64,000 nt of DNA from Opitutaceae bacterium. Its GTDB lineage: Bacteria; Verrucomicrobiota; Verrucomicrobiia; Opitutales; Opitutaceae. Shown piece by piece: positions 1-64,000 of the stretch. The translations under genes were made by a program, and so were the position numbers. Position 1 is the first letter of the stretch. Each line of letters starts with the position of its first letter. Location of the stretch: contig JAQTYQ010000003.1 of assembly GCA_028688225.1 (NCBI GenBank), positions 124,001 to 188,000 of the forward strand, given 5' to 3'. A model generated the notes under the pieces. That model had not been told where the DNA came from, made no database searches, and was given only the letters and a program-made list of their open reading frames with translations.

Positions 1-761
1 GTGGTCTGGAGCAGCTCCGTCGCATGGTCGCGCAGGTCGGCCTCGCGGTAAGCGGTGTGGCCGTCCTCCTGCAGGGTCTCGAGCGCGTAGAGGATGCCGG
101 CGTCGAGCCGGGGCGGCGCGTCGTTGGCGAAGCCGAGATTGATGGCAATGCGGTCGGCGGTCTTGAAGCCGATGCCCTCGATCTCGCGCGCCACCCGGTA
201 AGGCTCGGCCAGCAGCACCTGCCGGGCCTGTCCGCCGTAGCGGTTCACGAGCTTGACGCACTGGGAGGTGGTGACGCCGTAGGTCTGGAGGAAGATGTGG
301 ATCTCGCGCAGCGCGCGCTGCTCGTCCCAGGCCTTCTTGATGGCGGCGGCGCGCTTGGGGCCGATGCCGGGCACGCGCCGCAGGCGCGCCGACTCCTCGC
401 TGAGCACGCGGAAGGTGTCGGCCCCGAAGGCGTCGACAATCTTGTTCGCGTACACCTTGCCGATGCCGGGCACCAGGCCGCTCCCGAGGTATTTGCGGAT
501 CCCGTGAACGGACGACGGCAGCTCGGAGGTGAAGGTCTCGACTTTGAACTGGTCGCCGTGCTGGCTGTGGCGTGTCCACTGGCCGTGCAGGTGCAGCGTC
601 TCGCCGCACTGCACTCCGGGCAGGGGGCCGACGATGGTCACCTTTTCATCGGTATCCTCGCGGCGGAATTCGGCGATGGTATAGTGGTTCTCCTCGTTGA
701 GGAAAATGATGCGCTCGAGGACGCCGGCGAGCGACTCGGAGGATGAGGAAGCATTGACCAC
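1..761 (-). CDS. recD2: RecD2-like ATP-dependent DNA helicase, N-terminal part (C-terminus runs off the window)
   Basis: Minus-strand reading from GTG at 761: VVNASSSSESLAGVLERIIFLNEENHYTIAEFRREDTDEKVTIVGPLPGVQCGETLHLHGQW...VPGIGKVYANKIVDAFG...VPGIGPKRAAAIKKAW. OB-like N-terminus plus HhH repeats typical of RecD2/YrrC. Confidence 0.85.
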   Translation of the reverse strand, partial: MVNASSSSESLAGVLERIIFLNEENHYTIAEFRREDTDEKVTIVGPLPGVQCGETLHLHGQWTRHSQHGDQFKVETFTSELPSSVHGIRKYLGSGLVPGIGKVYANKIVDAFGADTFRVLSEESARLRRVPGIGPKRAAAIKKAWDEQRALREIHIFLQTYGVTTSQCVKLVNRYGGQARQVLLAEPYRVAREIEGIGFKTADRIAINLGFANDAPPRLDAGILYALETLQEDGHTAYREADLRDHATELLQT

Positions 762-845
762 CGAAGAACACTGATAAGCGCCGATTAAGGAAGGGAAAGC
801 GCGGAAAATCACCGCGCCTGCGGCGGCATCCGGCTGGATGCCCTG

Positions 846-867
846 CGTTGCGGATGCATCCGCAACG
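846..867. repeat. 22-bp perfect palindrome CGTTGCGGATGCATCCGCAACG, preceded by hairpin GGCATCC-GGCT-GGATGCC (825-842)
   Basis: Read directly; lies in the divergent intergenic region between recD2 and the 933 gene. Confidence 0.8.
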
Positions 868-932
868 AAAATACCTGACAGCCTCCGGAATCTGGCTTCA
901 TTGGACTATGCCCAGAAAAGAAAGGATCTGCG

Positions 933-1142
933 ATGCCTATCTGCGCCCGATGTAACGGCAAAGGCATGATCGACTGCCCGCGGTGTGAAGGTCATGGCGT
1001 GATGGAGGACCGCCAGCTCGAATCCCCCATTCTTACCGGGGCCCCGGGGAGTTCGCCCCCATGTCCGGAATGCAAAGGCCGGGGGGTGATTGTCTGTCCC
1101 GACTGTGACGGATCCGGGGAGGTGGATGACAACGATGACTAA
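933..1142 (+). CDS. Stand-alone DnaJ-type zinc-finger protein (four CxxCxGxG motifs, no J domain)
   Basis: MPICARCNGKGMIDCPRCEGHGVMEDRQ...CPECKGRGVIVCPDCDGSGEVDDNDD. Confidence 0.8.
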   Translation: MPICARCNGKGMIDCPRCEGHGVMEDRQLESPILTGAPGSSPPCPECKGRGVIVCPDCDGSGEVDDNDD

Positions 1143-1178
1143 GCGGCGACCGCCTGCCGCCAAGCAGGAGACCGCATG

Positions 1179-1886
1179 TCAACTATTGGTTGACGTGTTG
1201 CCGGTAGTTTCACTGCGGTGGCCGCCAGCGGCGGCGGGAAGCTTGAGACCGAAGACCTCCCGAGCCAGTGAGGAGAGGTCGGGATAGATCTGTTTGGCGC
1301 CGGCGGCCCGCAGCGCTTCGGCGGAATGCGTGCCCGTCGTGACGAGGCAGCAGTGGAGGCCGCCTTTGCGCGCGGTCTCCGCGTCGAAGGGTGAATCGCC
1401 GACCAGGCAGGTGGTCGCGGCGCTGGCGCCGAGCGCGGCCAGTGCGTGGGCCGTGAGCCGGGGGTCGGGCTTGAGCCACGGCGTGTCGTGCGCCCCGAAA
1501 ATGCCGCGAAACAGGGAGGCGATGCCGAGGTAATCGCACACCACCCGCGACGAGGTGCCCAGCTTGTTGGTGAGAACGGCCAGCGCGCAGCCGCGGTGGT
1601 GCAGGGTGCGCAGCAACGCGTCGGCCCCCGGCATCAGTTCCACTCCGTCCAGCATCGTGCGGTCCCAGTACTCCCGGTAGATTTTCAGCGCCCGGGGCAG
1701 GTCGGCCGCGCGCACGAAACGGCGCATGGCGTGCTCGAGGCCGCCGCCAATGGCCTGCCGGACCTGCTCGCGGGTGGGGGCGGGCAGGCCCAGTTGCGGC
1801 AGGGTGTGTGTATAACAGCGATGGATCGCCGGCAGGTGGTCAAGTAGCGTGCCATCAAGGTCGAACAATACCGTCCGGTAGCGCAT
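1179..1886 (-). CDS. HAD-family hydrolase, phosphoglycolate phosphatase-like
   Basis: MRYRTVLFDLDGTLLDH...LAVLTNKLG...KPDP...CLVGDSPFDAETAR; HAD motifs I-III. Confidence 0.85.
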   Translation of the reverse strand: MRYRTVLFDLDGTLLDHLPAIHRCYTHTLPQLGLPAPTREQVRQAIGGGLEHAMRRFVRAADLPRALKIYREYWDRTMLDGVELMPGADALLRTLHHRGCALAVLTNKLGTSSRVVCDYLGIASLFRGIFGAHDTPWLKPDPRLTAHALAALGASAATTCLVGDSPFDAETARKGGLHCCLVTTGTHSAEALRAAGAKQIYPDLSSLAREVFGLKLPAAAGGHRSETTGNTSTNS

Positions 1887-2011
1887 GGTGCGGGAAGGAA
1901 GCCACGAAACACGCGAAAAAAGCCGCAGGACGCAAGGCTGGCGCACCATGCGCGCGCGGAGACCGGTGCGGGCGGATGTGGAAAAAATTCTGGTGATGTG
2001 GGGGCGAACGG

Positions 2012-3169
2012 GTGAAAGTGAAGGCGATGAGTGCGGTGCCCACCCAAGCTCGCGCCGATGCCACCCGTACCGGGGACAGTCTGGTGGTGCGCTTGGGCGG
2101 CGTCTGGCGCATCACCCGGCCGCTGCCAGCCTGGCCAAAGGTGCTGGCCCAGGCTGCCGACGGGGGGCCGGCGGACCGGCCGCGTGTGGTGCGGCTGGTC
2201 CTGGAAGAGGGGGAGCGGTGGGACAGCTCCCTGGTGCGGTTTATCTACGAGGTGCAGTGCTGGTGCCGCGCGGCGGATGCCGCCTGCGACCTCGCCGCCC
2301 TGCCGGAGTCGGTCCGCAGACTCGTCGAGCAGCTGGCCCGGGCGCAGGAGAAACACGTGCCGTCCGATCATGCGCAGAACTTCCTCACCGGCGTGGGACT
2401 GGCCGCGGCCGACCTGTGGCGGCAGACGCGCGATTTCGCCAATTTTGTCGGTGAGTGTACGCTGAGCGCCATCGGGCTGGTGAAACGGCCGGGGCGGTTT
2501 CGCTGGCACGATTGCTTTGCCGAGATGCAGCAGTGCGGGGCGATGGCCCTGCCCATCGTGAGTCTCATCAGCCTGCTGGTCGGCCTCATCATGGCCTACC
2601 AGGCGGCGGTGCAACTGCGGCAGTTCGGCGCCGACATCTTTGTGGCCGACCTGGTCGGCCTCGCGGTCGTGCGCGAGATGGGGCCGATGATGGCCGCCGT
2701 GGTGCTGGCCGGCCGCACGGGCGCCGCCTTCGCGGCCCAGATCGGCAACATGAAAACGGGCGAGGAGATCGACGCCCTCGAGACCCTCGGCATTCCGGCG
2801 GTGGATTTTCTCGTCATGCCCCGCCTGCTCGCCCTCACCCTGATGATGCCGCTGCTTGCGCTCTATGCCAACTGCCTCGGCATCCTCGGGGGCATGATCG
2901 TGTCGGCCAGCGTGCTGGAAATTCCGCCCAGCGCCTATTGGATCGAGTCGCAGACGATCATCGATCTTTCCGACGTGAGTTCCGGCCTCATCAAAAGCGT
3001 CGTCTTCGGCATCCTGGTGGCGGTGGCCGGCTGCCTGCGCGGGCTGCAATGCGAGCGCAGCGCGGCGGGCGTCGGCCGTGCGGCCACGTCGGCCGTGGTC
3101 ACGGGCATCCTGCTCATCATCGTGGCCGACGCGGTGTTCGCGGTGCTGTTCAACGTCCTGGGCCTATGA
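2012..3169 (+). CDS. mlaE: MlaE-family lipid ABC transporter permease with N-terminal STAS-like domain
   Basis: LVGLIMAYQAAVQLRQFGADIFVADLVGLAVVREMGPMMAAVVLAGRTGAAFAAQIGNMKTGEEIDALETLGI is the MlaE signature. Start may be GTG 2012 or ATG 2027. Confidence 0.9.
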   Translation: MKVKAMSAVPTQARADATRTGDSLVVRLGGVWRITRPLPAWPKVLAQAADGGPADRPRVVRLVLEEGERWDSSLVRFIYEVQCWCRAADAACDLAALPESVRRLVEQLARAQEKHVPSDHAQNFLTGVGLAAADLWRQTRDFANFVGECTLSAIGLVKRPGRFRWHDCFAEMQQCGAMALPIVSLISLLVGLIMAYQAAVQLRQFGADIFVADLVGLAVVREMGPMMAAVVLAGRTGAAFAAQIGNMKTGEEIDALETLGIPAVDFLVMPRLLALTLMMPLLALYANCLGILGGMIVSASVLEIPPSAYWIESQTIIDLSDVSSGLIKSVVFGILVAVAGCLRGLQCERSAAGVGRAATSAVVTGILLIIVADAVFAVLFNVLGL

Positions 3170-3969
3170 GCACCGGCCGCGAACTCCCGCCCGTGCATCC
3201 CCCGGCCGCCGTCCCGGCGGTCGCGGTCGAGAATCTCGAATGCCGCTACGGCGACACGGTGGTGCTCAGCGGGATCACGTTCACGGTGCGCGAAGGCGAG
3301 CTGTTCTTTGTCATCGGCGGCAGCGGCTGCGGCAAAAGCACGCTTCTGCGCCATCTCATCGGGCTCATGCAGCCGGCGCTGGGCGTGGTGTCCTATTATG
3401 GCGAAAACTTCACCCGCGCCGACCTGGCGACGCGTCGCAGCCTGCTCAAAACCTTCGGCGTGCTTTACCAGAATTCCGCGCTCTGGAGTTCCATGACCCT
3501 GCGCGAAAACGTCGCCCTCCCCCTGGAGGAGTACACCACGCTCAACCGGCGCGAACGCGAGGAGATCGTGGCCCTCAAGCTCGCGCAGGTGGGACTGGCG
3601 GGGTTTGAGGACTATTTTCCCGCCGAGCTCAGCGGCGGCATGCGCAAGCGCGCCGGCCTCGCCCGGGCGCTGGCGCTCGATCCGCGCATCGTCTTTTTCG
3701 ACGAACCGTCGGCCGGTCTCGACCCGGTCATCTCCCGGAAGCTCGATGAGCTCATCCGGCAGATCCGCGAAACACTGGGCACGACGATGGTCATCGTGTC
3801 GCACGAACTGGCGAGCATCTACGCGCTGGCCGACCGCGTGATCATGCTGGACCGCGACGCGCGGGGCATCATCGCCGAGGGCCGCCCGCGTGAGCTCGCC
3901 ACGGCGGGCGGCGATCCGCGGGTGCGGGAATTTCTGACCCGCGGCGGGGAGGAGGTCAGGACGACATGA
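3166..3969 (+). CDS. mlaF: MlaF-family ABC transporter ATP-binding protein
   Basis: Walker A GGSGCGKST, signature LSGGMRKRAGLARALALDP, Walker B IVFFDEPSAGLDP; ATGA overlap with mlaE. Confidence 0.93.
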   Translation: MSTGRELPPVHPPAAVPAVAVENLECRYGDTVVLSGITFTVREGELFFVIGGSGCGKSTLLRHLIGLMQPALGVVSYYGENFTRADLATRRSLLKTFGVLYQNSALWSSMTLRENVALPLEEYTTLNRREREEIVALKLAQVGLAGFEDYFPAELSGGMRKRAGLARALALDPRIVFFDEPSAGLDPVISRKLDELIRQIRETLGTTMVIVSHELASIYALADRVIMLDRDARGIIAEGRPRELATAGGDPRVREFLTRGGEEVRTT

Positions 3970-4066
3970 AGCAGGCAGGCCCCGCCACGACCGGCGGCGC
4001 TGCCCGGGCGCGACTTTGGGCGTTGCCACCGTCCCTTCCGTTTGTTCCCTCTAATTACTCGGTGCC

Positions 4067-5068
4067 GTGAAAACCAAGATCAGTCCCGCGGTGGTCGGCC
4101 TGTTTGTGCTCGGAGCCATGTTGCTCGGGCTCATCGCGCTGCTGGCCTTTGGCGGCGTGAACTTCTTCTCCAGGCCCCAGCGGTTTGTGGTCTATTTTGA
4201 CGAGTCGATCCACGGTCTCGACCTCGGCTCGCCGGTGAAGCTGCGCGGCGTGCGGGTCGGCCGCGTGGTCGACCTCAACGTCCGCTACGACGCCGCGAGC
4301 AACAAGTCGGTGGTGGCGGTGGTCTGCGAGCTGAGCCGCAACATGATCATCGACGGACAGGGACAGGCCATCGATGTGTCCGACCGGGCCGCGCTGCAGA
4401 CGCTGGTCGACCACGGCCTGCGCGCCCAGCTGGGCGTGATCGGCCTCGCCACCGGCCTGCTCTTCGTCGAACTCGATTTCTACGATCCCCACCAGTATCC
4501 GCCCGAAAACCGGCTCACCGACGACCGGCGTATCGTGATGCCCGCCGTGCCCTCGACAATCTCCGAGTATCAGGCCAGCCTGACGGAGATTCTCTCCGAC
4601 CTGAAACGGGTGGATTTTGCCGGCCTGTCGCGCAACCTCAACGCGATGCTCACCACCGCCAACCAGAAGCTGCAGACCGTGGACACGGTGCGCCTGAGCG
4701 AGCGCTGGGCCAAGGCGGCCGAAGCGGTGGAAACGATGGCGGCAGACCCGGAAATCAAAAGGACTTTTGCCAATCTGAACGCCGCGACCACCGACTTGCG
4801 GGCGTTGATCGCCAAGCTCGATACGCAGGTACAGCCCACCAGCGACAAGCTGGCGCAGACGCTCGATGAAGCCCGCCAGGCGCTCGCGGCCTTCAACGCC
4901 GCCGCCACCAGCGCCCAGCGGTTTATCGCGGCGCAGGGTGGGCTGGGAGAGGAGGCAACCCGGACGCTTGAACAGCTGCGCGAGACGGCGGCCTCGGTCC
5001 AGCGTCTGGCCGACTTTCTCGAGCGCAATCCCAATGCGCTCATCACCGGCCGCAAACCGTCGGAGTGA
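4067..5068 (+). CDS. mlaD: MlaD/MCE-family lipid transport protein
   Basis: VVGLFVLGAMLLGLIALLAFGG...FVVYFDESIHGLDLGSPVKLRGVRVGRV; MCE domain. Confidence 0.92.
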   Translation: MKTKISPAVVGLFVLGAMLLGLIALLAFGGVNFFSRPQRFVVYFDESIHGLDLGSPVKLRGVRVGRVVDLNVRYDAASNKSVVAVVCELSRNMIIDGQGQAIDVSDRAALQTLVDHGLRAQLGVIGLATGLLFVELDFYDPHQYPPENRLTDDRRIVMPAVPSTISEYQASLTEILSDLKRVDFAGLSRNLNAMLTTANQKLQTVDTVRLSERWAKAAEAVETMAADPEIKRTFANLNAATTDLRALIAKLDTQVQPTSDKLAQTLDEARQALAAFNAAATSAQRFIAAQGGLGEEATRTLEQLRETAASVQRLADFLERNPNALITGRKPSE

Positions 5069-5829
5069 TCATGAATCATCAGGACCCGGAGGACACGGAG
5101 ATGAAAGCGAAAGTCGAAGGAATAAGGTCGAAGACGGGGGACGCCGCATCCGGTTGCAAACGGCTGACGTCGGATATCCGTTCTCGGTTCTTCGATTTCC
5201 GCTCCTCGTTCTTCCAATTTCGACTTCCGGCTGCCGCTTGCTGTTTGCTGCTGGCGGCGTGTTCATTGCCTTTTCCTCAGGCGCAGTCCGACCCGACGCG
5301 CTATTATCTGTTGACCGCGACGGACATCCGGCTGGAGACGGAAACGGCCGGAGCGTTGAAACGCTGGGTGGTGGGCGTACGCGCGGTCGAGATGGCGGCC
5401 TACCTCCGTACCAGGTCGCTGGCCGTCCGCTCCCACACCAACGAAATCATGTTTCCGGACTTCGCCCGCTGGGGCGAGCCGCTCGACCAGGGCCTTGCCC
5501 GGGTGATCGCCGAGAACCTCCAGTCGGTGCAGAGCGTGGCCCGGGTTTCGACGCCGCCGTTCCGGGCCGATGAACAAAGGGATTTCGAAGTCCTCATCCG
5601 CGTCACCGCCTGCGAGGGCATGGCTGGCGGCGAAGTGCGGTTTGCCGCCACCTGGCGGATGCTGGCCCCGGGGGCGGTCCCGGGCACGGTGGCCGAGGGT
5701 AGTTACGCGGCGTCGGGATTGCGCTGGGACGGCCATGACCACGGGCAGCTGGCGGCGAAGCTGAGCGAGGCGCTGGCCGGGCTGAGTCGGGAGATCGTTG
5801 CGGCCCTGCCGCGCCAGCCAGCCGGTTGA
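5065..5829 (+). CDS. ABC-type transport auxiliary lipoprotein (PqiC/DUF330-like), N-terminus encoded by short repeats
   Basis: LPAAACCLLLAACSLP lipobox, then DPTRYYLLTATDIR...VGVRAVEMAAYLRTRSLAVR. Position at the end of the mla operon. Confidence 0.75.
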   Translation: MIMNHQDPEDTEMKAKVEGIRSKTGDAASGCKRLTSDIRSRFFDFRSSFFQFRLPAAACCLLLAACSLPFPQAQSDPTRYYLLTATDIRLETETAGALKRWVVGVRAVEMAAYLRTRSLAVRSHTNEIMFPDFARWGEPLDQGLARVIAENLQSVQSVARVSTPPFRADEQRDFEVLIRVTACEGMAGGEVRFAATWRMLAPGAVPGTVAEGSYAASGLRWDGHDHGQLAAKLSEALAGLSREIVAALPRQPAG

Positions 5830-5974
5830 TGCAGTCCGGCACAGGATCTCAGGCCGGGAACGCGCAAGGTTGGATCAAACAGCACACCCGCCGGACGGCC
5901 AGAAAACGGGCGATCCGGAGATCGCCCGTTGAGGCTGGCCAGGCTTTACCCCGCGTTGGGTGGGGTGAGACGGG

Positions 5975-7534
5975 TCATTCCGCCGTCACATAGTCCACAT
6001 AAATCGACGACGAGCCGCTGGCGTCTCCGGGAGCGACGAATGCCACGCCGATCTTCCGGACATAGTTCAGATTGGCGACGCCGGCCAGCGACATGCTCAA
6101 GGTCGTGGCGCCGCTCGAGTTGATGGAGAAGAACCCGCTGGAATACCAGGCCCAGCCGCTCCCCGTCTGGATGAAGATGAGGGCCACCACGCCGCTGCCC
6201 GGATTGCCCCAGGAGGCATGCTTGACGCGGGCCTTCAACTGCGAATAGCCGACCAGGCTGGTGTTGGCGGTCCGGCTCAGCCAATAGGTTTTGTCGGCGG
6301 CCGAGAAATTGACGTCCGCTTTCAGCGTATAGCCGCGGCTGACCCACCAATCATTCACCGACCACGGGCCGCCCGTGATGTTCGAGCCCGCCCAAGATTG
6401 GGTCGAGGGTCCTTCAAAGTCGTAGAGGATGGTCACCGGCTCGGTGATGCTCCCCAAGCTGATCTCGCCGCGGTTGACGACCCACGGATCGTTCATGAAC
6501 GGCGAGGCGTTCACATTGCTCTGGGGGGACCAGCCGTCGTTCCAGGCATAGAAGAAGGTCGCCTTCCGGAATTTCTGCCAGAACGCGTTGGCCCATTTAT
6601 AATAGTCAAAGCTGCCCTGGGTGTCGGGGCCGATCTCGGTGAACGCGAAGGTCTTGTTCAGGCCCACCATCGCATTATAGGCCGAGTTCAGGGTCACGCT
6701 CGTTCCCGGGTTGTCATCGTAAACATCGAGCCCGACCACATCGACATAGCTCGCCCCCGGATAAAAGGACGTCCAGCTTCCGGGACCGAAATCCGGCGCG
6801 TAAACCCAGATCAGGTTGTTGAGCCCCTTGGTGGTGGTGAAGTAGTTGTACATGTCGATCCAGACGTTCTTGAACGTCGTGGAGTTCTGGGCGCCCCACC
6901 AGAACCAGTCGCCATTCATCTCGTGGAACGGCCGCCACAGCACCGTCACCCCGGCGGATTGCAGGTCGGCCAGGCCCAGCGCCATCTTGTCGAGATACGT
7001 CCGCCAGCGGGCGCCGGTCTCCGTGGCCGGATTGAGCAGATCGGCGAAGTTCGCCAGATGGGTATTCAGGTTGCCGCCGTTGGCGTAACCCGGACTCGGA
7101 CAATGGACGCTCACGGTCACCAGCCCGCCGTTGTTCCAGTACGTCTCGAGCGTGTCGTTGCACGTGTAGTCGATCAGGGTCGTCGGATCGTCGGCCGTCG
7201 CCCAGCCGGCGCCGTAGTCGGCGCCAAAAATGCCGGGATACTGCCCCGTGGCGGTGTACAAGGCATCCAACTGGGTCGTCGAAAACGTCCAGGCGGAGTA
7301 CCCACCGAAGAAGCCGGAGGTCACCTTGTTGTCGAGCCGGTTGGGCAGATGCGCCAGCCAGTTCACCACGTCCCGCGTGGCCTGGGTTGCATTCGCATTG
7401 ACCGGAGACACGGTGTGCGCGCTTGCAATCGTCGTCGCCCAAAAGGGCGCTAAAACAGCAAAGAGAACAGCTGCCCATTTCTTTGCCGGATTTCTGCTCG
7501 CGGGAGCACTTTCGCTATTCCTATTCATATACAA
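5975..7534 (-). CDS. Glycoside hydrolase family 26 (beta-mannanase-like) with C-terminal carbohydrate-binding-like module
   Basis: Signal peptide; WRPFHEMNGDWFWWG (catalytic acid region), FAFTEIGPD (nucleophile region); YDFEGPSTQSWAGSN... beta-sandwich tail. Confidence 0.88.
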   Translation of the reverse strand: MYMNRNSESAPASRNPAKKWAAVLFAVLAPFWATTIASAHTVSPVNANATQATRDVVNWLAHLPNRLDNKVTSGFFGGYSAWTFSTTQLDALYTATGQYPGIFGADYGAGWATADDPTTLIDYTCNDTLETYWNNGGLVTVSVHCPSPGYANGGNLNTHLANFADLLNPATETGARWRTYLDKMALGLADLQSAGVTVLWRPFHEMNGDWFWWGAQNSTTFKNVWIDMYNYFTTTKGLNNLIWVYAPDFGPGSWTSFYPGASYVDVVGLDVYDDNPGTSVTLNSAYNAMVGLNKTFAFTEIGPDTQGSFDYYKWANAFWQKFRKATFFYAWNDGWSPQSNVNASPFMNDPWVVNRGEISLGSITEPVTILYDFEGPSTQSWAGSNITGGPWSVNDWWVSRGYTLKADVNFSAADKTYWLSRTANTSLVGYSQLKARVKHASWGNPGSGVVALIFIQTGSGWAWYSSGFFSINSSGATTLSMSLAGVANLNYVRKIGVAFVAPGDASGSSSIYVDYVTAE

Positions 7535-7575
7535 CCAATCTCCATCTATTAATCTGAGTTACGTTGGAGCTAAAA

Positions 7576-7597
7576 ATAACTTATAAAAATAAGTTAT
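7576..7597. promoter_or_regulatory. Inverted repeat ATAACTTAT-AAAA-ATAAGTTAT, candidate operator upstream of the GH26 gene
   Basis: Perfect 9-bp arms, AT-rich in a GC-rich context, about 42 bp upstream of the 7534 start codon. Confidence 0.6.
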
Positions 7598-8091
7598 GAA
7601 GTATTCCCCGCGGTTTCTTGGGATAGAAATCGCCATTCAGCCGCTGGGGTGGTCCTTTGCATTCGGGGGGTAGGATCGGACCGTCGCTTACGGATGAAAA
7701 CGGAGAGAAAAATAAATCTTGAGTCAAGTAAGGAACCAACATGGTGCCGACTTAATTACTGTCGCAAGTAGGGTATACACCCTAACTTATGGCTCTGGCG
7801 AATCCGACAAAGTTGCCGGGCATGAAGGGGAGAGTCGCGGCGTGCTCATGGTCCTCGCCTTTTTTGGAGGGAGCCTTGGTGAGGTCGGAGCATCGGGCGC
7901 ATTGACATGCGCTTAATCGGATTCAGGCGCTCAGCTGGACGCGATTGGCGAACCGAGCCCTGAGACCGGGCATGCCATGCCGTGCGGCTCCGGCACCGCG
8001 GGTGCCGGCATACCAGCAAGGCACGTGCTTGGTTTTGGTATCAATCGAAATACCGCAAAAACCGTTCTCGATGCCGGGTTTCACCGCCGGG

Positions 8092-8108
8092 ATTCGCAAA
8101 CTGCGAAT
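8092..8108. promoter_or_regulatory. Inverted repeat ATTCGCA-AAC-TGCGAAT upstream of the hybrid kinase
   Basis: Perfect 7-bp arms about 75 bp before the ATG at 8184. Confidence 0.45.
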
Positions 8109-8183
8109 AGGCTGGGAAAATTATTCAGGGATTGCACCACCTCTGCCGGGCCCAATGATAGGCGCGGTCAAAACGCACCCATC

Positions 8184-10820
8184 ATGCCGACATCCGCCCG
8201 CCGCCTGCAGCTGTTGATCTCGACGCTTGTTGTTGTGACCGGACTCGGGGTGGGCTGGTGGCAGGCGCAGCGGACTCGCTCCCGATTCCTGCGCGAGCAG
8301 CTCGACGTTACCCGGCGCTGCGCGGCCGCCTTCCATCCTGACGAGACGCTGGGCCTGACCGGCACACCCACCGACTTTGCCAATCCCGTTTATCCTTCAA
8401 TCAAGGCCCGCCTCGCCCGGCTCCGGCAGGTCAACCCGCGGGTCCGGTCGGTCTGTCTCTTTCGTTACACGCCGGGGACGGGGAAGACGGTTCTCCTGGC
8501 CGACTCCGAACCGCCGGACTCACAGAAGATCTCCAACCCCGGCGACCGGTATGCCGGCAGCGGGCGCCCGCCAGGCTGGCAGGCGATTCTCCAGGGGCCT
8601 CTTCCCACCTTTGGCGGGCCGCAGGTCGAACCGTCAGGAACCTGGATCACCGGATATGCGCCCATTGGCGAGCCACCCCCGGCCGGGGACCTGGCCGGAC
8701 CCCGGGAAATCCTGGCTCTCGAAATTGCGGCGGATCAGTGGCAGCGCGATCAGTGGGTGACCGGACTGCGGGCCGCGGTTTTTGCCTGGCTGCTGCTGGC
8801 CCTTCCCTTGGGCGGGTTCCTGATCTTTCGTCGCCTGCTCGAGCAGGGCCGCCTCATCCGCAAGCTTTCCCAGGCTGTCGAGCAGAGCCGATTGGCGGTC
8901 GTCACCACCGGCCTTGATCGCCGCATTGAATACGTCAATGCCGGCTTGTGCGTTATCACCGGCTGGCGGCGCGAAGATATCCTTGGGCAATCCCTTGGCA
9001 TACTGGCCTCCAGCGAGACGGTCGACGGGCAGTTTGAAGAGATTTTCAATGCCGCCTGTGCCGGTCGCACCTGGCTCGGCGAGACTGTCAACCGCCGCCG
9101 GGACGGCAGCACCTATCCGGCGCGCGTTGTCGCCTCCCCGGTGTTCGACGAGGCGGGCCGCCTCACGTACGTCATCGTCGTCATCGAGGATGTCACCGAA
9201 CGCAGGCAGGTCGAGGCGGCGCTCGTCTATGCCAAGGAGCGGGCCGAGGCCGGCGAACGCGCCAAGGGGCAGTTCCTCGCAATGATGGGTCATGAAATCC
9301 GCACCCCGCTCAACGGCATCATCGGGTTCACCAGCCTGCTGCTCGACACGCCTTTGACCGCCGAGCAGCGTGAATGCGTCCAGACCATCCGCAACAGCGG
9401 GGAGTCGCTGCTGCAGCTGACCAGCGACGTGCTTGATTACTCGAAAATCGATGCCGGCCGCCTGAGCCTGGAGCCGCAGCCGTGCACGCCGCTGGAGTGT
9501 GTGGAGGCCGCCTTCGAGTTGCTCGCGGCCCGCGCCGCCGAGAAGCGCCTCGAACTGCTGCACGCTGTTGCCGCGGACGTGCCGGCGGTGGTGCTGGCTG
9601 ATGCGGGCCGCTTGCGCCAGGTGCTGTTCAACCTCGTCGGCAATGCCATCAAGTTCACTGTCGCTGGGGAAATCGAAGTGACGGTGCGGTCGGAACCGCC
9701 GCCGGAGGGCCGGCATCCGCCATCCCCGCCGCCGGGATCTGCGCCGGACCGGCCGCGGCTGCTGACCTTCGCCGTGCGCGACACGGGTATCGGCGTTGCG
9801 CCCGAGAATCAGGGGAAGCTTTTCAAGCCCTTCAGCCAGATTGATTCTTCCTCCACCCGGAAATACGGCGGGGCGGGTCTCGGCCTCGCGATCAGTCAGA
9901 GCCTGGTGCAGATGATGGGGGGCGAGATTTCCGTCGTGAGCGAGGTTGGCCGGGGCACCACGTTTACTTTCACGATCACCGCTGGCGAGATGCCGGCCGA
10001 AACCGGGTCTGCGCCGGCACCGGATGCATCGGCGTTCCAGGGTCGCACCCTCGCCGTGGCCGGCGGCTCGGTTCCGTTGCGTGGCGAACTGATCCGGCTG
10101 GTGGAGTCATGGGGGGCGCGCACGCTCGTCTGTCAGCGGGAGCAGCTGGCCGCCGAGCAGTGGGATCTGGCCATCATCGATCTCGCCGCCGCCGAGGCCG
10201 AAGCCTGGCGGCAGGTGCTGCAGCAGCGGCCGGAACTGCCATCGCGCCCCTTGGTGGCATTGATTCCGGTCGATTTTCCCGCGGAGGAGCGCGACGCCTT
10301 GCGCGGATACTTCCGGGCCATGGTGCGCAAGCCGGCCCGGCATGGGACCCTGCGGGCCCTGCTGGTCGCCAGCCTCCAGCCGGTGGTCTCCCCCCTGCCG
10401 GCCCCCGGTCCCCGGTCCGCCGGCGGGCTCGATCTGCGCGTGCTGCTGGTGGAAGATAATCCCGTCAATCAGCGGCTCACCCAGAAGATTCTCGAGAATC
10501 TCGGCTGTCACTGGGATCTCGCGGAAGACGGCCGCCTGGCGCTGACACGGCTGGACCGCGGCACTTATGATCTGGTGCTGCTTGATCTGCACCTGCCCGA
10601 AGTCGACGGTTTCGCCGTCATCGAGCAAATCCGGCGGGGCAAGGCCGGCTTGCGCAATCAGGGCATCTGGATCATCGCCCTGGCGGCTGATGCCCAGGAG
10701 TCGCAGCGCCTGCGGATCATGACCGGCGGGGTCAACGACTGCCTGGCCCGGCCCTTCAAGCCGGCCGATCTCGAGACCGCTCTGCGTCGAAGCTTGGGCT
10801 ATGTGTCCTCACCCCGGTAA
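8184..10820 (+). CDS. Hybrid sensor histidine kinase/response regulator (PAS, HisKA, HATPase, REC)
   Basis: [24 protein letters not shown] (H-box), N-box [13 protein letters not shown]-boxes DTGIGVAPE and [11 protein letters not shown]-terminal receiver [18 protein letters not shown]...[14 protein letters not shown]. Confidence 0.92.
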
Positions 10821-10950
10821 AGCGACGCCCCGGGCCGGGCCAGGTGTTTGACCGAGCGGAGACCCTTTCGTCGCGGCGCCGGCTCCGGCCGGCGGCCAAT
10901 TTGGTTCGCCGGGGCTTCCGAAGCCGGCGTAGTCTGCATGGCTTACCGTC

Positions 10951-11952
10951 ATGCCGCCACCGCCATCCGCCCCCTGCCATTCTGCTGGCCCGCAGAACGC
11001 CGTGCTGATGCTCGTGCTGGCCAACGTCTATTGGGGTCTGAGCTTCCCGCTCATCAAGGCGATCGCCTTCGAACACCAGCAGCTGCTGCCGGGCAGCGGC
11101 AGCTGGTTCATCACGGCCTGCATGCTGGCGCCGCGCTTCATCCTGGGGGCGGCGCTGCTGGCGCTATGGCGCCACGGCGCGTTGCGCGGGATGACGGCGC
11201 GCGAAATCCGGCAGGGGACGGGCCTGGCGCTGTTCGCGGCCCTGGGCATGGCCTTTCAAAACGACGGGCTCCAATACACTTCGGCGTCGACCTCGGCGTT
11301 CCTCACCCAGCTTTACGTCATCATGATCCCGTTGTGGCTGGCGCTGCGCCGCCGGCGGCTGCCGCCGGCGGCGGTCTGGGCGGGCTGCGCGCTGGTGCTG
11401 GCCGGCGTGGCGGTGCTCGCGCGGTTCGACTGGCGCGGGCTGCGGTTCGGCCGCGGCGAGGTGGAGACCCTGGTGAGTTCCCTGTTTTTCACGGGGCAGA
11501 TTCTGCTGCTGGAACGGGCCGACTACGCCGGCAACCGGCCGATCCCCGTGACGTTCGTGCTGTTCGTGGTGGAAGCCGCGATTTCCATCGTGCTGGTCGG
11601 CGTGACCGCGCCGCGCTGGGCGGACGTGCCGGTGCTCTTCACCTCGGCGCCCTGGCTGGGCTTTACGCTGGCGCTGACACTCTTCTGCACCGTGGGTGCG
11701 TTCACCCTCATGAACACCTGGCAGCCGCGGATCCCGGCGACGGAAGCCGGCCTGATCTACTGCCTTGAGCCGCTGTTTGCCTCGTGCATGGCGCTTTTCC
11801 TGCCCGGCCTGTTTTCCCTCTGGGCGGGCTTCAACTATCCCAACGAAACCCTCACACCGCACCTGCTGGCCGGCGGCGGACTCATCACCCTGGCGAACGT
11901 GCTCATCCAGCTGAAGCCGCTGCCACCACCGCCGCCCGGCAGGCGCGCGTGA
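10951..11952 (+). CDS. EamA/DMT-family transporter
   Basis: Ten-TM EamA pattern: LMLVLANVYWGLSFPLIKAIAF...FQNDGLQYTSASTSAFLTQLYVIMIPL. Confidence 0.85.
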   Translation: MPPPPSAPCHSAGPQNAVLMLVLANVYWGLSFPLIKAIAFEHQQLLPGSGSWFITACMLAPRFILGAALLALWRHGALRGMTAREIRQGTGLALFAALGMAFQNDGLQYTSASTSAFLTQLYVIMIPLWLALRRRRLPPAAVWAGCALVLAGVAVLARFDWRGLRFGRGEVETLVSSLFFTGQILLLERADYAGNRPIPVTFVLFVVEAAISIVLVGVTAPRWADVPVLFTSAPWLGFTLALTLFCTVGAFTLMNTWQPRIPATEAGLIYCLEPLFASCMALFLPGLFSLWAGFNYPNETLTPHLLAGGGLITLANVLIQLKPLPPPPPGRRA

Positions 11953-12069
11953 CGTCGCGCCGGTCTCTCCCGGCGATGGCGACCGGCGCAGGCCCGGTCA
12001 ACCATTGGTTGACATGTTGGACGCCAAGATTGGGAGGGGATTGCGCCGGTGAGCGCGGATTGGACCCCG

Positions 12070-12750
12070 TCATTCGGCAAACCGGCCCGTGCGCAGAAAG
12101 GCGAGCACCTGCGCCACGACGGCCTTGCGCCAGAGCATGCCCGTGTGCGAGTGCGGCACGACCAGAAAGCCGTGGGCGCCGGGGAGGCGGGCGGAGTCCA
12201 CGCTCACCGCGCCGTCGTTGGCCCCGGCGAGCCAGCGGGAGAAAACCGGATTGATGCTCGCGTTGCCGACGATGATACCGACCTCGTAATCGGGCGGGAC
12301 CAGCCCCGGCGCTCTGCTGGACAGCAGCGCGTCGGGGGTCGCGGTGCCAAGGCGCGAGAGATTCGGGCCCAGCAGCCAGCGGCACAGCGCGAAGCGGCTG
12401 AGCCGGTCGGCCACCGGGGTACCGGCGTTGGGCGGCGCCAGCAGCACGACGCGTCCGAGGTTGGCCGGATGATGCTCCTGCAGGTGGAGCCGGACGATGA
12501 TTCCGCCCATCGAGTGGGCCACGAAATGCAGGCGCGGCGCCGCCTCCACGCCGCGGGCATGCAGTTGGGCCGGCAAATAGTCCAGGGCCAGTCGTTCCAG
12601 GGTGAACGCGCGTGAAGGATAGGGCAGGTTGGCCACGCGATAGCCGGCGATGCCGAGCGCCCGGGCGACCCGGTGCAGCTCGAGCGCGGGCATCGCGATC
12701 CCGTGCAACAGGACGACGACCTCGGCAACGGATGAGGGTGGGCCCGGCAT
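12070..12750 (-). CDS. Alpha/beta hydrolase, lipase-like
   Basis: VVLLHGIAMPALELHRVAR...LHFVAHSMGGIIVRLHLQ (G-x-S-x-G). Confidence 0.85.
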   Translation of the reverse strand: MPGPPSSVAEVVVLLHGIAMPALELHRVARALGIAGYRVANLPYPSRAFTLERLALDYLPAQLHARGVEAAPRLHFVAHSMGGIIVRLHLQEHHPANLGRVVLLAPPNAGTPVADRLSRFALCRWLLGPNLSRLGTATPDALLSSRAPGLVPPDYEVGIIVGNASINPVFSRWLAGANDGAVSVDSARLPGAHGFLVVPHSHTGMLWRKAVVAQVLAFLRTGRFAE

Positions 12751-12772
12751 GAACGCGTGGTGCCCGGCGAGG

Positions 12773-13624
12773 TCAGACCGCCGCCGGGAACGGGCGGAGA
12801 CCGTGCAGCGTGCGCAGGGTGACGGCGGTGAGGACGATGATCCCGCCGAGCAGCGAAAACGGCCCCGGCCGCTCGCCGAGCAGCAGCAGCACCCACACAG
12901 GATTGAGAATGGGCTCGATCACGGGGATGAGCACGGCCTCCAGCGCCGTCACGTGGCGGATGGCGCGGGCGTAAAGCAGATAGGAGAGCCCGAGCTGGAC
13001 GACGCCGAGCAACCCGAGCGCGATCCAGCTGCCGGCGTCCGGCAGGAGGCCGCTTTTGAGCATGAAAGGCAGGCCGACCACGCCGGCGATCAGATTGCCG
13101 AGGAAAATCGACTCCACCGCCGAGGCGTCCTTCTGCTTGCGCAGGAGCAACGTCATCGCCGCGAACGCGACACCGCTGGCCAGGGCGAGCAGGTTGCCCG
13201 CGAAGCCCGCCAGCTGTAGGTCGTCGCAGAAAAACAGCGCCATGCCGCCGAACACCACCGCGATGGTGAGCCAGTCGGTGCGCGTCGCCCGCTCGCCGAG
13301 AAACCACGCGCCGAAGAGCGCGACCCACACCGGCGCGGTATATTGGAGCAGAACGGCATTGGCCGCGGTGGTGAGCTTGTTGGCCGTGACGAAGAGGATG
13401 GTCGTGCCCGCGTAGGCCAGGGCGCCGCCAAGCTGGGGCGCCGACCAGGTGAACCGGAAGCGGGGAGCAAACGCGGCCAGGAACGCCGCCGCGATCAGGC
13501 CGCGCCCGCCCGCCACCGCCAGCGGAGGCCAGGCGACCGACTTGATCAGCAGGCCGCCGATACTCCAGCAGAGGGCGGTAGCGGCCATCAGGCCAACGGC
13601 GCGCGCGTGCACCGGGTTTTTCAT
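12773..13624 (-). CDS. EamA/DMT-family transporter
   Basis: MKNPVHARAVGLMAATALCWSIGGLLIKSV...VLLQYTAPVWVALFGAWFLGERATRTDW. Confidence 0.85.
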   Translation of the reverse strand: MKNPVHARAVGLMAATALCWSIGGLLIKSVAWPPLAVAGGRGLIAAAFLAAFAPRFRFTWSAPQLGGALAYAGTTILFVTANKLTTAANAVLLQYTAPVWVALFGAWFLGERATRTDWLTIAVVFGGMALFFCDDLQLAGFAGNLLALASGVAFAAMTLLLRKQKDASAVESIFLGNLIAGVVGLPFMLKSGLLPDAGSWIALGLLGVVQLGLSYLLYARAIRHVTALEAVLIPVIEPILNPVWVLLLLGERPGPFSLLGGIIVLTAVTLRTLHGLRPFPAAV

Positions 13625-13839
13625 GGCTCGCAGGATGGCCGGGATATCCGCCCCGGCGCACGAAAAAACCGCCGGCGGGTGGCACAGTCGGCCCCGTGGG
13701 GCGGCGGAACAGTGGGGGGAGAGGGGGGGGACTACGGCCGCGCGCACCGGGCAGAATGCGCCGGACTGCCGGCCCCGGCGTGCTGCTTGCATCCGGCCGG
13801 ACCAGGCATAATTTTACCGCGACCCTTTTTTCACGATCC

Positions 13840-14355
13840 ATGACCTGCAGAATCACCAGCCTCCTCCTGATCATGCTTCTGAGCCTTGCCGCGGCGAGGG
13901 CCGAGCCGGTTTCCCGGCGCGAGGTGCTCGCCGCGATCGCCGTGCTGGAGGGGGATGTCACGAGTGCCGCGGCCCCCCAGGCGGCGGTAACCGTCACGCG
14001 TTTCGGGAAGGAAAGCGACGCGGTGCTGATCATCCTGGGGCCGGAGACGCTGCCATGGATGCAGGAGGAGACCGCCGGAGCCGGGGCCACGGTCCGCGCG
14101 ATGCTGATGGCGGTCTACTTTGCCGGGGACATCAAATCGCAGCTTGAGCGAAACCGCGCGGAGGACGATCCCTACCGCGGCTGGCTGGCCGTCATCAAGG
14201 CCTACCGTCAGATGCGCCGGCAGCAGCCCAAGCTCGTGATTCCCGAGGTTGAGGAGCTGATCGAGAAGGAGGAGACCGGCAGGCTTCGGCAGGAGGCAGA
14301 GAATCTGCGCCGGCAGCAAGATCCGGAGGAGCCGCGTCCGACCAACATGGCCTGA
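13840..14355 (+). CDS. Exported hypothetical protein
   Basis: MTCRITSLLLIMLLSLAAARAEP signal peptide; no family recognised. Confidence 0.6.
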   Translation: MTCRITSLLLIMLLSLAAARAEPVSRREVLAAIAVLEGDVTSAAAPQAAVTVTRFGKESDAVLIILGPETLPWMQEETAGAGATVRAMLMAVYFAGDIKSQLERNRAEDDPYRGWLAVIKAYRQMRRQQPKLVIPEVEELIEKEETGRLRQEAENLRRQQDPEEPRPTNMA

Positions 14356-14504
14356 CGTCCGGTCTGTCGGGCGAAGCGGATCCAGCCGCTGCCGCATATC
14401 GGCCAACGGTAGACTTGCGCGAGAAGCGCAAGCGGTGCTTAAATCACGCGTCCTGCGCGGCACGTCGAGCGCAGCGCCGGCTGTTCTGCGCCGACGGGCC
14501 GGGC

Positions 14505-16604
14505 ATGCAACTCATGATCTCCCGATCAACGTCTCCACCCATCCCCCGGCTGACTCGACGAACCGTGGGGATCACCGCGGCGGCCCTGCTGGCGCTTTAT
14601 CTGGTCCTGACGCTCACCGCTTCCACCCGGAAGGGACTGTCGTTCGACGAAGGCGAGCAACTCGCGATCGGATACAATATCTGGCTGCGGCGCGATTTTC
14701 GCATGGAGGGGGCCAACGGCGACCTGGTGAAGCGCTGGGCGGCGCTGCCGCTGTTGATCTCCCGTCCGGCTTTCCCCGGCACCGACAGTCCCGATTGGCG
14801 CAACGGCGAACCTTATGTGCTCGGGTTTCGTTTCTTTTTCCAGAGCGGCAACCGGCCCGAGGCCCTGCTGCTGCAGGGGCGCATCATGATGGCGCTGTTG
14901 GGCATTGCCACCGGGCTGCTGGTATTTCTTTGTTCCCGGGAGATTTTCGGCGACATCGGCGGACTGGTTTCGCTGGGGCTTTTTACATTCAGCCCGCACA
15001 TGCTGGCGTTTGGGGCGAACATCTCCACGATGATGTCGGTCAGTCTGACCCTGCTGGGTTCGACGTGGTGCATCTGGCGCCTGCTTCATCGCATTACGTG
15101 GGGCTGGCTGCTTGGGAGCCTGGTGTTTTTCGGGTTGCTGCTGCTTTCCAAGCTGACGGCCTTGGTCATCTTGCCGGTCACGGCGGTGTTGCTTGCGGTC
15201 AAGCTGCTTTCCGGCCGACCGCTGGCGTGGGATCTGGGTGCGCATCGGATCTTTGCATCGCGCGCCGCCCAGATCGGAATTTTTGCCGGACTGATCGCGT
15301 TTCACGCCCTCTTCGGCTGGGGATCCATCTGGGCGGGTTATGGCTTCCGGTACGCCGCCAGCCCCGATCCCGCCGATCCGGGTATTGCTTTCCGACGGCA
15401 ACCGCATCGTCTCCCGGCTGACCCGTCCCTCCTGGCGTTTTTGGCTTGGTCCCACCGCATGCACGTGTTGCCGGAGGGATACCTCCACGGAGTCGAATGG
15501 CTTTTGACCGCCGAGGACGATGATCGGGAGGCATTCATGAACGGCCGGTGGACGGTGGGCGGCTGGCGCCTCTTTTTCCCTTACTCGATGTGGGTGAAGA
15601 CCACGCCGGTCCTGCCCTCCCTGCTCGTGATGGGACTCGGCGGCTGGTGGTGGTGCCGCTGGCGGAGGGAGACCCAGCGGCGAGCAATTCCCGACGGCCC
15701 TGCGGCGGATACCGTGCCTTCGTTTTATGGAGCCATTCCCTTTGTGACGCTTATCCTCGTCTATTTCGGCGTGGCCGTGCTGCAGGATCTCAACATCGGA
15801 CATCGCCACATTCTTCCGATTTATCCGGCGCTCTATATTCTGGCCGGCGCGGTGGGATTCCTGTGGACCTGCCGGGCGGCCTGGGGTCGGGCGGTCGTTC
15901 TGCTCCTGCTGTGGTGGCTTCCATTCGATGCGCTGGCGATCTATCCGCATTACCTGGCCTACTTCAATCCCCTGGCCGGCGGACCGGCGCAAGGCTACCG
16001 GCACCTCGTCGACAGTTCACTCGACTGGGGCATGGATCTGCCCGGCCTCAAGCGCTGGTTGGTCAAACATAACCCGGGGGACCGGACGCCGGTGTTTCTC
16101 GCGTATTTCGGCACCGACAGTCCGGATTACCACCAGATCGAGTGTCATCGCCTGCCCGGTTTTTTCTTCAACTGGCGCGAGCGCGAGGCCTATCCGCTGA
16201 CACCGGGCATCTACGCGATCAGCGCCACCCTGCTGCAGAGCGTTTACACGCGAACGTTCGGACCCTGGAACCGGGTCTATGAACGGATCTATCAGCACAG
16301 CCGGCAGAACATCGAGCTGCTCGACCGGACGGCGGCCGACCCGCAGCAACGCGCCGCCCTCCTGGGAAAATATTCGCCGAGCTTCTGGGAACGCGAATAC
16401 GTCATCTATGAACGATTCCGTTTTGGCCGGCTCTGCGCCTGGCTGCGCCACGCCCGGCCGCCGGACGACGACGTCGGGTATGCGATCCTGATTTGGAGAC
16501 TGGGCAAGGCGGACTTGCACGCCGCCCTCCTGGGCCCTCCGGCGGAATTGGAGGATGCGCCGATCTTGGGCCAGGAAAAGGCCTCCGACGGCGCCCAGCC
16601 CTGA
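14505..16604 (+). CDS. Multi-TM glycosyltransferase family 39-like (PMT-like) protein
   Basis: SFDEGEQLAIGYNIW N-terminal acidic motif; many TM segments; DLNIGHRHILPIYPALYILAGA; SLDWGMDLPGLKRW. Confidence 0.75.
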   Translation: MQLMISRSTSPPIPRLTRRTVGITAAALLALYLVLTLTASTRKGLSFDEGEQLAIGYNIWLRRDFRMEGANGDLVKRWAALPLLISRPAFPGTDSPDWRNGEPYVLGFRFFFQSGNRPEALLLQGRIMMALLGIATGLLVFLCSREIFGDIGGLVSLGLFTFSPHMLAFGANISTMMSVSLTLLGSTWCIWRLLHRITWGWLLGSLVFFGLLLLSKLTALVILPVTAVLLAVKLLSGRPLAWDLGAHRIFASRAAQIGIFAGLIAFHALFGWGSIWAGYGFRYAASPDPADPGIAFRRQPHRLPADPSLLAFLAWSHRMHVLPEGYLHGVEWLLTAEDDDREAFMNGRWTVGGWRLFFPYSMWVKTTPVLPSLLVMGLGGWWWCRWRRETQRRAIPDGPAADTVPSFYGAIPFVTLILVYFGVAVLQDLNIGHRHILPIYPALYILAGAVGFLWTCRAAWGRAVVLLLLWWLPFDALAIYPHYLAYFNPLAGGPAQGYRHLVDSSLDWGMDLPGLKRWLVKHNPGDRTPVFLAYFGTDSPDYHQIECHRLPGFFFNWREREAYPLTPGIYAISATLLQSVYTRTFGPWNRVYERIYQHSRQNIELLDRTAADPQQRAALLGKYSPSFWEREYVIYERFRFGRLCAWLRHARPPDDDVGYAILIWRLGKADLHAALLGPPAELEDAPILGQEKASDGAQP

Positions 16605-16649
16605 CGGTCGATCTTCACCCCAGCGCCGGGTTTGACCGGCCGATACCAG

Positions 16650-18755
16650 CTAATCCTTCGATGTCGCCCGGGCCAGGCCGTCGAGGACGATGTCGGGGGT
16701 GAGCAGTTCGGGCAGGATGAGGGGGTCGGGGCGGCCGGGGGCGTAGATCAGGTCCAGGGGGACGGCGCTGCGGTGGAAGGCAGCGAGCGCCTCGGTGATC
16801 AGGGGATCGCGGCTGGTCCAGTCGGCGCGCAAGAGCACCACGCCATGCTGGCGCAGCGCCGCGCGCACCTTCGCCGACGAGAAGACCACGGCCTTGTTGC
16901 TCTGGCAGGTGGCGCACCAGCGCGCCGTGAAGTCGACGTAGAGCGTCTTGCCCTCCGCCCGCCGCCGGGCGACCGTTTCGGGACTCCACTTTTCCCAGAC
17001 GATCTCCGATGACGGCTTGACCGGATAGCCCACCAGCACGCCGGCCGCCAGCAGCACCGCGGCAAACGCCTGGCCGAAGCGCCGCCGGCCGGCCGAACCG
17101 CCATGCTGCGTCCAGCGGCCGTAGGCCCAGACGGCCATGGCCACGAACACGAGGCCGAAAAGCACCTTGAGCAGGCCCGTGTCGGGGGTCTGCCCGGCCA
17201 GCACCCAGACGAGGGAGCCCACCGTGGCATAAAGGGGGAAGGCCATGAGCTGCTTGAAGGTCTCCATCCACGCTCCGGGCCGCGGGAGCAGCTTCACCGC
17301 GGCGGGGAAGGCCGACAGCAGCAGGTAGGGCACGGACAGGCCGAGGGCGATGGCCGTGAACACGCTGATCGAGGCCACGGGCGACAAGGTCAGCGCCGCG
17401 CCCAGCGCGGGCGCCAGAAACGGCGCCGAACAGGGCGTGGCCACGACCGTGGCGAGCACGCTGGTGAAGAACGAGCCGGCGTAGCCGGACTTCATCTGCA
17501 GCCCGGCGCCGACGCCGGTGGCCGCCAGGCCGAACTCAAACAAGCCGCTCAGGTTCAGGGCAAAGACCAGCAGCAGCACTGCCAGCGCGAAGACGAAACC
17601 CGGCTCCTGCAATTGGAAGCCCCAGCCCAGCTCCCGTCCGCCCGCCCGCAGCGCGATCAACGCGCCGGCCAGCACCCAGAACGAGGCCAGCACCCCGAGC
17701 GCGAACACCAGGCCGTGCAGGGTGACCTTGCGCCGGTCGGCGCCGGCCTGGTGGACAAAGCCGAGGATCTTGATCCCGAGCACCGGAAAGACGCACGGCA
17801 TGAGGTTGAGGATCAGCCCGCCGAGCAAGGCGAGCGCCAGGGTGCCGGGAAAACTGTCCCCACCTCCGCCTGCCATCTTGGAACTTGGCCCTTGGAACTT
17901 GGAACCTTGCACCGCGTCCGCGGTGCCCAGCGGCACCTCCACCTGGAGGCCGGGAACTGCACCTTGGTCCAGCGCCAGGACGCCGCGCAGACGCGCGGCG
18001 TCCTTCGGCCCGTCGCTGTCGATGGGCAGCTCGAACACGAACGCGCCGTCGGCGCTCATGCGCCCGGGCTGCGGCTGGTCGTAGGCGATGAGATTGTCGT
18101 CGGCAAAGAAGTGAAAATCCGCCGGGGTGAGTGCCATTCCGGCCGGCGGGTGCACGGTGAGCGTCACCGTCCCACCGGCCCTCGCGGCGGCGAGCCGCCA
18201 GCCCTCGGGGGCGCGGGGCAGCAGCCCACGGGCGGGCGAGAGTTTTTCACCCCACTGCGGATGCGGCGCGGGCGGCCCGGCCTCGACCGGCAGGGTGAGG
18301 GCGAGCGCGGCTTCCCCGGGCATGCATACATCCCGGCACATCAGCCAGGCGACGGCGGCCTGGAGGGTGACGCTGGTGCCCGGCCGCAGATCGGCCGGCG
18401 GGGTGAGCGTGACCAGCAGGAACACCTCGCCGTCGTACCCGTGGCCGATGATTTTGCCGCTGGCATCCTGCAGCACGTGCGGCACCGGCCAGCGGATCTC
18501 CCCGGCCTGCCAGCCGGGCGGCAACGCCCATTGGATTGAGGTGGGATAGCCCGTGCCGGGGTTGAGCCAGTAGGTGTGCCAGTGCGGATCGTGCACGAGG
18601 CGCACGGCGACCTCGAAAGCATGGCCCGGCTGCACGCTGCCCACCGCCGGGACCAGCTCCGCCTCCACCGCCCCCTGCCGCACCGACTGGGCGTGGGCGG
18701 CCGACAGCAGGACAAAGGCACAAAGCGGCCCCAGAGAGCGGCGCAGGGATTTCAT
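16650..18755 (-). CDS. dsbD: Protein-disulfide reductase DsbD-family protein with C-terminal thioredoxin-like domain
   Basis: Signal peptide, N-terminal Ig-like domain, LMPCVFPVLGIKILGFV, VVATPCSAPFLAPALGAAL, C-terminal YVDFTARWCATCQSNK. Confidence 0.9.
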   Translation of the reverse strand: MKSLRRSLGPLCAFVLLSAAHAQSVRQGAVEAELVPAVGSVQPGHAFEVAVRLVHDPHWHTYWLNPGTGYPTSIQWALPPGWQAGEIRWPVPHVLQDASGKIIGHGYDGEVFLLVTLTPPADLRPGTSVTLQAAVAWLMCRDVCMPGEAALALTLPVEAGPPAPHPQWGEKLSPARGLLPRAPEGWRLAAARAGGTVTLTVHPPAGMALTPADFHFFADDNLIAYDQPQPGRMSADGAFVFELPIDSDGPKDAARLRGVLALDQGAVPGLQVEVPLGTADAVQGSKFQGPSSKMAGGGGDSFPGTLALALLGGLILNLMPCVFPVLGIKILGFVHQAGADRRKVTLHGLVFALGVLASFWVLAGALIALRAGGRELGWGFQLQEPGFVFALAVLLLVFALNLSGLFEFGLAATGVGAGLQMKSGYAGSFFTSVLATVVATPCSAPFLAPALGAALTLSPVASISVFTAIALGLSVPYLLLSAFPAAVKLLPRPGAWMETFKQLMAFPLYATVGSLVWVLAGQTPDTGLLKVLFGLVFVAMAVWAYGRWTQHGGSAGRRRFGQAFAAVLLAAGVLVGYPVKPSSEIVWEKWSPETVARRRAEGKTLYVDFTARWCATCQSNKAVVFSSAKVRAALRQHGVVLLRADWTSRDPLITEALAAFHRSAVPLDLIYAPGRPDPLILPELLTPDIVLDGLARATSKD
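17874..17913. repeat. Tandem 'CTTGGAACTTGG' short-repeat tract inside dsbD
   Basis: CATCTTGGAACTTGGCCCTTGGAACTTGGAACCTTGCACC; encodes QGSKFQGPSSKM in the linker before the first TM segment. Confidence 0.8.
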
Positions 18756-18923
18756 GAGGGTGAGGCTAGCGACGATTGTCAGAGGCGCAATCCGTGAAGG
18801 TTCTTCCCGAAAACGCCGGCCGCAGCCCTGGAATCGTAACAATTCCGATGGCAACGCGTGGGATCAAACCTTCGCCCGCGGCAGACAGCCCTGAATCGTT
18901 ACGACGATTGGGCTGGCGGTTGT

Positions 18924-18974
18924 TGTAGCCGGGGTCGCCGACCCCGGATGACCGGCCTCACCGGGGCGGCTACA
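18924..18974. repeat. 51-bp dispersed-type inverted-repeat element TGTAGCC-GGGGTC-GCC-GACCCC-...-GGCTACA
   Basis: Outer 7-bp inverted repeats TGTAGCC/GGCTACA and inner hairpin GGGGTC/GACCCC. Confidence 0.6.
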
Positions 18975-19145
18975 GCGATTCATCCTCCGCCAAGGCCAGG
19001 AAGGCCGGGCCGCAAGTATGCCTGGCCAGCCCCGCCGCCGCGGCGCGGGCCAGCCGAACATGAGTCCGCACCGACCACCACGACAACCGCAGGAGGCCTG
19101 GACCCGCTTGTTTTGCGTCCAGGAGACGGGTAGAATGCGGACTCG

Positions 19146-19439
19146 ATGAACTGGCGCAGGCTTTTGCCCTGGCTGATCGGACTGGCGGTGTTCGCTGCGC
19201 TGCTGGCGTGGCGTTTACATGACCGCCGGCGTCACGCTGGGCCGGTTGATCTCACCCGGCATGACGGCCAGACCATCGATTTTTCCAGCGGCCGGCCGGT
19301 GGTGAAGGATACCCCTGGCGACCGGGCTGCCACCGAGAAGGCCGTCCAGGAAATGGAGGAGGCGGTAAAGGATATAACCTTCAATCCCTCACCACCGAAG
19401 GCGGCGGAGCAGAAACCGGCGGAACCACCGAAGAACTGA
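19146..19439 (+). CDS. Small membrane-anchored hypothetical protein
   Basis: MNWRRLLPWLIGLAVFAALLAWRLHDRRRH... one TM segment. Confidence 0.5.
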   Translation: MNWRRLLPWLIGLAVFAALLAWRLHDRRRHAGPVDLTRHDGQTIDFSSGRPVVKDTPGDRAATEKAVQEMEEAVKDITFNPSPPKAAEQKPAEPPKN

Positions 19440-19454
19440 TTGCCGGCGTGCAGC

Positions 19455-20378
19455 TTATTTGGCGCTCAGCGTCATGTCCTCCATGAGCGCCAGGGCGGTG
19501 GCCTCGGCGATGTCGTTCACGTCGAAGATGCGCACCAAACGCGCGGCCTGGGGTTTCCGGCCCAGCACGTCGCCGGCACTGGCCTGGGCCAGGATGGCGG
19601 CGTCCTTCAGCCGGATGGCCGTGGCCTGGATGTCGGGCACGGTGTAGGTCTTGTCGCCGGAGATTTCGGCCACCGTGAGCGGGCGCGAGGAAACGAGGAC
19701 CTCGACGACCACCTCGGCGATCTTTTCGAGGGCCTCGCGATCCTTGCGGGCCTCGTCATTGGCGGCGGCCGTGAAATGATCGAGCGGCCGGTCGGCGATG
19801 AGCGCGACGGCGGTGGCCTGGTCGGCGAGGGTCGCGCCGGCGACGCGCAGCGGGCGGCCGAAGAGGCGCTCGATGTCGCGCACCGTCTGCCGGTCGGCGA
19901 GCGCGGGCCGGGCGGTGTCGCCGGCGGTGTAGGTGTTCTGGGCGGAGACGTATTCGGAATTGGTTTCGGTGCCGCCCTGGCCGGCCGGCTCCTGGCCCGC
20001 GCCGTTGCGGCGGGGCTGGTCGTTTTCCGTCACCGTGCGCGTGGCTTCGGTGTGCTCGGTCCGGCCCGCCAGCTTGAAGCCGCCGACCGGATCGACGAGT
20101 TCACGATTGACGTAGATGAGCAGGCGGGGATTGCCGAGTTTCGCGTAGGCGTCCTTGAACTTGTCGATGATGGCGCGGGCCTGCTCGGGCGCGATGAGCG
20201 TGGCGGAGGGAGCATAGAGCTTCTGCTCCTCGGCGGCCGGGGCGGGGGCGGCGGGAGGCGCGTCCACCCGCGAGACCGGGGGCGGCTCCGGCGGCGGAGT
20301 ATCATCCGCGGCCGCAAAGGCAACCGGCAGCAGGCAGAGCGAGGAGAGGAGAAAAAGGCGGGTTTTCATGGTGGGCTT
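19455..20378 (-). CDS. Exported hypothetical protein in the lpoB-linked cluster
   Basis: MKPTMKTRLFLLSSLCLLPVAFAAADDTPPPEPPP signal peptide; RLLIYVNRELV; DGLF-like lipoprotein-regulator repeats. Confidence 0.65.
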   Translation of the reverse strand, partial: KPTMKTRLFLLSSLCLLPVAFAAADDTPPPEPPPVSRVDAPPAAPAPAAEEQKLYAPSATLIAPEQARAIIDKFKDAYAKLGNPRLLIYVNRELVDPVGGFKLAGRTEHTEATRTVTENDQPRRNGAGQEPAGQGGTETNSEYVSAQNTYTAGDTARPALADRQTVRDIERLFGRPLRVAGATLADQATAVALIADRPLDHFTAAANDEARKDREALEKIAEVVVEVLVSSRPLTVAEISGDKTYTVPDIQATAIRLKDAAILAQASAGDVLGRKPQAARLVRIFDVNDIAEATALALMEDMTLSAK

Positions 20379-20447
20379 CATGGACGGCCGCTTCGCGGGA
20401 GGCTGGGCAGTATGCAAGATGACATGCCGGAAGGCGGGCGCGTTCCC

Positions 20448-20864
20448 TCATCGTGCTTCGCGGACGCGGATGGTGTATTTGCGGGCCAGGTTGTTCAGCG
20501 AGGTGAACCTGACGGCCTCGGTCGAATTTTCCGCGAGGATCAGGTTCCGGAACGGAGTCTCGTCACCGGCCGAGAAGCCCTGCTCGTTCTTGAAGACGCA
20601 GTTGATCTGGACCTGGATGCGGCGGTGCTCGCGGTTCTTCACGTTGGCCACGACCTCGAGGCGGCCGTCGGACAGGATCCGCTCCTGCAGGCCGGTGCAG
20701 GTGACGGAGACCTGGGCGGCTTGATCGAGCAGCACGAATTTGTCCGTGTTCTCGATGGTGTATTTCGTGGTGTCCAAGGGTTCATAGGGCCCCGGGGTCC
20801 GGCAGCCCGCGAGAAGCATGGCGGCCAGCGCGAGGAGGAAGAGCGAATTACGGCGGTGTTTCAT
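20448..20864 (-). CDS. YcfL-family (DUF1425) lipoprotein
   Basis: LLALAAMLLAGCRTPGPYEPLD lipobox; YcfL-like core; next to lpoB-like gene. Confidence 0.7.
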   Translation of the reverse strand: MKHRRNSLFLLALAAMLLAGCRTPGPYEPLDTTKYTIENTDKFVLLDQAAQVSVTCTGLQERILSDGRLEVVANVKNREHRRIQVQINCVFKNEQGFSAGDETPFRNLILAENSTEAVRFTSLNNLARKYTIRVREAR

Positions 20865-20886
20865 AAGGCAGAAGGGTGAGGGGCGG

Positions 20887-22107
20887 TCATTGCGACAACT
20901 GGCTCAGAAAAACCACGGTGTCGGTGCTTGGATCGGCGACGGTGATGGTCACGTGCCGGGTGAATTCGGGCAGGATGGCGCCTTGGGCGCTGAAGAACTC
21001 GAGGCGGGCTTCATGGGAGCCGGCGGGCAGGCGCAGAGCGGCGAAGCTGAGGTACTGCGGCAGGTTGTCCCACGTGCGGGTGTCGGCGCGGGGATTGGCG
21101 GCGGCGGAGAGCACCTTGCTGAGCACCCCGGCGACGGCCATGGCCGTCGCGGCTTTGTCCTGTTTCGGGCCATTGGCGTGTGCAATGGCGGCGCCGGCGA
21201 AGGCCAGGTCCCCGATCGCATCGGTGGCACCCTTGAACACGGCCTTGTTCCGGAGGATGTAGTCCATCACCCGGCCGCCGCGCGTGGTGGCCTGAAAGTT
21301 GAGATCATCGTAGGGCGGCAGCGCCACCTTGCGCCCGTCGACGCTGAGGACGGCGGAATGGGCGCGCGAGGGCCTTGTTTCAAATCGGAGCTGCTCGCCG
21401 TAGGCGCCCGTGGCATATTTGAGCGGTCCGTGACCGTACTCGGCGAAACAGAGCACGTTGGCGCCGCGGTCATAAGGCGGCAGTGGCAGCCGGCTGTTGG
21501 TCCGGGCGCGGGCCAAGGCATCGGCGCCGTCGCCACCCAGTCGGGCGGTGGCGAGGCCGTCGAGATAATCGAGCAGCACATAGTCGCTGTTGTACTGCTG
21601 CGCCAGCAGGTCGGCGTCGTTGAGGGCCGCGCTGCGGAAACAGGCGCGGGCGTTGTCGGGCTCGCCGTCGCGCCAGTACAGGATGCCGCGATAGTAATAG
21701 GCCATCACGCGCTCGTAAGGCTCGCCGACAAAGACTTTCTCCGCTTCGCCGGTGAAATAGCCGCGGGCCCGCTGCGCGGCCTCGTTGGGGCCGGCCAGTT
21801 GGCCGCCCAGTGTGGTGATGACGTCGTCGAGCTGATGCCTCGCCTCGTCAAAACGGCCGCGGCGCAGGGCTTCGGCGGCGATGCGATCCTCCCACAGCAC
21901 GCGGTCCTTCGGATCGGCGGCCGCCAGACGGGCCTGATCGTCGGTCAGGGGGTCGCCGGTATAATAAACCGGCGCCCGCTCCGCCACGGAGGTGGCGCAT
22001 CCGGTGAGATAGTGGAAGGAGGCAAGCATGAGGACGAGGACGGCGATCGCCGCGGGAGCCGGCTTTAAGGGATGAGCGGCGTTGCCTTCATGGCGGGAAG
22101 GGCCCAT
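20887..22107 (-). CDS. COG3014-family lipoprotein (TPR-like)
   Basis: LMLASFHYLTGCATSVAERAPVYYTGDP...RVMAYYYRGILYWRDGEPDNARACFRSAALNDAD. Confidence 0.75.
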   Translation of the reverse strand: MGPSRHEGNAAHPLKPAPAAIAVLVLMLASFHYLTGCATSVAERAPVYYTGDPLTDDQARLAAADPKDRVLWEDRIAAEALRRGRFDEARHQLDDVITTLGGQLAGPNEAAQRARGYFTGEAEKVFVGEPYERVMAYYYRGILYWRDGEPDNARACFRSAALNDADLLAQQYNSDYVLLDYLDGLATARLGGDGADALARARTNSRLPLPPYDRGANVLCFAEYGHGPLKYATGAYGEQLRFETRPSRAHSAVLSVDGRKVALPPYDDLNFQATTRGGRVMDYILRNKAVFKGATDAIGDLAFAGAAIAHANGPKQDKAATAMAVAGVLSKVLSAAANPRADTRTWDNLPQYLSFAALRLPAGSHEARLEFFSAQGAILPEFTRHVTITVADPSTDTVVFLSQLSQ

Positions 22108-22155
22108 GGCAGAGCGGACGGAATCACGGATGGCGGAGCGCAGGGGGAGGGGATT

Positions 22156-22782
22156 TCAACGATAGGCGGCGTCTTCCAGCCCCTGCTTCTTGATCTCCGC
22201 CGAGCTTTCCCAGACAATCGCGCTGGTGCGGGCATCGGTGAGGTGAAAGGTGTAGAGGATGTAGTCGCTGACCCCGGCGGAGGTCTTGGTGGTCATGCCC
22301 TGCAGCTCACCGGTGAGGAAGTAGTCGGCGCCGCGGAACTCGACGACGTTCGGGTCGGAGCTGGCGGTGACCTGGCCGGTCTGCTTGAGCTCACGCTCGC
22401 GCTCCAGCGTCTTCATCATGGCGCGGTCGAGGAAGCTCACCCTGCCCGTCGCCTTTTCGTTCAGCTGCGTGCGGATGCGGGTGAGGAAGATCTCCTTGTT
22501 GATCGGGAAACGCGTCTCGTTGGTCACCGGCTCCAGCACGATAAACGGCGGCGTCCGGGCGCCGGCGATCTGCGGGATGCCCAGGATGCTGCGGGCCATC
22601 TTGTCGGTCACGGTTACGAGGTCTTGCGACTCCACGCCGGTGCCGGCGACGAAGCCGCGCTCGTCGGGGTTCATCTCGGTGACGGGGACACCGGAGGGGT
22701 TATGGACGCCCTGGACGCAGCCGCCGAGCAGGACGGCGCCGAGTGTCAGGCTGGAGAGAAGGGAGCAACGGGTACGGTTCAT
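22156..22782 (-). CDS. lpoB: Penicillin-binding protein activator LpoB-like lipoprotein
   Basis: LGAVLLGGCVQGV lipobox; PPFIVLEPVTNETRFPINKEIFLTRIRTQLNEK...ADYFLTGELQGMTTK. Confidence 0.8.
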   Translation of the reverse strand: MNRTRCSLLSSLTLGAVLLGGCVQGVHNPSGVPVTEMNPDERGFVAGTGVESQDLVTVTDKMARSILGIPQIAGARTPPFIVLEPVTNETRFPINKEIFLTRIRTQLNEKATGRVSFLDRAMMKTLERERELKQTGQVTASSDPNVVEFRGADYFLTGELQGMTTKTSAGVSDYILYTFHLTDARTSAIVWESSAEIKKQGLEDAAYR

Positions 22783-22847
22783 GGCGTGGATAAAAAGAGA
22801 TTGGCGGCTTCCGGGGCTCAAGTCGCGTGGGATTTCCGGCCCGCGGT

Positions 22848-23540
22848 TCAGCGCCCAAAAAGACTGTTGGCGGCGGCCATGGGTGACGGGGAGTTGTAGT
22901 AATTGTTGATGATGGTCACCGGTTGCGACGCCGCGGCGGGGGCGGCGGTCGGTGTCGACCCGGCCTGAACCGGCACCGACGTCACCGTAGCTTGGGCGGC
23001 GGCTTCACTCCGCTGTTCAGCAGAGCGGGCGTTCTGCTCGGCGATGCTGCCAAAGAGGTAGCCGGCGCCGGCGCCGATGGCCGCCCCCCGCCAGGCGTTG
23101 TGATGCAGGTCGCCGCTGTTGTTGCCGATGATGGCGCCGGCAATGCCGCCGAGCAGCGTGCCGGTGACGGCGTAATTGGGGCGCGTCGCCGGGGCGTAGC
23201 CGTAGCCGGCGGGGGTGCTGCGATAGAAGTAGGTCGGCGCGGCAGGCACGGGCACCTGGGTGCGGCTCCAGGCCTGCCGTTCACGGATGTCACCGATGAC
23301 ATTGCCGAGGATCAAGCCGGTGCCGGCCCCGATGGCCGCCCCCCGCCAGGCGTTGTGGTGCAGGTCGCCGCTGTTGTTACCGATGATGGCGCCGGCCAGC
23401 GCGCCGAGCACGGCCCCGCGGGCGGCCTCGGGCCGGAAAATTTGCGCCTGGGCGGGCGCTAGTGCCAGCAGCGTCAAGGCAAGGGTGAGGAATGCTTTCA
23501 TGGCAGTTTCAGTTGCAAAGGGAGACAGGGCGTCTCGCAC
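22848..23540 (-). CDS. Glycine-zipper family protein with internal duplication
   Basis: Signal peptide; GAIIGNNSGDLHHNAWRGAAIGAG present twice. Confidence 0.75.
   Translation of the reverse strand: MRDALSPFATETAMKAFLTLALTLLALAPAQAQIFRPEAARGAVLGALAGAIIGNNSGDLHHNAWRGAAIGAGTGLILGNVIGDIRERQAWSRTQVPVPAAPTYFYRSTPAGYGYAPATRPNYAVTGTLLGGIAGAIIGNNSGDLHHNAWRGAAIGAGAGYLFGSIAEQNARSAEQRSEAAAQATVTSVPVQAGSTPTAAPAAASQPVTIINNYYNSPSPMAAANSLFGR
23061..23141. repeat. 81-bp direct repeat copy 1 (copy 2 at 23316-23396, 77/81 identical)
   Basis: Direct comparison of the two segments inside the glycine-zipper gene. Confidence 0.85.
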
Positions 23541-23764
23541 AAGGTTTCATCCAACCATGAGGGCGCAGACCGAGGTGGGTTGCAAGACCCCGCCATGCTA
23601 CTTTGCCGCAAGCCCGCCACTGCCAGCCACTACCGCCGGCAGGTCAGAGGGAATCGCCGATTCAGGGGAGCCGGAGCGCACCTTCCGTCCCCGCGCGCCC
23701 GCTTCCTTTGTTGCCACACTTGCGAAAAATCGCAGCATGGCTGGGCGGCTTGACCCCAATCCAT

Positions 23765-26700
23765 ATGAAATCTCGCTTTCCCGTCCGCGCTTCTGCCGGC
23801 GCGCTGATTTTGGTCCTCGTTGCTCTGGCGTCCCTCCTGCGTGCGACTGAAGCCGACCTTGCTCCCCTGCGCGCCAAGGCCGAAAAAGGCAACGCCATCG
23901 CCCAGTACAATCTCGGTCTCCTTTACGCCGAGGGCCGGGTGGTGCCCCGCGACCCCGTCGAGGCCTACATCTGGCTCAGCCTGGCCGCCGAAAACGGCGC
24001 CACCGGCCGGGCGCTCAACGTGCTGACGGGCGAACTGTCCGCCGATCAGCTCAAGACCGGGAAGACGCAGCTGAATGCACGGCGCGCCGCCATTCCCAGC
24101 GTCGTCTCCTACCACCCGCTCGCGCAGACTAGGGTTGCGGCGACGACCGCACCGGCTTCACCGCCGGCGGTGGTTCCGGCCGCGCCCGCCGTCCCGATCA
24201 CATCATCCATTGTCAGCGAGCCGGGCCCGGCGTCACCATCTGCTCCGACCATCGCCGCCCCGGCGTTCGACGATCGCACCGCCATCCTGGAAAAGGAGCT
24301 CGCCACCGCGCGGGACGACAAGACGCGGCTGAGCGGGGAGGTTGCCTCCGCCTGGAAGGAAGCGGAAAGCGCCAAGGTCGCCGCCACCGCCGCCGAGCAG
24401 CGCGCCAGCCAGGCCGAAGTCGCCCTCAGCCAGCGCGCCAAGGAGATCATCGTTCTCCAGACCGAGCGCAACCAGTTGCGCCAGCAGCTCGCCGCGGCGC
24501 CGGCCGCATCGGCCGTCGAAACATTGCACCAGGAGCGCGACAAGCTGGCCGGCCGGCTGGCCACGGCCAATACGGACATGCAGTTGCTGCGCGAGCGCAT
24601 GGCCAAGCTCGAGGCGGAGAACGAGCGGCTGCAGCAGGTTTCCGCCGGCGCGGCCGACCAGACCCGGCAGCTCGCCGCGCTCTCGACCGAGCTTGAAAAT
24701 ACCCGCAAGAATCTGGCCGCGGCCCAATCAGCCCAGGCCGACTCCGCCCGGCTCCAGGAGCAGGTGGCCGCCCTGCAGCAACAACTGGCCGCCGCCCAGG
24801 CGGCGCAGACCAAATCGGCCGATCTGGCCGCCCGGCTCGAAGCCGCCCGCCGGGACCTGGCTTCCGTGCAGGACGCAAACACGGATTTGACCGCCCAGGT
24901 GAAAAAGCTGGGCGGGGAGAAGGAGGCGCTCGACCGCCAGTTCGCCGCCGGCAGCGATGCGGTCCGCGAACTCGCCGCGCTCCGGGCGCGCAACACCGAG
25001 CTGGTGTCCGCCAACCAAAAACTTGACGAGCAGGTCCGGGTCGCCGCGCAGCAGGCGGGAGCGCAGGCCGCCACGGCGCTGGCAAAATCCGAGGAGCAAC
25101 GTCACGCGCTGGAGACACGACTCGCGGGGCAGGGCGGACAGCTTGCTGCGCTGACTACCGAGCGCGACCAGCTACGACAGCAGCTGACCGGCGCCCAGGC
25201 GGCCCAAGCTGACGCCGGGCGGCTGCAGCAACAGGCGGCCGATCAGGTCAAGAAACTCGCCGCGCTTGCCGCCGAACTCGACGGTGCACAGAAAAAACTG
25301 GCCGCCGCTCAGGCGGCCCAGGCCGATGCCGCCCGGCTCCAGGAGCAGGTGGCCGCCCTGCAGCAGCAACTGGCCGCCGCGCAAACTGGTCAAGCCAAGG
25401 CCGCCGATGCGGTCGCCCAGGTGGCGACGGTCCGTCAGAGCCTGGTCTCGGCTCAGGCGGCAAACTCCGACCTGACCGCGCAGGTGAAAAAACTCGCCGG
25501 CGACAAGGCCGAGTTGGAACAGCAGCTCGCTGCCGTCGGCGCTTCCACCCGCGAACTCACTGAGCTCAAGGCGCGTGTCGGAAAGAACGAAGTCGATTTG
25601 ACCGCGCTCCGGGCGCGCAACACCGAGCTGGTGTCCGCCAACCAAAAACTTGACGAGCAGGTCCGGACCGCCGCACGGCAGACCGGCGACAAGGCCGCCG
25701 CGGCGCTGGTCGAGGCGCAAAAGCAGCAGCAAACGCTCGCGACCGAGCTGGCCGCGCAGGGCCGCAAGGTCGCTGAACTGGAAAAGGAACGCGACCGGCT
25801 TCGCACCCAGCTGGCCGACACCGCTGCCGCGAAGACCACGGTCACCCAGCAGGCGAGCGAAGCCGCCCGGCTCAAGGCCAGCCTGGCCGACGCGGAACAG
25901 CGCGCACAAAAGGCGGAGACCGCCCTCGGCCAGCGCGGGAAGGACATCAGCGCCCTCCAGACCGATTTGCAGGAGGCCCGCCGCAAGCTTGGGGAGGTCA
26001 CGACCGCCCAGACCGCGGCGACCCAGACGGCCGCGACCGCCGAACGCGACCTGCGGCAGCAGCTTGAATCCGCCCGCAAGGATCTCGCCTCGGCCCGGAG
26101 TGCGGCTGCTGACCTCACCGCGCAGGTGAAGCGGCTGACCGCGGACAAGGACGATCTCAACCGCCAGCTCGCTGAGCGGGGCGATGAGGCAAAACGGCTC
26201 GCGGCCGCCACGGACCGGCTGGAGGACGCGCGCAAGGAGTCGCTCATCCTCAAGAACAACAACGCCGAGCTCAGCGACAACGTCCGCCAGCTCACCCAGG
26301 AGCGCGACCGGCTGCGCAGCCAGATCGCGTCAGCGGAGACCGTGAAGGCCGGGGCCGCCCAATTGCAGGACCAGGTGACGACACTAACCCGCCAGCTGGA
26401 CGCGACCCGCAAGGATCTTGCCTCAGTCCAGGGTGCCAATGACGGCCGCGCGGAAGAAAGCGCCCGCCAGCTCACCGAGCTCCGGACCCAGCTGCAGCAA
26501 TCCCGACAGGAGCTTGCGCAACTGCAGGCGCGGAATCATGCGCTGGCCGAAGCCGGCCAGCGCCAGAGCAGCGGTGCTGCCGCCACCGCCCGGCAGCTCG
26601 CCGAAGCGCAGGCCGCCCTCGATCGCCTGCAGAAGGAAAACGCCGATTTGAAGTCCGAGCATGCCTCACTCACCACCCGCCTGACCCAGGCCACCGCGGC

Positions 26701-27484
26701 GACGGCCGCCATCGCCGCCTCGACGGTTGCCGGCCCGACCGAGGAGATGGCGCGTCTGAAAGAACAGCTCAACCGGTCCGAGGAGAAGGTCGACATGACC
26801 GTGCGCAGCTATGCGCTGGTGCAGCAGGAGAACGAACAGCTCAAGCAGCAGATCGCCCAGGCCGCCGGCGAACGCACCACCGCCGTCTCCCAGTCGCAGG
26901 ACGCCGTCAAGCGCGCGGCGGACGCCGAGGCCGCGCTGGCCAACGCGCAGCAAGAGTTGGCCGCCGTGCATGCCACCGCCGACCGCAGCGCCAGCGAGGC
27001 GGACTCGCTGCGCACGCAGCTTGCCGGCGCCACGCAGAGCGGCCAGTCCAGCAGCGCGGAGGTGGCCCGGCTGAACAACGAACTAAGCGACGTGCGTGAC
27101 ACCGCCGGCAAGGCCGCCGCCGAGGCGGCCTCGTTGCGCGAGTTCCTGCGGCAGGTGCAGAACACGAACGCGACCCTCGCTGTCGAGAACGCCCGCCTGA
27201 AGACCGCGCTGGCCCTGGCCGGCGGCAGGACGCCCACGGCCGTCGCCGCCCAGCCCACGCGTCCCACGCCGGCTCCCGCGATCACGCCGACGGCGGCGCC
27301 GGCCCCGGTCACGCCACCGCCCGCCGTCCGCACGCATCGCGTCGCGTCCGGCGACACACTCTCCCGCATCAGCAACCGGTACTACGGCACGGCGACGCGC
27401 TGGCAGGACATCTACAACGCCAACCGCGACCAGCTCCGCAGTCCCGACGTGCTGCCGCTCGGCGTGGAACTGAAGATCCCATAA
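23765..27484 (+). CDS. Large envelope protein: signal peptide, Sel1-like N-terminus, about 1000-residue coiled coil, C-terminal LysM domain
   Basis: AKAEKGNAIAQYNLGLLYAEGRVVPRDPVEAYIWLSLAAENG (Sel1); Ala/Gln/Lys/Glu-rich heptads; HRVASGDTLSRISNRYYGTATRWQDIYNANRDQL (LysM). Confidence 0.85.
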   Translation: MKSRFPVRASAGALILVLVALASLLRATEADLAPLRAKAEKGNAIAQYNLGLLYAEGRVVPRDPVEAYIWLSLAAENGATGRALNVLTGELSADQLKTGKTQLNARRAAIPSVVSYHPLAQTRVAATTAPASPPAVVPAAPAVPITSSIVSEPGPASPSAPTIAAPAFDDRTAILEKELATARDDKTRLSGEVASAWKEAESAKVAATAAEQRASQAEVALSQRAKEIIVLQTERNQLRQQLAAAPAASAVETLHQERDKLAGRLATANTDMQLLRERMAKLEAENERLQQVSAGAADQTRQLAALSTELENTRKNLAAAQSAQADSARLQEQVAALQQQLAAAQAAQTKSADLAARLEAARRDLASVQDANTDLTAQVKKLGGEKEALDRQFAAGSDAVRELAALRARNTELVSANQKLDEQVRVAAQQAGAQAATALAKSEEQRHALETRLAGQGGQLAALTTERDQLRQQLTGAQAAQADAGRLQQQAADQVKKLAALAAELDGAQKKLAAAQAAQADAARLQEQVAALQQQLAAAQTGQAKAADAVAQVATVRQSLVSAQAANSDLTAQVKKLAGDKAELEQQLAAVGASTRELTELKARVGKNEVDLTALRARNTELVSANQKLDEQVRTAARQTGDKAAAALVEAQKQQQTLATELAAQGRKVAELEKERDRLRTQLADTAAAKTTVTQQASEAARLKASLADAEQRAQKAETALGQRGKDISALQTDLQEARRKLGEVTTAQTAATQTAATAERDLRQQLESARKDLASARSAAADLTAQVKRLTADKDDLNRQLAERGDEAKRLAAATDRLEDARKESLILKNNNAELSDNVRQLTQERDRLRSQIASAETVKAGAAQLQDQVTTLTRQLDATRKDLASVQGANDGRAEESARQLTELRTQLQQSRQELAQLQARNHALAEAGQRQSSGAAATARQLAEAQAALDRLQKENADLKSEHASLTTRLTQATAATAAIAASTVAGPTEEMARLKEQLNRSEEKVDMTVRSYALVQQENEQLKQQIAQAAGERTTAVSQSQDAVKRAADAEAALANAQQELAAVHATADRSASEADSLRTQLAGATQSGQSSSAEVARLNNELSDVRDTAGKAAAEAASLREFLRQVQNTNATLAVENARLKTALALAGGRTPTAVAAQPTRPTPAPAITPTAAPAPVTPPPAVRTHRVASGDTLSRISNRYYGTATRWQDIYNANRDQLRSPDVLPLGVELKIP

Positions 27485-27582
27485 ACTGAACCGTCATCCC
27501 CCGACAGCGTGCTCGAGAGGAACGCAGTTGATCTAAAAGCCTAAAACCTTTCTGCGTCCGCTCTCGCCCCTGCTCTGAGGTT

Positions 27583-28746
27583 TCACGGCCCGCGCGCTTC
27601 CATCGTATTTCGATCCTGCACCGCGGCATCAACCCAAGTTTGCAAGATACGCTCTTGTTCGAGCCGAATGCCGTGATCGCGAACCTGCTCGTAAAGCGAC
27701 CGTTCCTCAGGGGTGAGCGTTTCGGGGAAGGCGTCGGGCACAAGGCCCGGTTTGCTCCACCATGTCTCGTGCGCGTGGAGCGTCGCGGCATCCATTAGGA
27801 TACTGCACGTTTGCGGCCACAGCGTGCGGAGGCGGGCCAGAATCTGGAAACCCGCCGGGTCGATGTCGCCCCAATAAAGGAGAGGGCGCCCGCGCAGCCA
27901 CGGCAGCGCGCCACATACGACGACCGAGTTCCCGTTCCCGAGCAAAGCCAGCCAACCGGGACGGTTCCGCGGGAGAGTCAGAAACGTTGTCTTGTTTTCC
28001 ACCACGACGATTCCGGTGGGCGTTAGGTTCGCCGCGGCGAGGACGCTCAACGGCGACGTAAAATCAGCCAGCAACACGGCGGCATCCGAGGGCGGAAGGC
28101 CGAGCCAGCGGACGCGCACCGGCGTCTCATCTATCCGCAGGCCGAATCGCAGATGAAATTCTTCGTCTTCGGTGCGGGCGTCGGCCGGCAGTATTTCATC
28201 GAGCAATTGTCGCAACGTCGGCTGCTGCGTCTCGATGAACTTGGTGTCAATCGGCAGTCGGATCTCGCGGGGGTAACAACCCGGACGCGGATGGTATTGA
28301 AAATAAGCGCAAACGAGCAGGAGATCCTGCCAGATGGCACACTTCTCCACCACGCGGTGCGGGTGGCGGGCCACCCAGCCAGCCAACGCGGGAATTTGGG
28401 CGCGAGTCTCCGCCAGGTTGACGCGAAACTTCGCGACTTCCTCGGTGCGGCCGAGAAATCGGACGAAATCCTCCTCGGTCTCGAATGTCACGCCCGTCGG
28501 AATGAGTTGCTCGCCGAATCGACGGGTATTGCAGGGTGTCCATTCGATACGGAGTCCAGACCCGCGGCGGGCTTTTTCAATACCCCGCAGGGCTTTCGCG
28601 CCGTCCTTTAGCACCGCGAAATCGTCGGTCGGCCACTCCCCGAGCGGCACGCGCAACGGGAAAAAAACCTCGTCGGTCGCGACGGCCCGGAGAAAATCGC
28701 GATAACGACGCTGGGCGAAAGCCGTGATGTCAGCTGGCGTCAGCAT
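27583..28746 (-). CDS. jetD: Wadjet anti-plasmid system protein JetD (DUF3322/DUF2220, Toprim-like)
   Basis: IVVVENKTTFLTLP and LLYWGDIDPAGFQILARL Toprim motifs; overlaps the jetC 3' end. Confidence 0.92.
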   Translation of the reverse strand: MLTPADITAFAQRRYRDFLRAVATDEVFFPLRVPLGEWPTDDFAVLKDGAKALRGIEKARRGSGLRIEWTPCNTRRFGEQLIPTGVTFETEEDFVRFLGRTEEVAKFRVNLAETRAQIPALAGWVARHPHRVVEKCAIWQDLLLVCAYFQYHPRPGCYPREIRLPIDTKFIETQQPTLRQLLDEILPADARTEDEEFHLRFGLRIDETPVRVRWLGLPPSDAAVLLADFTSPLSVLAAANLTPTGIVVVENKTTFLTLPRNRPGWLALLGNGNSVVVCGALPWLRGRPLLYWGDIDPAGFQILARLRTLWPQTCSILMDAATLHAHETWWSKPGLVPDAFPETLTPEERSLYEQVRDHGIRLEQERILQTWVDAAVQDRNTMEARGP

Positions 28747-31700
28747 CGGCGGACTCGGCGCGAAGTTTTTCCAGCCGGTCGAGTAGGTCCGCCCGGCTGA
28801 TGCTGCACAACCGCGAATCGCACTGATCGCGGTTCGTGATCAAATGGTAACTGGCGACGAAATCCTCGCGTTCGATCATCTTGATCTCGTCGTTCCACGG
28901 GTTGACGAGCAGAAGCTGTAGGCCGAAATTCCGGAATAGTCGCATCGCATAGAGCGCGTTGTCCTTGTCCACCCCCTTGAAAACCTCGTCCACCATGACG
29001 AATCGGAACGTGCGCGACTCCGGCTTTTCGCGCGACAGTCCATACTGGAGGACGAGTCCGGCCACCAGAAAGGTATAGGCGAGCTTCGCTTTCTGCCCGG
29101 CGCTGAGGCCGGCCGAGTCCCAATAGGGGCGGAGTTCGGCATCGTCAGCCTGGGCCAGTTCGATGGCGCTGAACTCCCACCAGTTGCGCGTATCCGTGAC
29201 ATGGGCGCGCCATTCGGGTCGAGCGTCGAAATCGGCCAGCAGCGCCCGGATGCGGTCGAACGCTTCGACCCGCTGCGCCTCGGTCCAGTTTGCGGCGTGC
29301 TGGGTGGCGGCCCGCAGCCGGCGCTTGAATTCGACGATGTCAACGTTGGTTGTGGCCGTGTGCCGCAACTGGACGTAACTTTCCGCCGTATAGGGCACCT
29401 CGCGCAACGCCGCGTTGAGCTCGGCGAGCCGCTCCTCGATCAACCGGGCCTGGTCGCCAAGCTCCGAGGCGAACTTGCCCGCGTCGTAGACGACTTTCTT
29501 CTCCATCAGTTCGTTGAAGCGCCGCTTGTGCGTCGGGAGATCGTCTTTGACGAGCCGCGTCAGTCGTTCGCGAAAATCAGGAAGTGCCGCCAGCGCAACG
29601 GTCAAACCGGGGTCGTAGGCCTGCCGTTGATATTCGCCCATCAAGCCGACGATTTGCGTCTCGCAGCCTGCCACGGCGTTGGCTTTGCGGGTCGCGGCGC
29701 CGCGGGCCGCGACGTCTATGCGGGCTAATTCCGTGTCGAACGTGTCGGCGTTGATTTCGACCCCGCCCAGCAGGTGTTGGAGCGTACTGGCGTGCCGCGC
29801 CGCCAGTTCCACGCCCTCGTCGGTCACCAGCTCGGATTTCTGGCGCTGCAGGCTGGCCAGTGCCTCTGCGCGGACGCTCAACCGGGTGACGGCGGCGGCC
29901 TTTTTCTTTTCCTCGGTCTCCGCTACCGCCAGATCGGCCTTCGCCTTTTCGTGCTGCACTTTCAGCGCCGCGTAGGCCTTGTCCTCCTCCAACAGTTTTT
30001 TCTGTTGCTTCTTCAGCTCGACGATTCGTTGCGCCGACGTCTCGTAGTCGATTTTCTCGAACGTGGCCGTGGTGACGACAATATCCAACGCGCGCTCGAT
30101 AGGCTGGCGCTTGGCAACCGTGTCCTTCGCCGAGACGGCGGCCTTTTCGAGGCGCTCGATCTCCGTGGTGCGCTGGCCGATCGCCTTGGCGAGGGCCGCG
30201 ACCTTGTCCCGGTTTGACCAACCGAGCACATACTCCCGCACTTCGCCGATGCGGCTCCGGTCGTTTTTCTCGCGGCGTTGCTCCGAGTGGGAGACCAATC
30301 CCTCTTTCGTCAGGGCGCGCGGGGTGCGCTCGAACTCCTCCTGGGCATCGCAGCAAACGTGGTCGTAGAGGTTGCGAAGTTCGCGCGCGAGCCAAGTCTG
30401 CATCGGATGGTCGTCTTTGAGCCTCAGTTTGCCCCAAACGCGCCGTGCTTCCGCACTGCCCAAGTCGAAACGCACGCCAGTCAGCAGGTGCACCTTGTAG
30501 AAAACCAGCCGCTGGTTGAGATGGCTACGGCGGATATAGGCAACGACTTTCGGGTAGATGGTTTCGACGTCCGGCACGAGCAGCGATAATGCGAACGGTC
30601 GCATCAGCCGCTCGATGGCCCCGCGCCATGCGGCCTCTTCGGTCTTCACCTCGATCAGTTCGCCGGCGAACGGCAGCCGGTCCTCCGTCAGGTCCGCCGC
30701 CCCCGCCAGTTCCCGCCGGAGCCGGAGCAAATCCGCCGGAATGTTGCTGGCCTGCTGCTTGATCAGTTCCAGGTCGGCTTGGTCCCGCGTGTTTTGCTCC
30801 CGCAGGGTGCGGATGGCTGCCTCCTGCTCCGCCTTGCGGTTCCGCAAGTCCTCGATTTCTCCCGCCAGGGTGGTCAGCCGGCTGCGCCAGCGGGCCATGC
30901 CGGCATCGAAAGTCGCGGTGGTGCCCAGGGTAAAATGTTCGCCCGCCTGTTCGAGCGTGCGCTGGACGAATTCAAAGCTCTGGCGGCGCTCCTGTCGGGT
31001 CTTCTCCAAGTCGCCGATTTCGCGCTCCAAACGCTGCAGATGTCCGTGGGCCGAGTTGGCTTGCAACGCGAGGTCAAGGCTGCGCTCGTGCTGCCGCAGC
31101 CGCCCGACATTCTCCTCCTCCTCTTTTTGCGCGGCCCGCGCCCCGTTGAGCGCTGTGGCGACCTGCTCGGATTCAGCCCGCGCCCAGCGGATCAGCACCT
31201 GCGCCACGAACGGCCGCACCGCTTTGGCCGCCTCGGCCGCACTGGCGCTATCCTGTCGCAGCGATTCCAATTGCATGGCGGCGGCCTCGATGGGTTCGAG
31301 CAACGCCCGGCGCTTCTCGGCTTCTTCGATTTTTTCGCGGCATTTCACTAGGTCGTCGAAATGCTGACGCAGATTGTCGATGGCCGGCCGCATGTCGTGG
31401 GGCTCCAGCATGTGCCGGCGGACAAAAGTGTTGATATCCTGCGGGTCCTTCATGGACACCGCCTGGGCGAGCAGCTTCAGCGCCGCTTCGTGCGGGATTC
31501 GCAGGAGCGCGCGAAACCGCGTTGCGAATTCACTGTGCTCGCTCGAGGGCTCGAAATCGCGTTCGCGGAGCTTCTTTTTGAGATCGCGTCCCGCCGGCAG
31601 ATTCGCGAAATCCGTCGCAATCGACGCTTCGCCGCGTCGGGCGAGATAGAGGCGCTGCGGTTCGCCGTCATCCATCCAAAAGATTCCGCCGAGCGAAACG

Positions 31701-32095
31701 GTGTCGCCCGTCACCGCATTGCCAAAGACGGCCAGCAGAAGTGTCTTCTCGCCCTTGACCCGCAAACGGCGCGGGGCCTCGGCCGACTCAAGGCCCTGGC
31801 CGAACCAGCCTTCGATGTAGGAGCGGTCCGAACGCTCGTGGCGCTTGGCGCCGCCCGCCTTGTTGTAGGTGCGGTTCGCGGGCGGGACAAGCAGCGCCTG
31901 CAGGCCGTCAACCAGTGTGGATTTGCCGGCACCATTGGAACCGGTGATGAGCGCATTCCGCCCGCCCACCTTGAGGACCTCCACCTGCTGGCCGCGATTG
32001 AACGTACCCCAGTTGGTGAATTCAAAGCGCAGCAGCCGGTAGCCGTAGTGCTCCGGCGGGGTGGCGCCCTTCACGCCGGGGTCAGGATTGCTCAC
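28730..32095 (-). CDS. jetC: Wadjet system SMC-like ATPase JetC
   Basis: ITGSNGAGKSTLVDGLQALL (Walker A), long coiled coils, LSAGQKAKLAYTFLVAGLVLQYG (signature), FRFVMVDEVFKGVDKDNA (Walker B); GTG start at 32095. Confidence 0.93.
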   Translation of the reverse strand: MSNPDPGVKGATPPEHYGYRLLRFEFTNWGTFNRGQQVEVLKVGGRNALITGSNGAGKSTLVDGLQALLVPPANRTYNKAGGAKRHERSDRSYIEGWFGQGLESAEAPRRLRVKGEKTLLLAVFGNAVTGDTVSLGGIFWMDDGEPQRLYLARRGEASIATDFANLPAGRDLKKKLRERDFEPSSEHSEFATRFRALLRIPHEAALKLLAQAVSMKDPQDINTFVRRHMLEPHDMRPAIDNLRQHFDDLVKCREKIEEAEKRRALLEPIEAAAMQLESLRQDSASAAEAAKAVRPFVAQVLIRWARAESEQVATALNGARAAQKEEEENVGRLRQHERSLDLALQANSAHGHLQRLEREIGDLEKTRQERRQSFEFVQRTLEQAGEHFTLGTTATFDAGMARWRSRLTTLAGEIEDLRNRKAEQEAAIRTLREQNTRDQADLELIKQQASNIPADLLRLRRELAGAADLTEDRLPFAGELIEVKTEEAAWRGAIERLMRPFALSLLVPDVETIYPKVVAYIRRSHLNQRLVFYKVHLLTGVRFDLGSAEARRVWGKLRLKDDHPMQTWLARELRNLYDHVCCDAQEEFERTPRALTKEGLVSHSEQRREKNDRSRIGEVREYVLGWSNRDKVAALAKAIGQRTTEIERLEKAAVSAKDTVAKRQPIERALDIVVTTATFEKIDYETSAQRIVELKKQQKKLLEEDKAYAALKVQHEKAKADLAVAETEEKKKAAAVTRLSVRAEALASLQRQKSELVTDEGVELAARHASTLQHLLGGVEINADTFDTELARIDVAARGAATRKANAVAGCETQIVGLMGEYQRQAYDPGLTVALAALPDFRERLTRLVKDDLPTHKRRFNELMEKKVVYDAGKFASELGDQARLIEERLAELNAALREVPYTAESYVQLRHTATTNVDIVEFKRRLRAATQHAANWTEAQRVEAFDRIRALLADFDARPEWRAHVTDTRNWWEFSAIELAQADDAELRPYWDSAGLSAGQKAKLAYTFLVAGLVLQYGLSREKPESRTFRFVMVDEVFKGVDKDNALYAMRLFRNFGLQLLLVNPWNDEIKMIEREDFVASYHLITNRDQCDSRLCSISRADLLDRLEKLRAESADADAS

Positions 32096-32705
32096 CTGCG
32101 GCCTCCTCTCCGTTCTCGCCCACTCCGTTCGCGTTGCGCGCCTGCCGCAGCCGCTGCTTGTAGTCCTGCAATGCTTCGAGCGAGAAGAGCAGCTTGATGA
32201 TCCGGCAGATCTCGTAGCGTTCCGCCGAATCATCCTTCACGCGCCGGAGTAGGCCGTGACGCTCGGCTTTGCGCACGATGCTGTAAAGCTGCCGGCGTTC
32301 CTTGGCGTCGTTCCGCCCGGTGCCGAAATACGGCGCGAGCCAGCCGGCGATGGCGTCGATGTCCTCGACCAGTCGGGGTTGGTCCGGATGTGCCTGCTGG
32401 TGTTTCTGCAATTCCTCGCGCGCGAGCACGCCGAGCCAGCTCACGGCATAGGGCAGCTCCTCGCGGCGAAAGAGCGCGGGCAGCCCGGCCTCGCCGCCCG
32501 GCCACTGCTTCTGGCGGAGAAATGCGAGGCCCTCCTCGTTGTTCAATCGAAACTCCAAGCCTAGGTCGGCGAAGTAACGTTCCAGATGCTCGCGATGCGC
32601 CGCCACCACCCGCCAGAGCAATTCGTCCTCAAAATAGATCGGACCTTTAAGCAGCGCGATTTTCACGAGCGACGACTCGCGCGGAGGGGCGTCAGGCGCA
32701 TTCAT
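32082..32705 (-). CDS. jetB: Wadjet system protein JetB (DUF4194)
   Basis: LVKIALLKGPIYFEDELLWRVVAAHREHLERYFADLGLEFRLNNEEGLAFLRQ; overlaps both neighbours. Confidence 0.9.
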   Translation of the reverse strand: MNAPDAPPRESSLVKIALLKGPIYFEDELLWRVVAAHREHLERYFADLGLEFRLNNEEGLAFLRQKQWPGGEAGLPALFRREELPYAVSWLGVLAREELQKHQQAHPDQPRLVEDIDAIAGWLAPYFGTGRNDAKERRQLYSIVRKAERHGLLRRVKDDSAERYEICRIIKLLFSLEALQDYKQRLRQARNANGVGENGEEAAGEQS

Positions 32706-34177
32706 GGGCGGCCAAAGAGGATTTCAGGGCAGCGGAACGTGCGTCCGCCCGGCAGCGAGACGGTCGTGCACACGGTGCGCTCGATATGATGGGGTGTTGG
32801 CCCGGCTTGCTGATGACCGCTGGCCACCAGGTAGTAGCCGAGCAGCTCGGTCATGCCGTGCGTCAGCGGATGACGGATCAACATTTCGGATAGTGTCAGC
32901 ATCGATGCGCCTTCGAGCTCCCGATTCACCCGCTCGCGCAATGGATCGAGATCGAACGACTCGAGTTCGAGAAAGTTCGCCAGCGCCTCCACGTCCCAGT
33001 CATCGCCGGCATTCTCCAGATATTGCGGAAAGGCCGCCACCGGCGCCCGATCCCACGGCCGGCGCTCCGCCACCCCATTGACCTCCATGTCCGCTTCCAC
33101 GATCAAGCCCGGCAGCGAAGTCGGATCCCGCCCGCGCAGTGACGCGGCCAGGTGCCGGAGGTCCGAGATAGTCAAGGTCAGCAATGACTGCTTGGCGAAG
33201 TCCTCCGCCAGCACGCGGCGCAGCTGCCGCGCCAGCCGGCGATTCGTCGTCAGCACTTTTTCGGTCGCTCGCGTGAGATTGGGGCGCAGGCGCCGCAGGA
33301 AACCGTCGGCGCGCAATCCCGGATCGATGGCTTCGAGCGCATAGACCGTTTCCACAAACTCGTGGAAGCGCTGCTGCCGTTCTTCATCGCTCAGGAGATG
33401 GCAGAATGCCTCGAAGCTCTGGCCGTGGTCGGTTTGCCACAACTCCGTTTCGGCATCGAGCGCCCGTCCGAGCACCACGCCGCGTTCGCCGCGCGACTCG
33501 GCATGGCGTTGCTGGATGTCGCGCACCAGCTCCTTGAATTTTTCCTCTACGGCCGCGAAATCCTCGATCAGCTGCGACGCCTGCTGCCGCACCAGCTCGA
33601 AGCGCTCGTTCAGTCGCGCGCGCGGATAGGGTTCGATTTCACCGCCGGCTTCCAGCCGGGCGAGTTCGGCGACAATTTGATCGCGCTGGCGTCTGAGCTG
33701 GGCGCTACGCGTCTCCGGCGTCGCTGTGGCATGGTCGATGATCTCTTCCAGCGTGCCGAAGATGAATTGCAAGCGCGATTCGGTGACGATGAGCGACCGC
33801 TGGCGCAACGCGTCAATCCAGCCGAGTACCCGCTGTGTCTCCGCCGTCAACTGGTAGTGAGGATCGTCACCATCGTCCGGATAGTAACTGTGCAGGTAGC
33901 GGCTGTTGGTCCATTCGCGCAGGTAAATTTCTGGCGCCGACCACTCTGATCCCGGCTCCTCGGCCCGGCGTTCATCGAGATAGTTCTGCAGCAATATCCG
34001 CAGCGTCGAGCCCGGGATCGAAATTTGGGCGTGCTTGCGAAACGCGAGATGGAAGAAATGTAGGATGTAGGGCGCGTTGGTGGCCCCCAGCAAGACCAAT
34101 GCAGGTGTGTTCCGAAAGTGGTCACGCAACGCGGCGAGACTTTCGAGCGGGCTGGCGGAGGTCGATGGGCTGAACAT
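32702..34177 (-). CDS. jetA: Wadjet system protein JetA (DUF3375)
   Basis: LAALRDHFRNTPALVLLGATNAPYILHFFHLAFRKH...EIYLREWTNSRYLHSYYPDDGDDPHYQLTAETQRVLGWIDAL. Confidence 0.92.
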   Translation of the reverse strand: MFSPSTSASPLESLAALRDHFRNTPALVLLGATNAPYILHFFHLAFRKHAQISIPGSTLRILLQNYLDERRAEEPGSEWSAPEIYLREWTNSRYLHSYYPDDGDDPHYQLTAETQRVLGWIDALRQRSLIVTESRLQFIFGTLEEIIDHATATPETRSAQLRRQRDQIVAELARLEAGGEIEPYPRARLNERFELVRQQASQLIEDFAAVEEKFKELVRDIQQRHAESRGERGVVLGRALDAETELWQTDHGQSFEAFCHLLSDEERQQRFHEFVETVYALEAIDPGLRADGFLRRLRPNLTRATEKVLTTNRRLARQLRRVLAEDFAKQSLLTLTISDLRHLAASLRGRDPTSLPGLIVEADMEVNGVAERRPWDRAPVAAFPQYLENAGDDWDVEALANFLELESFDLDPLRERVNRELEGASMLTLSEMLIRHPLTHGMTELLGYYLVASGHQQAGPTPHHIERTVCTTVSLPGGRTFRCPEILFGRP

Positions 34178-34204
34178 GTGAAACGGGCAGACAGCTAAAA
34201 CACA

Positions 34205-35053
34205 TTGCCCACCACGAAGACGCAACCCCGGACATTGGCCCTGGGGCTCCTGGTGGCGCCGTCCGCCGCGGGTGCGGCGCTGGCCCTGCTGGCCGGATTT
34301 TTTCTGCGCCGTCCGGTAAAGCTGCTGCTCGGTCGTACATTTCACATCCAGCATGAATCGAAGGTGGTGCCTGTGACATGGAGCCGCGGCGCCCTCGCCG
34401 CGGTCGATCGGCCCTACGCGACGGGGGCGTCGCGTCCCCAGGAAGCTCCCGAACGAAGCGGCGCGGCCGAGCCCCGGCGGTCAGTCGCCCTCGCATGCGT
34501 AGCAGTCCTGGGCTCGGTGATGGTCGTCGGTCTGGCGTTGGCGGCGGTGCTGTCCTCCCTCGGGCAACTCTGGCCGCTGCTGCTCGCCGTGCCGGCGGGG
34601 GCCACGTTCGTCTGGTTCGATTCGCGAGGGGAGTCACGCGAGGCGGCGGCGGAACTTGCCGGGTCGCTCGCATTCGCGGCCATTCCTGCCGCGTTTGCCA
34701 CGCTGTCCGGCTGGCCGCCGGCTCCGGCCCTGGCCCTTGCCGCCGTCATGGCCGGCCGTTCCATGCCGACGGTGATGACCATCCGCACTTATTTGCGCCG
34801 CCAGAAAGGACAGACCGTTTCCGCCGGCCCGGCCCTGACGGCTTCGGCGGTCGCAGTGGCTGGGACCGTCCTGCTGGCGCGGGCGGATCTTGCGCCCCAG
34901 GCGGCAGCGGCGGGGATGATGATTTTGCTGATCCGGGCCGGCGCATTGCTCGGCCCGTTGCATCTCCGGGCATCCGCCCGCAAAGTCGGGGTCGCGGAAT
35001 CGGTCCTGGGCGGTATATTAGTGGCCGTTCTGGCACTTAGTTGGATTCGCTGA
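34205..35053 (+). pseudogene. YwiC-like membrane protein, apparently 5'-truncated at the Wadjet boundary
   Basis: Frame opens only with TTG at 34205; begins at PRTLALGLLVAPSAAGAALALLAGFFLRRPVKLLL without the expected N-terminal PKEHGxW-type motif; rest of the protein intact. Confidence 0.5.
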
Positions 35054-35066
35054 TACCCCGGCCGGT

Positions 35067-35080
35067 TTGATCCAGGTCAA
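35067..35080. promoter_or_regulatory. FNR/DNR-type box TTGAT-CCAG-GTCAA upstream of nirK
   Basis: Matches TTGAT-N4-ATCAA at 9/10 arm positions; 49 bp upstream of the nirK ORF start. Confidence 0.75.
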
Positions 35081-35128
35081 GGCGCCCGGACAGGCAGGCG
35101 GCTACAGTGGCGCTGCCAACTGAAAGCC

Positions 35129-36760
35129 ATGTCCTCGTCTCTCATGAAGATCATCAAATCTCCCCGTTTCGGCTACCTTGTCGCGAATAGCCTGTTGCTG
35201 GCGGGCGCCGGCGTGTTGGGCTACGCGCCGGTGCGGGCGCTGCTGGCCGGTGCCGGCACCGTGACCGCCCTGGTTGCCGCCTCGACGGACGAAGCCCCCG
35301 CCGCCGCTCCGCAACCTGAGACCACCCCCGCCGCGGCCGATCCCAACGACGCCCGGGGGCCGGCGCCCGATCTCGGGCTGCCGGTCGAACAGGCCGTGCT
35401 CACCGCGCCACCGCATGTGCCGCTGCCGATCACCCGCAAGTATGCCGCCAAGGTGGTCGTGCACCTCGAGGTGCGCGAGATCGTCCGGCGCCTGGCCGAC
35501 GGCGTCGAGTACCTCTTCTGGACGTTCGGCGGCGACGTCCCGGGCCGGTTCATGCGTGTGCGCGAGGGCGATGTGGTCGAGTTCCACCTGGAGAACGATC
35601 CGAGCTCGAAGATGCCGCACAACATCGACCTGCACGCCGTGACCGGCCCCGGTGGCGGCGCGGCCTCGTCGTTCACCGCGCCCGGCCACAGCTCGCAGTT
35701 CACCTTCCAGGCGCTCAACCCCGGCCTCTACGTCTACCACTGCGCCACCGCGCCCGTCGGCATGCACATCGCCAACGGCATGTACGGCCTCATCCTCGTC
35801 GAGCCGGCGGCGGGGCTGCCGAAGGTCGACCGCGAGTATTACGTGATGCAGGGCGAGGTGTACACGGCGGGGGGGTACAGCGAGGAGGGCCTGCAGTCCT
35901 TCGACATGGCCAAGGCGGTCGACGAGCGTCCGCCCTACGTTGTCTTCAACGGCGCCGTCGGTTCGCTCGTCGGCGACAACGCCCTCACCGCCAGCGTCGG
36001 CGAGACCGTGCGGCTCTATGTCGGCAACGGCGGGCCGAACCTCGTCTCGTCGTTCCACATCATCGGCGAGATTTTCGACACGGTTTACCAGGAGGGCGGC
36101 ACCGTGCCCGGGCAGCACAACGTCCAGACCACGCTGATTCCGGCCGGCGGCTCGGCCATCGTTGAATTCAAGGCCGACGTGCCCGGCACCTATGTGCTGG
36201 TCGACCATTCGATCTTCCGGGCCTTCAACAAGGGTGCCCTCGGCATGCTCAAGATCAGCGGCCCCGAGAACCGGTTGATCTACTCCGGCAAGGAGATCGA
36301 CGCCGTCTACCTCGGCTCGGCGGCGGCGGCGGGCTCCGACGCCCAGAAACGCGAAGCGGCCCTGCAGGCCCAGATCGCCGAGGAGATCAAGACCAACCCG
36401 AAGATCGCCACCCTTACCAGGCAGGCGCAGGTCGAGCGCGGCCAGCGCGTGTACATGCAAACCTGCTTCGCCTGCCACCAGTCGGACGGCCGGGGCCTGC
36501 CCGGCATCTTCCCACCGCTCGCCGGCTCCGACTTCCTCAAGGCCGACCGCGAACGTGCCATCCGCATCGTCACCCGCGGCCTCTCCGGGCCGGTGACTGT
36601 CAACGGCCAGGCCTTCAACAGCATCATGCCCCCGCAGGTGCTTACCGACCAGCAGATCGCCGACGTGCTGACCTATGTCACCAACAGCTGGGGCAACACG
36701 GGCGACGCCTACAGCGTCGACGACGTGCGCCGCGTGAAAGCCGCGGCCGTGTCGCAGTAA
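35129..36760 (+). CDS. nirK: Copper-containing nitrite reductase with C-terminal cytochrome c domain
   Basis: [53 protein letters not shown] (Cu ligands), C-terminal [25 protein letters not shown] heme c motif. Confidence 0.93.
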
Positions 36761-36761
36761 G

Positions 36762-36800
36762 AGAACATATGTCTTCTAGATCACATGGGTCCTATGTTCT
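36762..36800. repeat. Inverted-repeat tract AGAACATA...TATGTTCT covering the start codon of nirV
   Basis: AGAACATATGTCTTCTAGATCACATGGGTCCTATGTTCT; 8-bp terminal arms with internal CATATG and TCTAGA. Confidence 0.7.
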
Positions 36801-37593
36801 GGCCGCGCTGTTCCTCGTAGGCACCGTTGCGGCCGCCTCGCTCCCGGCCGCGGAGCGGCCGCCGGGCATGGTGCTGATCCCCGCCGGCGCCTATGCGCCA
36901 TTGCTGCGCGACAAGAATGATCCGGCCAAGGTTCCGGTCGCTGCATTCTGGCTCGACGAGCGGCCCGTCACCAACGGCGAGTTTCTCGCCTTCGTGCAGG
37001 CCAGCCCGCGGTGGCGCCGTCCGCGCGTTTCACCGCTGTTTGCCGACGGACAATACCTCGCGCACTGGGCGGGAGACCTGGAACCGGGCCCGCAGGCGCC
37101 GGCCGACGCCCCGGTCGTGCGAGTCTCGTGGTTTGCCGCGCGCGCCTACGCCCGCTGGGCCGGCAAACGCCTGCCCACCACGGCGGAGTGGGAGCACGCC
37201 GCCGCGGCCGGCTTTCACACCGCCGAGGGCCGGGCCGAGGCGGGCTTCACCGCGACGGCGCTGGCGTGGTACGCCGCGCCGACCCCGGCCGTGTTCCCGG
37301 CCGCCGGTTCCGGCCGGCCCAATTTCTACGGCGCGCGCGACCTGCTCGACCTGGTGTGGGAGTGGGTGGACGACTTCAACACCGCGCTCGTGACCGGCGA
37401 GTCGCGCGCCGACGCCGGACTCGATCGCAATCTTTTCTGCGGCAGCGGTTCCGTGGGTGCCCGGGACCGCGAGGATTATCCCGCCTTTATGCGCCTGGGC
37501 TACCGCAGCAGCCTGCGCGCCAATTACACCGTGGCCAACCTCGGCTTCCGCTGCGCCAGGGATTTGGCACCGCCGCCGGCGCCAAATCCTTAG
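36769..37593 (+). CDS. nirV: Formylglycine-generating-enzyme-like (SUMF1) protein, NirV-type
   Basis: MVLIPAGAYAPLLRDKND...FWLDERPVTNGEFLAFV...VSWFAARAYARWAGKRLPTTAEWEHAA; directly downstream of nirK. Confidence 0.82.
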   Translation: MSSRSHGSYVLAALFLVGTVAAASLPAAERPPGMVLIPAGAYAPLLRDKNDPAKVPVAAFWLDERPVTNGEFLAFVQASPRWRRPRVSPLFADGQYLAHWAGDLEPGPQAPADAPVVRVSWFAARAYARWAGKRLPTTAEWEHAAAAGFHTAEGRAEAGFTATALAWYAAPTPAVFPAAGSGRPNFYGARDLLDLVWEWVDDFNTALVTGESRADAGLDRNLFCGSGSVGARDREDYPAFMRLGYRSSLRANYTVANLGFRCARDLAPPPAPNP

Positions 37594-37631
37594 ATCCATT
37601 CTTCCGTTCATTTGAACCTTCTCTACAAGCC

Positions 37632-38270
37632 ATGAAGACCGCCCTCATTGCCAAGGTCGTGTCGGGCATTTGCCCGGCCCTCGCCACCCTCGTTCTCGAT
37701 GCGGGTTTTGCCGTTTCCGCGCCCATGGTTCATGCGGCGGACGCATGTTGCGCCGCCGCTACAGCCACCGCGGAAGCGGCGGCTGACCGCTCCATCTACC
37801 AGCTCGAAGCCACGTGGATCACCGACGCCGGGAAGCCGTTCAGGCTCGAAGAACTCCGCGGCCGGCCCGTCGTGCTGGCCATGTTCTTCGCTTCGTGCGG
37901 CTACGCCTGCCCGCGGATCGTGAACGACATGACACAAATCCGGCAGACCCTGGCGCCGGCGGTGCGCGACCACGCCGTGTTTGTCCTCGTGAGTTTCGAC
38001 GACGAGCGCGACACCGTCGCCGCATTGCACGCCTATCGCGAGGCGCACGAACTCGCTTCCACCAACTGGATGCTGCTCCGCGGTGCGCCCGGCGACATTC
38101 GCGAGCTCGCCGCCGTGCTCGGCGTGAGCTACAAGAAGAACGCCCTCGGTATGTTCGATCATTCCAATCTCATCACCGTGCTGAGCCCCGAGGGGGAGAT
38201 CACCCACCAGCGCGCCGGCCTCGAGGGCGGCCTCGCCGAGACGGCCCGGGCCGTGGTAGCCGCGCGCTGA
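37632..38270 (+). CDS. SCO1/SenC-family copper/redox protein
   Basis: YQLEATWITDAGKPFRLEELRGRPVVLAMFFASCGYACPRIVNDM. Confidence 0.88.
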   Translation: MKTALIAKVVSGICPALATLVLDAGFAVSAPMVHAADACCAAATATAEAAADRSIYQLEATWITDAGKPFRLEELRGRPVVLAMFFASCGYACPRIVNDMTQIRQTLAPAVRDHAVFVLVSFDDERDTVAALHAYREAHELASTNWMLLRGAPGDIRELAAVLGVSYKKNALGMFDHSNLITVLSPEGEITHQRAGLEGGLAETARAVVAAR

Positions 38271-38302
38271 ACGCACCCGCACCCCTAACTATTCCTCCAG
38301 CC

Positions 38303-38665
38303 ATGGCCAAATCCACCTTGTTTGATCCCGCGGCGACGGGCGTCATCCGCCTCCCCGAGGCGGCGCAATTTTCCGAGGCCGGCATTGTCAGTCGCGCCCT
38401 GCACGACCAGGCCGGCGTCCGGGTGACGCTGTTCGCCTTTGCCGCCGGCCAGCAGCTCACCGAGCATGCCACGCCGGCGCGGGCGCTGGTGCAGATCCTC
38501 AGCGGCGCTTGCGAGTTCACGCTGGCCGGAAAAAAGACACCGCTGCGTGCGGGCGACCTGCTGCACATGCCGCCGGGGCTGCCGCACGCCGTGCTGGCGA
38601 CCGAGGCCTTCTCTATGTTGCTGACGACGATCCGCGAAACCAGGGCCGCATCCGCCCAACCGTGA
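38303..38665 (+). CDS. Cupin-domain protein
   Basis: EHATPARALVQILSGACEFTLAGKKTPLRAGDLLHMPPGLPHAV. Confidence 0.85.
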   Translation: MAKSTLFDPAATGVIRLPEAAQFSEAGIVSRALHDQAGVRVTLFAFAAGQQLTEHATPARALVQILSGACEFTLAGKKTPLRAGDLLHMPPGLPHAVLATEAFSMLLTTIRETRAASAQP

Positions 38666-38895
38666 GCGCCATCAAATTCAAAACCCTCGATGTGCGCCCG
38701 CTGCTGGCCAAGGGCGTCGAGCCTTACGCCGAAATCCGCCGGCGGGTCGATGCCCTGACCGGGGAGACCGGGCTCACGATCATCGCGCCTTTCATGCCCG
38801 CGCCGTTGATCGAAAAGCTCAAGAGCGAGGGCTTTGCCTCGCGGGCGGAGCGCCGGCCGGACGGGGCGTGGGCGGTGTATTTCTGGCGCGAATAG
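38662..38895 (+). CDS. DUF2249-domain protein
   Basis: KTLDVRPLLAKGVEPYAEIRRRVDALTGETGLTIIAPFMPAPLIEKLKSEGF; GTGA overlap with the cupin gene. Confidence 0.8.
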   Translation: MSAIKFKTLDVRPLLAKGVEPYAEIRRRVDALTGETGLTIIAPFMPAPLIEKLKSEGFASRAERRPDGAWAVYFWRE

Positions 38896-38904
38896 GCTGG
38901 GCGG

Positions 38905-39222
38905 TCAGCGCGGCGGATTCCAACCCAGCGCCGACCGGGCGGATTCGCTGAGCATCGCGGGGGACCAGGGCGGCTCCCAGACGAGGTTCACCAGGGCTTC
39001 GCGCACTCCGGGCATTGCTGCCAGCGCGGCCCGCGCCCCCTCGACCAGATAACCGCTCGCGGGGCAGGCGGGTGTGGTCAGCGTCATCGTCACATGCACG
39101 ACGCCGTCGTGGCAATCCACCGAGTAGATGAGTCCAAGTTCAACGATGCTGAGACCAAACTCGGGATCAAGGATGCCGGAGAGGGTGTGCCGGACGGAGG
39201 TTTCGTCAGGAGTTGGATTCAT
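38905..39222 (-). CDS. Metal-sulfur cluster biosynthetic factor (MIP18/PaaD-like)
   Basis: LSGILDPEFGLSIVELGLIYSVDCHDGVVHVTMTLTTPACPASGYL. Confidence 0.88.
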   Translation of the reverse strand: MNPTPDETSVRHTLSGILDPEFGLSIVELGLIYSVDCHDGVVHVTMTLTTPACPASGYLVEGARAALAAMPGVREALVNLVWEPPWSPAMLSESARSALGWNPPR

Positions 39223-40637
39223 GATGCCGCGGGTTGCAGGGCGGATGGCACCGGCAGTTCGCGCGCGTGCCGGAGATGGGCGAAGACCAGACCCAGATTG
39301 ACCAGGAGCGCGCCAATACCCGCGGCCAGCAATCCGGCTCCGAGCCGCAGCCAGAATGCATTGATGGTCGTCACGCCGGCCAGCAGCACGGCGAGCCCGA
39401 GTCCGTGCAATCCCAACCAGGTGTGTTCGAGGGCGGGCCAAGCCAGACCGGTCGCCGGCGGTGTCGGCCGGCGACCCAGGCGCGGCGCGTAAACTCGCAG
39501 CCACACCAGAAAGGGCACGATTTTGCAGAGCATGCCGAGCACCATCGGCACGAGACCGCCGAGCAGCGCGACCGTGCCATACAGCACGGCCCAGCGCGGA
39601 TCATCTGCGGCCGGCCGGCCGGCCGCCAGGGCCAGGCCGAGCCCTGTCGCCGTCGCGACGCCAAGGAGGGCGGCCCCGCCGGCGAAACCCCGCAGGCCGG
39701 GCGCCAGCGGACGTTTACGCCGCGAGGCGAGCGTGGCCGTCAGCTCCCAGCCGCTGAGCGCGATGCCGCCGGTCAGGACGATGGCCGACCAGGCCTCGAG
39801 TCCATGCCATTCCCAGGCGAGGGCCGGCACCAGCCCGGCCAGACCGAGTTGAGTCGCAAGCAGACCGGTCCACACTCGCCGCCAGTTGCGCACTTCTCCG
39901 AGCGTGAACATCGGCACCAGCCGGAACGCCGCGCCCTGCAGGAGCGTGAGAAAGAAGCCGGCGATGCCGAGGTGAGCGTGGGCGCGCAGCAGGGCGAGCG
40001 GCGAAAGCGTCAGAAAAAACCACCGGCGGTTGATCGCGAGCAACCCACCGGCCAGCACCGTGGCCACAAGCCAACCCGCGGCCAGCGCGAAAGCCAGGGC
40101 CACGGGATCGCGCCACGGATGCGTGCGGGCTAGAGTCCGCCAGACATTGTCTGCAAACAGGATGACGCCGATGACAACCGGCACGGCCGCCGCGGCGACC
40201 AGTTCCATCCGCCAGATGGCCATGGCCGCGACCACCCCCGTGGCGCCGATGGCGTGCAGGCCGCAATGAATCCAGGCCCGCCGCGTGCTGGCCAGACTGA
40301 CGCCAAGCACGACGGGCAGCAGTTGATAAACCGCACCGAATGTCACGGGCAGCAGGAAGCCCAGCACCCAGGCGTGCACCAGGGCGACGGTGCCTGGCAC
40401 CGCGTGATGGGTCGCGAGCAGATCAGACCGGGCGACGAGCCAGACGGCGCCCACCGCCAGCCACGCCAGCCCGAACGCCATGAACGTGAGCGGCAGCTGC
40501 GCGGCCGCCGGTACCGGACCCGGCGCGCCCGGCGAAAATGTGACCGGTGGACCGGGCCGCTCAAGCGCGCTCAATGATGGTGCGCCAGCTGCCATCCGAT
40601 TGTTCCTCGCTTTGCTGGCGGAAACCGCGGGCCTCAA
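39219..40637 (-). CDS. Multi-TM protein, possibly heme-copper oxidase subunit I-like or NnrS-like
   Basis: About 12 TM segments with conserved His: ATHHAVPGTVALVHAWVLGFLLPVTFGAVYQLLP and LRAHAHLGIAGFFLTLLQGAAFRLVPMF. Confidence 0.6.
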   Translation of the reverse strand: MRPAVSASKARNNRMAAGAPSLSALERPGPPVTFSPGAPGPVPAAAQLPLTFMAFGLAWLAVGAVWLVARSDLLATHHAVPGTVALVHAWVLGFLLPVTFGAVYQLLPVVLGVSLASTRRAWIHCGLHAIGATGVVAAMAIWRMELVAAAAVPVVIGVILFADNVWRTLARTHPWRDPVALAFALAAGWLVATVLAGGLLAINRRWFFLTLSPLALLRAHAHLGIAGFFLTLLQGAAFRLVPMFTLGEVRNWRRVWTGLLATQLGLAGLVPALAWEWHGLEAWSAIVLTGGIALSGWELTATLASRRKRPLAPGLRGFAGGAALLGVATATGLGLALAAGRPAADDPRWAVLYGTVALLGGLVPMVLGMLCKIVPFLVWLRVYAPRLGRRPTPPATGLAWPALEHTWLGLHGLGLAVLLAGVTTINAFWLRLGAGLLAAGIGALLVNLGLVFAHLRHARELPVPSALQPAAS

Positions 40638-41082
40638 TCTCGGCCAGCAGATGCACCGGCCGGCGGTCCGTCCGCGCCCGGAGCTGGCCGCCCGCAGGCA
40701 GGGTTGCCGCCGCCTCGAGAATACGGATCATCGGCTCGGGCGGCATCAGGCCGCGGACATCAAGTTCACCGGCTGCCACCGGAACCCCGGCGTCCGGAGC
40801 GCAGGGAGAGGCGATTGCGGCCGGCGGGGTCACGGCGGCAAGTTTGGTGATCTTGACCTGGAAAACCTCGGGGCCCTGTTCGAGGTATTCCCAGGTAAAG
40901 GCATCCGGGAACAGAGCGTCGAATTGGTAGTACAACGGCACGGGATCGTGGTCATTGACGAGCACGAAGTGTGCGCCTACCGGCAGTTGAAACCAGCGCT
41001 GCAGGATTTGCGGGTGTTTCACCCGGCAGGGAATCTCCCGCACATCAAAGCGGGGATCATCGGAGATGGTGGTGTTGATCAT
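40561..41082 (-). CDS. Double DUF2249-domain protein
   Basis: Two DUF2249-like units: DVREIPCRVKHPQILQRWFQLPVGAHFVLVNDHDPVPLYYQF and LDVRGLMPPEPMIRILEAAATLPAGGQLRARTDRRPVHLLAEIEARGF. Confidence 0.8.
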   Translation of the reverse strand: MINTTISDDPRFDVREIPCRVKHPQILQRWFQLPVGAHFVLVNDHDPVPLYYQFDALFPDAFTWEYLEQGPEVFQVKITKLAAVTPPAAIASPCAPDAGVPVAAGELDVRGLMPPEPMIRILEAAATLPAGGQLRARTDRRPVHLLAEIEARGFRQQSEEQSDGSWRTIIERA

Positions 41083-41130
41083 GGAGGAGAGGAGGGGCCT
41101 CCATCCTAGCCGGCCGGCCGGGCCGGCGCC

Positions 41131-41144
41131 TTGACGCAGATCAA
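41131..41144. promoter_or_regulatory. FNR/DNR-type box TTGAC-GCAG-ATCAA between the divergent DUF2249 and crp/fnr genes
   Basis: Matches TTGAT-N4-ATCAA at 9/10 arm positions. Confidence 0.75.
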
Positions 41145-41214
41145 GCCCGGCGCCGATGACAGCGCGGAGATTTTTTGGCGCGACTCGCCCGGACGGTTGG
41201 ACTTAGCTGGGGCG

Positions 41215-41925
41215 ATGACTCCACGCCCCGCCGAGTTGAAGATCGCCGCCGTGGCGAGCACGCTGCGCTGCTGCCAGCTCTTCAGCGGATTGTCGGCGGA
41301 GGACCTTGAGGCGATCGCCGCCTTTGCCGTGCTGCGCCGCCTGGAACGCGGTGAATACCTGTTCCGGCAGGGTGCCCCGTCGGAGGGTTTTTATGTGGTC
41401 CAGCGCGGCGCCATCAACGTCCATCGCGTGAGTCCCGCGGGGAAGGAGCAGGTCATTCATGTCTTCCGCCTGGGCGAGTCGTTCGCCGAGGCCGCCTTGG
41501 CCACCCCCACCGGCTATCCGGCCGATGCGCGGGCGGTCGAACCCAGCACCGTGCTGCTGATTCCGAAGAGACCGATTCTCGCGCTGATCGGACGCCGGCC
41601 GGACCTGGCCCTGCGCATGCTCGGCTCGATGAGCCAGCACCTGCGCGTGGTCGTCGGCATGCTCGATGATCTCACCCTGAAGGATGTGGAGACGCGCCTG
41701 GCCAACTGGCTGCTCAAGCATTCCCAGGGCCGGCCCGGTCCGTTGCGACTGCCCGGCACCAAGCGCGTGCTGGCCGCCGAGCTCGGCACGAGCAGCGAGA
41801 CGCTTTCGCGCACGTTCGCCGCCCTGCGCGAGCGGAAGATCATCGCCGTCGCCAGCCAGACGATCACGGTGCACGACCCCGAGGCGCTGCAGGCCATCCT
41901 GCGCCGGAACCTCGGCGAAAGGTGA
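41215..41925 (+). CDS. Crp/Fnr-family transcriptional regulator (DNR-like)
   Basis: cNMP-binding fold FSGLSAEDLEAIAAFAVLRRLERGEYLFRQGAPSEGFYVVQRGAINVHR; HTH LAAELGTSSETLSRTFAALRERKII. Confidence 0.9.
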   Translation: MTPRPAELKIAAVASTLRCCQLFSGLSAEDLEAIAAFAVLRRLERGEYLFRQGAPSEGFYVVQRGAINVHRVSPAGKEQVIHVFRLGESFAEAALATPTGYPADARAVEPSTVLLIPKRPILALIGRRPDLALRMLGSMSQHLRVVVGMLDDLTLKDVETRLANWLLKHSQGRPGPLRLPGTKRVLAAELGTSSETLSRTFAALRERKIIAVASQTITVHDPEALQAILRRNLGER

Positions 41926-41985
41926 CAGGATTTGACCTCGGATTTCCCGGCGCGGTGGGGCCGGAGCCAAAATCGAAGAGGATTC

Positions 41986-42047
41986 AACCACAGATTAGCT
42001 GATGAAACCGGGTCCAGATCAGTGAAGATAAGTGGGGACAGGTGGTT
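41986..42047. repeat. Degenerate 'ACCACAGATTAGCTGATG' short-repeat tract with AACCAC/GTGGTT ends
   Basis: AACCACAGATTAGCTGATGAAACCGGGTCCAGATCAGTGAAGATAAGTGGGGACAGGTGGTT. Confidence 0.5.
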
Positions 42048-42096
42048 TCAAAAAATGCCGGGCCGAGGGCGACGCTTTATGCGTTGAGCGCCATCT

Positions 42097-42132
42097 GCCA
42101 GATTGATGATCCGATCGGATCATCAATCTGGC
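42097..42132. promoter_or_regulatory. 36-bp perfect palindrome containing TGATCCG-AT-CGGATCA
   Basis: GCCAGATTGATGATCCGATCGGATCATCAATCTGGC equals its own reverse complement. Confidence 0.9.
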
Positions 42133-42240
42133 TTTGGGCGAAGATCAGAATATCGGCACAGAGGGAAACGGGAGCCCAGTTTCAGGCGATCCATTTCGCG
42201 CTCGCCCGGCTTCGGGGCTCCGGGGACACTTGCTCCTTTC

Positions 42241-42936
42241 ATGTCTGTCAACTCCGCCCTTCGCGAACCTTCGTGGAAAGTCGGCCTGCGCGGTGCCCGC
42301 GCCAACCTGGTGCCGGGCCTGGTGCTGCAGGCCGTGGCCCTGGCCGTCGTTCTGGCCTACTACCGCCACGCGCCGACCCGCGCGGCATTTGCGCAACTGG
42401 TGGCTTTCCGGGCCGACGCGGGCTTCCTCTTCGGCATCATTTCCACGGCGCTGTTCGGCGGCGTGCTGCCGTTTTTTTATCTGCGGTTGCATCCGGCCTC
42501 CCGCAGCCAGTACGGCTGGCCGCAGGGGCTGCTGCTGACCGCGTTTTGGGGTTACAAGGGGCTGGAGGTCGAAATCTTGTACCGCATCCTCGCGCACGTC
42601 GTGGGCGAGGGACATGACGCGGCGACGATCATCGCCAAGACCTTGCTAGACCAGCTCGTCTACGGTCCGGTGCTTGCGGTGCCGCTGACGGTGCTGGCCT
42701 ACAAGTGGAACGCGCTGGATTTCAGTTGCCGGGCGGTGCTGGCCGATTTCCGGGTCCCCGGCTGGTACGCGCGCAGCGTGCTGCCGACCCTCATCGCCAA
42801 CCTCGGCGTCTGGTTGCCCGCGGTGGCCATCATCTATGCGCTGCCCACGCCGCTGCAGCTGCCGCTGCAAAACCTCGTGCTCTGCTTCTTTACCCTGCTG
42901 CTGGCGCATCTCAACCGGCGACGGGTGAAGGCCTGA
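42241..42936 (+). CDS. Membrane protein of unknown function
   Basis: MSVNSALREPSWKVGLRGARANLVPGLVLQAVALAVVLAYY... 5-6 TM segments; no family recognised. Confidence 0.65.
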   Translation: MSVNSALREPSWKVGLRGARANLVPGLVLQAVALAVVLAYYRHAPTRAAFAQLVAFRADAGFLFGIISTALFGGVLPFFYLRLHPASRSQYGWPQGLLLTAFWGYKGLEVEILYRILAHVVGEGHDAATIIAKTLLDQLVYGPVLAVPLTVLAYKWNALDFSCRAVLADFRVPGWYARSVLPTLIANLGVWLPAVAIIYALPTPLQLPLQNLVLCFFTLLLAHLNRRRVKA

Positions 42937-43066
42937 CCTGCGGCGCGACGCAACCGTGCCGCCGCGCGCAGGATCGCCGGCGGCCGGCCGAAGCAGGACC
43001 ATTCGCCGTCGGTTCGGGCCGTCCCGAGGGGACTCCCGGGACCGCTGGACTGTGATGTACAATCCA

Positions 43067-43084
43067 ATGATCCGACCGGATCAT
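43067..43084. promoter_or_regulatory. Palindromic site ATGATCCG-AC-CGGATCAT upstream of the PaaX-like gene
   Basis: 8-bp arms with a 2-bp centre, about 46 bp upstream of the GTG at 43131. Confidence 0.85.
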
Positions 43085-43130
43085 GGAATCTCATCGACTT
43101 TAGAAACAAAGCCCCCTAAGCCCAGCCCTG

Positions 43131-43898
43131 GTGAAAGCCGCCACCGAAGAATTCCTCTACCTGCTCTTGTGGACGGCCGAATCCTTGGCTCGACCCAGTT
43201 GGCGCAACCTGGATAGTGCCTTCGAGACTTGGGCCTACCGCAACGGCTTGGGGAAGCGCCTGAAGGAACTTGAGCAGCAAAAGCTAATCGAACGTGCTGC
43301 CCCGGCCGTTGATAAACGCCTTTATCGCCTGACCGAGACAGGACGTTGCGCCGCCCTTGGCGGCGTTGATCCGTTGCACCGCTGGTCACGCCCCTGGGAC
43401 GGGCGCTGGCGGCTCGTCTTCTTTGATATACCGGAGGTCAAACGCCGCGAGCGCCTGCGTCTGCGTCGGACGCTGCAGAAAATGGGTTTTGGGTACCTGC
43501 AGAACAGCGTATGGCTGTCGCCGGATCCGCTTGAGAGCATCCGCTGTTCGCTGCTCGGGATGAAGGCGAACGTGGAATCGCTGACCTTGTTCGAAGGGCA
43601 GCCGTGTGGCGGTGAATCCGATCGGGACTTGGTGGCTGGTGCATGGGATTTCGAGGCGATCAATCGGCGTTATGAGATGTGGGGCCGGGTGGCGGATGCC
43701 GTGCCAAGGTCCCAGAACGGCCGGTGGAATTTCGCAAATCTCCGCGCCTGGGCTGCTCGGGAACGGGCCATCTGGCAAGAGGTGGTGGCGATCGATCCCT
43801 TTCTTCCGGAGCCGCTGCTTCCGGTGGCGTATTTGGGTCGCCGTGCATGGATCCGCCGGAGCAGTGTACTCAATACCTTGGGAAACACACTGGCCTGA
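43131..43898 (+). CDS. PaaX-like transcriptional repressor
   Basis: Winged-helix N-terminus (WAYRNGLGKRLKELEQQKLIERA), then Cas2-like fold typical of PaaX: WDGRWRLVFFDIPEVKRRERLRLRRTLQKMGFGYLQNSVWLSPDPLE. Confidence 0.82.
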   Translation: MKAATEEFLYLLLWTAESLARPSWRNLDSAFETWAYRNGLGKRLKELEQQKLIERAAPAVDKRLYRLTETGRCAALGGVDPLHRWSRPWDGRWRLVFFDIPEVKRRERLRLRRTLQKMGFGYLQNSVWLSPDPLESIRCSLLGMKANVESLTLFEGQPCGGESDRDLVAGAWDFEAINRRYEMWGRVADAVPRSQNGRWNFANLRAWAARERAIWQEVVAIDPFLPEPLLPVAYLGRRAWIRRSSVLNTLGNTLA

Positions 43899-43907
43899 AC
43901 CGAAAGT

Positions 43908-43933
43908 TTCGATGATCCGGTCGGATCATCGAA
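43908..43933. promoter_or_regulatory. Palindromic site TTCGATGATCCG-GT-CGGATCATCGAA just downstream of the PaaX-like gene
   Basis: 12-bp perfect arms around a GT centre. Confidence 0.85.
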
Positions 43934-44040
43934 TCGGAGCGAAAACTCTTCGATCGGTTGCCGGTGAATAGCGGAGTGGACCGAGGAAATCAGGCCGCCG
44001 GCAACCCCACGATTGGGATCTGGAACTCCCGGGCGGCGCT

Positions 44041-44370
44041 TCAGCCCAGGTACGAGCAGATGTACTCGCAGAGGCCGCCGGTCACCTCGATGGTGAAGCC
44101 GCTTTTGCCCGGCACGCCGAAGTGCTGGCCCGCAGCGTAAGCGGTGGTCTCGCGCCGGCCGTCGAGCGTCGCGCAGCAGGCGCCGGCGACGATTTCCATG
44201 CGTTCGGGCGTGCCGGTGCCGAAGTGGTAGGAGCCGGGATAGATCAGGCCGAGGGTTTTTTTGGTGCCATCGGGAAACAGCACGGAATGGCTGACGACCT
44301 TGCCGTCGAAATAGACGTTCGCCTTGGTCGTGACGGTGACGCCGGTGAATTGGGTGGGAAGCGTGGGCAT
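44041..44370 (-). CDS. ppnP: Pyrimidine/purine nucleoside phosphorylase (DUF1255)
   Basis: [47 protein letters not shown]...[16 protein letters not shown]. Confidence 0.9.
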
Positions 44371-44498
44371 GATGGAAGCGTCGGGCACGCTAGGCGGGGA
44401 CTTCGGGCCGAGGCAAGCCGGAGCTGCAGCCGGTGAAAGGCGAATTTCGCCATCTTTTCCTCGCGGGATTCAGTCGCTCGCATTAAGTTGCGGTTACC

Positions 44499-45002
44499 AT
44501 GAGCGGGGACTCCAAGATTGAGTGGACCGACTCGACGTGGAATCCCGTGCGTGGCTGCAGCAAGGTCAGCCCGGGCTGCAAGCATTGTTACGCCGAAACC
44601 TTTGCCGAGCGCTTCCGGGGCGTGAAGGGACACCCTTTCGAGTTCGGCTTTGATCTCCGGTTGGTGCCCGAAAAGCTCGGCGATCCCATCCGGTGGAGCA
44701 CGCCGCTCAAGATCTTCGTGAATTCCATGAGCGATTTGCTTCACGAAGGAGTGCCCGATGACTACATCGAGAAAGTCTGCCGGGTGATGCTGGCGGCCAA
44801 CTGGCACACCTACCAGGTGCTCACCAAGCGGGCCGAGCGGATGCGAGGTCTTCTATGTGGCAAGCTGCGCTCGGCGGCAAAAGTCCCGCACATCTGGTGG
44901 GGCGTCAGTGTCGAGAATCGCGAGCACGGTTTACCGCGAGTCGACCACCTGCGGGCGGCCCGGCCGCACGGAACGCAGGTGGCGGCAGCGAATGAACCGT
45001 GA
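44499..45002 (+). pseudogene. DUF5131 (phage Gp37/Gp68 family) protein, 3'-truncated
   Basis: SKIEWTDSTWNPVRGCSKVSPGCKHCYAETFAERFRG...VPHIWWGVSVENREHGLPRVDHLRAA, then a short unrelated tail RPHGTQVAAANEP. Confidence 0.7.
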
Positions 45003-45109
45003 CTATGACGAAACCGGTCTTTCATGCGTTGCCGTGAACGCGCGTCGCCCCAAGGCGCGGCTCACTTGAATTGACTCGGCTCCGGCGGGCCGTCATCGCT
45101 GCTGGTTTC

Positions 45110-45718
45110 ATGCAGCTCGATTTCACCAAACTACCACCCCGCGACGTGTACGGCTGGATGACCAGCGCCATCGCCCCCCGCCCCATCGCGTGGGTCTCCA
45201 CCATCTCCGCCGACGGCCGCACCAACCTCGCGCCGTTCAGCTTCTTCCAGGGCGTCACCTCCAACCCCCCGACGCTCCTGTTCGTGCCGGTCAACAACCG
45301 CGACGGCCAGCCCAAGGACACCGTGCGCAACCTCCAGCAGGTGCCGGAGTTCGTGGTCAACGTCGTGCCCTATGCCCTGGCCGAGCCCATGAACGCCTGC
45401 GCGGCCACGCTGCCTTACGGCGAAAGCGAGTTTGCGCAGTTCGGCATCGCAAGCGCGCCGTCGGTGAAGGTGCGCCCGCCGCGCGTGGCCGCCGCGCCGG
45501 TGGCGTTCGAGTGCACGCTGCATCAGATCGTCAATATCGGCGAGGGGCCGCTGGCCGCGCACGTCATCTTCGGCCGCATCCATCTGGTGCATGTCAGCGA
45601 GGCCGTGCTCGGCGCCGACGGCCGGATCGACACGGCGAAGCTCGATCTTGTCGGCCGCCTGAGCGGCGACTGGTATTGCCGCACGACCGAACGCTTCACG
45701 GTCAAGCGGCCGGCGTAA
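45110..45718 (+). CDS. Flavin reductase family protein
   Basis: YGWMTSAIAPRPIAWVSTISADGRTNLAPFSFFQGVTSNPPTLLF. Confidence 0.9.
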   Translation: MQLDFTKLPPRDVYGWMTSAIAPRPIAWVSTISADGRTNLAPFSFFQGVTSNPPTLLFVPVNNRDGQPKDTVRNLQQVPEFVVNVVPYALAEPMNACAATLPYGESEFAQFGIASAPSVKVRPPRVAAAPVAFECTLHQIVNIGEGPLAAHVIFGRIHLVHVSEAVLGADGRIDTAKLDLVGRLSGDWYCRTTERFTVKRPA

Positions 45719-45930
45719 CAGACGCGGGTCAGGTTCTTCCTGCCTGCGTCGGCGCGGAATCGTCCAATTTTTGGTCATGCCTGGGGAAAGGATCATCGCC
45801 AAGGGGCAGGTCGATGTGGTCTTGCTTGTCCGCGAGTTTTTGCGCGATCCTTGCCCGCCGCTGCATGCGGCCCGGGTGCCCGGCGCCACTGGCGCCTAGC
45901 CCGTGCAATCTCAACGTGCCAAGGACTGAC

Positions 45931-46470
45931 ATGGATGCCGCCACTCTCAAATCCAAGATCCGGACCGTGCGCGACTGGCCGAAGCCGGGCGTGAACTTCC
46001 GGGACGTCACCACGCTCTTCCAGGACGCCGCGGCCTTCCGGGCCACGATCGACGGCCTGGCCGCCGCCGTCGCCCCTTTCCGGGCGGACATTGTGGCGGC
46101 GGTGGATGCGCGCGGTTTCATCCTGGGCGGGGCACTGGCCTACAAGCTCGGCCGGCCGTTCGTGCTGGTCCGCAAGAAGGGCAAGCTGCCCTACCAGACC
46201 GTGGCGGAGGACTACGCCCTCGAATACGGCACCGCCACCATCGAGGTGCACGCCGACGCCTGCCGGCCCGGCGAACGCGTCGTCATCGTGGACGATCTCA
46301 TCGCGACCGGCGGCACGCTGCTGGCGGCCTCCAAGCTCTTCCGGACGCTGCGGGGGGAGGTGGCCGGCGTCGTCGCCGTCATCGATCTGCCCGGGCTGGG
46401 CGGCTCGCGCCGGCTGGCGGCGGCCGGCCTGCAGGTCACCACGCTGTTCGCCTTCAGCGAGACGGAGTAG
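45931..46470 (+). CDS. apt: Adenine phosphoribosyltransferase
   Basis: KPGVNFRDVTTLF; AVDARGFILGGALAYKLGRPFVLVRKKGKLPY; VVIVDDLIATGGTLLAA. Confidence 0.95.
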   Translation: MDAATLKSKIRTVRDWPKPGVNFRDVTTLFQDAAAFRATIDGLAAAVAPFRADIVAAVDARGFILGGALAYKLGRPFVLVRKKGKLPYQTVAEDYALEYGTATIEVHADACRPGERVVIVDDLIATGGTLLAASKLFRTLRGEVAGVVAVIDLPGLGGSRRLAAAGLQVTTLFAFSETE

Positions 46471-46626
46471 GGTTCACCGGCGGGCGTTCGGCCCGGGAGC
46501 AAAAAGAGCGAGATTCCGGGAATATCCCGCAGTTTGGGCTATCTTACGGGTGATTCTCCCGTCTGGAATGCCCCCGCCAACGTGGGTGGAAATTCCGGCG
46601 GAAATCTATCCTCAATCACCCACCCT

Positions 46627-46995
46627 ATGACCAAATCGACCAGACTCATCATCACGGCCGCGGCGCTCGCCGGGCTTTACAGCGGTTCGCTCGCGCTCAA
46701 GGCCCGGGCCGAAGACACCAACGCGGGCACGCCCGCCGCCAAGGAAGAGGGCAAGCCGAACAGCTGCAGCGGCAAGTCCGGCTGCAACGGTAAGGAAAAG
46801 AGCAAGGACTGCTGCAAGGCCAAGTCTTCCTGCAACGGCCATGAGGACTGCAAGGGTTGCAAGGACTGCAAGGATCCGGATGCCGGCCAGGCCGCCGGCC
46901 CAGTGGAGAAGGACAAGAGCTCCTGCAGCGGCAAGAGCAGTTGCTCGGGCAAGGACGGCTGCTCTGCCAAGAGCGACACACCCGCCGGCGAGTAA
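46627..46995 (+). CDS. Cys-rich exported precursor peptide, candidate bufferin-type RiPP
   Basis: MTKSTRLIITAAALAGLYSGSLALKARAED signal peptide; 11 Cys in CSGKSGCNGK...CCKAKSSCNGHEDCKGCKDCKD...SSCSGKSSCSGKDGCSAK; followed by DUF692, DUF2063 and DoxX genes. Confidence 0.8.
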   Translation: MTKSTRLIITAAALAGLYSGSLALKARAEDTNAGTPAAKEEGKPNSCSGKSGCNGKEKSKDCCKAKSSCNGHEDCKGCKDCKDPDAGQAAGPVEKDKSSCSGKSSCSGKDGCSAKSDTPAGE

Positions 46996-47038
46996 GGCCA
47001 GTCATCCCCGGGTCGCCTCAGGCCCGTCATCAGTTTCT

Positions 47039-47069
47039 GCGCGGCCGGTGGCCGGTCCACCGGCCGCGC
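47039..47069 (+). terminator. Strong hairpin between the precursor and MNIO genes, candidate attenuator
   Basis: GCGCGGCCGGTGG-CCGGT-CCACCGGCCGCGC, 13-bp perfect stem; no long U tract follows. Confidence 0.6.
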
Positions 47070-47259
47070 CTATTACACATGGAAGTGACGTCTTTTCACC
47101 GTCGCGCAGAGCTTTAGCCCGCGCCCCACCGTCGAGACGCGCAGGCCAAAGCTCCGCGCTACTCGCCACCGTAAGTCACCGCGTTGGGCAATATTCAATA
47201 GACTGTGACCGGCGCGCCTGTCGCAGAACTGGTCTCCCCTGCGAGTCCTCCCTTTCCAC

Positions 47260-48150
47260 ATGCCCGCCAATCCCTTCAACGCCTTCACCGATTATGGCAT
47301 CGGCATCGGCCTGCGCGTGCCGCACTACCAGCACATCCTGACGAGAAAGCCGGTCGTCGACTGGTTTGAGATCATCTCGGAGAACTTCATGGTCGACGGC
47401 GGCCGGCCGCTCGAGGTGCTCGACCAGATTCTCGAGCAGTACCAGGTGGTGCAGCACGGCGTTTCGCTCTATTTCGGCTCGGCCGACCCCTTTGACCGCG
47501 CCCACCTGAAGCGGCTGAAGACGCTCGTGAAACGCACCCGGACGCCCTGGCTCTCCGACCATCTCTGCTGGGGCAGCGTCGACGGCACCTACACGCACGA
47601 TCTGCTGCCGATGCCTTACACCTTTGCCGCGGCCCGGCGCACGGCCGAAAAAATCCGCCAGGTGCGCGACTACCTCGAAATCCCCGTCTGCGTGGAAAAT
47701 GTCAGCAGCTACGTCGAGTTCCATGTCTCCGAAATGACGGAGTGGGAGTTTCTCACCGAGGTCGTCGAGCGTGCCGACTGCGGGATCCTGCTCGACGTGA
47801 ACAATATTTACGTCTCCTCGCGCAACCACGGCTTCAATCCGTACGACTATGTTGACGGTGTGCCGCATCACCGCGTGGCGCAGATGCACATCGCGGGCCA
47901 CACGAAGTTCGAGCAGTACATTCTCGACACCCACGACCATCCGGTGATCGACCCGGTGTGGAAGCTCTACGCGCATGCCATCCGGCGCTGCGGCGTGACG
48001 GCAACCCTGCTGGAGTGGGACGACAAGATCCCTTCGTTCGGGGAGGTGCACGGCGAGGCGCTCAAGGCGCATGAATTCATCGACGGGGCGCGCGCGGCGC
48101 AGGCACCGCGCCGCGGCCGGACCGCGGGGTCTTCGGCACTGGCGCGATGA
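47260..48150 (+). CDS. bufB: DUF692 multinuclear non-heme iron oxidase (MNIO), BufB/HvfB-like
   Basis: GIGIGLRVPHYQHILTRKPVVDWFEIISENFM...LSDHLCWGS...HDLLPMPYT...VCVENVSSYVEF...CGILLDVNNIYVSSRNH...QMHIAGH. Confidence 0.92.
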   Translation: MPANPFNAFTDYGIGIGLRVPHYQHILTRKPVVDWFEIISENFMVDGGRPLEVLDQILEQYQVVQHGVSLYFGSADPFDRAHLKRLKTLVKRTRTPWLSDHLCWGSVDGTYTHDLLPMPYTFAAARRTAEKIRQVRDYLEIPVCVENVSSYVEFHVSEMTEWEFLTEVVERADCGILLDVNNIYVSSRNHGFNPYDYVDGVPHHRVAQMHIAGHTKFEQYILDTHDHPVIDPVWKLYAHAIRRCGVTATLLEWDDKIPSFGEVHGEALKAHEFIDGARAAQAPRRGRTAGSSALAR

Positions 48151-49064
48151 AGCCGCCCGCCACCGAGCCCCGCCGGGTGCGCTCGACGCGCGACCTCAAG
48201 GCGCTGCAGCGCGCCATGGCCGCGGCCGTCATGCGACCCCTCACGCCGGCCGGCCGCACGCCGCACCGCTGGATCGACGGCCGGCCCACGGAGCAGGTCG
48301 TCGCGGCGTTCATCAAGCCCAATGACCGCCAGACCGCGCTCGAGCGGCTCGAGATCTACAACCGCATGTACTGGTTCCGGCTGCTCGACTGCGTCTACGA
48401 CGACTGTCCGGGCCTGCGCGCGGTGCTGGGCGAACGGAAGTTCATGCGCCTGGCCGAAGCTTATCTCACCCGGCATCCCTCCCGCTCCTTCACCCTGCGC
48501 AACCTGTGCCGCCGGCTCCCGCAGTTCATCCGCGAGCAGCCGCGCCTGACGGCACCGCACACCGCGCTGGCCCGCGACCTCGCGCGCTTCGAGTGGGCGC
48601 AGGTCGAGGCCTTCGACGGCCTGGCCCGGCTGGCGCTGACGCCGGAGGCGCTCCGCGGCGCCGATCCCGCGCGCCTGCGGCTCGACCTGCAGCCATATAT
48701 TTCCCTGCTCGCGCTGAACCATGCGGTGGACGACTTCGTCATCGCCGTGAAAAAAAACTCCCTGCGCACCGATGCCAGCAATGCGCCCGACGCCGCCCCG
48801 GTCGCGGTGAAGCCGCGGCGCGTGCCGCGGCCCCGGCGGCAGCGGGTGCACTTGGCCGTGCACCGTCACCACAACCGGCTGTATTACAAGCAGCTCGAGC
48901 CCGCCGCCTACCGCCTGCTTTGCGCGCTGCGGGAAGGCCAGACCCTGAACCGGGCCTGCGCCTCCGTCCTGCCGCGCCGCGCGGCGACGTCGCCCGCCTG
49001 GCAGCAGAAGGTGCGGGACTGGTTCCAGAACTGGACCGAGCTCGGCTGGTTCTGCCGCCGGTGA
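48147..49064 (+). CDS. bufC: DUF2063 putative DNA-binding/RiPP partner protein, BufC/HvfC-like
   Basis: LKALQRAMAAAVMRPLTP...RLEIYNRMYWFRLLDCVYDDCPGLRAVLGERKFMRLAEAYLTRHPSRSFTLRNLCRRLPQFI; overlaps bufB. Confidence 0.88.
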   Translation: MKPPATEPRRVRSTRDLKALQRAMAAAVMRPLTPAGRTPHRWIDGRPTEQVVAAFIKPNDRQTALERLEIYNRMYWFRLLDCVYDDCPGLRAVLGERKFMRLAEAYLTRHPSRSFTLRNLCRRLPQFIREQPRLTAPHTALARDLARFEWAQVEAFDGLARLALTPEALRGADPARLRLDLQPYISLLALNHAVDDFVIAVKKNSLRTDASNAPDAAPVAVKPRRVPRPRRQRVHLAVHRHHNRLYYKQLEPAAYRLLCALREGQTLNRACASVLPRRAATSPAWQQKVRDWFQNWTELGWFCRR

Positions 49065-49098
49065 AGGAATAACCGGTCGCCGGCCCTCTCCGATTTTC

Positions 49099-49554
49099 AT
49101 GTCCCTCCGCACCTGCCTCGATCGATTCCACCGCGGCGCCGCGCACCTCCAGTCGCCGCTGCTGCTCGTCCTCCGGCTCTATTGGGGCTGGAATTTCTTC
49201 CTCACCGGCAAGGGCAAGCTGCTGCACCTCGACCGCACGGCCGATTACTTCGCCAGCCTGGGCATCCCGCTGCCCAGGCTGAACGTCGTGCTCGCCGGCG
49301 GCACGGAATGCCTCGGCGGCCTGCTGCTGGTCGCCGGCCTATGGTCGCGCGTCGCCTCGATGCCGCTCATCTTCACGCTGGTCGTGGCCTATGCCACGGC
49401 GGAGCACGCGGCCCTCACGGCGGTCTTCACGGACCCGGACAGGTTTCTCGGGGCCACCCCGTTCCTCTTTCTCCTCGCCGTGATGATCGTGCTCGCGTTT
49501 GGTCCCGGCAAATACTCGCTCGATTATCTGCGGGAACGGCGCGCGTCGTCGTGA
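49099..49554 (+). CDS. DoxX-family membrane protein
   Basis: LLVLRLYWGWNFFLTGKGKLLHLDRTADYFASLGIPLPRLNVVLAGGTECLGGLLLVAGL. Confidence 0.88.
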   Translation: MSLRTCLDRFHRGAAHLQSPLLLVLRLYWGWNFFLTGKGKLLHLDRTADYFASLGIPLPRLNVVLAGGTECLGGLLLVAGLWSRVASMPLIFTLVVAYATAEHAALTAVFTDPDRFLGATPFLFLLAVMIVLAFGPGKYSLDYLRERRASS

Positions 49555-49742
49555 GGCGTGATCTTGAAGCGGAGCATGCAGGCGCTGGACTGAAAATGGG
49601 ACCTGCAGCGAGCACGGATTGGAAGGGACCTGGCCGGCGACAGGGATAAACCGTTCACGGCAGCGGATAGTTGCAGGGATTGTTTCGGTGAAAAGAACTG
49701 GTGAGACCCATTTCAGGCTTGCAAAGGTATAAGAATTTATTT

Positions 49743-49778
49743 GGCTAGCCAGAAAATGGCTAGAGTATTCAAGGCTAG
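49743..49778. repeat. Three GGCTAG units at exact 15-bp spacing (49743, 49758, 49773)
   Basis: TTGGCTAGCCAGAAA / ATGGCTAGAGTATTC / AAGGCTAGCGATAAG. Confidence 0.8.
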
Positions 49779-50100
49779 CGATAAGGCGACTACGCCGTTG
49801 CATTTTGGCGGATGGCTACGGCATTTACGCGAGGAGCGACATCTGCCCCTCCGTGCCGTTGCCGCGGCAGTGGAAATGGATCAGGCGCATCTCAGCAAAG
49901 TGGAGCTTGGCCAGCGAATTCCCACGGCCGAGCAAACGACTGCCTTGGCCAAATTCTTTCATCAGAACCCGACGCACGCGGAAGCCCGGCGTATTGCCGA
50001 AAAATTCCGTCAGGAACATGCCGATAATCCCGCGGCGGCTCAAGCATTACAGATTCTCAACGAAGAAGCCGCACCCTACGCGGCGGACAAAAAGGAATAA
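49756..50100 (+). CDS. XRE-family helix-turn-helix regulator (R-M controller-like)
   Basis: FGGWLRHLREERHLPLRAVAAAVEMDQAHLSKVELGQRIPTAEQTTALAKFF; 2 bp before the R-M gene. Confidence 0.85.
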   Translation: MARVFKASDKATTPLHFGGWLRHLREERHLPLRAVAAAVEMDQAHLSKVELGQRIPTAEQTTALAKFFHQNPTHAEARRIAEKFRQEHADNPAAAQALQILNEEAAPYAADKKE

Positions 50101-50102
50101 TC

Positions 50103-52727
50103 ATGCCCCGCGCCAAAAAAACCAGCGTGGCTCCGCCACCCGCCTCGGCTGAAACGCAGAGTCCGGCGGAGTTGAAGCCCGGCTATATCGCCGACTTCAT
50201 ATCCGGCCACCCGGTAAAAGACACGCCGGAGGAACGCGACGCCGTGCAGGTGTTCGCCCGCCGCCTCGTGGAGGACTACGGTTATCCGAAGGAATTCATT
50301 CAAACCCGCCCGCAACATCGGGTGCGCAAACGTCCCTCTGACGAAGAGAAGTCCTATCCAGTGGACATCGGTGTCTTCCGTAGCGGCAAGAAACTGGAAG
50401 ACGACCTGTTTCTGATCGTCGAGTGCAAGCAGAAGACCCGCAAGGATGGGATCGCCCAGCTCAAGCTTTACCTCGACATGTCAGCGGCCGAGATCGGCGT
50501 CTGGTTCAACGGCGACGAGCACGAATACCTCCGCAAAATATATCACAAGGACGGCTCCCGCACCTACGAGGCACTTCCAAACATCCCGCGCCATGGTCAG
50601 CGCATCGAGGATATCGGCCTCTTCAAACGCAAGGATCTCAATAAGCCTTCCAATCTGAAGGCGGTTTTCCGCGATCTGCGCAATCACCTGGCCGGCATGA
50701 CCACCGGCATTACCCGCGACGAGGCTCTGGCGCAGGAGATCATCAACATCCTGTTCTGCAAGATCCTGGATGAACAAAACACCGATCCCGAGGAAACGGT
50801 ACGATTTCGAGCTGGCTTGGGCGAAAGCGCGGAGGTTGTGCGCACGCGAATCTGTGAGCTCTTCGACATGGTTAAGCAGGATGTATATCAAGATGTTTTT
50901 GCTCCTACAGACACCATTCATCTCGACGTTGAAAGTGTGCGCTACGTGGTTGGCGAGTTGCAGAACTACTGTGTTATGGATGCAGATCGTGACGCCATCG
51001 GCGATGCGTTCGAAGTATTCATTGGCCCGGCCTTAAGAGGTGCCGAAGGTCAATTTTTCACTCCGCGCAACGTTGTAAAAATGGTAGTGGATATCCTCGA
51101 TCCAAAGCCTGGCGAAAAGATCATTGATCCGGCCTGTGGTTCCGGTGGGTTTCTGATCGGCGCGCTGGAACATGTTTGGAGGCACATTGATACGAGAGCG
51201 GAACGCGCACAATGGAGCCGCCAGAGGCACATTCGGGAGAGTATCCGCATAGCAATGGAATATTTTCGTGGTGTGGATAAGGACACTTTTTTAGCCAAGG
51301 TCTGCAAGGCCTACATGGCCTTGATCGGCGATGGTCGCGGCGGTGTCTTCTGCGCCAATTCTCTACAGGATCCTGCAGAATGGCCGGCGGCAATGCAGGA
51401 AAAGATCACCCCGGGGACCTTTGATGTAGTTCTGACCAATCCGCCGTTTGGGAAAAATATCGTAGTTAAAGGGGCGCCGATATTAAGCCAGTTCGATCTC
51501 GGTCATCGGTGGAAGAAAGACAGAGAATCTGGCATTTGGGAAAGACTGGACGCGCTCCACGAGGATCAGCCACCGCAAATCCTGTTCATCGAACGTTGCC
51601 TGCAGTTACTCAAACCGGGCGGTCGCTTGGGCATTGTTCTGCCTGAGGCCGTATTTGGGATGCCCACTTACGAATATGTGGTCGCCTACCTGCAGCAGAG
51701 CACCAAAGTTCTAGGGGTAGTCTCAATGCCGGAACCGCTCTTCAAGACCAGCGGCAAGGGCGGGACTCACGCCAAGGTTTGCGTACTTTTTCTGGAAAAG
51801 ACTAAATCCAAATCTGGGGAGGATTGGGACATCTTTATGGCAGAGGCAAGGTGGTGCGGCCACGACTCAAGAGGCAATCCGACCATTCGCACCGACAAAG
51901 ATGGGAGAGAGGTTCTCCTCGATGACGTGCCGTTGATCGCGGCTCGGCATCGCGATTTGGCCGAAGGCAAGCAGGTCGGCGACCTGAACGGATTCCGAAC
52001 CCGCGTCTCCCAGCTCAAGAAGAATATTTTTATCGCGAAATACTATGACCCGAAACTTCAAGCTGACCTTAAGACATTGGCTCGGACGCATGACCTGCTC
52101 TCGTTAGAGCGATTGATTCGAGAGAAAATCCTGGTTTGGGATACTGGCATCGAAGTCGGCAAGATGGCGTATGGCACAGGCCCGATCCCGTTCATTCGCA
52201 CCTCCGACATCTCGAATTGGGAACTAAAGGGTGACCCCAAGCAGGGTGTGAGCGAGGTGATTTACGAGGACAACAAGCAGGACGTGCAAGCGGGTGACAT
52301 TTTTGTCGTACGCGATGGCACCTATCTGGTCGGCACGTCATGCATTCTGACTGCGCATGACACGAAGATTCTCTATTGCGGTGGCATCTATAAATTGCGT
52401 GTTTGCCAGCCAGCCATGCTGGACCCCTATCTGCTGCTCACGCTTCTCAATACCCCCATTGTCCGGCGCCAGATGCGTTCAAAGCAGTTCACCCGCGATA
52501 TCATCGATACGCTTGGCAAACGACTTTTCGAGGTAGTCTTGCCTGTGCCCAAAGATGCGGTGTTACGGACGCGCATAGCGGAGGAAACCCACAAACTGAT
52601 CGAAACACGTGTAGCGCTGCGCAACCGCACCAAGCAATTGCCGCTTGAGATCGAGGGAGCACAGGCAACCGAATTCGTCGAAGAAAACAAGCAGGCGGCC
52701 TACGGCGTTGGAGTTGCCGGAACCTGA
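50103..52727 (+). CDS. Fused restriction-modification protein: N-terminal PD-(D/E)XK-like domain, N6-adenine methylase, C-terminal specificity domain
   Basis: YPVDIGVFRSGKKLEDDLFLIVECKQK (D...ExK); EGQFFTPRNVVKMVVDILDPKPGEKIIDPACGSGGFL and VVLTNPPFG methylase motifs; C-terminal TRD-like IPFIRTSDISNWEL. Confidence 0.85.
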   Translation: MPRAKKTSVAPPPASAETQSPAELKPGYIADFISGHPVKDTPEERDAVQVFARRLVEDYGYPKEFIQTRPQHRVRKRPSDEEKSYPVDIGVFRSGKKLEDDLFLIVECKQKTRKDGIAQLKLYLDMSAAEIGVWFNGDEHEYLRKIYHKDGSRTYEALPNIPRHGQRIEDIGLFKRKDLNKPSNLKAVFRDLRNHLAGMTTGITRDEALAQEIINILFCKILDEQNTDPEETVRFRAGLGESAEVVRTRICELFDMVKQDVYQDVFAPTDTIHLDVESVRYVVGELQNYCVMDADRDAIGDAFEVFIGPALRGAEGQFFTPRNVVKMVVDILDPKPGEKIIDPACGSGGFLIGALEHVWRHIDTRAERAQWSRQRHIRESIRIAMEYFRGVDKDTFLAKVCKAYMALIGDGRGGVFCANSLQDPAEWPAAMQEKITPGTFDVVLTNPPFGKNIVVKGAPILSQFDLGHRWKKDRESGIWERLDALHEDQPPQILFIERCLQLLKPGGRLGIVLPEAVFGMPTYEYVVAYLQQSTKVLGVVSMPEPLFKTSGKGGTHAKVCVLFLEKTKSKSGEDWDIFMAEARWCGHDSRGNPTIRTDKDGREVLLDDVPLIAARHRDLAEGKQVGDLNGFRTRVSQLKKNIFIAKYYDPKLQADLKTLARTHDLLSLERLIREKILVWDTGIEVGKMAYGTGPIPFIRTSDISNWELKGDPKQGVSEVIYEDNKQDVQAGDIFVVRDGTYLVGTSCILTAHDTKILYCGGIYKLRVCQPAMLDPYLLLTLLNTPIVRRQMRSKQFTRDIIDTLGKRLFEVVLPVPKDAVLRTRIAEETHKLIETRVALRNRTKQLPLEIEGAQATEFVEENKQAAYGVGVAGT

Positions 52728-52778
52728 TGCCGCCGGGAAATGACTGGTCGTGGATTTAAGGCAGCTTAATCTGCCTCC

Positions 52779-52931
52779 ATGAACCGTCGCACGTTCCTCC
52801 TCCGCGACGCCCTGCATCAGCACGACGATTTATTGATGCCCGCTCACTCGTCTGAGGGGTCGGGACGGACCGCTGGGCCGTCCATGCTGCTCGATCATAC
52901 CCGCGACGAGCCTCCTTTGCCAAACCACTGA
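52779..52931 (+). pseudogene. Possible remnant of a Tat-exported protein (signal start only)
   Basis: MNRRTFLLRDALHQHDDLLMPAHSSEGSGRT...PLPNH*; twin-arginine start, then short unrelated frame. Confidence 0.3.
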
Positions 52932-53103
52932 GCCCAGGGCGTCGCAGCCCCAGGCGACGAAATCTCCCGGTTTGTGGGCGGACACCCGGGCGCCGTTGCC
53001 CTCGAAAAGATCCTTGCACGATCAACCCTGCTGACGATCCCTGGTGTTGAACGCTGACGCGGACTTGCCAAGCTCCACCAATTCAAGTGCGACTCCTCTC
53101 CTG

Positions 53104-54132
53104 ATGAAGACCAAATTGCGCTGGGGTATCCTGAGCACCGGCCGGATCGCCGGTGTTTTCGCCCGCGGGGTGGCGGCCTCGCAAGCCGGTCAGCTGGCCG
53201 CCGTCGGCAGCCGGACGCCGGCGGCCGCCGAGCGCTTCGCCCGGGAGTTTGGCGTGCCCCGGGCCCACGGCACCTACGAGGCCCTGCTCGAGGATCGCGG
53301 GGTGGAGGCGGTGTATGTCGCCACGCCGCACCCCCAGCACGCCGAGTGGGCTGTGCGCGTGGCGCAGGCGGGCAAACACATTCTCTGCGAAAAGCCGCTG
53401 ACGATGAACCACGCCGGCGCGGCGCGGATCGCCGAGGCTGCGCGCGCCCACGGCGTGGTGTTGATGGAGGCGTTCATGTACCGTTGTCACCCGCAGACGG
53501 CCAAGGTCGTCGAACTCATCACCCGCGGCGCCATCGGGCGGGTGGGGCTCGTGCAGGCGACCTTCAGTTTTCATGCGGATTTCGATCCCGGGAGCCGTCT
53601 TTGGAACAAGGCGCTCGGCGGCGGTGGCGTCCTCGATGTCGGTTGCTATGCGGTGTCGTATGCCCGACTGGTGGCCGGGGCGGCGGACGGACAGCCATTC
53701 GCCAATCCCGTGCGCGTTGCCGGTGCGGGGCTGCTGCATCCGCAGGCCGGGGTCGACGCCTATGCCGCCGCCACGCTGCAATTCGCCAACGGCATCGTGG
53801 CGCAGGTCGCCTGCGGAGTGGGGTTGCAGCAGGATAATTCCGTGCGCATCTACGGCAGCGAGGGCTGGCTGCACATTCCCGCACCCTACCAGCCCGGCCT
53901 GGTCGGAAGGGCGGTGATCTTCCTGTACCGCCGCGGGAGGGACGCACCGGAGGAAATCGCGTTCGATGCGCCGCCGCTTTATGCGCTTGAGGCCGACGCC
54001 TTTGCCGCGGCCCTGGCCGCCGGGCGGAGCGATGTGCCGCAGATGAGCGTGGCCGACACCCTGGGTAACATGGCCGTGCTCGACCAATGGCGCGCGGCCC
54101 TCGGCCTCGCCTACGACGCCGACCAAGCCTGA
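53104..54132 (+). CDS. Gfo/Idh/MocA-family oxidoreductase
   Basis: LRWGILSTGRIAGVFARGVAAS...AVYVATPHPQHAEWAVRVAQAGKHILCEKPLTMN. Confidence 0.92.
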   Translation: MKTKLRWGILSTGRIAGVFARGVAASQAGQLAAVGSRTPAAAERFAREFGVPRAHGTYEALLEDRGVEAVYVATPHPQHAEWAVRVAQAGKHILCEKPLTMNHAGAARIAEAARAHGVVLMEAFMYRCHPQTAKVVELITRGAIGRVGLVQATFSFHADFDPGSRLWNKALGGGGVLDVGCYAVSYARLVAGAADGQPFANPVRVAGAGLLHPQAGVDAYAAATLQFANGIVAQVACGVGLQQDNSVRIYGSEGWLHIPAPYQPGLVGRAVIFLYRRGRDAPEEIAFDAPPLYALEADAFAAALAAGRSDVPQMSVADTLGNMAVLDQWRAALGLAYDADQA

Positions 54133-54159
54133 ACCTGCGCCGGCAGCAGCGCCCGGGGG

Positions 54160-54576
54160 CTATGCGGGGCGTTCGAGCAGATGCTGGAGGGCCGCGAGCA
54201 TTTCCTTCCAGCAGTGCCGGCGCTCCGCGACCAGTTGGGCGCTGGCGAGCTTGGTGTGATCGACCACGACCGCGCACCGGGCCCGCCCTTTGGCCGTGAT
54301 CCGCACTTCGATGTCCGAACCATCGTCATCACAGGTGAGGCGCACGGATTTCGGCGCCACGGCCTGGCACAGGGTGAGCTTCACCCCCGCCAGCCAGCGC
54401 GCGCGCCGGCGGGCGTCGGTCCACGCGAGAAAAACACTGTCCGCGGCGGCGGCAATGGTCTTGCTGGCGCTGACCGCAAAACCGCCCGCGTGCTGAGGCC
54501 CGGCCCGCCGGCCGGCATGTGGCTTGGCGGCTGCGGGAATGGAAGAGAGTCGGGCGCGGCGCGGGGTACGATTCAT
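54160..54576 (-). CDS. SRPBCC-domain protein
   Basis: GFAVSASKTIAAAADSVFLAWTDARRRARWLAG...VRLTCDDDGSDIEVRITAKGRARCAVVVDHTKLAS. Confidence 0.7.
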   Translation of the reverse strand: MNRTPRRARLSSIPAAAKPHAGRRAGPQHAGGFAVSASKTIAAAADSVFLAWTDARRRARWLAGVKLTLCQAVAPKSVRLTCDDDGSDIEVRITAKGRARCAVVVDHTKLASAQLVAERRHCWKEMLAALQHLLERPA

Positions 54577-54691
54577 GGTCAGTTCAATTTACGGTTCCTT
54601 TTTCCGGGGGCGATACGAAATTCCAATCGTCGCCCGGGGCGCCGGCAATCGGGCTTTGATCCTTCCCCACGCGTCTGCGGCGCCGGGAAAA

Positions 54692-55093
54692 TCAGGCCTT
54701 GCGCCGCACCGGGTGCGGCCGGCCGGCCTCATCGATGGCCACGTACGTGAAGAGTCCCTCGGTCACGCGATGCAACGAACCGTCGGTCTGGCGCTGCACC
54801 CAGGCCTCGATGTCGATCTTCATGGAGGTGCGGCCGACGGATTGCTGGCTCGCATAACAGGTGACGATGTCGCCGACGAAGACAGGGTAGATGAACGACA
54901 TCGCCTCGATGGCGACCGTTACCACCCGGCTCCGGGCGAGGTTGCGCGCCAGCACGGCGCCGCCGAGATCCATCTGGGACAGGAGCCAGCCGCCGAAGAT
55001 GTCGCCATTGGAGTTGGTGTCGGCCGGCATGGCGATGGTACGCACGACGAGATCACCTTTGGGCTTGGCGGGCTGGCGTGAGGATCGGCGCAT
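54692..55093 (-). CDS. Acyl-CoA thioesterase (hotdog fold)
   Basis: LVVRTIAMPADTNSNGDIFGGWLLSQMDLGGAVLARNLARSRVVTVAIEAMSFIYPVFVGDIV. Confidence 0.9.
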   Translation of the reverse strand: MRRSSRQPAKPKGDLVVRTIAMPADTNSNGDIFGGWLLSQMDLGGAVLARNLARSRVVTVAIEAMSFIYPVFVGDIVTCYASQQSVGRTSMKIDIEAWVQRQTDGSLHRVTEGLFTYVAIDEAGRPHPVRRKA

Positions 55094-55169
55094 ACGACGG
55101 GCCTTAATTTCGCCGGCTCCGCGGCGGACGCAAACGGAAAAGTCCCGTTCGGGGGGCCGGCGCCACGGT

Positions 55170-55874
55170 TCAATAATCGCCGGTGGACGCAGCGACTTTG
55201 CCGTCCGCGGCTTCCTGCACGAGGGCGACGGCACTGGAGGTGCCGAGGCGCTCGGCTCCGGCGGCGATCAGGGCCTGCGCCTGGGCCAGCGTCTTGATGC
55301 CCCCGGCCGCCTTGATGCGGATGGAGCCGCGCCGATGATCGGCAAACAGCTTCACGTCATCGACGGCCGCGCCCGCCGCGCCAAAGCCGGTGGAGGTCTT
55401 GATGAAATCAATGCCGGCGTTCTCGCAGAGGACGAGGGCGGCCAGCTTCTGCCGGCGGTCGAGGTAGCAGGTTTCGACGATGACCTTGGTAAGGAGGTGC
55501 AGCTGACGCGCGACGGCGGCCAACCGGCCGAGTTCGGCCGCCACCGCGGCCTGCCGGCCTTCGCGCAGGTCGGCGTAGTGCATCACGATGTCCACCTCCT
55601 GGGCGCCCGTCTCCGCGACGGCGCGGATCTCGGCCTCCTTGGCGGCGGTCGGCGTGCGACCGTGAGGGAAACCGATGACGGTGCCGATGCGGACCTTGGC
55701 GCTGGCCAGGGTCTCCCGGGCCAGCGGCACGCTGGCCGGGTAGAGCATGACCGCGGCAAACTCGTGACGACGGGCGTCGGCGCAGAGCGTGCGCAGATCG
55801 GCCTCCGTGGCGTCGAGCCGCAGGTTGGTGGAATCGAGATAACCGGCGAGCGCGGCGGATTTCATGATGGACAT
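55170..55874 (-). CDS. deoC: Deoxyribose-phosphate aldolase
   Basis: LDSTNLRLDATEADLRTLCADAR...VGTVIGFPHGRTPTAAKEAEIR...DFIKTSTGFG...IRIKAAGGIKTLAQA. Confidence 0.93.
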   Translation of the reverse strand: MSIMKSAALAGYLDSTNLRLDATEADLRTLCADARRHEFAAVMLYPASVPLARETLASAKVRIGTVIGFPHGRTPTAAKEAEIRAVAETGAQEVDIVMHYADLREGRQAAVAAELGRLAAVARQLHLLTKVIVETCYLDRRQKLAALVLCENAGIDFIKTSTGFGAAGAAVDDVKLFADHRRGSIRIKAAGGIKTLAQAQALIAAGAERLGTSSAVALVQEAADGKVAASTGDY

Positions 55875-55945
55875 CCTAGCAGGCGCGCGGCCGACGGGAA
55901 GCCGCGATTGCCCCGGCAGAGTCATTCCGAATGCAGCAGGATCTG

Positions 55946-56635
55946 TTACCAGCGGATTCTTCTTCTTTCTCGGAGCAATGTGCGGAGTTCAAATGCGCGG
56001 TGCACGTAGGGCGCCAGTGTTCCATCCTTGTCATCATCGATCCAGCAAAGCAGTGCCACAGGTTTGCGGTCCTCCTTGAAGCGACGTCCACGGACTTGAC
56101 GATGGTGGCGATGGGACAGGAATGACGTGCTGTAAAGTTCCAACTCCAGATGGACTGAGTCGGCTTTCCCCTGGAGTTTGACCAGCATGTCCGGAAACGC
56201 CGTTTGGAGCCGGAGAATTCTCTCGATTCTCAGTCTCTTCTGAGCGGCGACCACCGCCACGAGTTCCTGTTCGATCCGGGGTTCCCGTCCAAGGCCAGGA
56301 ATATCGCTGCGAGGCAGCCAGTGTTTTCGGGTGTAGAGTTCGATGGTTTCAAACTCCTTCTTCGAAATTCGGGTGATGGTCGCTCGGGCGAACATCGGTT
56401 TATTCAAAAACCCTCCAATAGGGGGAATCACCACAGGATCGCCGAGTGGCCGGCCAACAGGCTTCCCTTTGATCATCCAAGCAGGCCCTGTCCAAAGGTT
56501 ATGCGCCCGGCGGGGAACATTTCCGTGCCACGCTCCTTTGATGCACTCGTAAAATCCGACAACAAGGCTCAGAGGTCGCTCTCTCTCGTAAGAAGTTGTG
56601 TATGCAAAAGCGATCCACCGGTCAGTTGAGGACAC
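55946..56635 (-). CDS. Hypothetical protein with possible PD-(D/E)XK-like C-terminal domain
   Basis: QTAFPDMLVKLQGKADSVHLELELYSTSFLSHRHHRQVRGRRFKEDRKPVALLCWIDDD. Confidence 0.45.
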   Translation of the reverse strand: MSSTDRWIAFAYTTSYERERPLSLVVGFYECIKGAWHGNVPRRAHNLWTGPAWMIKGKPVGRPLGDPVVIPPIGGFLNKPMFARATITRISKKEFETIELYTRKHWLPRSDIPGLGREPRIEQELVAVVAAQKRLRIERILRLQTAFPDMLVKLQGKADSVHLELELYSTSFLSHRHHRQVRGRRFKEDRKPVALLCWIDDDKDGTLAPYVHRAFELRTLLRERRRIRW

Positions 56636-56669
56636 AGTTTCTCAAGGTGTGCGCTGATCGAGCGCGGGT

Positions 56670-57068
56670 TCATAGCCTGTCGAGATGCTCGAGAAACTGC
56701 CGGGGCGAGAGGATCGGGATGTCGGCGTGGTTTTTCAGGGTTAGCAGGTCGTCGTCGCCGATGATGATGGCATCTGCTTGGGCGGCCAAGGCGGTGGCCA
56801 GCACGGCGTCGTCATCCGGATCGCGGCACACGGGCGCGGGCAGGGGCTGCGCCTTGACGACCGTGGCGCGGGCCCGGTATTCCGCCAGCCACGGCACGTC
56901 GCCCACCGGCACTCGAAATTTACCGCGCAGAGTGGCGGTCAGCTCCTTCAACAAAGCGTCGCTGGTGCACAACTCGTGCCCGCGCACCCGCCGGCGCACG
57001 AGGTCGCGGCACAGGCCGTCAGCCACGAGCGCCGCGACCAGGACGTTGGTGTCGAGGACAATTTTCAA
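56670..57068 (-). CDS. PIN-domain toxin (COG1569-like)
   Basis: MKIVLDTNVLVAALVADG...LCRDLVRR...CRDPDDDAVLATALAAQADAIIIGDDDLLTL. Confidence 0.9.
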   Translation of the reverse strand: MKIVLDTNVLVAALVADGLCRDLVRRRVRGHELCTSDALLKELTATLRGKFRVPVGDVPWLAEYRARATVVKAQPLPAPVCRDPDDDAVLATALAAQADAIIIGDDDLLTLKNHADIPILSPRQFLEHLDRL

Positions 57069-57283
57069 GACACCCGCTTGAAGACGTCCTCGTCGGTGTA
57101 GAGACCCTGCGCGCGGGCCCGCGGCACGAGTTTGCGGCGGCTGGCTTCAAACGCCTCCTCCCACAACCGGTCCTGCAGGGCGCGGCGCACGAACTCGCTC
57201 TCGGTAAGTTGCAGCGTCCGTGCCGACCGGCCGATTTCGCGCCGCATCTTCCTCGGCAGGCTGACGGTCAGGGTGGTTCTCAT
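57065..57283 (-). CDS. Ribbon-helix-helix antitoxin
   Basis: MRTTLTVSLPRKMRREIGRSARTLQLTESEFVRRALQDRLWEEAFEA; overlaps the PIN gene. Confidence 0.85.
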   Translation of the reverse strand: MRTTLTVSLPRKMRREIGRSARTLQLTESEFVRRALQDRLWEEAFEASRRKLVPRARAQGLYTDEDVFKRVS

Positions 57284-57383
57284 GATGTAAGATCAAATAA
57301 GACAGCATTAACCACCGGTCAAGCGGCAGGTGGGCGAAGCGATAGGGAGGCGCTGGCAGGAAGATCACGATGCTTGTCATTGT

Positions 57384-57407
57384 ATGTGAATCATCCATGT
57401 TTCACAT
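57384..57407. promoter_or_regulatory. Inverted repeat ATGTGAA-N10-TTCACAT, candidate antitoxin operator
   Basis: 7-bp perfect arms ending 4 bp before the antitoxin ATG at 57412. Confidence 0.65.
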
Positions 57408-57411
57408 CGTC

Positions 57412-57666
57412 ATGGCCAAGGCGAGCATCAGGCAGTTGCGGACGGAGTTCCCCAAGGTGCGCGCGCTGATCGAGCGTGAGGGGGAGGTCGTGGTCACCGA
57501 GCGCGGCCAGGCCGCCTACGTCATCCGGCCCTACCAGCCGCCGAAAAAAAAGCAGCCGAAGCCTGAACCGTTCGACTACTACGCACGGCTGATCAAGCGC
57601 ATGCCCAAACCCATCTCGGCCGAAGCCTCCCGGGCGATCGACGAGCTTAATCGTGGCGAGCGCTGA
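57412..57666 (+). CDS. Phd/YefM-like antitoxin
   Basis: MAKASIRQLRTEFPKVRALIEREGEVVVTERGQAAYVIRPY. Confidence 0.82.
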   Translation: MAKASIRQLRTEFPKVRALIEREGEVVVTERGQAAYVIRPYQPPKKKQPKPEPFDYYARLIKRMPKPISAEASRAIDELNRGER

Positions 57667-58102
57667 AGACAGCTACATCGACCCGAGTGCGTTGCGGGCG
57701 CTTTACCTTGCCGACCCCCGGTCTCTGGCCATGACTCGGTGGCGGACGCGCAGTGGCGGCGCCATGCCGATCACCCGATTCGGGCATGCCGAGCTGATCA
57801 ATGCCATCGCTCTCGGACAGTTTCGGGGTGATTACGGGGAGACTGAGTGCAGCGGTGCGATGGACGATGTCCGCAACGACTTGGAGGAGGGGAGACTGCG
57901 CTTGGTGGACCTGCCGTGGCGCGCCGCACTGGACGGCGCGGTGAGCTTGAGCCGCACCTATGCACCGAAACTGGGCACTCGGGCGCTCGATGTGCTTCAT
58001 GTTGCCTCCGCACTGGAATTGCAGGCCCGGCAGTTCATAACCTACGACGACCGGCAGGCGCGGCTGGCGGCGGCCTGCGGGCTCAAGGTGGTCCGGCCGT
58101 GA
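57653..58102 (+). CDS. PIN-domain toxin (VapC-like)
   Basis: YIDPSALRALYLADPRS...ITRFGHAELINAI...LGTRALDVLHVASALELQARQFITYDDRQARLAAACGL; overlaps the antitoxin. Confidence 0.85.
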   Translation: MASAEDSYIDPSALRALYLADPRSLAMTRWRTRSGGAMPITRFGHAELINAIALGQFRGDYGETECSGAMDDVRNDLEEGRLRLVDLPWRAALDGAVSLSRTYAPKLGTRALDVLHVASALELQARQFITYDDRQARLAAACGLKVVRP

Positions 58103-58126
58103 GCCGGGCGCCGACCGGTCTTGATC

Positions 58127-58543
58127 ATGAGTACCAATTCCATCCCTCAAAGCGGCGCCACGCGCCTGCTGGTCTGGTGGCTGCTCTGGGCCGGCATCCT
58201 GGCCGGCCTGATGGCGATAGCTGTTGCGGTAGGGCAGCGGCCGGCCTCTGCCCCGGTTCGGTCCAACGTTCTGACTGATTTCATCGGGCTCGGTCCGCTG
58301 CTGGCGAGCTGTCTTCTGCGCTGGCTGGTGCTGCCGCGCGTGCGGCAGGTACAGTCGGCGTTCGTCGTGTTCGTCCTCGGGCTGGTGCTGGCCGAGGCGT
58401 GCGGCCTTTCCGGCATTTTCCTGAGCACGTTCAAAAACGAACTATTGGTACTGGGCGTCCTTGGCCTCGGGCAATGGATGCCGCGGTTTGCGCGCGGCTA
58501 TATTGAATCCAGTGCCGCTGACTTTCGTTCAGCGGCAGATTGA
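58127..58543 (+). CDS. Small membrane protein of unknown function
   Basis: Four TM segments, MSTNSIPQSGATRLLVWWLLWAGILAGLMAIAV... Confidence 0.6.
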   Translation: MSTNSIPQSGATRLLVWWLLWAGILAGLMAIAVAVGQRPASAPVRSNVLTDFIGLGPLLASCLLRWLVLPRVRQVQSAFVVFVLGLVLAEACGLSGIFLSTFKNELLVLGVLGLGQWMPRFARGYIESSAADFRSAAD

Positions 58544-58678
58544 TCGTGGCCGGCGGCAAGGGCGGCTAGGTTCCCCGTGCCCGACCTCGGCGGCATTACG
58601 CCGCCACTGGTCCCGCCTGCCGACCGTCTGTCTAAAGTTTGCGGTAGGCGCCTTCCCCTGCTGTAGTCTCACCCGCAC

Positions 58679-59866
58679 ATGGATTCCACGTCCACCGTTG
58701 CATCCCTGGTCACCGACGCCGGCTCCCGCCGGCGCGCGAAGGAGCGGCTGTATGTCGTGTGCCAGGCGGCGGGCTGGCTGGGTCTGCTGATGCTGCAGTT
58801 GCTGTTTGTCCGGCTGTTCGCCACCGAGCGGGATCCGAGCGACTCGATCCCGTCGATCGTGCAGACCATCGCGGAAGGCTGGCTGATCACCCATCTGGTC
58901 CGACGCTGGCTCGCCCGCTGGGGCTGGAAGGATCTGGGCTGGCGGCGGCTGGCCCCGCGGATCCTGGGCATGGCGGTGGTGCTGTCGGCCATCTGGGCGG
59001 CGGTCAGCTTCGGCATCTGTTACGGCCTCCTGCGCAATCCCTTGCCGGCCAAATACCACCCGCTGGCGATCCTCGCGCTGAACCTGATGAACGGCACGAT
59101 CCTGATGGCCGGCTGGTTGTGCATCTATTTTTTCTATCACCTGTTCGACCGCTACAACCGCCTGCAGATCGAGCAACTGCGGCTGACCGCCGCGGTCAAG
59201 GAGGCCGAGCTGCGGGCGCTCAAGTCGCAGATCAACCCCCACTTCATCTTCAACTCGCTCAACTCGCTGCGCGGGCTCATTGACGAGGACCCCGACCGGG
59301 CCCGCCAGGCTGTCACGCAGCTGGCCAACCTTCTGCGCTATTCATTGCAGTCCGGCCAGCTCGAGACCGTGCCGTTCGAGGAGGAACTGCACACCGTCAA
59401 TGACTACCTCGCGCTCGAACAGGTGCGCCACGAGGAGCGCCTGCGGGTGCGGCTCGACGTCGCTCCCGGGGCGCTCGCGCTGCCGATCCCACCGATGCTG
59501 CTGCAGACGCTGGTGGAGAACGCGGTCAAGTACGGCATCGCGCCGCGCCGTGAAGGCGGTGAGATCGCGATCATCGCCCGGTGCGAGCACGACCAGCTCC
59601 GTTTGCAGGTCACCAACCCCGGCACGCTGGCCGCCGGCGGCGGCTCGACCGGCGTCGGCGTGCGCAACGCCGCCGACCGGCTCGGACTGCTCTTCGGCGC
59701 CCAGGCCACGCTGGACCTGCGCGAAGACCCGCCCGGCCACGTCGTCGCCGAGGTCATTCTGCCGCTGGAAACGACCCCAATCCGGGAATCCTCCCCGGCG
59801 CGAAACCCGCCTGCGGCCGGGCCTGGAGTCCGGCCTCCCGACCGGAAGGCGGCCCTCTCCGCATGA
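58679..59866 (+). CDS. LytS/YehU-family sensor histidine kinase
   Basis: His_kinase motif ELRALKSQINPHFIFNSLNSLRGLIDEDP; MLLQTLVENAVKYGI; multi-TM N-terminus. Confidence 0.92.
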   Translation: MDSTSTVASLVTDAGSRRRAKERLYVVCQAAGWLGLLMLQLLFVRLFATERDPSDSIPSIVQTIAEGWLITHLVRRWLARWGWKDLGWRRLAPRILGMAVVLSAIWAAVSFGICYGLLRNPLPAKYHPLAILALNLMNGTILMAGWLCIYFFYHLFDRYNRLQIEQLRLTAAVKEAELRALKSQINPHFIFNSLNSLRGLIDEDPDRARQAVTQLANLLRYSLQSGQLETVPFEEELHTVNDYLALEQVRHEERLRVRLDVAPGALALPIPPMLLQTLVENAVKYGIAPRREGGEIAIIARCEHDQLRLQVTNPGTLAAGGGSTGVGVRNAADRLGLLFGAQATLDLREDPPGHVVAEVILPLETTPIRESSPARNPPAAGPGVRPPDRKAALSA

Positions 59867-60591
59867 AGGCCCTGCTGATCGACGATGAACGCCTGGCGCG
59901 CAACGAACTGCGCCGGCTGCTCGCGCCGCACCCGGAGATTGTGATTGTCGGCGAGGCCGCCAACGCTGACGCAGCCCGCGCGCGCATCGCCGAACTCCGG
60001 CCGGACCTGATCTTTCTCGACATCCAGATGCCGGGCGACGACGGCTTCGCGCTGCTCGAGTCGCTCGAGCCGCCGCTGCCGCGGGTGATCTTCACCACCG
60101 CCTACGACGAGTTCGCGGTGAAGGCGTTCGCGTTCAACGCCCTCGACTACCTCATGAAGCCGGTTGATCCCGCGCGGCTGGCCGCGGCGCTGGAAAAGCT
60201 GCCGGGGCGCGCCGGAGACACGCCGGGCGCCGCGTTGTCCGAGCGCCCGCTGCGTCTCGCCCCCGAGGACAAGGTGTTTGTGCGCGCAGGCGAGCGCTGC
60301 TGGTTCGTCGAGGTGCGGTCGATCCGCCTCATGGAGAGCGAGGGCAACTACACCCGCGTGCATTTTGACGACGCCCAGCCGCAGCTCTTCCGCTCGCTCA
60401 ACGCCATGGAGGAACGCCTGGACCCGAAGGCCTTCTTCCGCGCCAACCGCCGCCAGATCATCAACCTTTCCTGGATCGACCGGATCGAGCCGTGGTTCAG
60501 CGGCGGCCTGCTTGTCCACCTCAAGGGCGGCCTGAAGGTCGAACTCTCCCGCCGCCAGGCCCAGGCCTTCCGCGAGAAGATGAGTCTTTGA
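59863..60591 (+). CDS. LytTR-family response regulator
   Basis: MKALLIDDERLARNELRRLL...DLIFLDIQMPGDDGFALLESL...C-terminal LytTR DKVFVRAGERCWFVEVRSIRLMESEGNYTRVHF. Confidence 0.94.
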   Translation: MKALLIDDERLARNELRRLLAPHPEIVIVGEAANADAARARIAELRPDLIFLDIQMPGDDGFALLESLEPPLPRVIFTTAYDEFAVKAFAFNALDYLMKPVDPARLAAALEKLPGRAGDTPGAALSERPLRLAPEDKVFVRAGERCWFVEVRSIRLMESEGNYTRVHFDDAQPQLFRSLNAMEERLDPKAFFRANRRQIINLSWIDRIEPWFSGGLLVHLKGGLKVELSRRQAQAFREKMSL

Positions 60592-60598
60592 ACCCGCG

Positions 60599-60629
60599 AC
60601 CACGAATGGACACGAACCAACACGAATCC
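60599..60629 (+). repeat. Left inverted repeat of the GxxExxY cassette: ACCACGAATGGACACGAACCAACACGAATCC
   Basis: Pairs with 60998-61028 at 26/31 positions. Confidence 0.85.
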
Positions 60630-60995
60630 GGGTTAATCCATGGGGAACTGGTATACGCGATCGTCGGGTGTGCCATTGAGGTCTTGAATGAATTGGGTCA
60701 CGGTTTGAACGAAAAACCGTATGAGAACGCTCTGACGGTGGAGTTTGGCTTCAAGGGAATCGCGTACAATCAGCAGGCTCGCTTTGATGTCACCTACAAG
60801 GGCCGATCCGTCGGGGAGTATATTCCCGACTTGATCGTCGCGAAGGCGGTGGTTGTGGATGCCAAGGTCATCGAACGAATCACTGACATTGAGCGGGGCC
60901 AGATGATCAATTACCTGCGCATCACCAAACTGCGCGTCGGAGTGATCTTGAACTTCAAGAGACCCAAGCTCGAGTGGGAGCGCATCGTGCTCTAG
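60606..60995 (+). CDS. GxxExxY-family protein (PD-(D/E)XK nuclease-superfamily-like)
   Basis: VYAIVGCAIEVLNELGHGLNEKPYENALTVEF...ARFDVTYKGRSVGEYIPDLIVAKAVVVDAKVIERITDIERGQMINYLRITKLRVGVILNFKRPKLEWERIVL. Confidence 0.9.
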   Translation: MDTNQHESGLIHGELVYAIVGCAIEVLNELGHGLNEKPYENALTVEFGFKGIAYNQQARFDVTYKGRSVGEYIPDLIVAKAVVVDAKVIERITDIERGQMINYLRITKLRVGVILNFKRPKLEWERIVL

Positions 60996-60997
60996 GC

Positions 60998-61028
60998 GGA
61001 TTTGCGTCGATTCGTGTTCATTCGTGGT
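60998..61028 (-). repeat. Right inverted repeat of the GxxExxY cassette (reverse complement ACCACGAATGAACACGAATCGACGCAAATCC)
   Basis: Pairs with 60599-60629 at 26/31 positions. Confidence 0.85.
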
Positions 61029-61040
61029 TTTCTCCCTTTC

Positions 61041-61784
61041 ATGATCGAAGCCCGCAACCTCACGAAGATCTTCCGCGACAAGAAGCGCGGCGAAGTCCGC
61101 GCGGTCGACGGCGTTTCCTTCACCTGCCGCCCGGGCCAGATCTACGGCCTGCTCGGCGCCAACGGCGCGGGCAAGACCACCACGCTGCGCCTCCTCGCCA
61201 CCCTGCTGCGTCCTACCAGCGGCGGGGCCACCGTGGCCGGCCACGATGTGGCCGCGGCTCCCGGCCGGGTGCGGGCCAGCGTGGGCTTCCTCGCCACGAG
61301 CACCGCGCTCTACGGCCGGCTCACCGCGCGCGAAACCATCGCGTACTTCGGCCGGCTCAACGGCCTGGCGGACGCGCAGATCGCCGTCCGCATCGGCCAG
61401 CTTGCCGACGAGCTTGGGCTGCACGAGTTCCTGGACCGCCGCGTGGAGAAATTCTCGACCGGCATGAAACAGAAGACCTCCATCGCCCGCACCCTGGTGC
61501 ACGATCCCGCCGTGCTCGTCCTGGACGAACCGACGCTCGGCCTCGATGTGATGGCGGCCCGGGCCATCGTGCGCTTCGTGCGGGAATGCCGCGCCCGGGG
61601 CAAGACCGTGATCTATTCCACCCATGTCATGAGCGAGGCGGAGAAGCTCTGTGATGTCATCGGCATCATCCACCATGGCCGCCTCGTGGCCGAGGGCACC
61701 CTCGATCAGCTCCGCCGGCGCTACACCCGGCCGGACCTGGAGGAGATCTTCGTGCAGGCCGTGGGAGGGGAGGAGGTCGCATGA
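61041..61784 (+). CDS. NatA-like ABC transporter ATP-binding protein
   Basis: YGLLGANGAGKTTTLRLLATLLRPTSGGATVAGHDV; FSTGMKQKTSIARTLVHDPAVLVLDEPTLGLDVMA. Confidence 0.93.
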   Translation: MIEARNLTKIFRDKKRGEVRAVDGVSFTCRPGQIYGLLGANGAGKTTTLRLLATLLRPTSGGATVAGHDVAAAPGRVRASVGFLATSTALYGRLTARETIAYFGRLNGLADAQIAVRIGQLADELGLHEFLDRRVEKFSTGMKQKTSIARTLVHDPAVLVLDEPTLGLDVMAARAIVRFVRECRARGKTVIYSTHVMSEAEKLCDVIGIIHHGRLVAEGTLDQLRRRYTRPDLEEIFVQAVGGEEVA

Positions 61785-63016
61785 ACGGACGCAACCTGCT
61801 CACCGTCTACCGCAAGGAGCTGCGCGACTCGCTGCGCGACCGCCGGACCCTGATTTCGATGATCGTCGTCCCGACGCTGATGATCCCGGGCATCATGGCG
61901 ATTGCCGGGCTGGTCTCCTATCGGGTCGTCAAGCAGGCCCGGCAGGAGGTTCCCACGGTCATGGTCCTGGGTGGCGACGATTCGCCGGCGGTGCGGGCGG
62001 CGCTGGCCGCCGACGCCAGGATCCGGCTGGTGCCGGTCACGGACGACTGGAGGCAGCGGATCACCGACAAAACCTTGCGGGCCGCGGTGGAGATTCCGGC
62101 CGGGTTCGACGCGGCGCTGGCGCGGGGCGAGACCGTCATCGTGAAGCTCTATGATTACGAGAGCGAACTGCGCTCCGGCTTCGCCGTGGGGGAGCTGCGC
62201 AACTTCTTCAACCACTACCGCGAGCAAACCGTCTCGGCGCGGCTTGTGGCGCACGGCCTGCCGGCGGCCCTCGTCAAACCCTTCGAGCTGAAAACCGAGA
62301 ACGTGGCCCCGCCCGAGAAGGTGGGCGGCAACCTCATCGGCGGGATGGTCCCCTATCTGTTCATCCTGCTTTGCTTCACCGGCGCGATGTATCCGGCCAT
62401 GGACCTGACCGCGGGCGAGAAGGAGCGCGGCACCATGGAGACCATCCTGTGCAGCCCGGTGGCGCGGATCGATCTCGTCCTGGGCAAATTCCTCATGGTG
62501 CTCACCGCGTCGTTGGCCACGGTGCTGTGGTCGCTCCTCTCGCTGGGGGCCACGTTTCTGATCGGCGGGATGCTGCTGGCCCGGAGCGGGGCCGGCCCGA
62601 TGATGGCGGCCCAAGCCGCGGCAGGGGGGCCGGCCGTGCTTCCGGCCGTCGATCCGTACGGCACGCTCACCGTGCTGGCCATGGTCGTGCCGGTGGCGGT
62701 GCTGTTTTCCGCGGTGCTGATGGCCCTGTCGCTCTTTGCCAAGAGCGTCAAGGAGGCCTCGAGCTATGTGTCGCCGCTGATCATCATCGTCATCATCCCG
62801 GCGATGATGGGTCTGCTGCCCGGCGTGGAGCTCAACGCCCGGCTGGCGCTGGTGCCGATCCTCAACCTCGCCCTCGTCAGCAAGGAGCTGGTCTCGGGTG
62901 TGTTCCACTGGGGCTACCTCGCTCTCATCTTCGGCTCGACGTGCCTGTACGCCGCCCTCGCCCTCGGGCTGTGCGTGCGCATGTTCAACCGCGAGGACGT
63001 GCTCTTCCGGGCGTAG
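61781..63016 (+). CDS. NatB-like ABC transporter permease
   Basis: LLTVYRKELRDSLRDRRTLISMIVVPTLMIPGIMAI...DLTAGEKERGTMETILCSPVARIDLVLGKFLMVL. Confidence 0.92.
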   Translation: MNGRNLLTVYRKELRDSLRDRRTLISMIVVPTLMIPGIMAIAGLVSYRVVKQARQEVPTVMVLGGDDSPAVRAALAADARIRLVPVTDDWRQRITDKTLRAAVEIPAGFDAALARGETVIVKLYDYESELRSGFAVGELRNFFNHYREQTVSARLVAHGLPAALVKPFELKTENVAPPEKVGGNLIGGMVPYLFILLCFTGAMYPAMDLTAGEKERGTMETILCSPVARIDLVLGKFLMVLTASLATVLWSLLSLGATFLIGGMLLARSGAGPMMAAQAAAGGPAVLPAVDPYGTLTVLAMVVPVAVLFSAVLMALSLFAKSVKEASSYVSPLIIIVIIPAMMGLLPGVELNARLALVPILNLALVSKELVSGVFHWGYLALIFGSTCLYAALALGLCVRMFNREDVLFRA

Positions 63017-63205
63017 TCCCGGCCGGCGGGCCGGATCGCCGGGGGGCGGGGAAACCGGGTGGAGGCGGAGCGGCATCGGTAAAAGAAACCTCAAAGCCAT
63101 GAGGAATCCACCGGGTTTCGGAGCATGATCATGCGGGATGCAATCCGCTTGTTCCCCCAGGGTAAACACGGGGTAAATCCTCATCAGCGCGGCTCAAAAG
63201 CGTTT

Positions 63206-63222
63206 CCGCACTGTCAGTGCGG
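63206..63222. promoter_or_regulatory. Inverted repeat CCGCACTG-T-CAGTGCGG upstream of the 63275 gene
   Basis: 8-bp perfect arms, 53 bp before the ATG. Confidence 0.5.
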
Positions 63223-63274
63223 GCGTATCTTTGATGCCGGTCCCGGAAGATCATTAACACCCACCGCCTCCACC

Positions 63275-64000
63275 ATGAATTTCGTCAAGAAAATCCTCCT
63301 CGTGCACGGCGATGAAAAAGCCCGCCGTACTCTCAACCTGCTGCTGGCCGGGGCCGGCTATGATGTCCGCCCCTGCGGGCGATCCGACGCGGCGCTCGAG
63401 GCCGCCCGCTCCGAATGGTTCGATCTCTCGCTGGTGGCCGATCCGCTGCCGGAGATGAGCAGCTTTGGGTTTGTCGAAGCATTGAAGAAACTGCAGCCCA
63501 GCGTGCCCGTGCTCCTGCTGGTCAACCAGCTCGAGCTGCCCTCGGTCATCAAGGGCATTCGCCTCGCCGTCGCCGACGTGCTGGCGCCGGGCGGCGACTG
63601 GACGCTGGTGATGCAGCGGGTCAACACACTCCTGCGTCCGGGTGAAGCGCCGGCGTCGGCGGATCCCACGCCGGAAGAACTGGCCGAGGTGGAAACCATC
63701 CTCGCCCGGGTCGGCGAGGGCACGGGCGATTCCGCTTCGGTTGCCGATTTTTCCGACCCGGCCGGCAGCCGGCGCGAGGAACTCCAGCGGCTCGCCCGTG
63801 AGCGCGACGATTTCAAACACACCGCCGAGCGGCTGGCGCAGGAAAAAACCGCCCTCGAGGCCGCGCTGAAGGCGGAGCTGGCCCGGCATGCCGACGTGGG
63901 GCATCTCGAGAGCGAACTGCGCGAGTTGCGCAGCGAGCGCGAGGTTGTGACCGCCGCCCAGGCGGCCGTCGATGAGAAGGCCCGCGCCCTCGCCGCCGCC
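63275..64000 (+). CDS. Response-regulator-like receiver domain followed by coiled coil (3' end outside the window)
   Basis: MNFVKKILLVHGDEKARRTLNLLLAGAGYDVRPCGRSDAALEAARSEWFDLSLVADPLPEMSSFGFVEALKKLQPSVPVLLLVNQLE, then Glu/Arg/Ala coiled coil. Confidence 0.75.
   Translation, partial: MNFVKKILLVHGDEKARRTLNLLLAGAGYDVRPCGRSDAALEAARSEWFDLSLVADPLPEMSSFGFVEALKKLQPSVPVLLLVNQLELPSVIKGIRLAVADVLAPGGDWTLVMQRVNTLLRPGEAPASADPTPEELAEVETILARVGEGTGDSASVADFSDPAGSRREELQRLARERDDFKHTAERLAQEKTALEAALKAELARHADVGHLESELRELRSEREVVTAAQAAVDEKARALAAA

Follow-up and report, generated by a model that had tools for sequence, protein, structure and literature searches.

In the window analyzed here (the whole stretch of DNA, 64,000 nt, from the 4.3-Mb genome G000), a small gene bracketed by inverted repeats lies between the gene for a LytTR response regulator (59863..60591, + strand; PF00072 and PF04397, with orthologues in relatives) and that for a NatA-like ABC ATPase (61041..61784, + strand; PF00005), in a neighborhood whose Pfam domains read His_kinase, Response_reg plus LytTR, ABC_tran, and ABC2_membrane. 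An inverted-repeat search placed the left arm at 60599..60630 (+ strand) and its inverted copy, the right arm, at 60997..61028 (- strand); the arms are 32 nt each, are 84% complementary, and have 366 nt between them. The left arm begins 8 nt after the LytTR stop codon (TGA, 60589-60591), 12 nt separate the end of the right arm from the NatA ATG at 61041, and the sole ORF between the arms runs from 60606 to 60995 (+ strand), with its ATG falling within the first word of the left arm. An earlier note on this DNA had described inverted arms, a lone ORF, these distances, and a start codon inside the left repeat, all of them correctly. The left arm is made of the words CACGAAT (60601-60607), CACGAAC (60611-60617), and CACGAAT (60621-60627), mirrored in the right arm at 61020-61026, 61010-61016, and 61000-61006, the last of which is degenerate; the linkers are all 3 nt long, and their letters differ between the two arms. 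When up to three mismatches were allowed, the two arms were the only matches to ACCACGAATGGACACGAA within the window (shuffles average 0.08), and an Rfam covariance-model search of the cassette returned no match at E <= 1. Elsewhere in the window, at 56670-57283 (- strand) and 57370-58102 (+ strand), are two adjacent pairs of small genes that look PIN toxin/antitoxin-like from a reading of their translations only.

The ORF encodes a 129-aa protein that matches TIGR04256 at 128.4 bits (cut-off, 35) and PF13366 (PDDEXK_3) at 120.6 bits (cut-off, 22); these whole-domain matches above the curated cut-offs make it a member of the GxxExxY family, as the earlier note had recognized. PF13366 was the only domain found in a Pfam scan of the ORF, the Y1 transposase domain PF01797 being absent. 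In the conserved columns of the family, E36, D75, and K87 are invariant and D/E85 is conserved; all are present here, with D at position 85. The structure model of the protein is confident (pLDDT, 92.9), and its nearest PDB folds are lambda exonuclease, Cas4 SSO0001, and MGME1 (Foldseek E values of 5e-4 to 4e-2); no sequence-related solved structure was found. The predicted fold and the E, D, and (D/E)xK letters place the protein in the PD-(D/E)XK superfamily as a predicted nuclease. It is under purifying selection, with dN/dS values of 0.07-0.20 between orthologous cassettes. GxxExxY matched none of the PADLOC defence models at E <= 0.1 and nothing in PHROG, and a plasmid or phage origin was rejected, matches being limited to 5 plasmid and 2 phage records. 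GxxExxY proteins are common, and to our knowledge no role has been assigned to them; the papers searched name the family in passing, and none of them connects GxxExxY with repeats or shows such word arrays for bacteria.

G000 has five GxxExxY matches, four complete genes and one fragment. All four complete genes show arms, but with differing words: CACGAAT at lytTR-natA, CACGGAT at dppD-dppF, CACAAAG/CACAGAG in C84, and AACGGAG/AACAGAGG in C77. TIGR04256 is present in 164 of the 291 phylum genomes sampled. Arms were called where the score exceeded the 99th percentile of shuffles, in tests on genes with usable flanks; by this threshold, 99 of 114 GxxExxY genes in the phylum have arms (about 13% fall below), compared with 11% when left and right flanks were taken from different loci and 5.9% for unrelated ORFs (n = 119) in the same stretches. 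An arm is made up of about three 7-nt words joined by 1-4-nt linkers; in the phylum, TTNAACC is followed by words such as CACAGAG, CACGAAG, CGCAAAG, CACGAAT, and ACAGGAT with a period of 8-10 nt, and gene-bearing elements are commonly 420-480 bp long. A scan of GTDB genomes added 80 loci beyond the phylum. Of the 77 that could be tested, 58 passed the same threshold (cross-locus control, 19%); by record title they represent about 15 other phyla, bacterial and archaeal, and include one methanogen MAG. The set is biased to one clade, that with CxCxxAG words, because the closer alignment was used for the scan, the broad one being too diverse. The association between repeat and GxxExxY that the earlier note proposed to look for elsewhere is present throughout the phylum and far beyond.

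The words themselves follow the protein. A tree of 194 proteins needs 6 changes of word class, and none of 200 shuffles gave fewer than 33; in the cross-phylum set, with its one-clade bias, 76 of 76 labelled genes have CxCxxAG words. More than one word class is present in 16 of the 22 genomes that have at least two labelled genes, so the word is not dictated by the host; word class tracks the GxxExxY protein clade.

To see what is held constant within an element, facing arms were compared in 61 elements. Linker lengths are equal in 94% of facing linkers and in 57% of non-facing ones, linker letters agree between arms at a frequency of 0.40 versus 0.33 at random, and word agreement is the same for facing and non-facing word pairs. 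Stem pairing as the sole constraint was rejected, as the linkers are non-complementary and word identity is no higher in pairing partners. The matched linker lengths with near-random linker letters indicate that the words keep their mirrored spacing even though no continuous stem is preserved. Reading of the words by a protein, whether on a hairpin, a cruciform, or a two-fold complex, would be expected to leave such a pattern. Between G002 and G004 orthologues, words diverged by 1.8% and linkers plus loops by 6.3% (P = 6e-5), a difference that we regard as suggestive, since the test is biased by how the sites were found and unbiased word positions gave P = 0.14. At the AMMECR1-speE junction of the same two genomes (L276 and L277), a hairpin has three CACGGAT words in its left arm and three CACTGAT words in its right arm, so that the words are uniform within each arm and different between arms.

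Most repeat copies carry no gene. The genome-wide hairpin counts for G000 rest on pattern searches, in which CACGAAT gave 30 matches (reversed control, 1), many of them gene-less inverted pairs of 70-130 bp; the same genome has 52 matches to ACCACRRAKN{1,4}CACRRAK and zero GACAGGAT arrays. When four gene-less hairpins were folded as single-stranded DNA, three folded far better than shuffles (z of -4.4 to -6.5) and one did not. Gene-bearing and gene-less forms occur together: ACCACRRAKN{1,4}CACRRAK has a mean of 20.2 matches per genome with GxxExxY and 1.0 without (P = 3e-32), the reversed pattern giving 0.19 and 0.11, and at least three CACRRAK-pattern matches are found in 126 of the 164 genomes with GxxExxY versus 9 of the 127 without (odds ratio, 43; P = 7e-36). 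This contrast was upheld in 14 of the 16 families that have both states and was also seen inside S23-positive genomes (P = 5e-18). Copies match their gene in word type as well, GACAGGAT (ACAGGAT) arrays having a mean of 30 in the eight genomes whose sampled GxxExxY gene is ACAGGAT-armed and of 4.4 (median, 0) in 66 other genomes (P = 3e-5). Nine genomes without detected GxxExxY nonetheless hold at least three repeats. Five genomes (G157, G217, G224, G243, and G259) are without GxxExxY at E <= 1e-10, yet have 11-24 word-array matches, for which gene loss, assembly gaps, or a divergent partner may account. The loops of gene-less hairpins within one genome share no sequence, and an origin of gene-less copies by internal deletion is not supported, the loops being unrelated between copies. 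One loop (L366, G004:C401) holds an arm of another word type (CACAGGAGGTAACAGAGG), and these genomes also contain other dispersed inverted repeats (L011 and L278; GTAGGGGCGCAGC...GCTGCGCCCCTAC and GTAGGGCGGGGTCGCC...).

Relatives show the same junctions occupied in different ways or not at all. The lytTR-natA junction carries a gene-bearing cassette in G000 and G001, gene-less hairpins of other word types in G002 and G004 (CACGAAA words), in G003 and G005 (GGGAAA words), and in G008, and no insert in G011, where the lytTR stop codon overlaps the natA ATG. This is the empty site that the earlier note had proposed to define by comparison with relatives, and it bears out the idea of a discrete insert in an existing operon. 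As repeat and gene are associated across the phylum and beyond, neither of the outcomes named there as speaking against the proposal (a repeat unassociated with GxxExxY genes elsewhere, or a junction conserved with no empty sites) was found. Similarly, dppD-dppF has a GxxExxY cassette in G000, G002, and G004, other gene-less hairpins in G003 and G008, and is empty to 3 bp in G005. One gene-less G000 site is occupied by a different hairpin in both G002 and G004. Two further gene-less G002 sites were compared; the first is absent from G005, and the second lies in a variable region, empty in G003 and with an acyl-carrier-like ORF in G004. The G004 region (L380; G004:C107:1809-2299) is about 600 bp with an acyl-carrier-protein-like ORF where G002 has the gene-less hairpin. 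In the lytTR-natA cassette of G001 (L039, reverse complement 2225-2928), downstream of the GxxExxY stop codon and ahead of the right arm, there is a nested gene-less CACGAAT hairpin. Left arms begin a median of 8 nt past a same-strand stop codon, and in 55 of 64 cases the GxxExxY gene and the gene upstream of it point the same way; together, these suggest that GxxExxY is expressed by read-through from the upstream gene. Either biased insertion or selection may underlie this position after a stop codon. A direct-repeat scan of 101 elements found no target-site duplication above chance at useful frequency, a feature that the earlier note had proposed to look for, and no fixed target.

The pairing of gene and arms, together with the gene-less copies, suggests that these elements are a family of dispersed and probably mobile DNA that has gone unrecognised. 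We lean toward the reading that GxxExxY and its word arrays form a dispersal or maintenance system, equivalent in function to RAYT-REP but based on an unrelated nuclease. On this view, the 430-bp unit would be one version, the one with the gene, of a widespread dispersed element. GxxExxY, a stand-alone PD-(D/E)XK nuclease, would recognise the words of the inverted arms that flank its own gene, probably once these are extruded or single-stranded as a hairpin, and would cut or process the arms, which would in this way both spread to gene junctions and be retained there, whether or not they carry the gene. The pairing data support recognition of the words well, and from there we infer that the protein may bind and cut the arms and mobilise them in trans. 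Mobility of the element is likewise suggested by the empty sites, the dispersal, and the one nested copy. The earlier note had proposed a non-autonomous mobile unit; its mobility is supported in this indirect way, but "non-autonomous" does not fit, as, if anything, it is the gene-less hairpins that would be non-autonomous, with the gene-bearing copy as their candidate autonomous partner. Several observations count against the dispersal model. The 101-element scan gave neither a target duplication nor a fixed target, and unrelated loops are unexpected for simple internal-deletion derivatives. The nine genomes with at least three repeats and no detected GxxExxY, the roughly 13% of phylum genes under the arm threshold, and the different word types at the same junctions from species to species (a matter of site choice or replacement) also weigh against it. 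To this we add that we know of no stand-alone PD-(D/E)XK protein that moves DNA alone.

S23 genes were examined because of the resemblance between the unit and 23S rRNA IVSs, which measure 428-444 nt, combine a stem of 28-bp inverted repeats with an S23 ORF, and are excised by RNase III (PMC4990558). S23/four-helix-bundle genes (TIGR02436) occur in 201 of the 291 phylum genomes, and 44 of 50 S23 loci (L386-L435; G000:C73:52847 and 57819) have inverted word arrays above threshold. The flanking words (AGTGGCT, TAAGCTT, GAGCTTG, AGGGATT, AGACCTG, and others) are quite unlike those of GxxExxY, whose word types lie near only 2 of the first 30 S23 loci. The main rival to dispersal, unlikely in our judgment though it could hold in addition, is an IVS-like element acting at the RNA level, promoterless and co-transcribed with the host operon, whose arms base-pair in the transcript and are cleaved by RNase III, which would make the insert harmless, with the ORF as a passenger. 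Known IVSs bear a striking likeness to the 430-bp unit (PMC4990558), and the word arrays around S23 genes, the left arms close behind a stop codon, and the co-direction with the upstream gene all suit this reading. The near-random linker letters, however, mean that the stem is not kept continuous, cleavage by RNase III would not require word identity to follow protein clade as it does, and the encoded protein is conserved with its predicted DNA-nuclease fold intact. Because S23 genes also lie within inverted word arrays, a general class of word-array elements is plausible. We suggest tentatively, leaning slightly against it ourselves, that GxxExxY cassettes, S23 cassettes, and 23S rRNA IVSs are one large unrecognised class of mobile DNA, present in most phyla and consisting of a small ORF, inverted word arrays specific to the encoded protein family, and gene-less swarms.

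Also improbable, and a little more so, is a domesticated host system, in which the hairpins are functional operon-junction sites (for mRNA boundaries, replication, or repair) serviced by GxxExxY as a host nuclease, their spread being old and the sites kept by selection. Loops that are unrelated whereas words are conserved, identical junctions re-occupied in relatives, and the smaller divergence seen in words when G002 is compared with G004 would follow, but that divergence test carries the bias given above, many relatives are without both gene and repeats, and junctions are empty in otherwise intact operons. We give very little credence to the arms being autoregulation operators of the nuclease gene, with gene-less pairs as stranded remnants: the gene is bracketed by arms and here even has its start codon in the left one, but operators need no similarly made inverted arms downstream of the stop codon, no tens of gene-less pairs per genome, and no matched linker lengths. 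Coincidence or an annotation effect, by which common repeats happen to lie near GxxExxY genes, can be dismissed for practical purposes despite the simple, purine-rich word patterns, as it is contradicted by the shuffle, cross-locus, and unrelated-ORF controls, by the reversed pattern's mere 0.1-0.2 matches per genome, and by specificity by word and by protein clade.

With its flanking word arrays and gene-less copies, the roleless GxxExxY family gains a testable partner, and the pairing of clade with word is a ready recognition code to test. If the dispersal model is true, REP-like dispersed repeats across much of bacterial diversity go back to a protein class that is not the tyrosine transposases, and the intergenic repeats common in environmental genomes have their origin explained. 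The S23 genes, with the same architecture and other words, suggest a general principle that may explain the puzzle of rRNA intervening sequences.

Among known systems, lambda exonuclease, Cas4, and MGME1 resemble GxxExxY in predicted fold and catalytic letters; unlike them, GxxExxY is a single 129-aa domain, with 11-17% identity and a genetic context that is not shared. MITEs and their parent IS elements likewise have gene-less inverted-repeat copies beside gene-bearing ones and empty sites in relatives, but the GxxExxY element is without a transposase, no target-site duplication was detected in the 101 elements scanned, and the loops are not a homologous interior. The 23S rRNA IVS shares a unit of about 430 nt, inverted ends of about 30 nt, one small ORF, and a transcribed region (PMC4990558). 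Its sites are rRNA helices and its product is a four-helix bundle, whereas the GxxExxY unit sits in protein operons (here between lytTR and natA, not in 23S rRNA), encodes a predicted nuclease rather than S23, and has word arrays and many gene-less copies. The hallmarks of RAYT-REP are a gene between inverted repeats, coevolution of repeat and protein, and an abundance tied to the gene (PMC2817692). GxxExxY resembles REP/REPIN-RAYT in that a small gene is always bracketed by inverted palindromic repeats, a genome has many gene-less repeats at extragenic sites, repeat abundance correlates with the cognate gene, and repeat and protein coevolve (PMC2817692, PMC3116915). RAYTs are Y1 tyrosine transposases (PF01797), and GxxExxY is a PD-(D/E)XK nuclease without a Y1 domain; a REP is a single palindrome of 20-40 bp, and GxxExxY arms are three 7-nt words with free linkers, found in about 15 phyla. 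The earlier note's "REP-like" therefore holds as a good analogy, the arms being clade-dependent word arrays and not one conserved 31-bp sequence. In gene, repeat, and pairing, the GxxExxY elements agree with RAYT-REP, and in the absence of a Y1 transposase they differ, so that the likeness would be one of working and not of membership.
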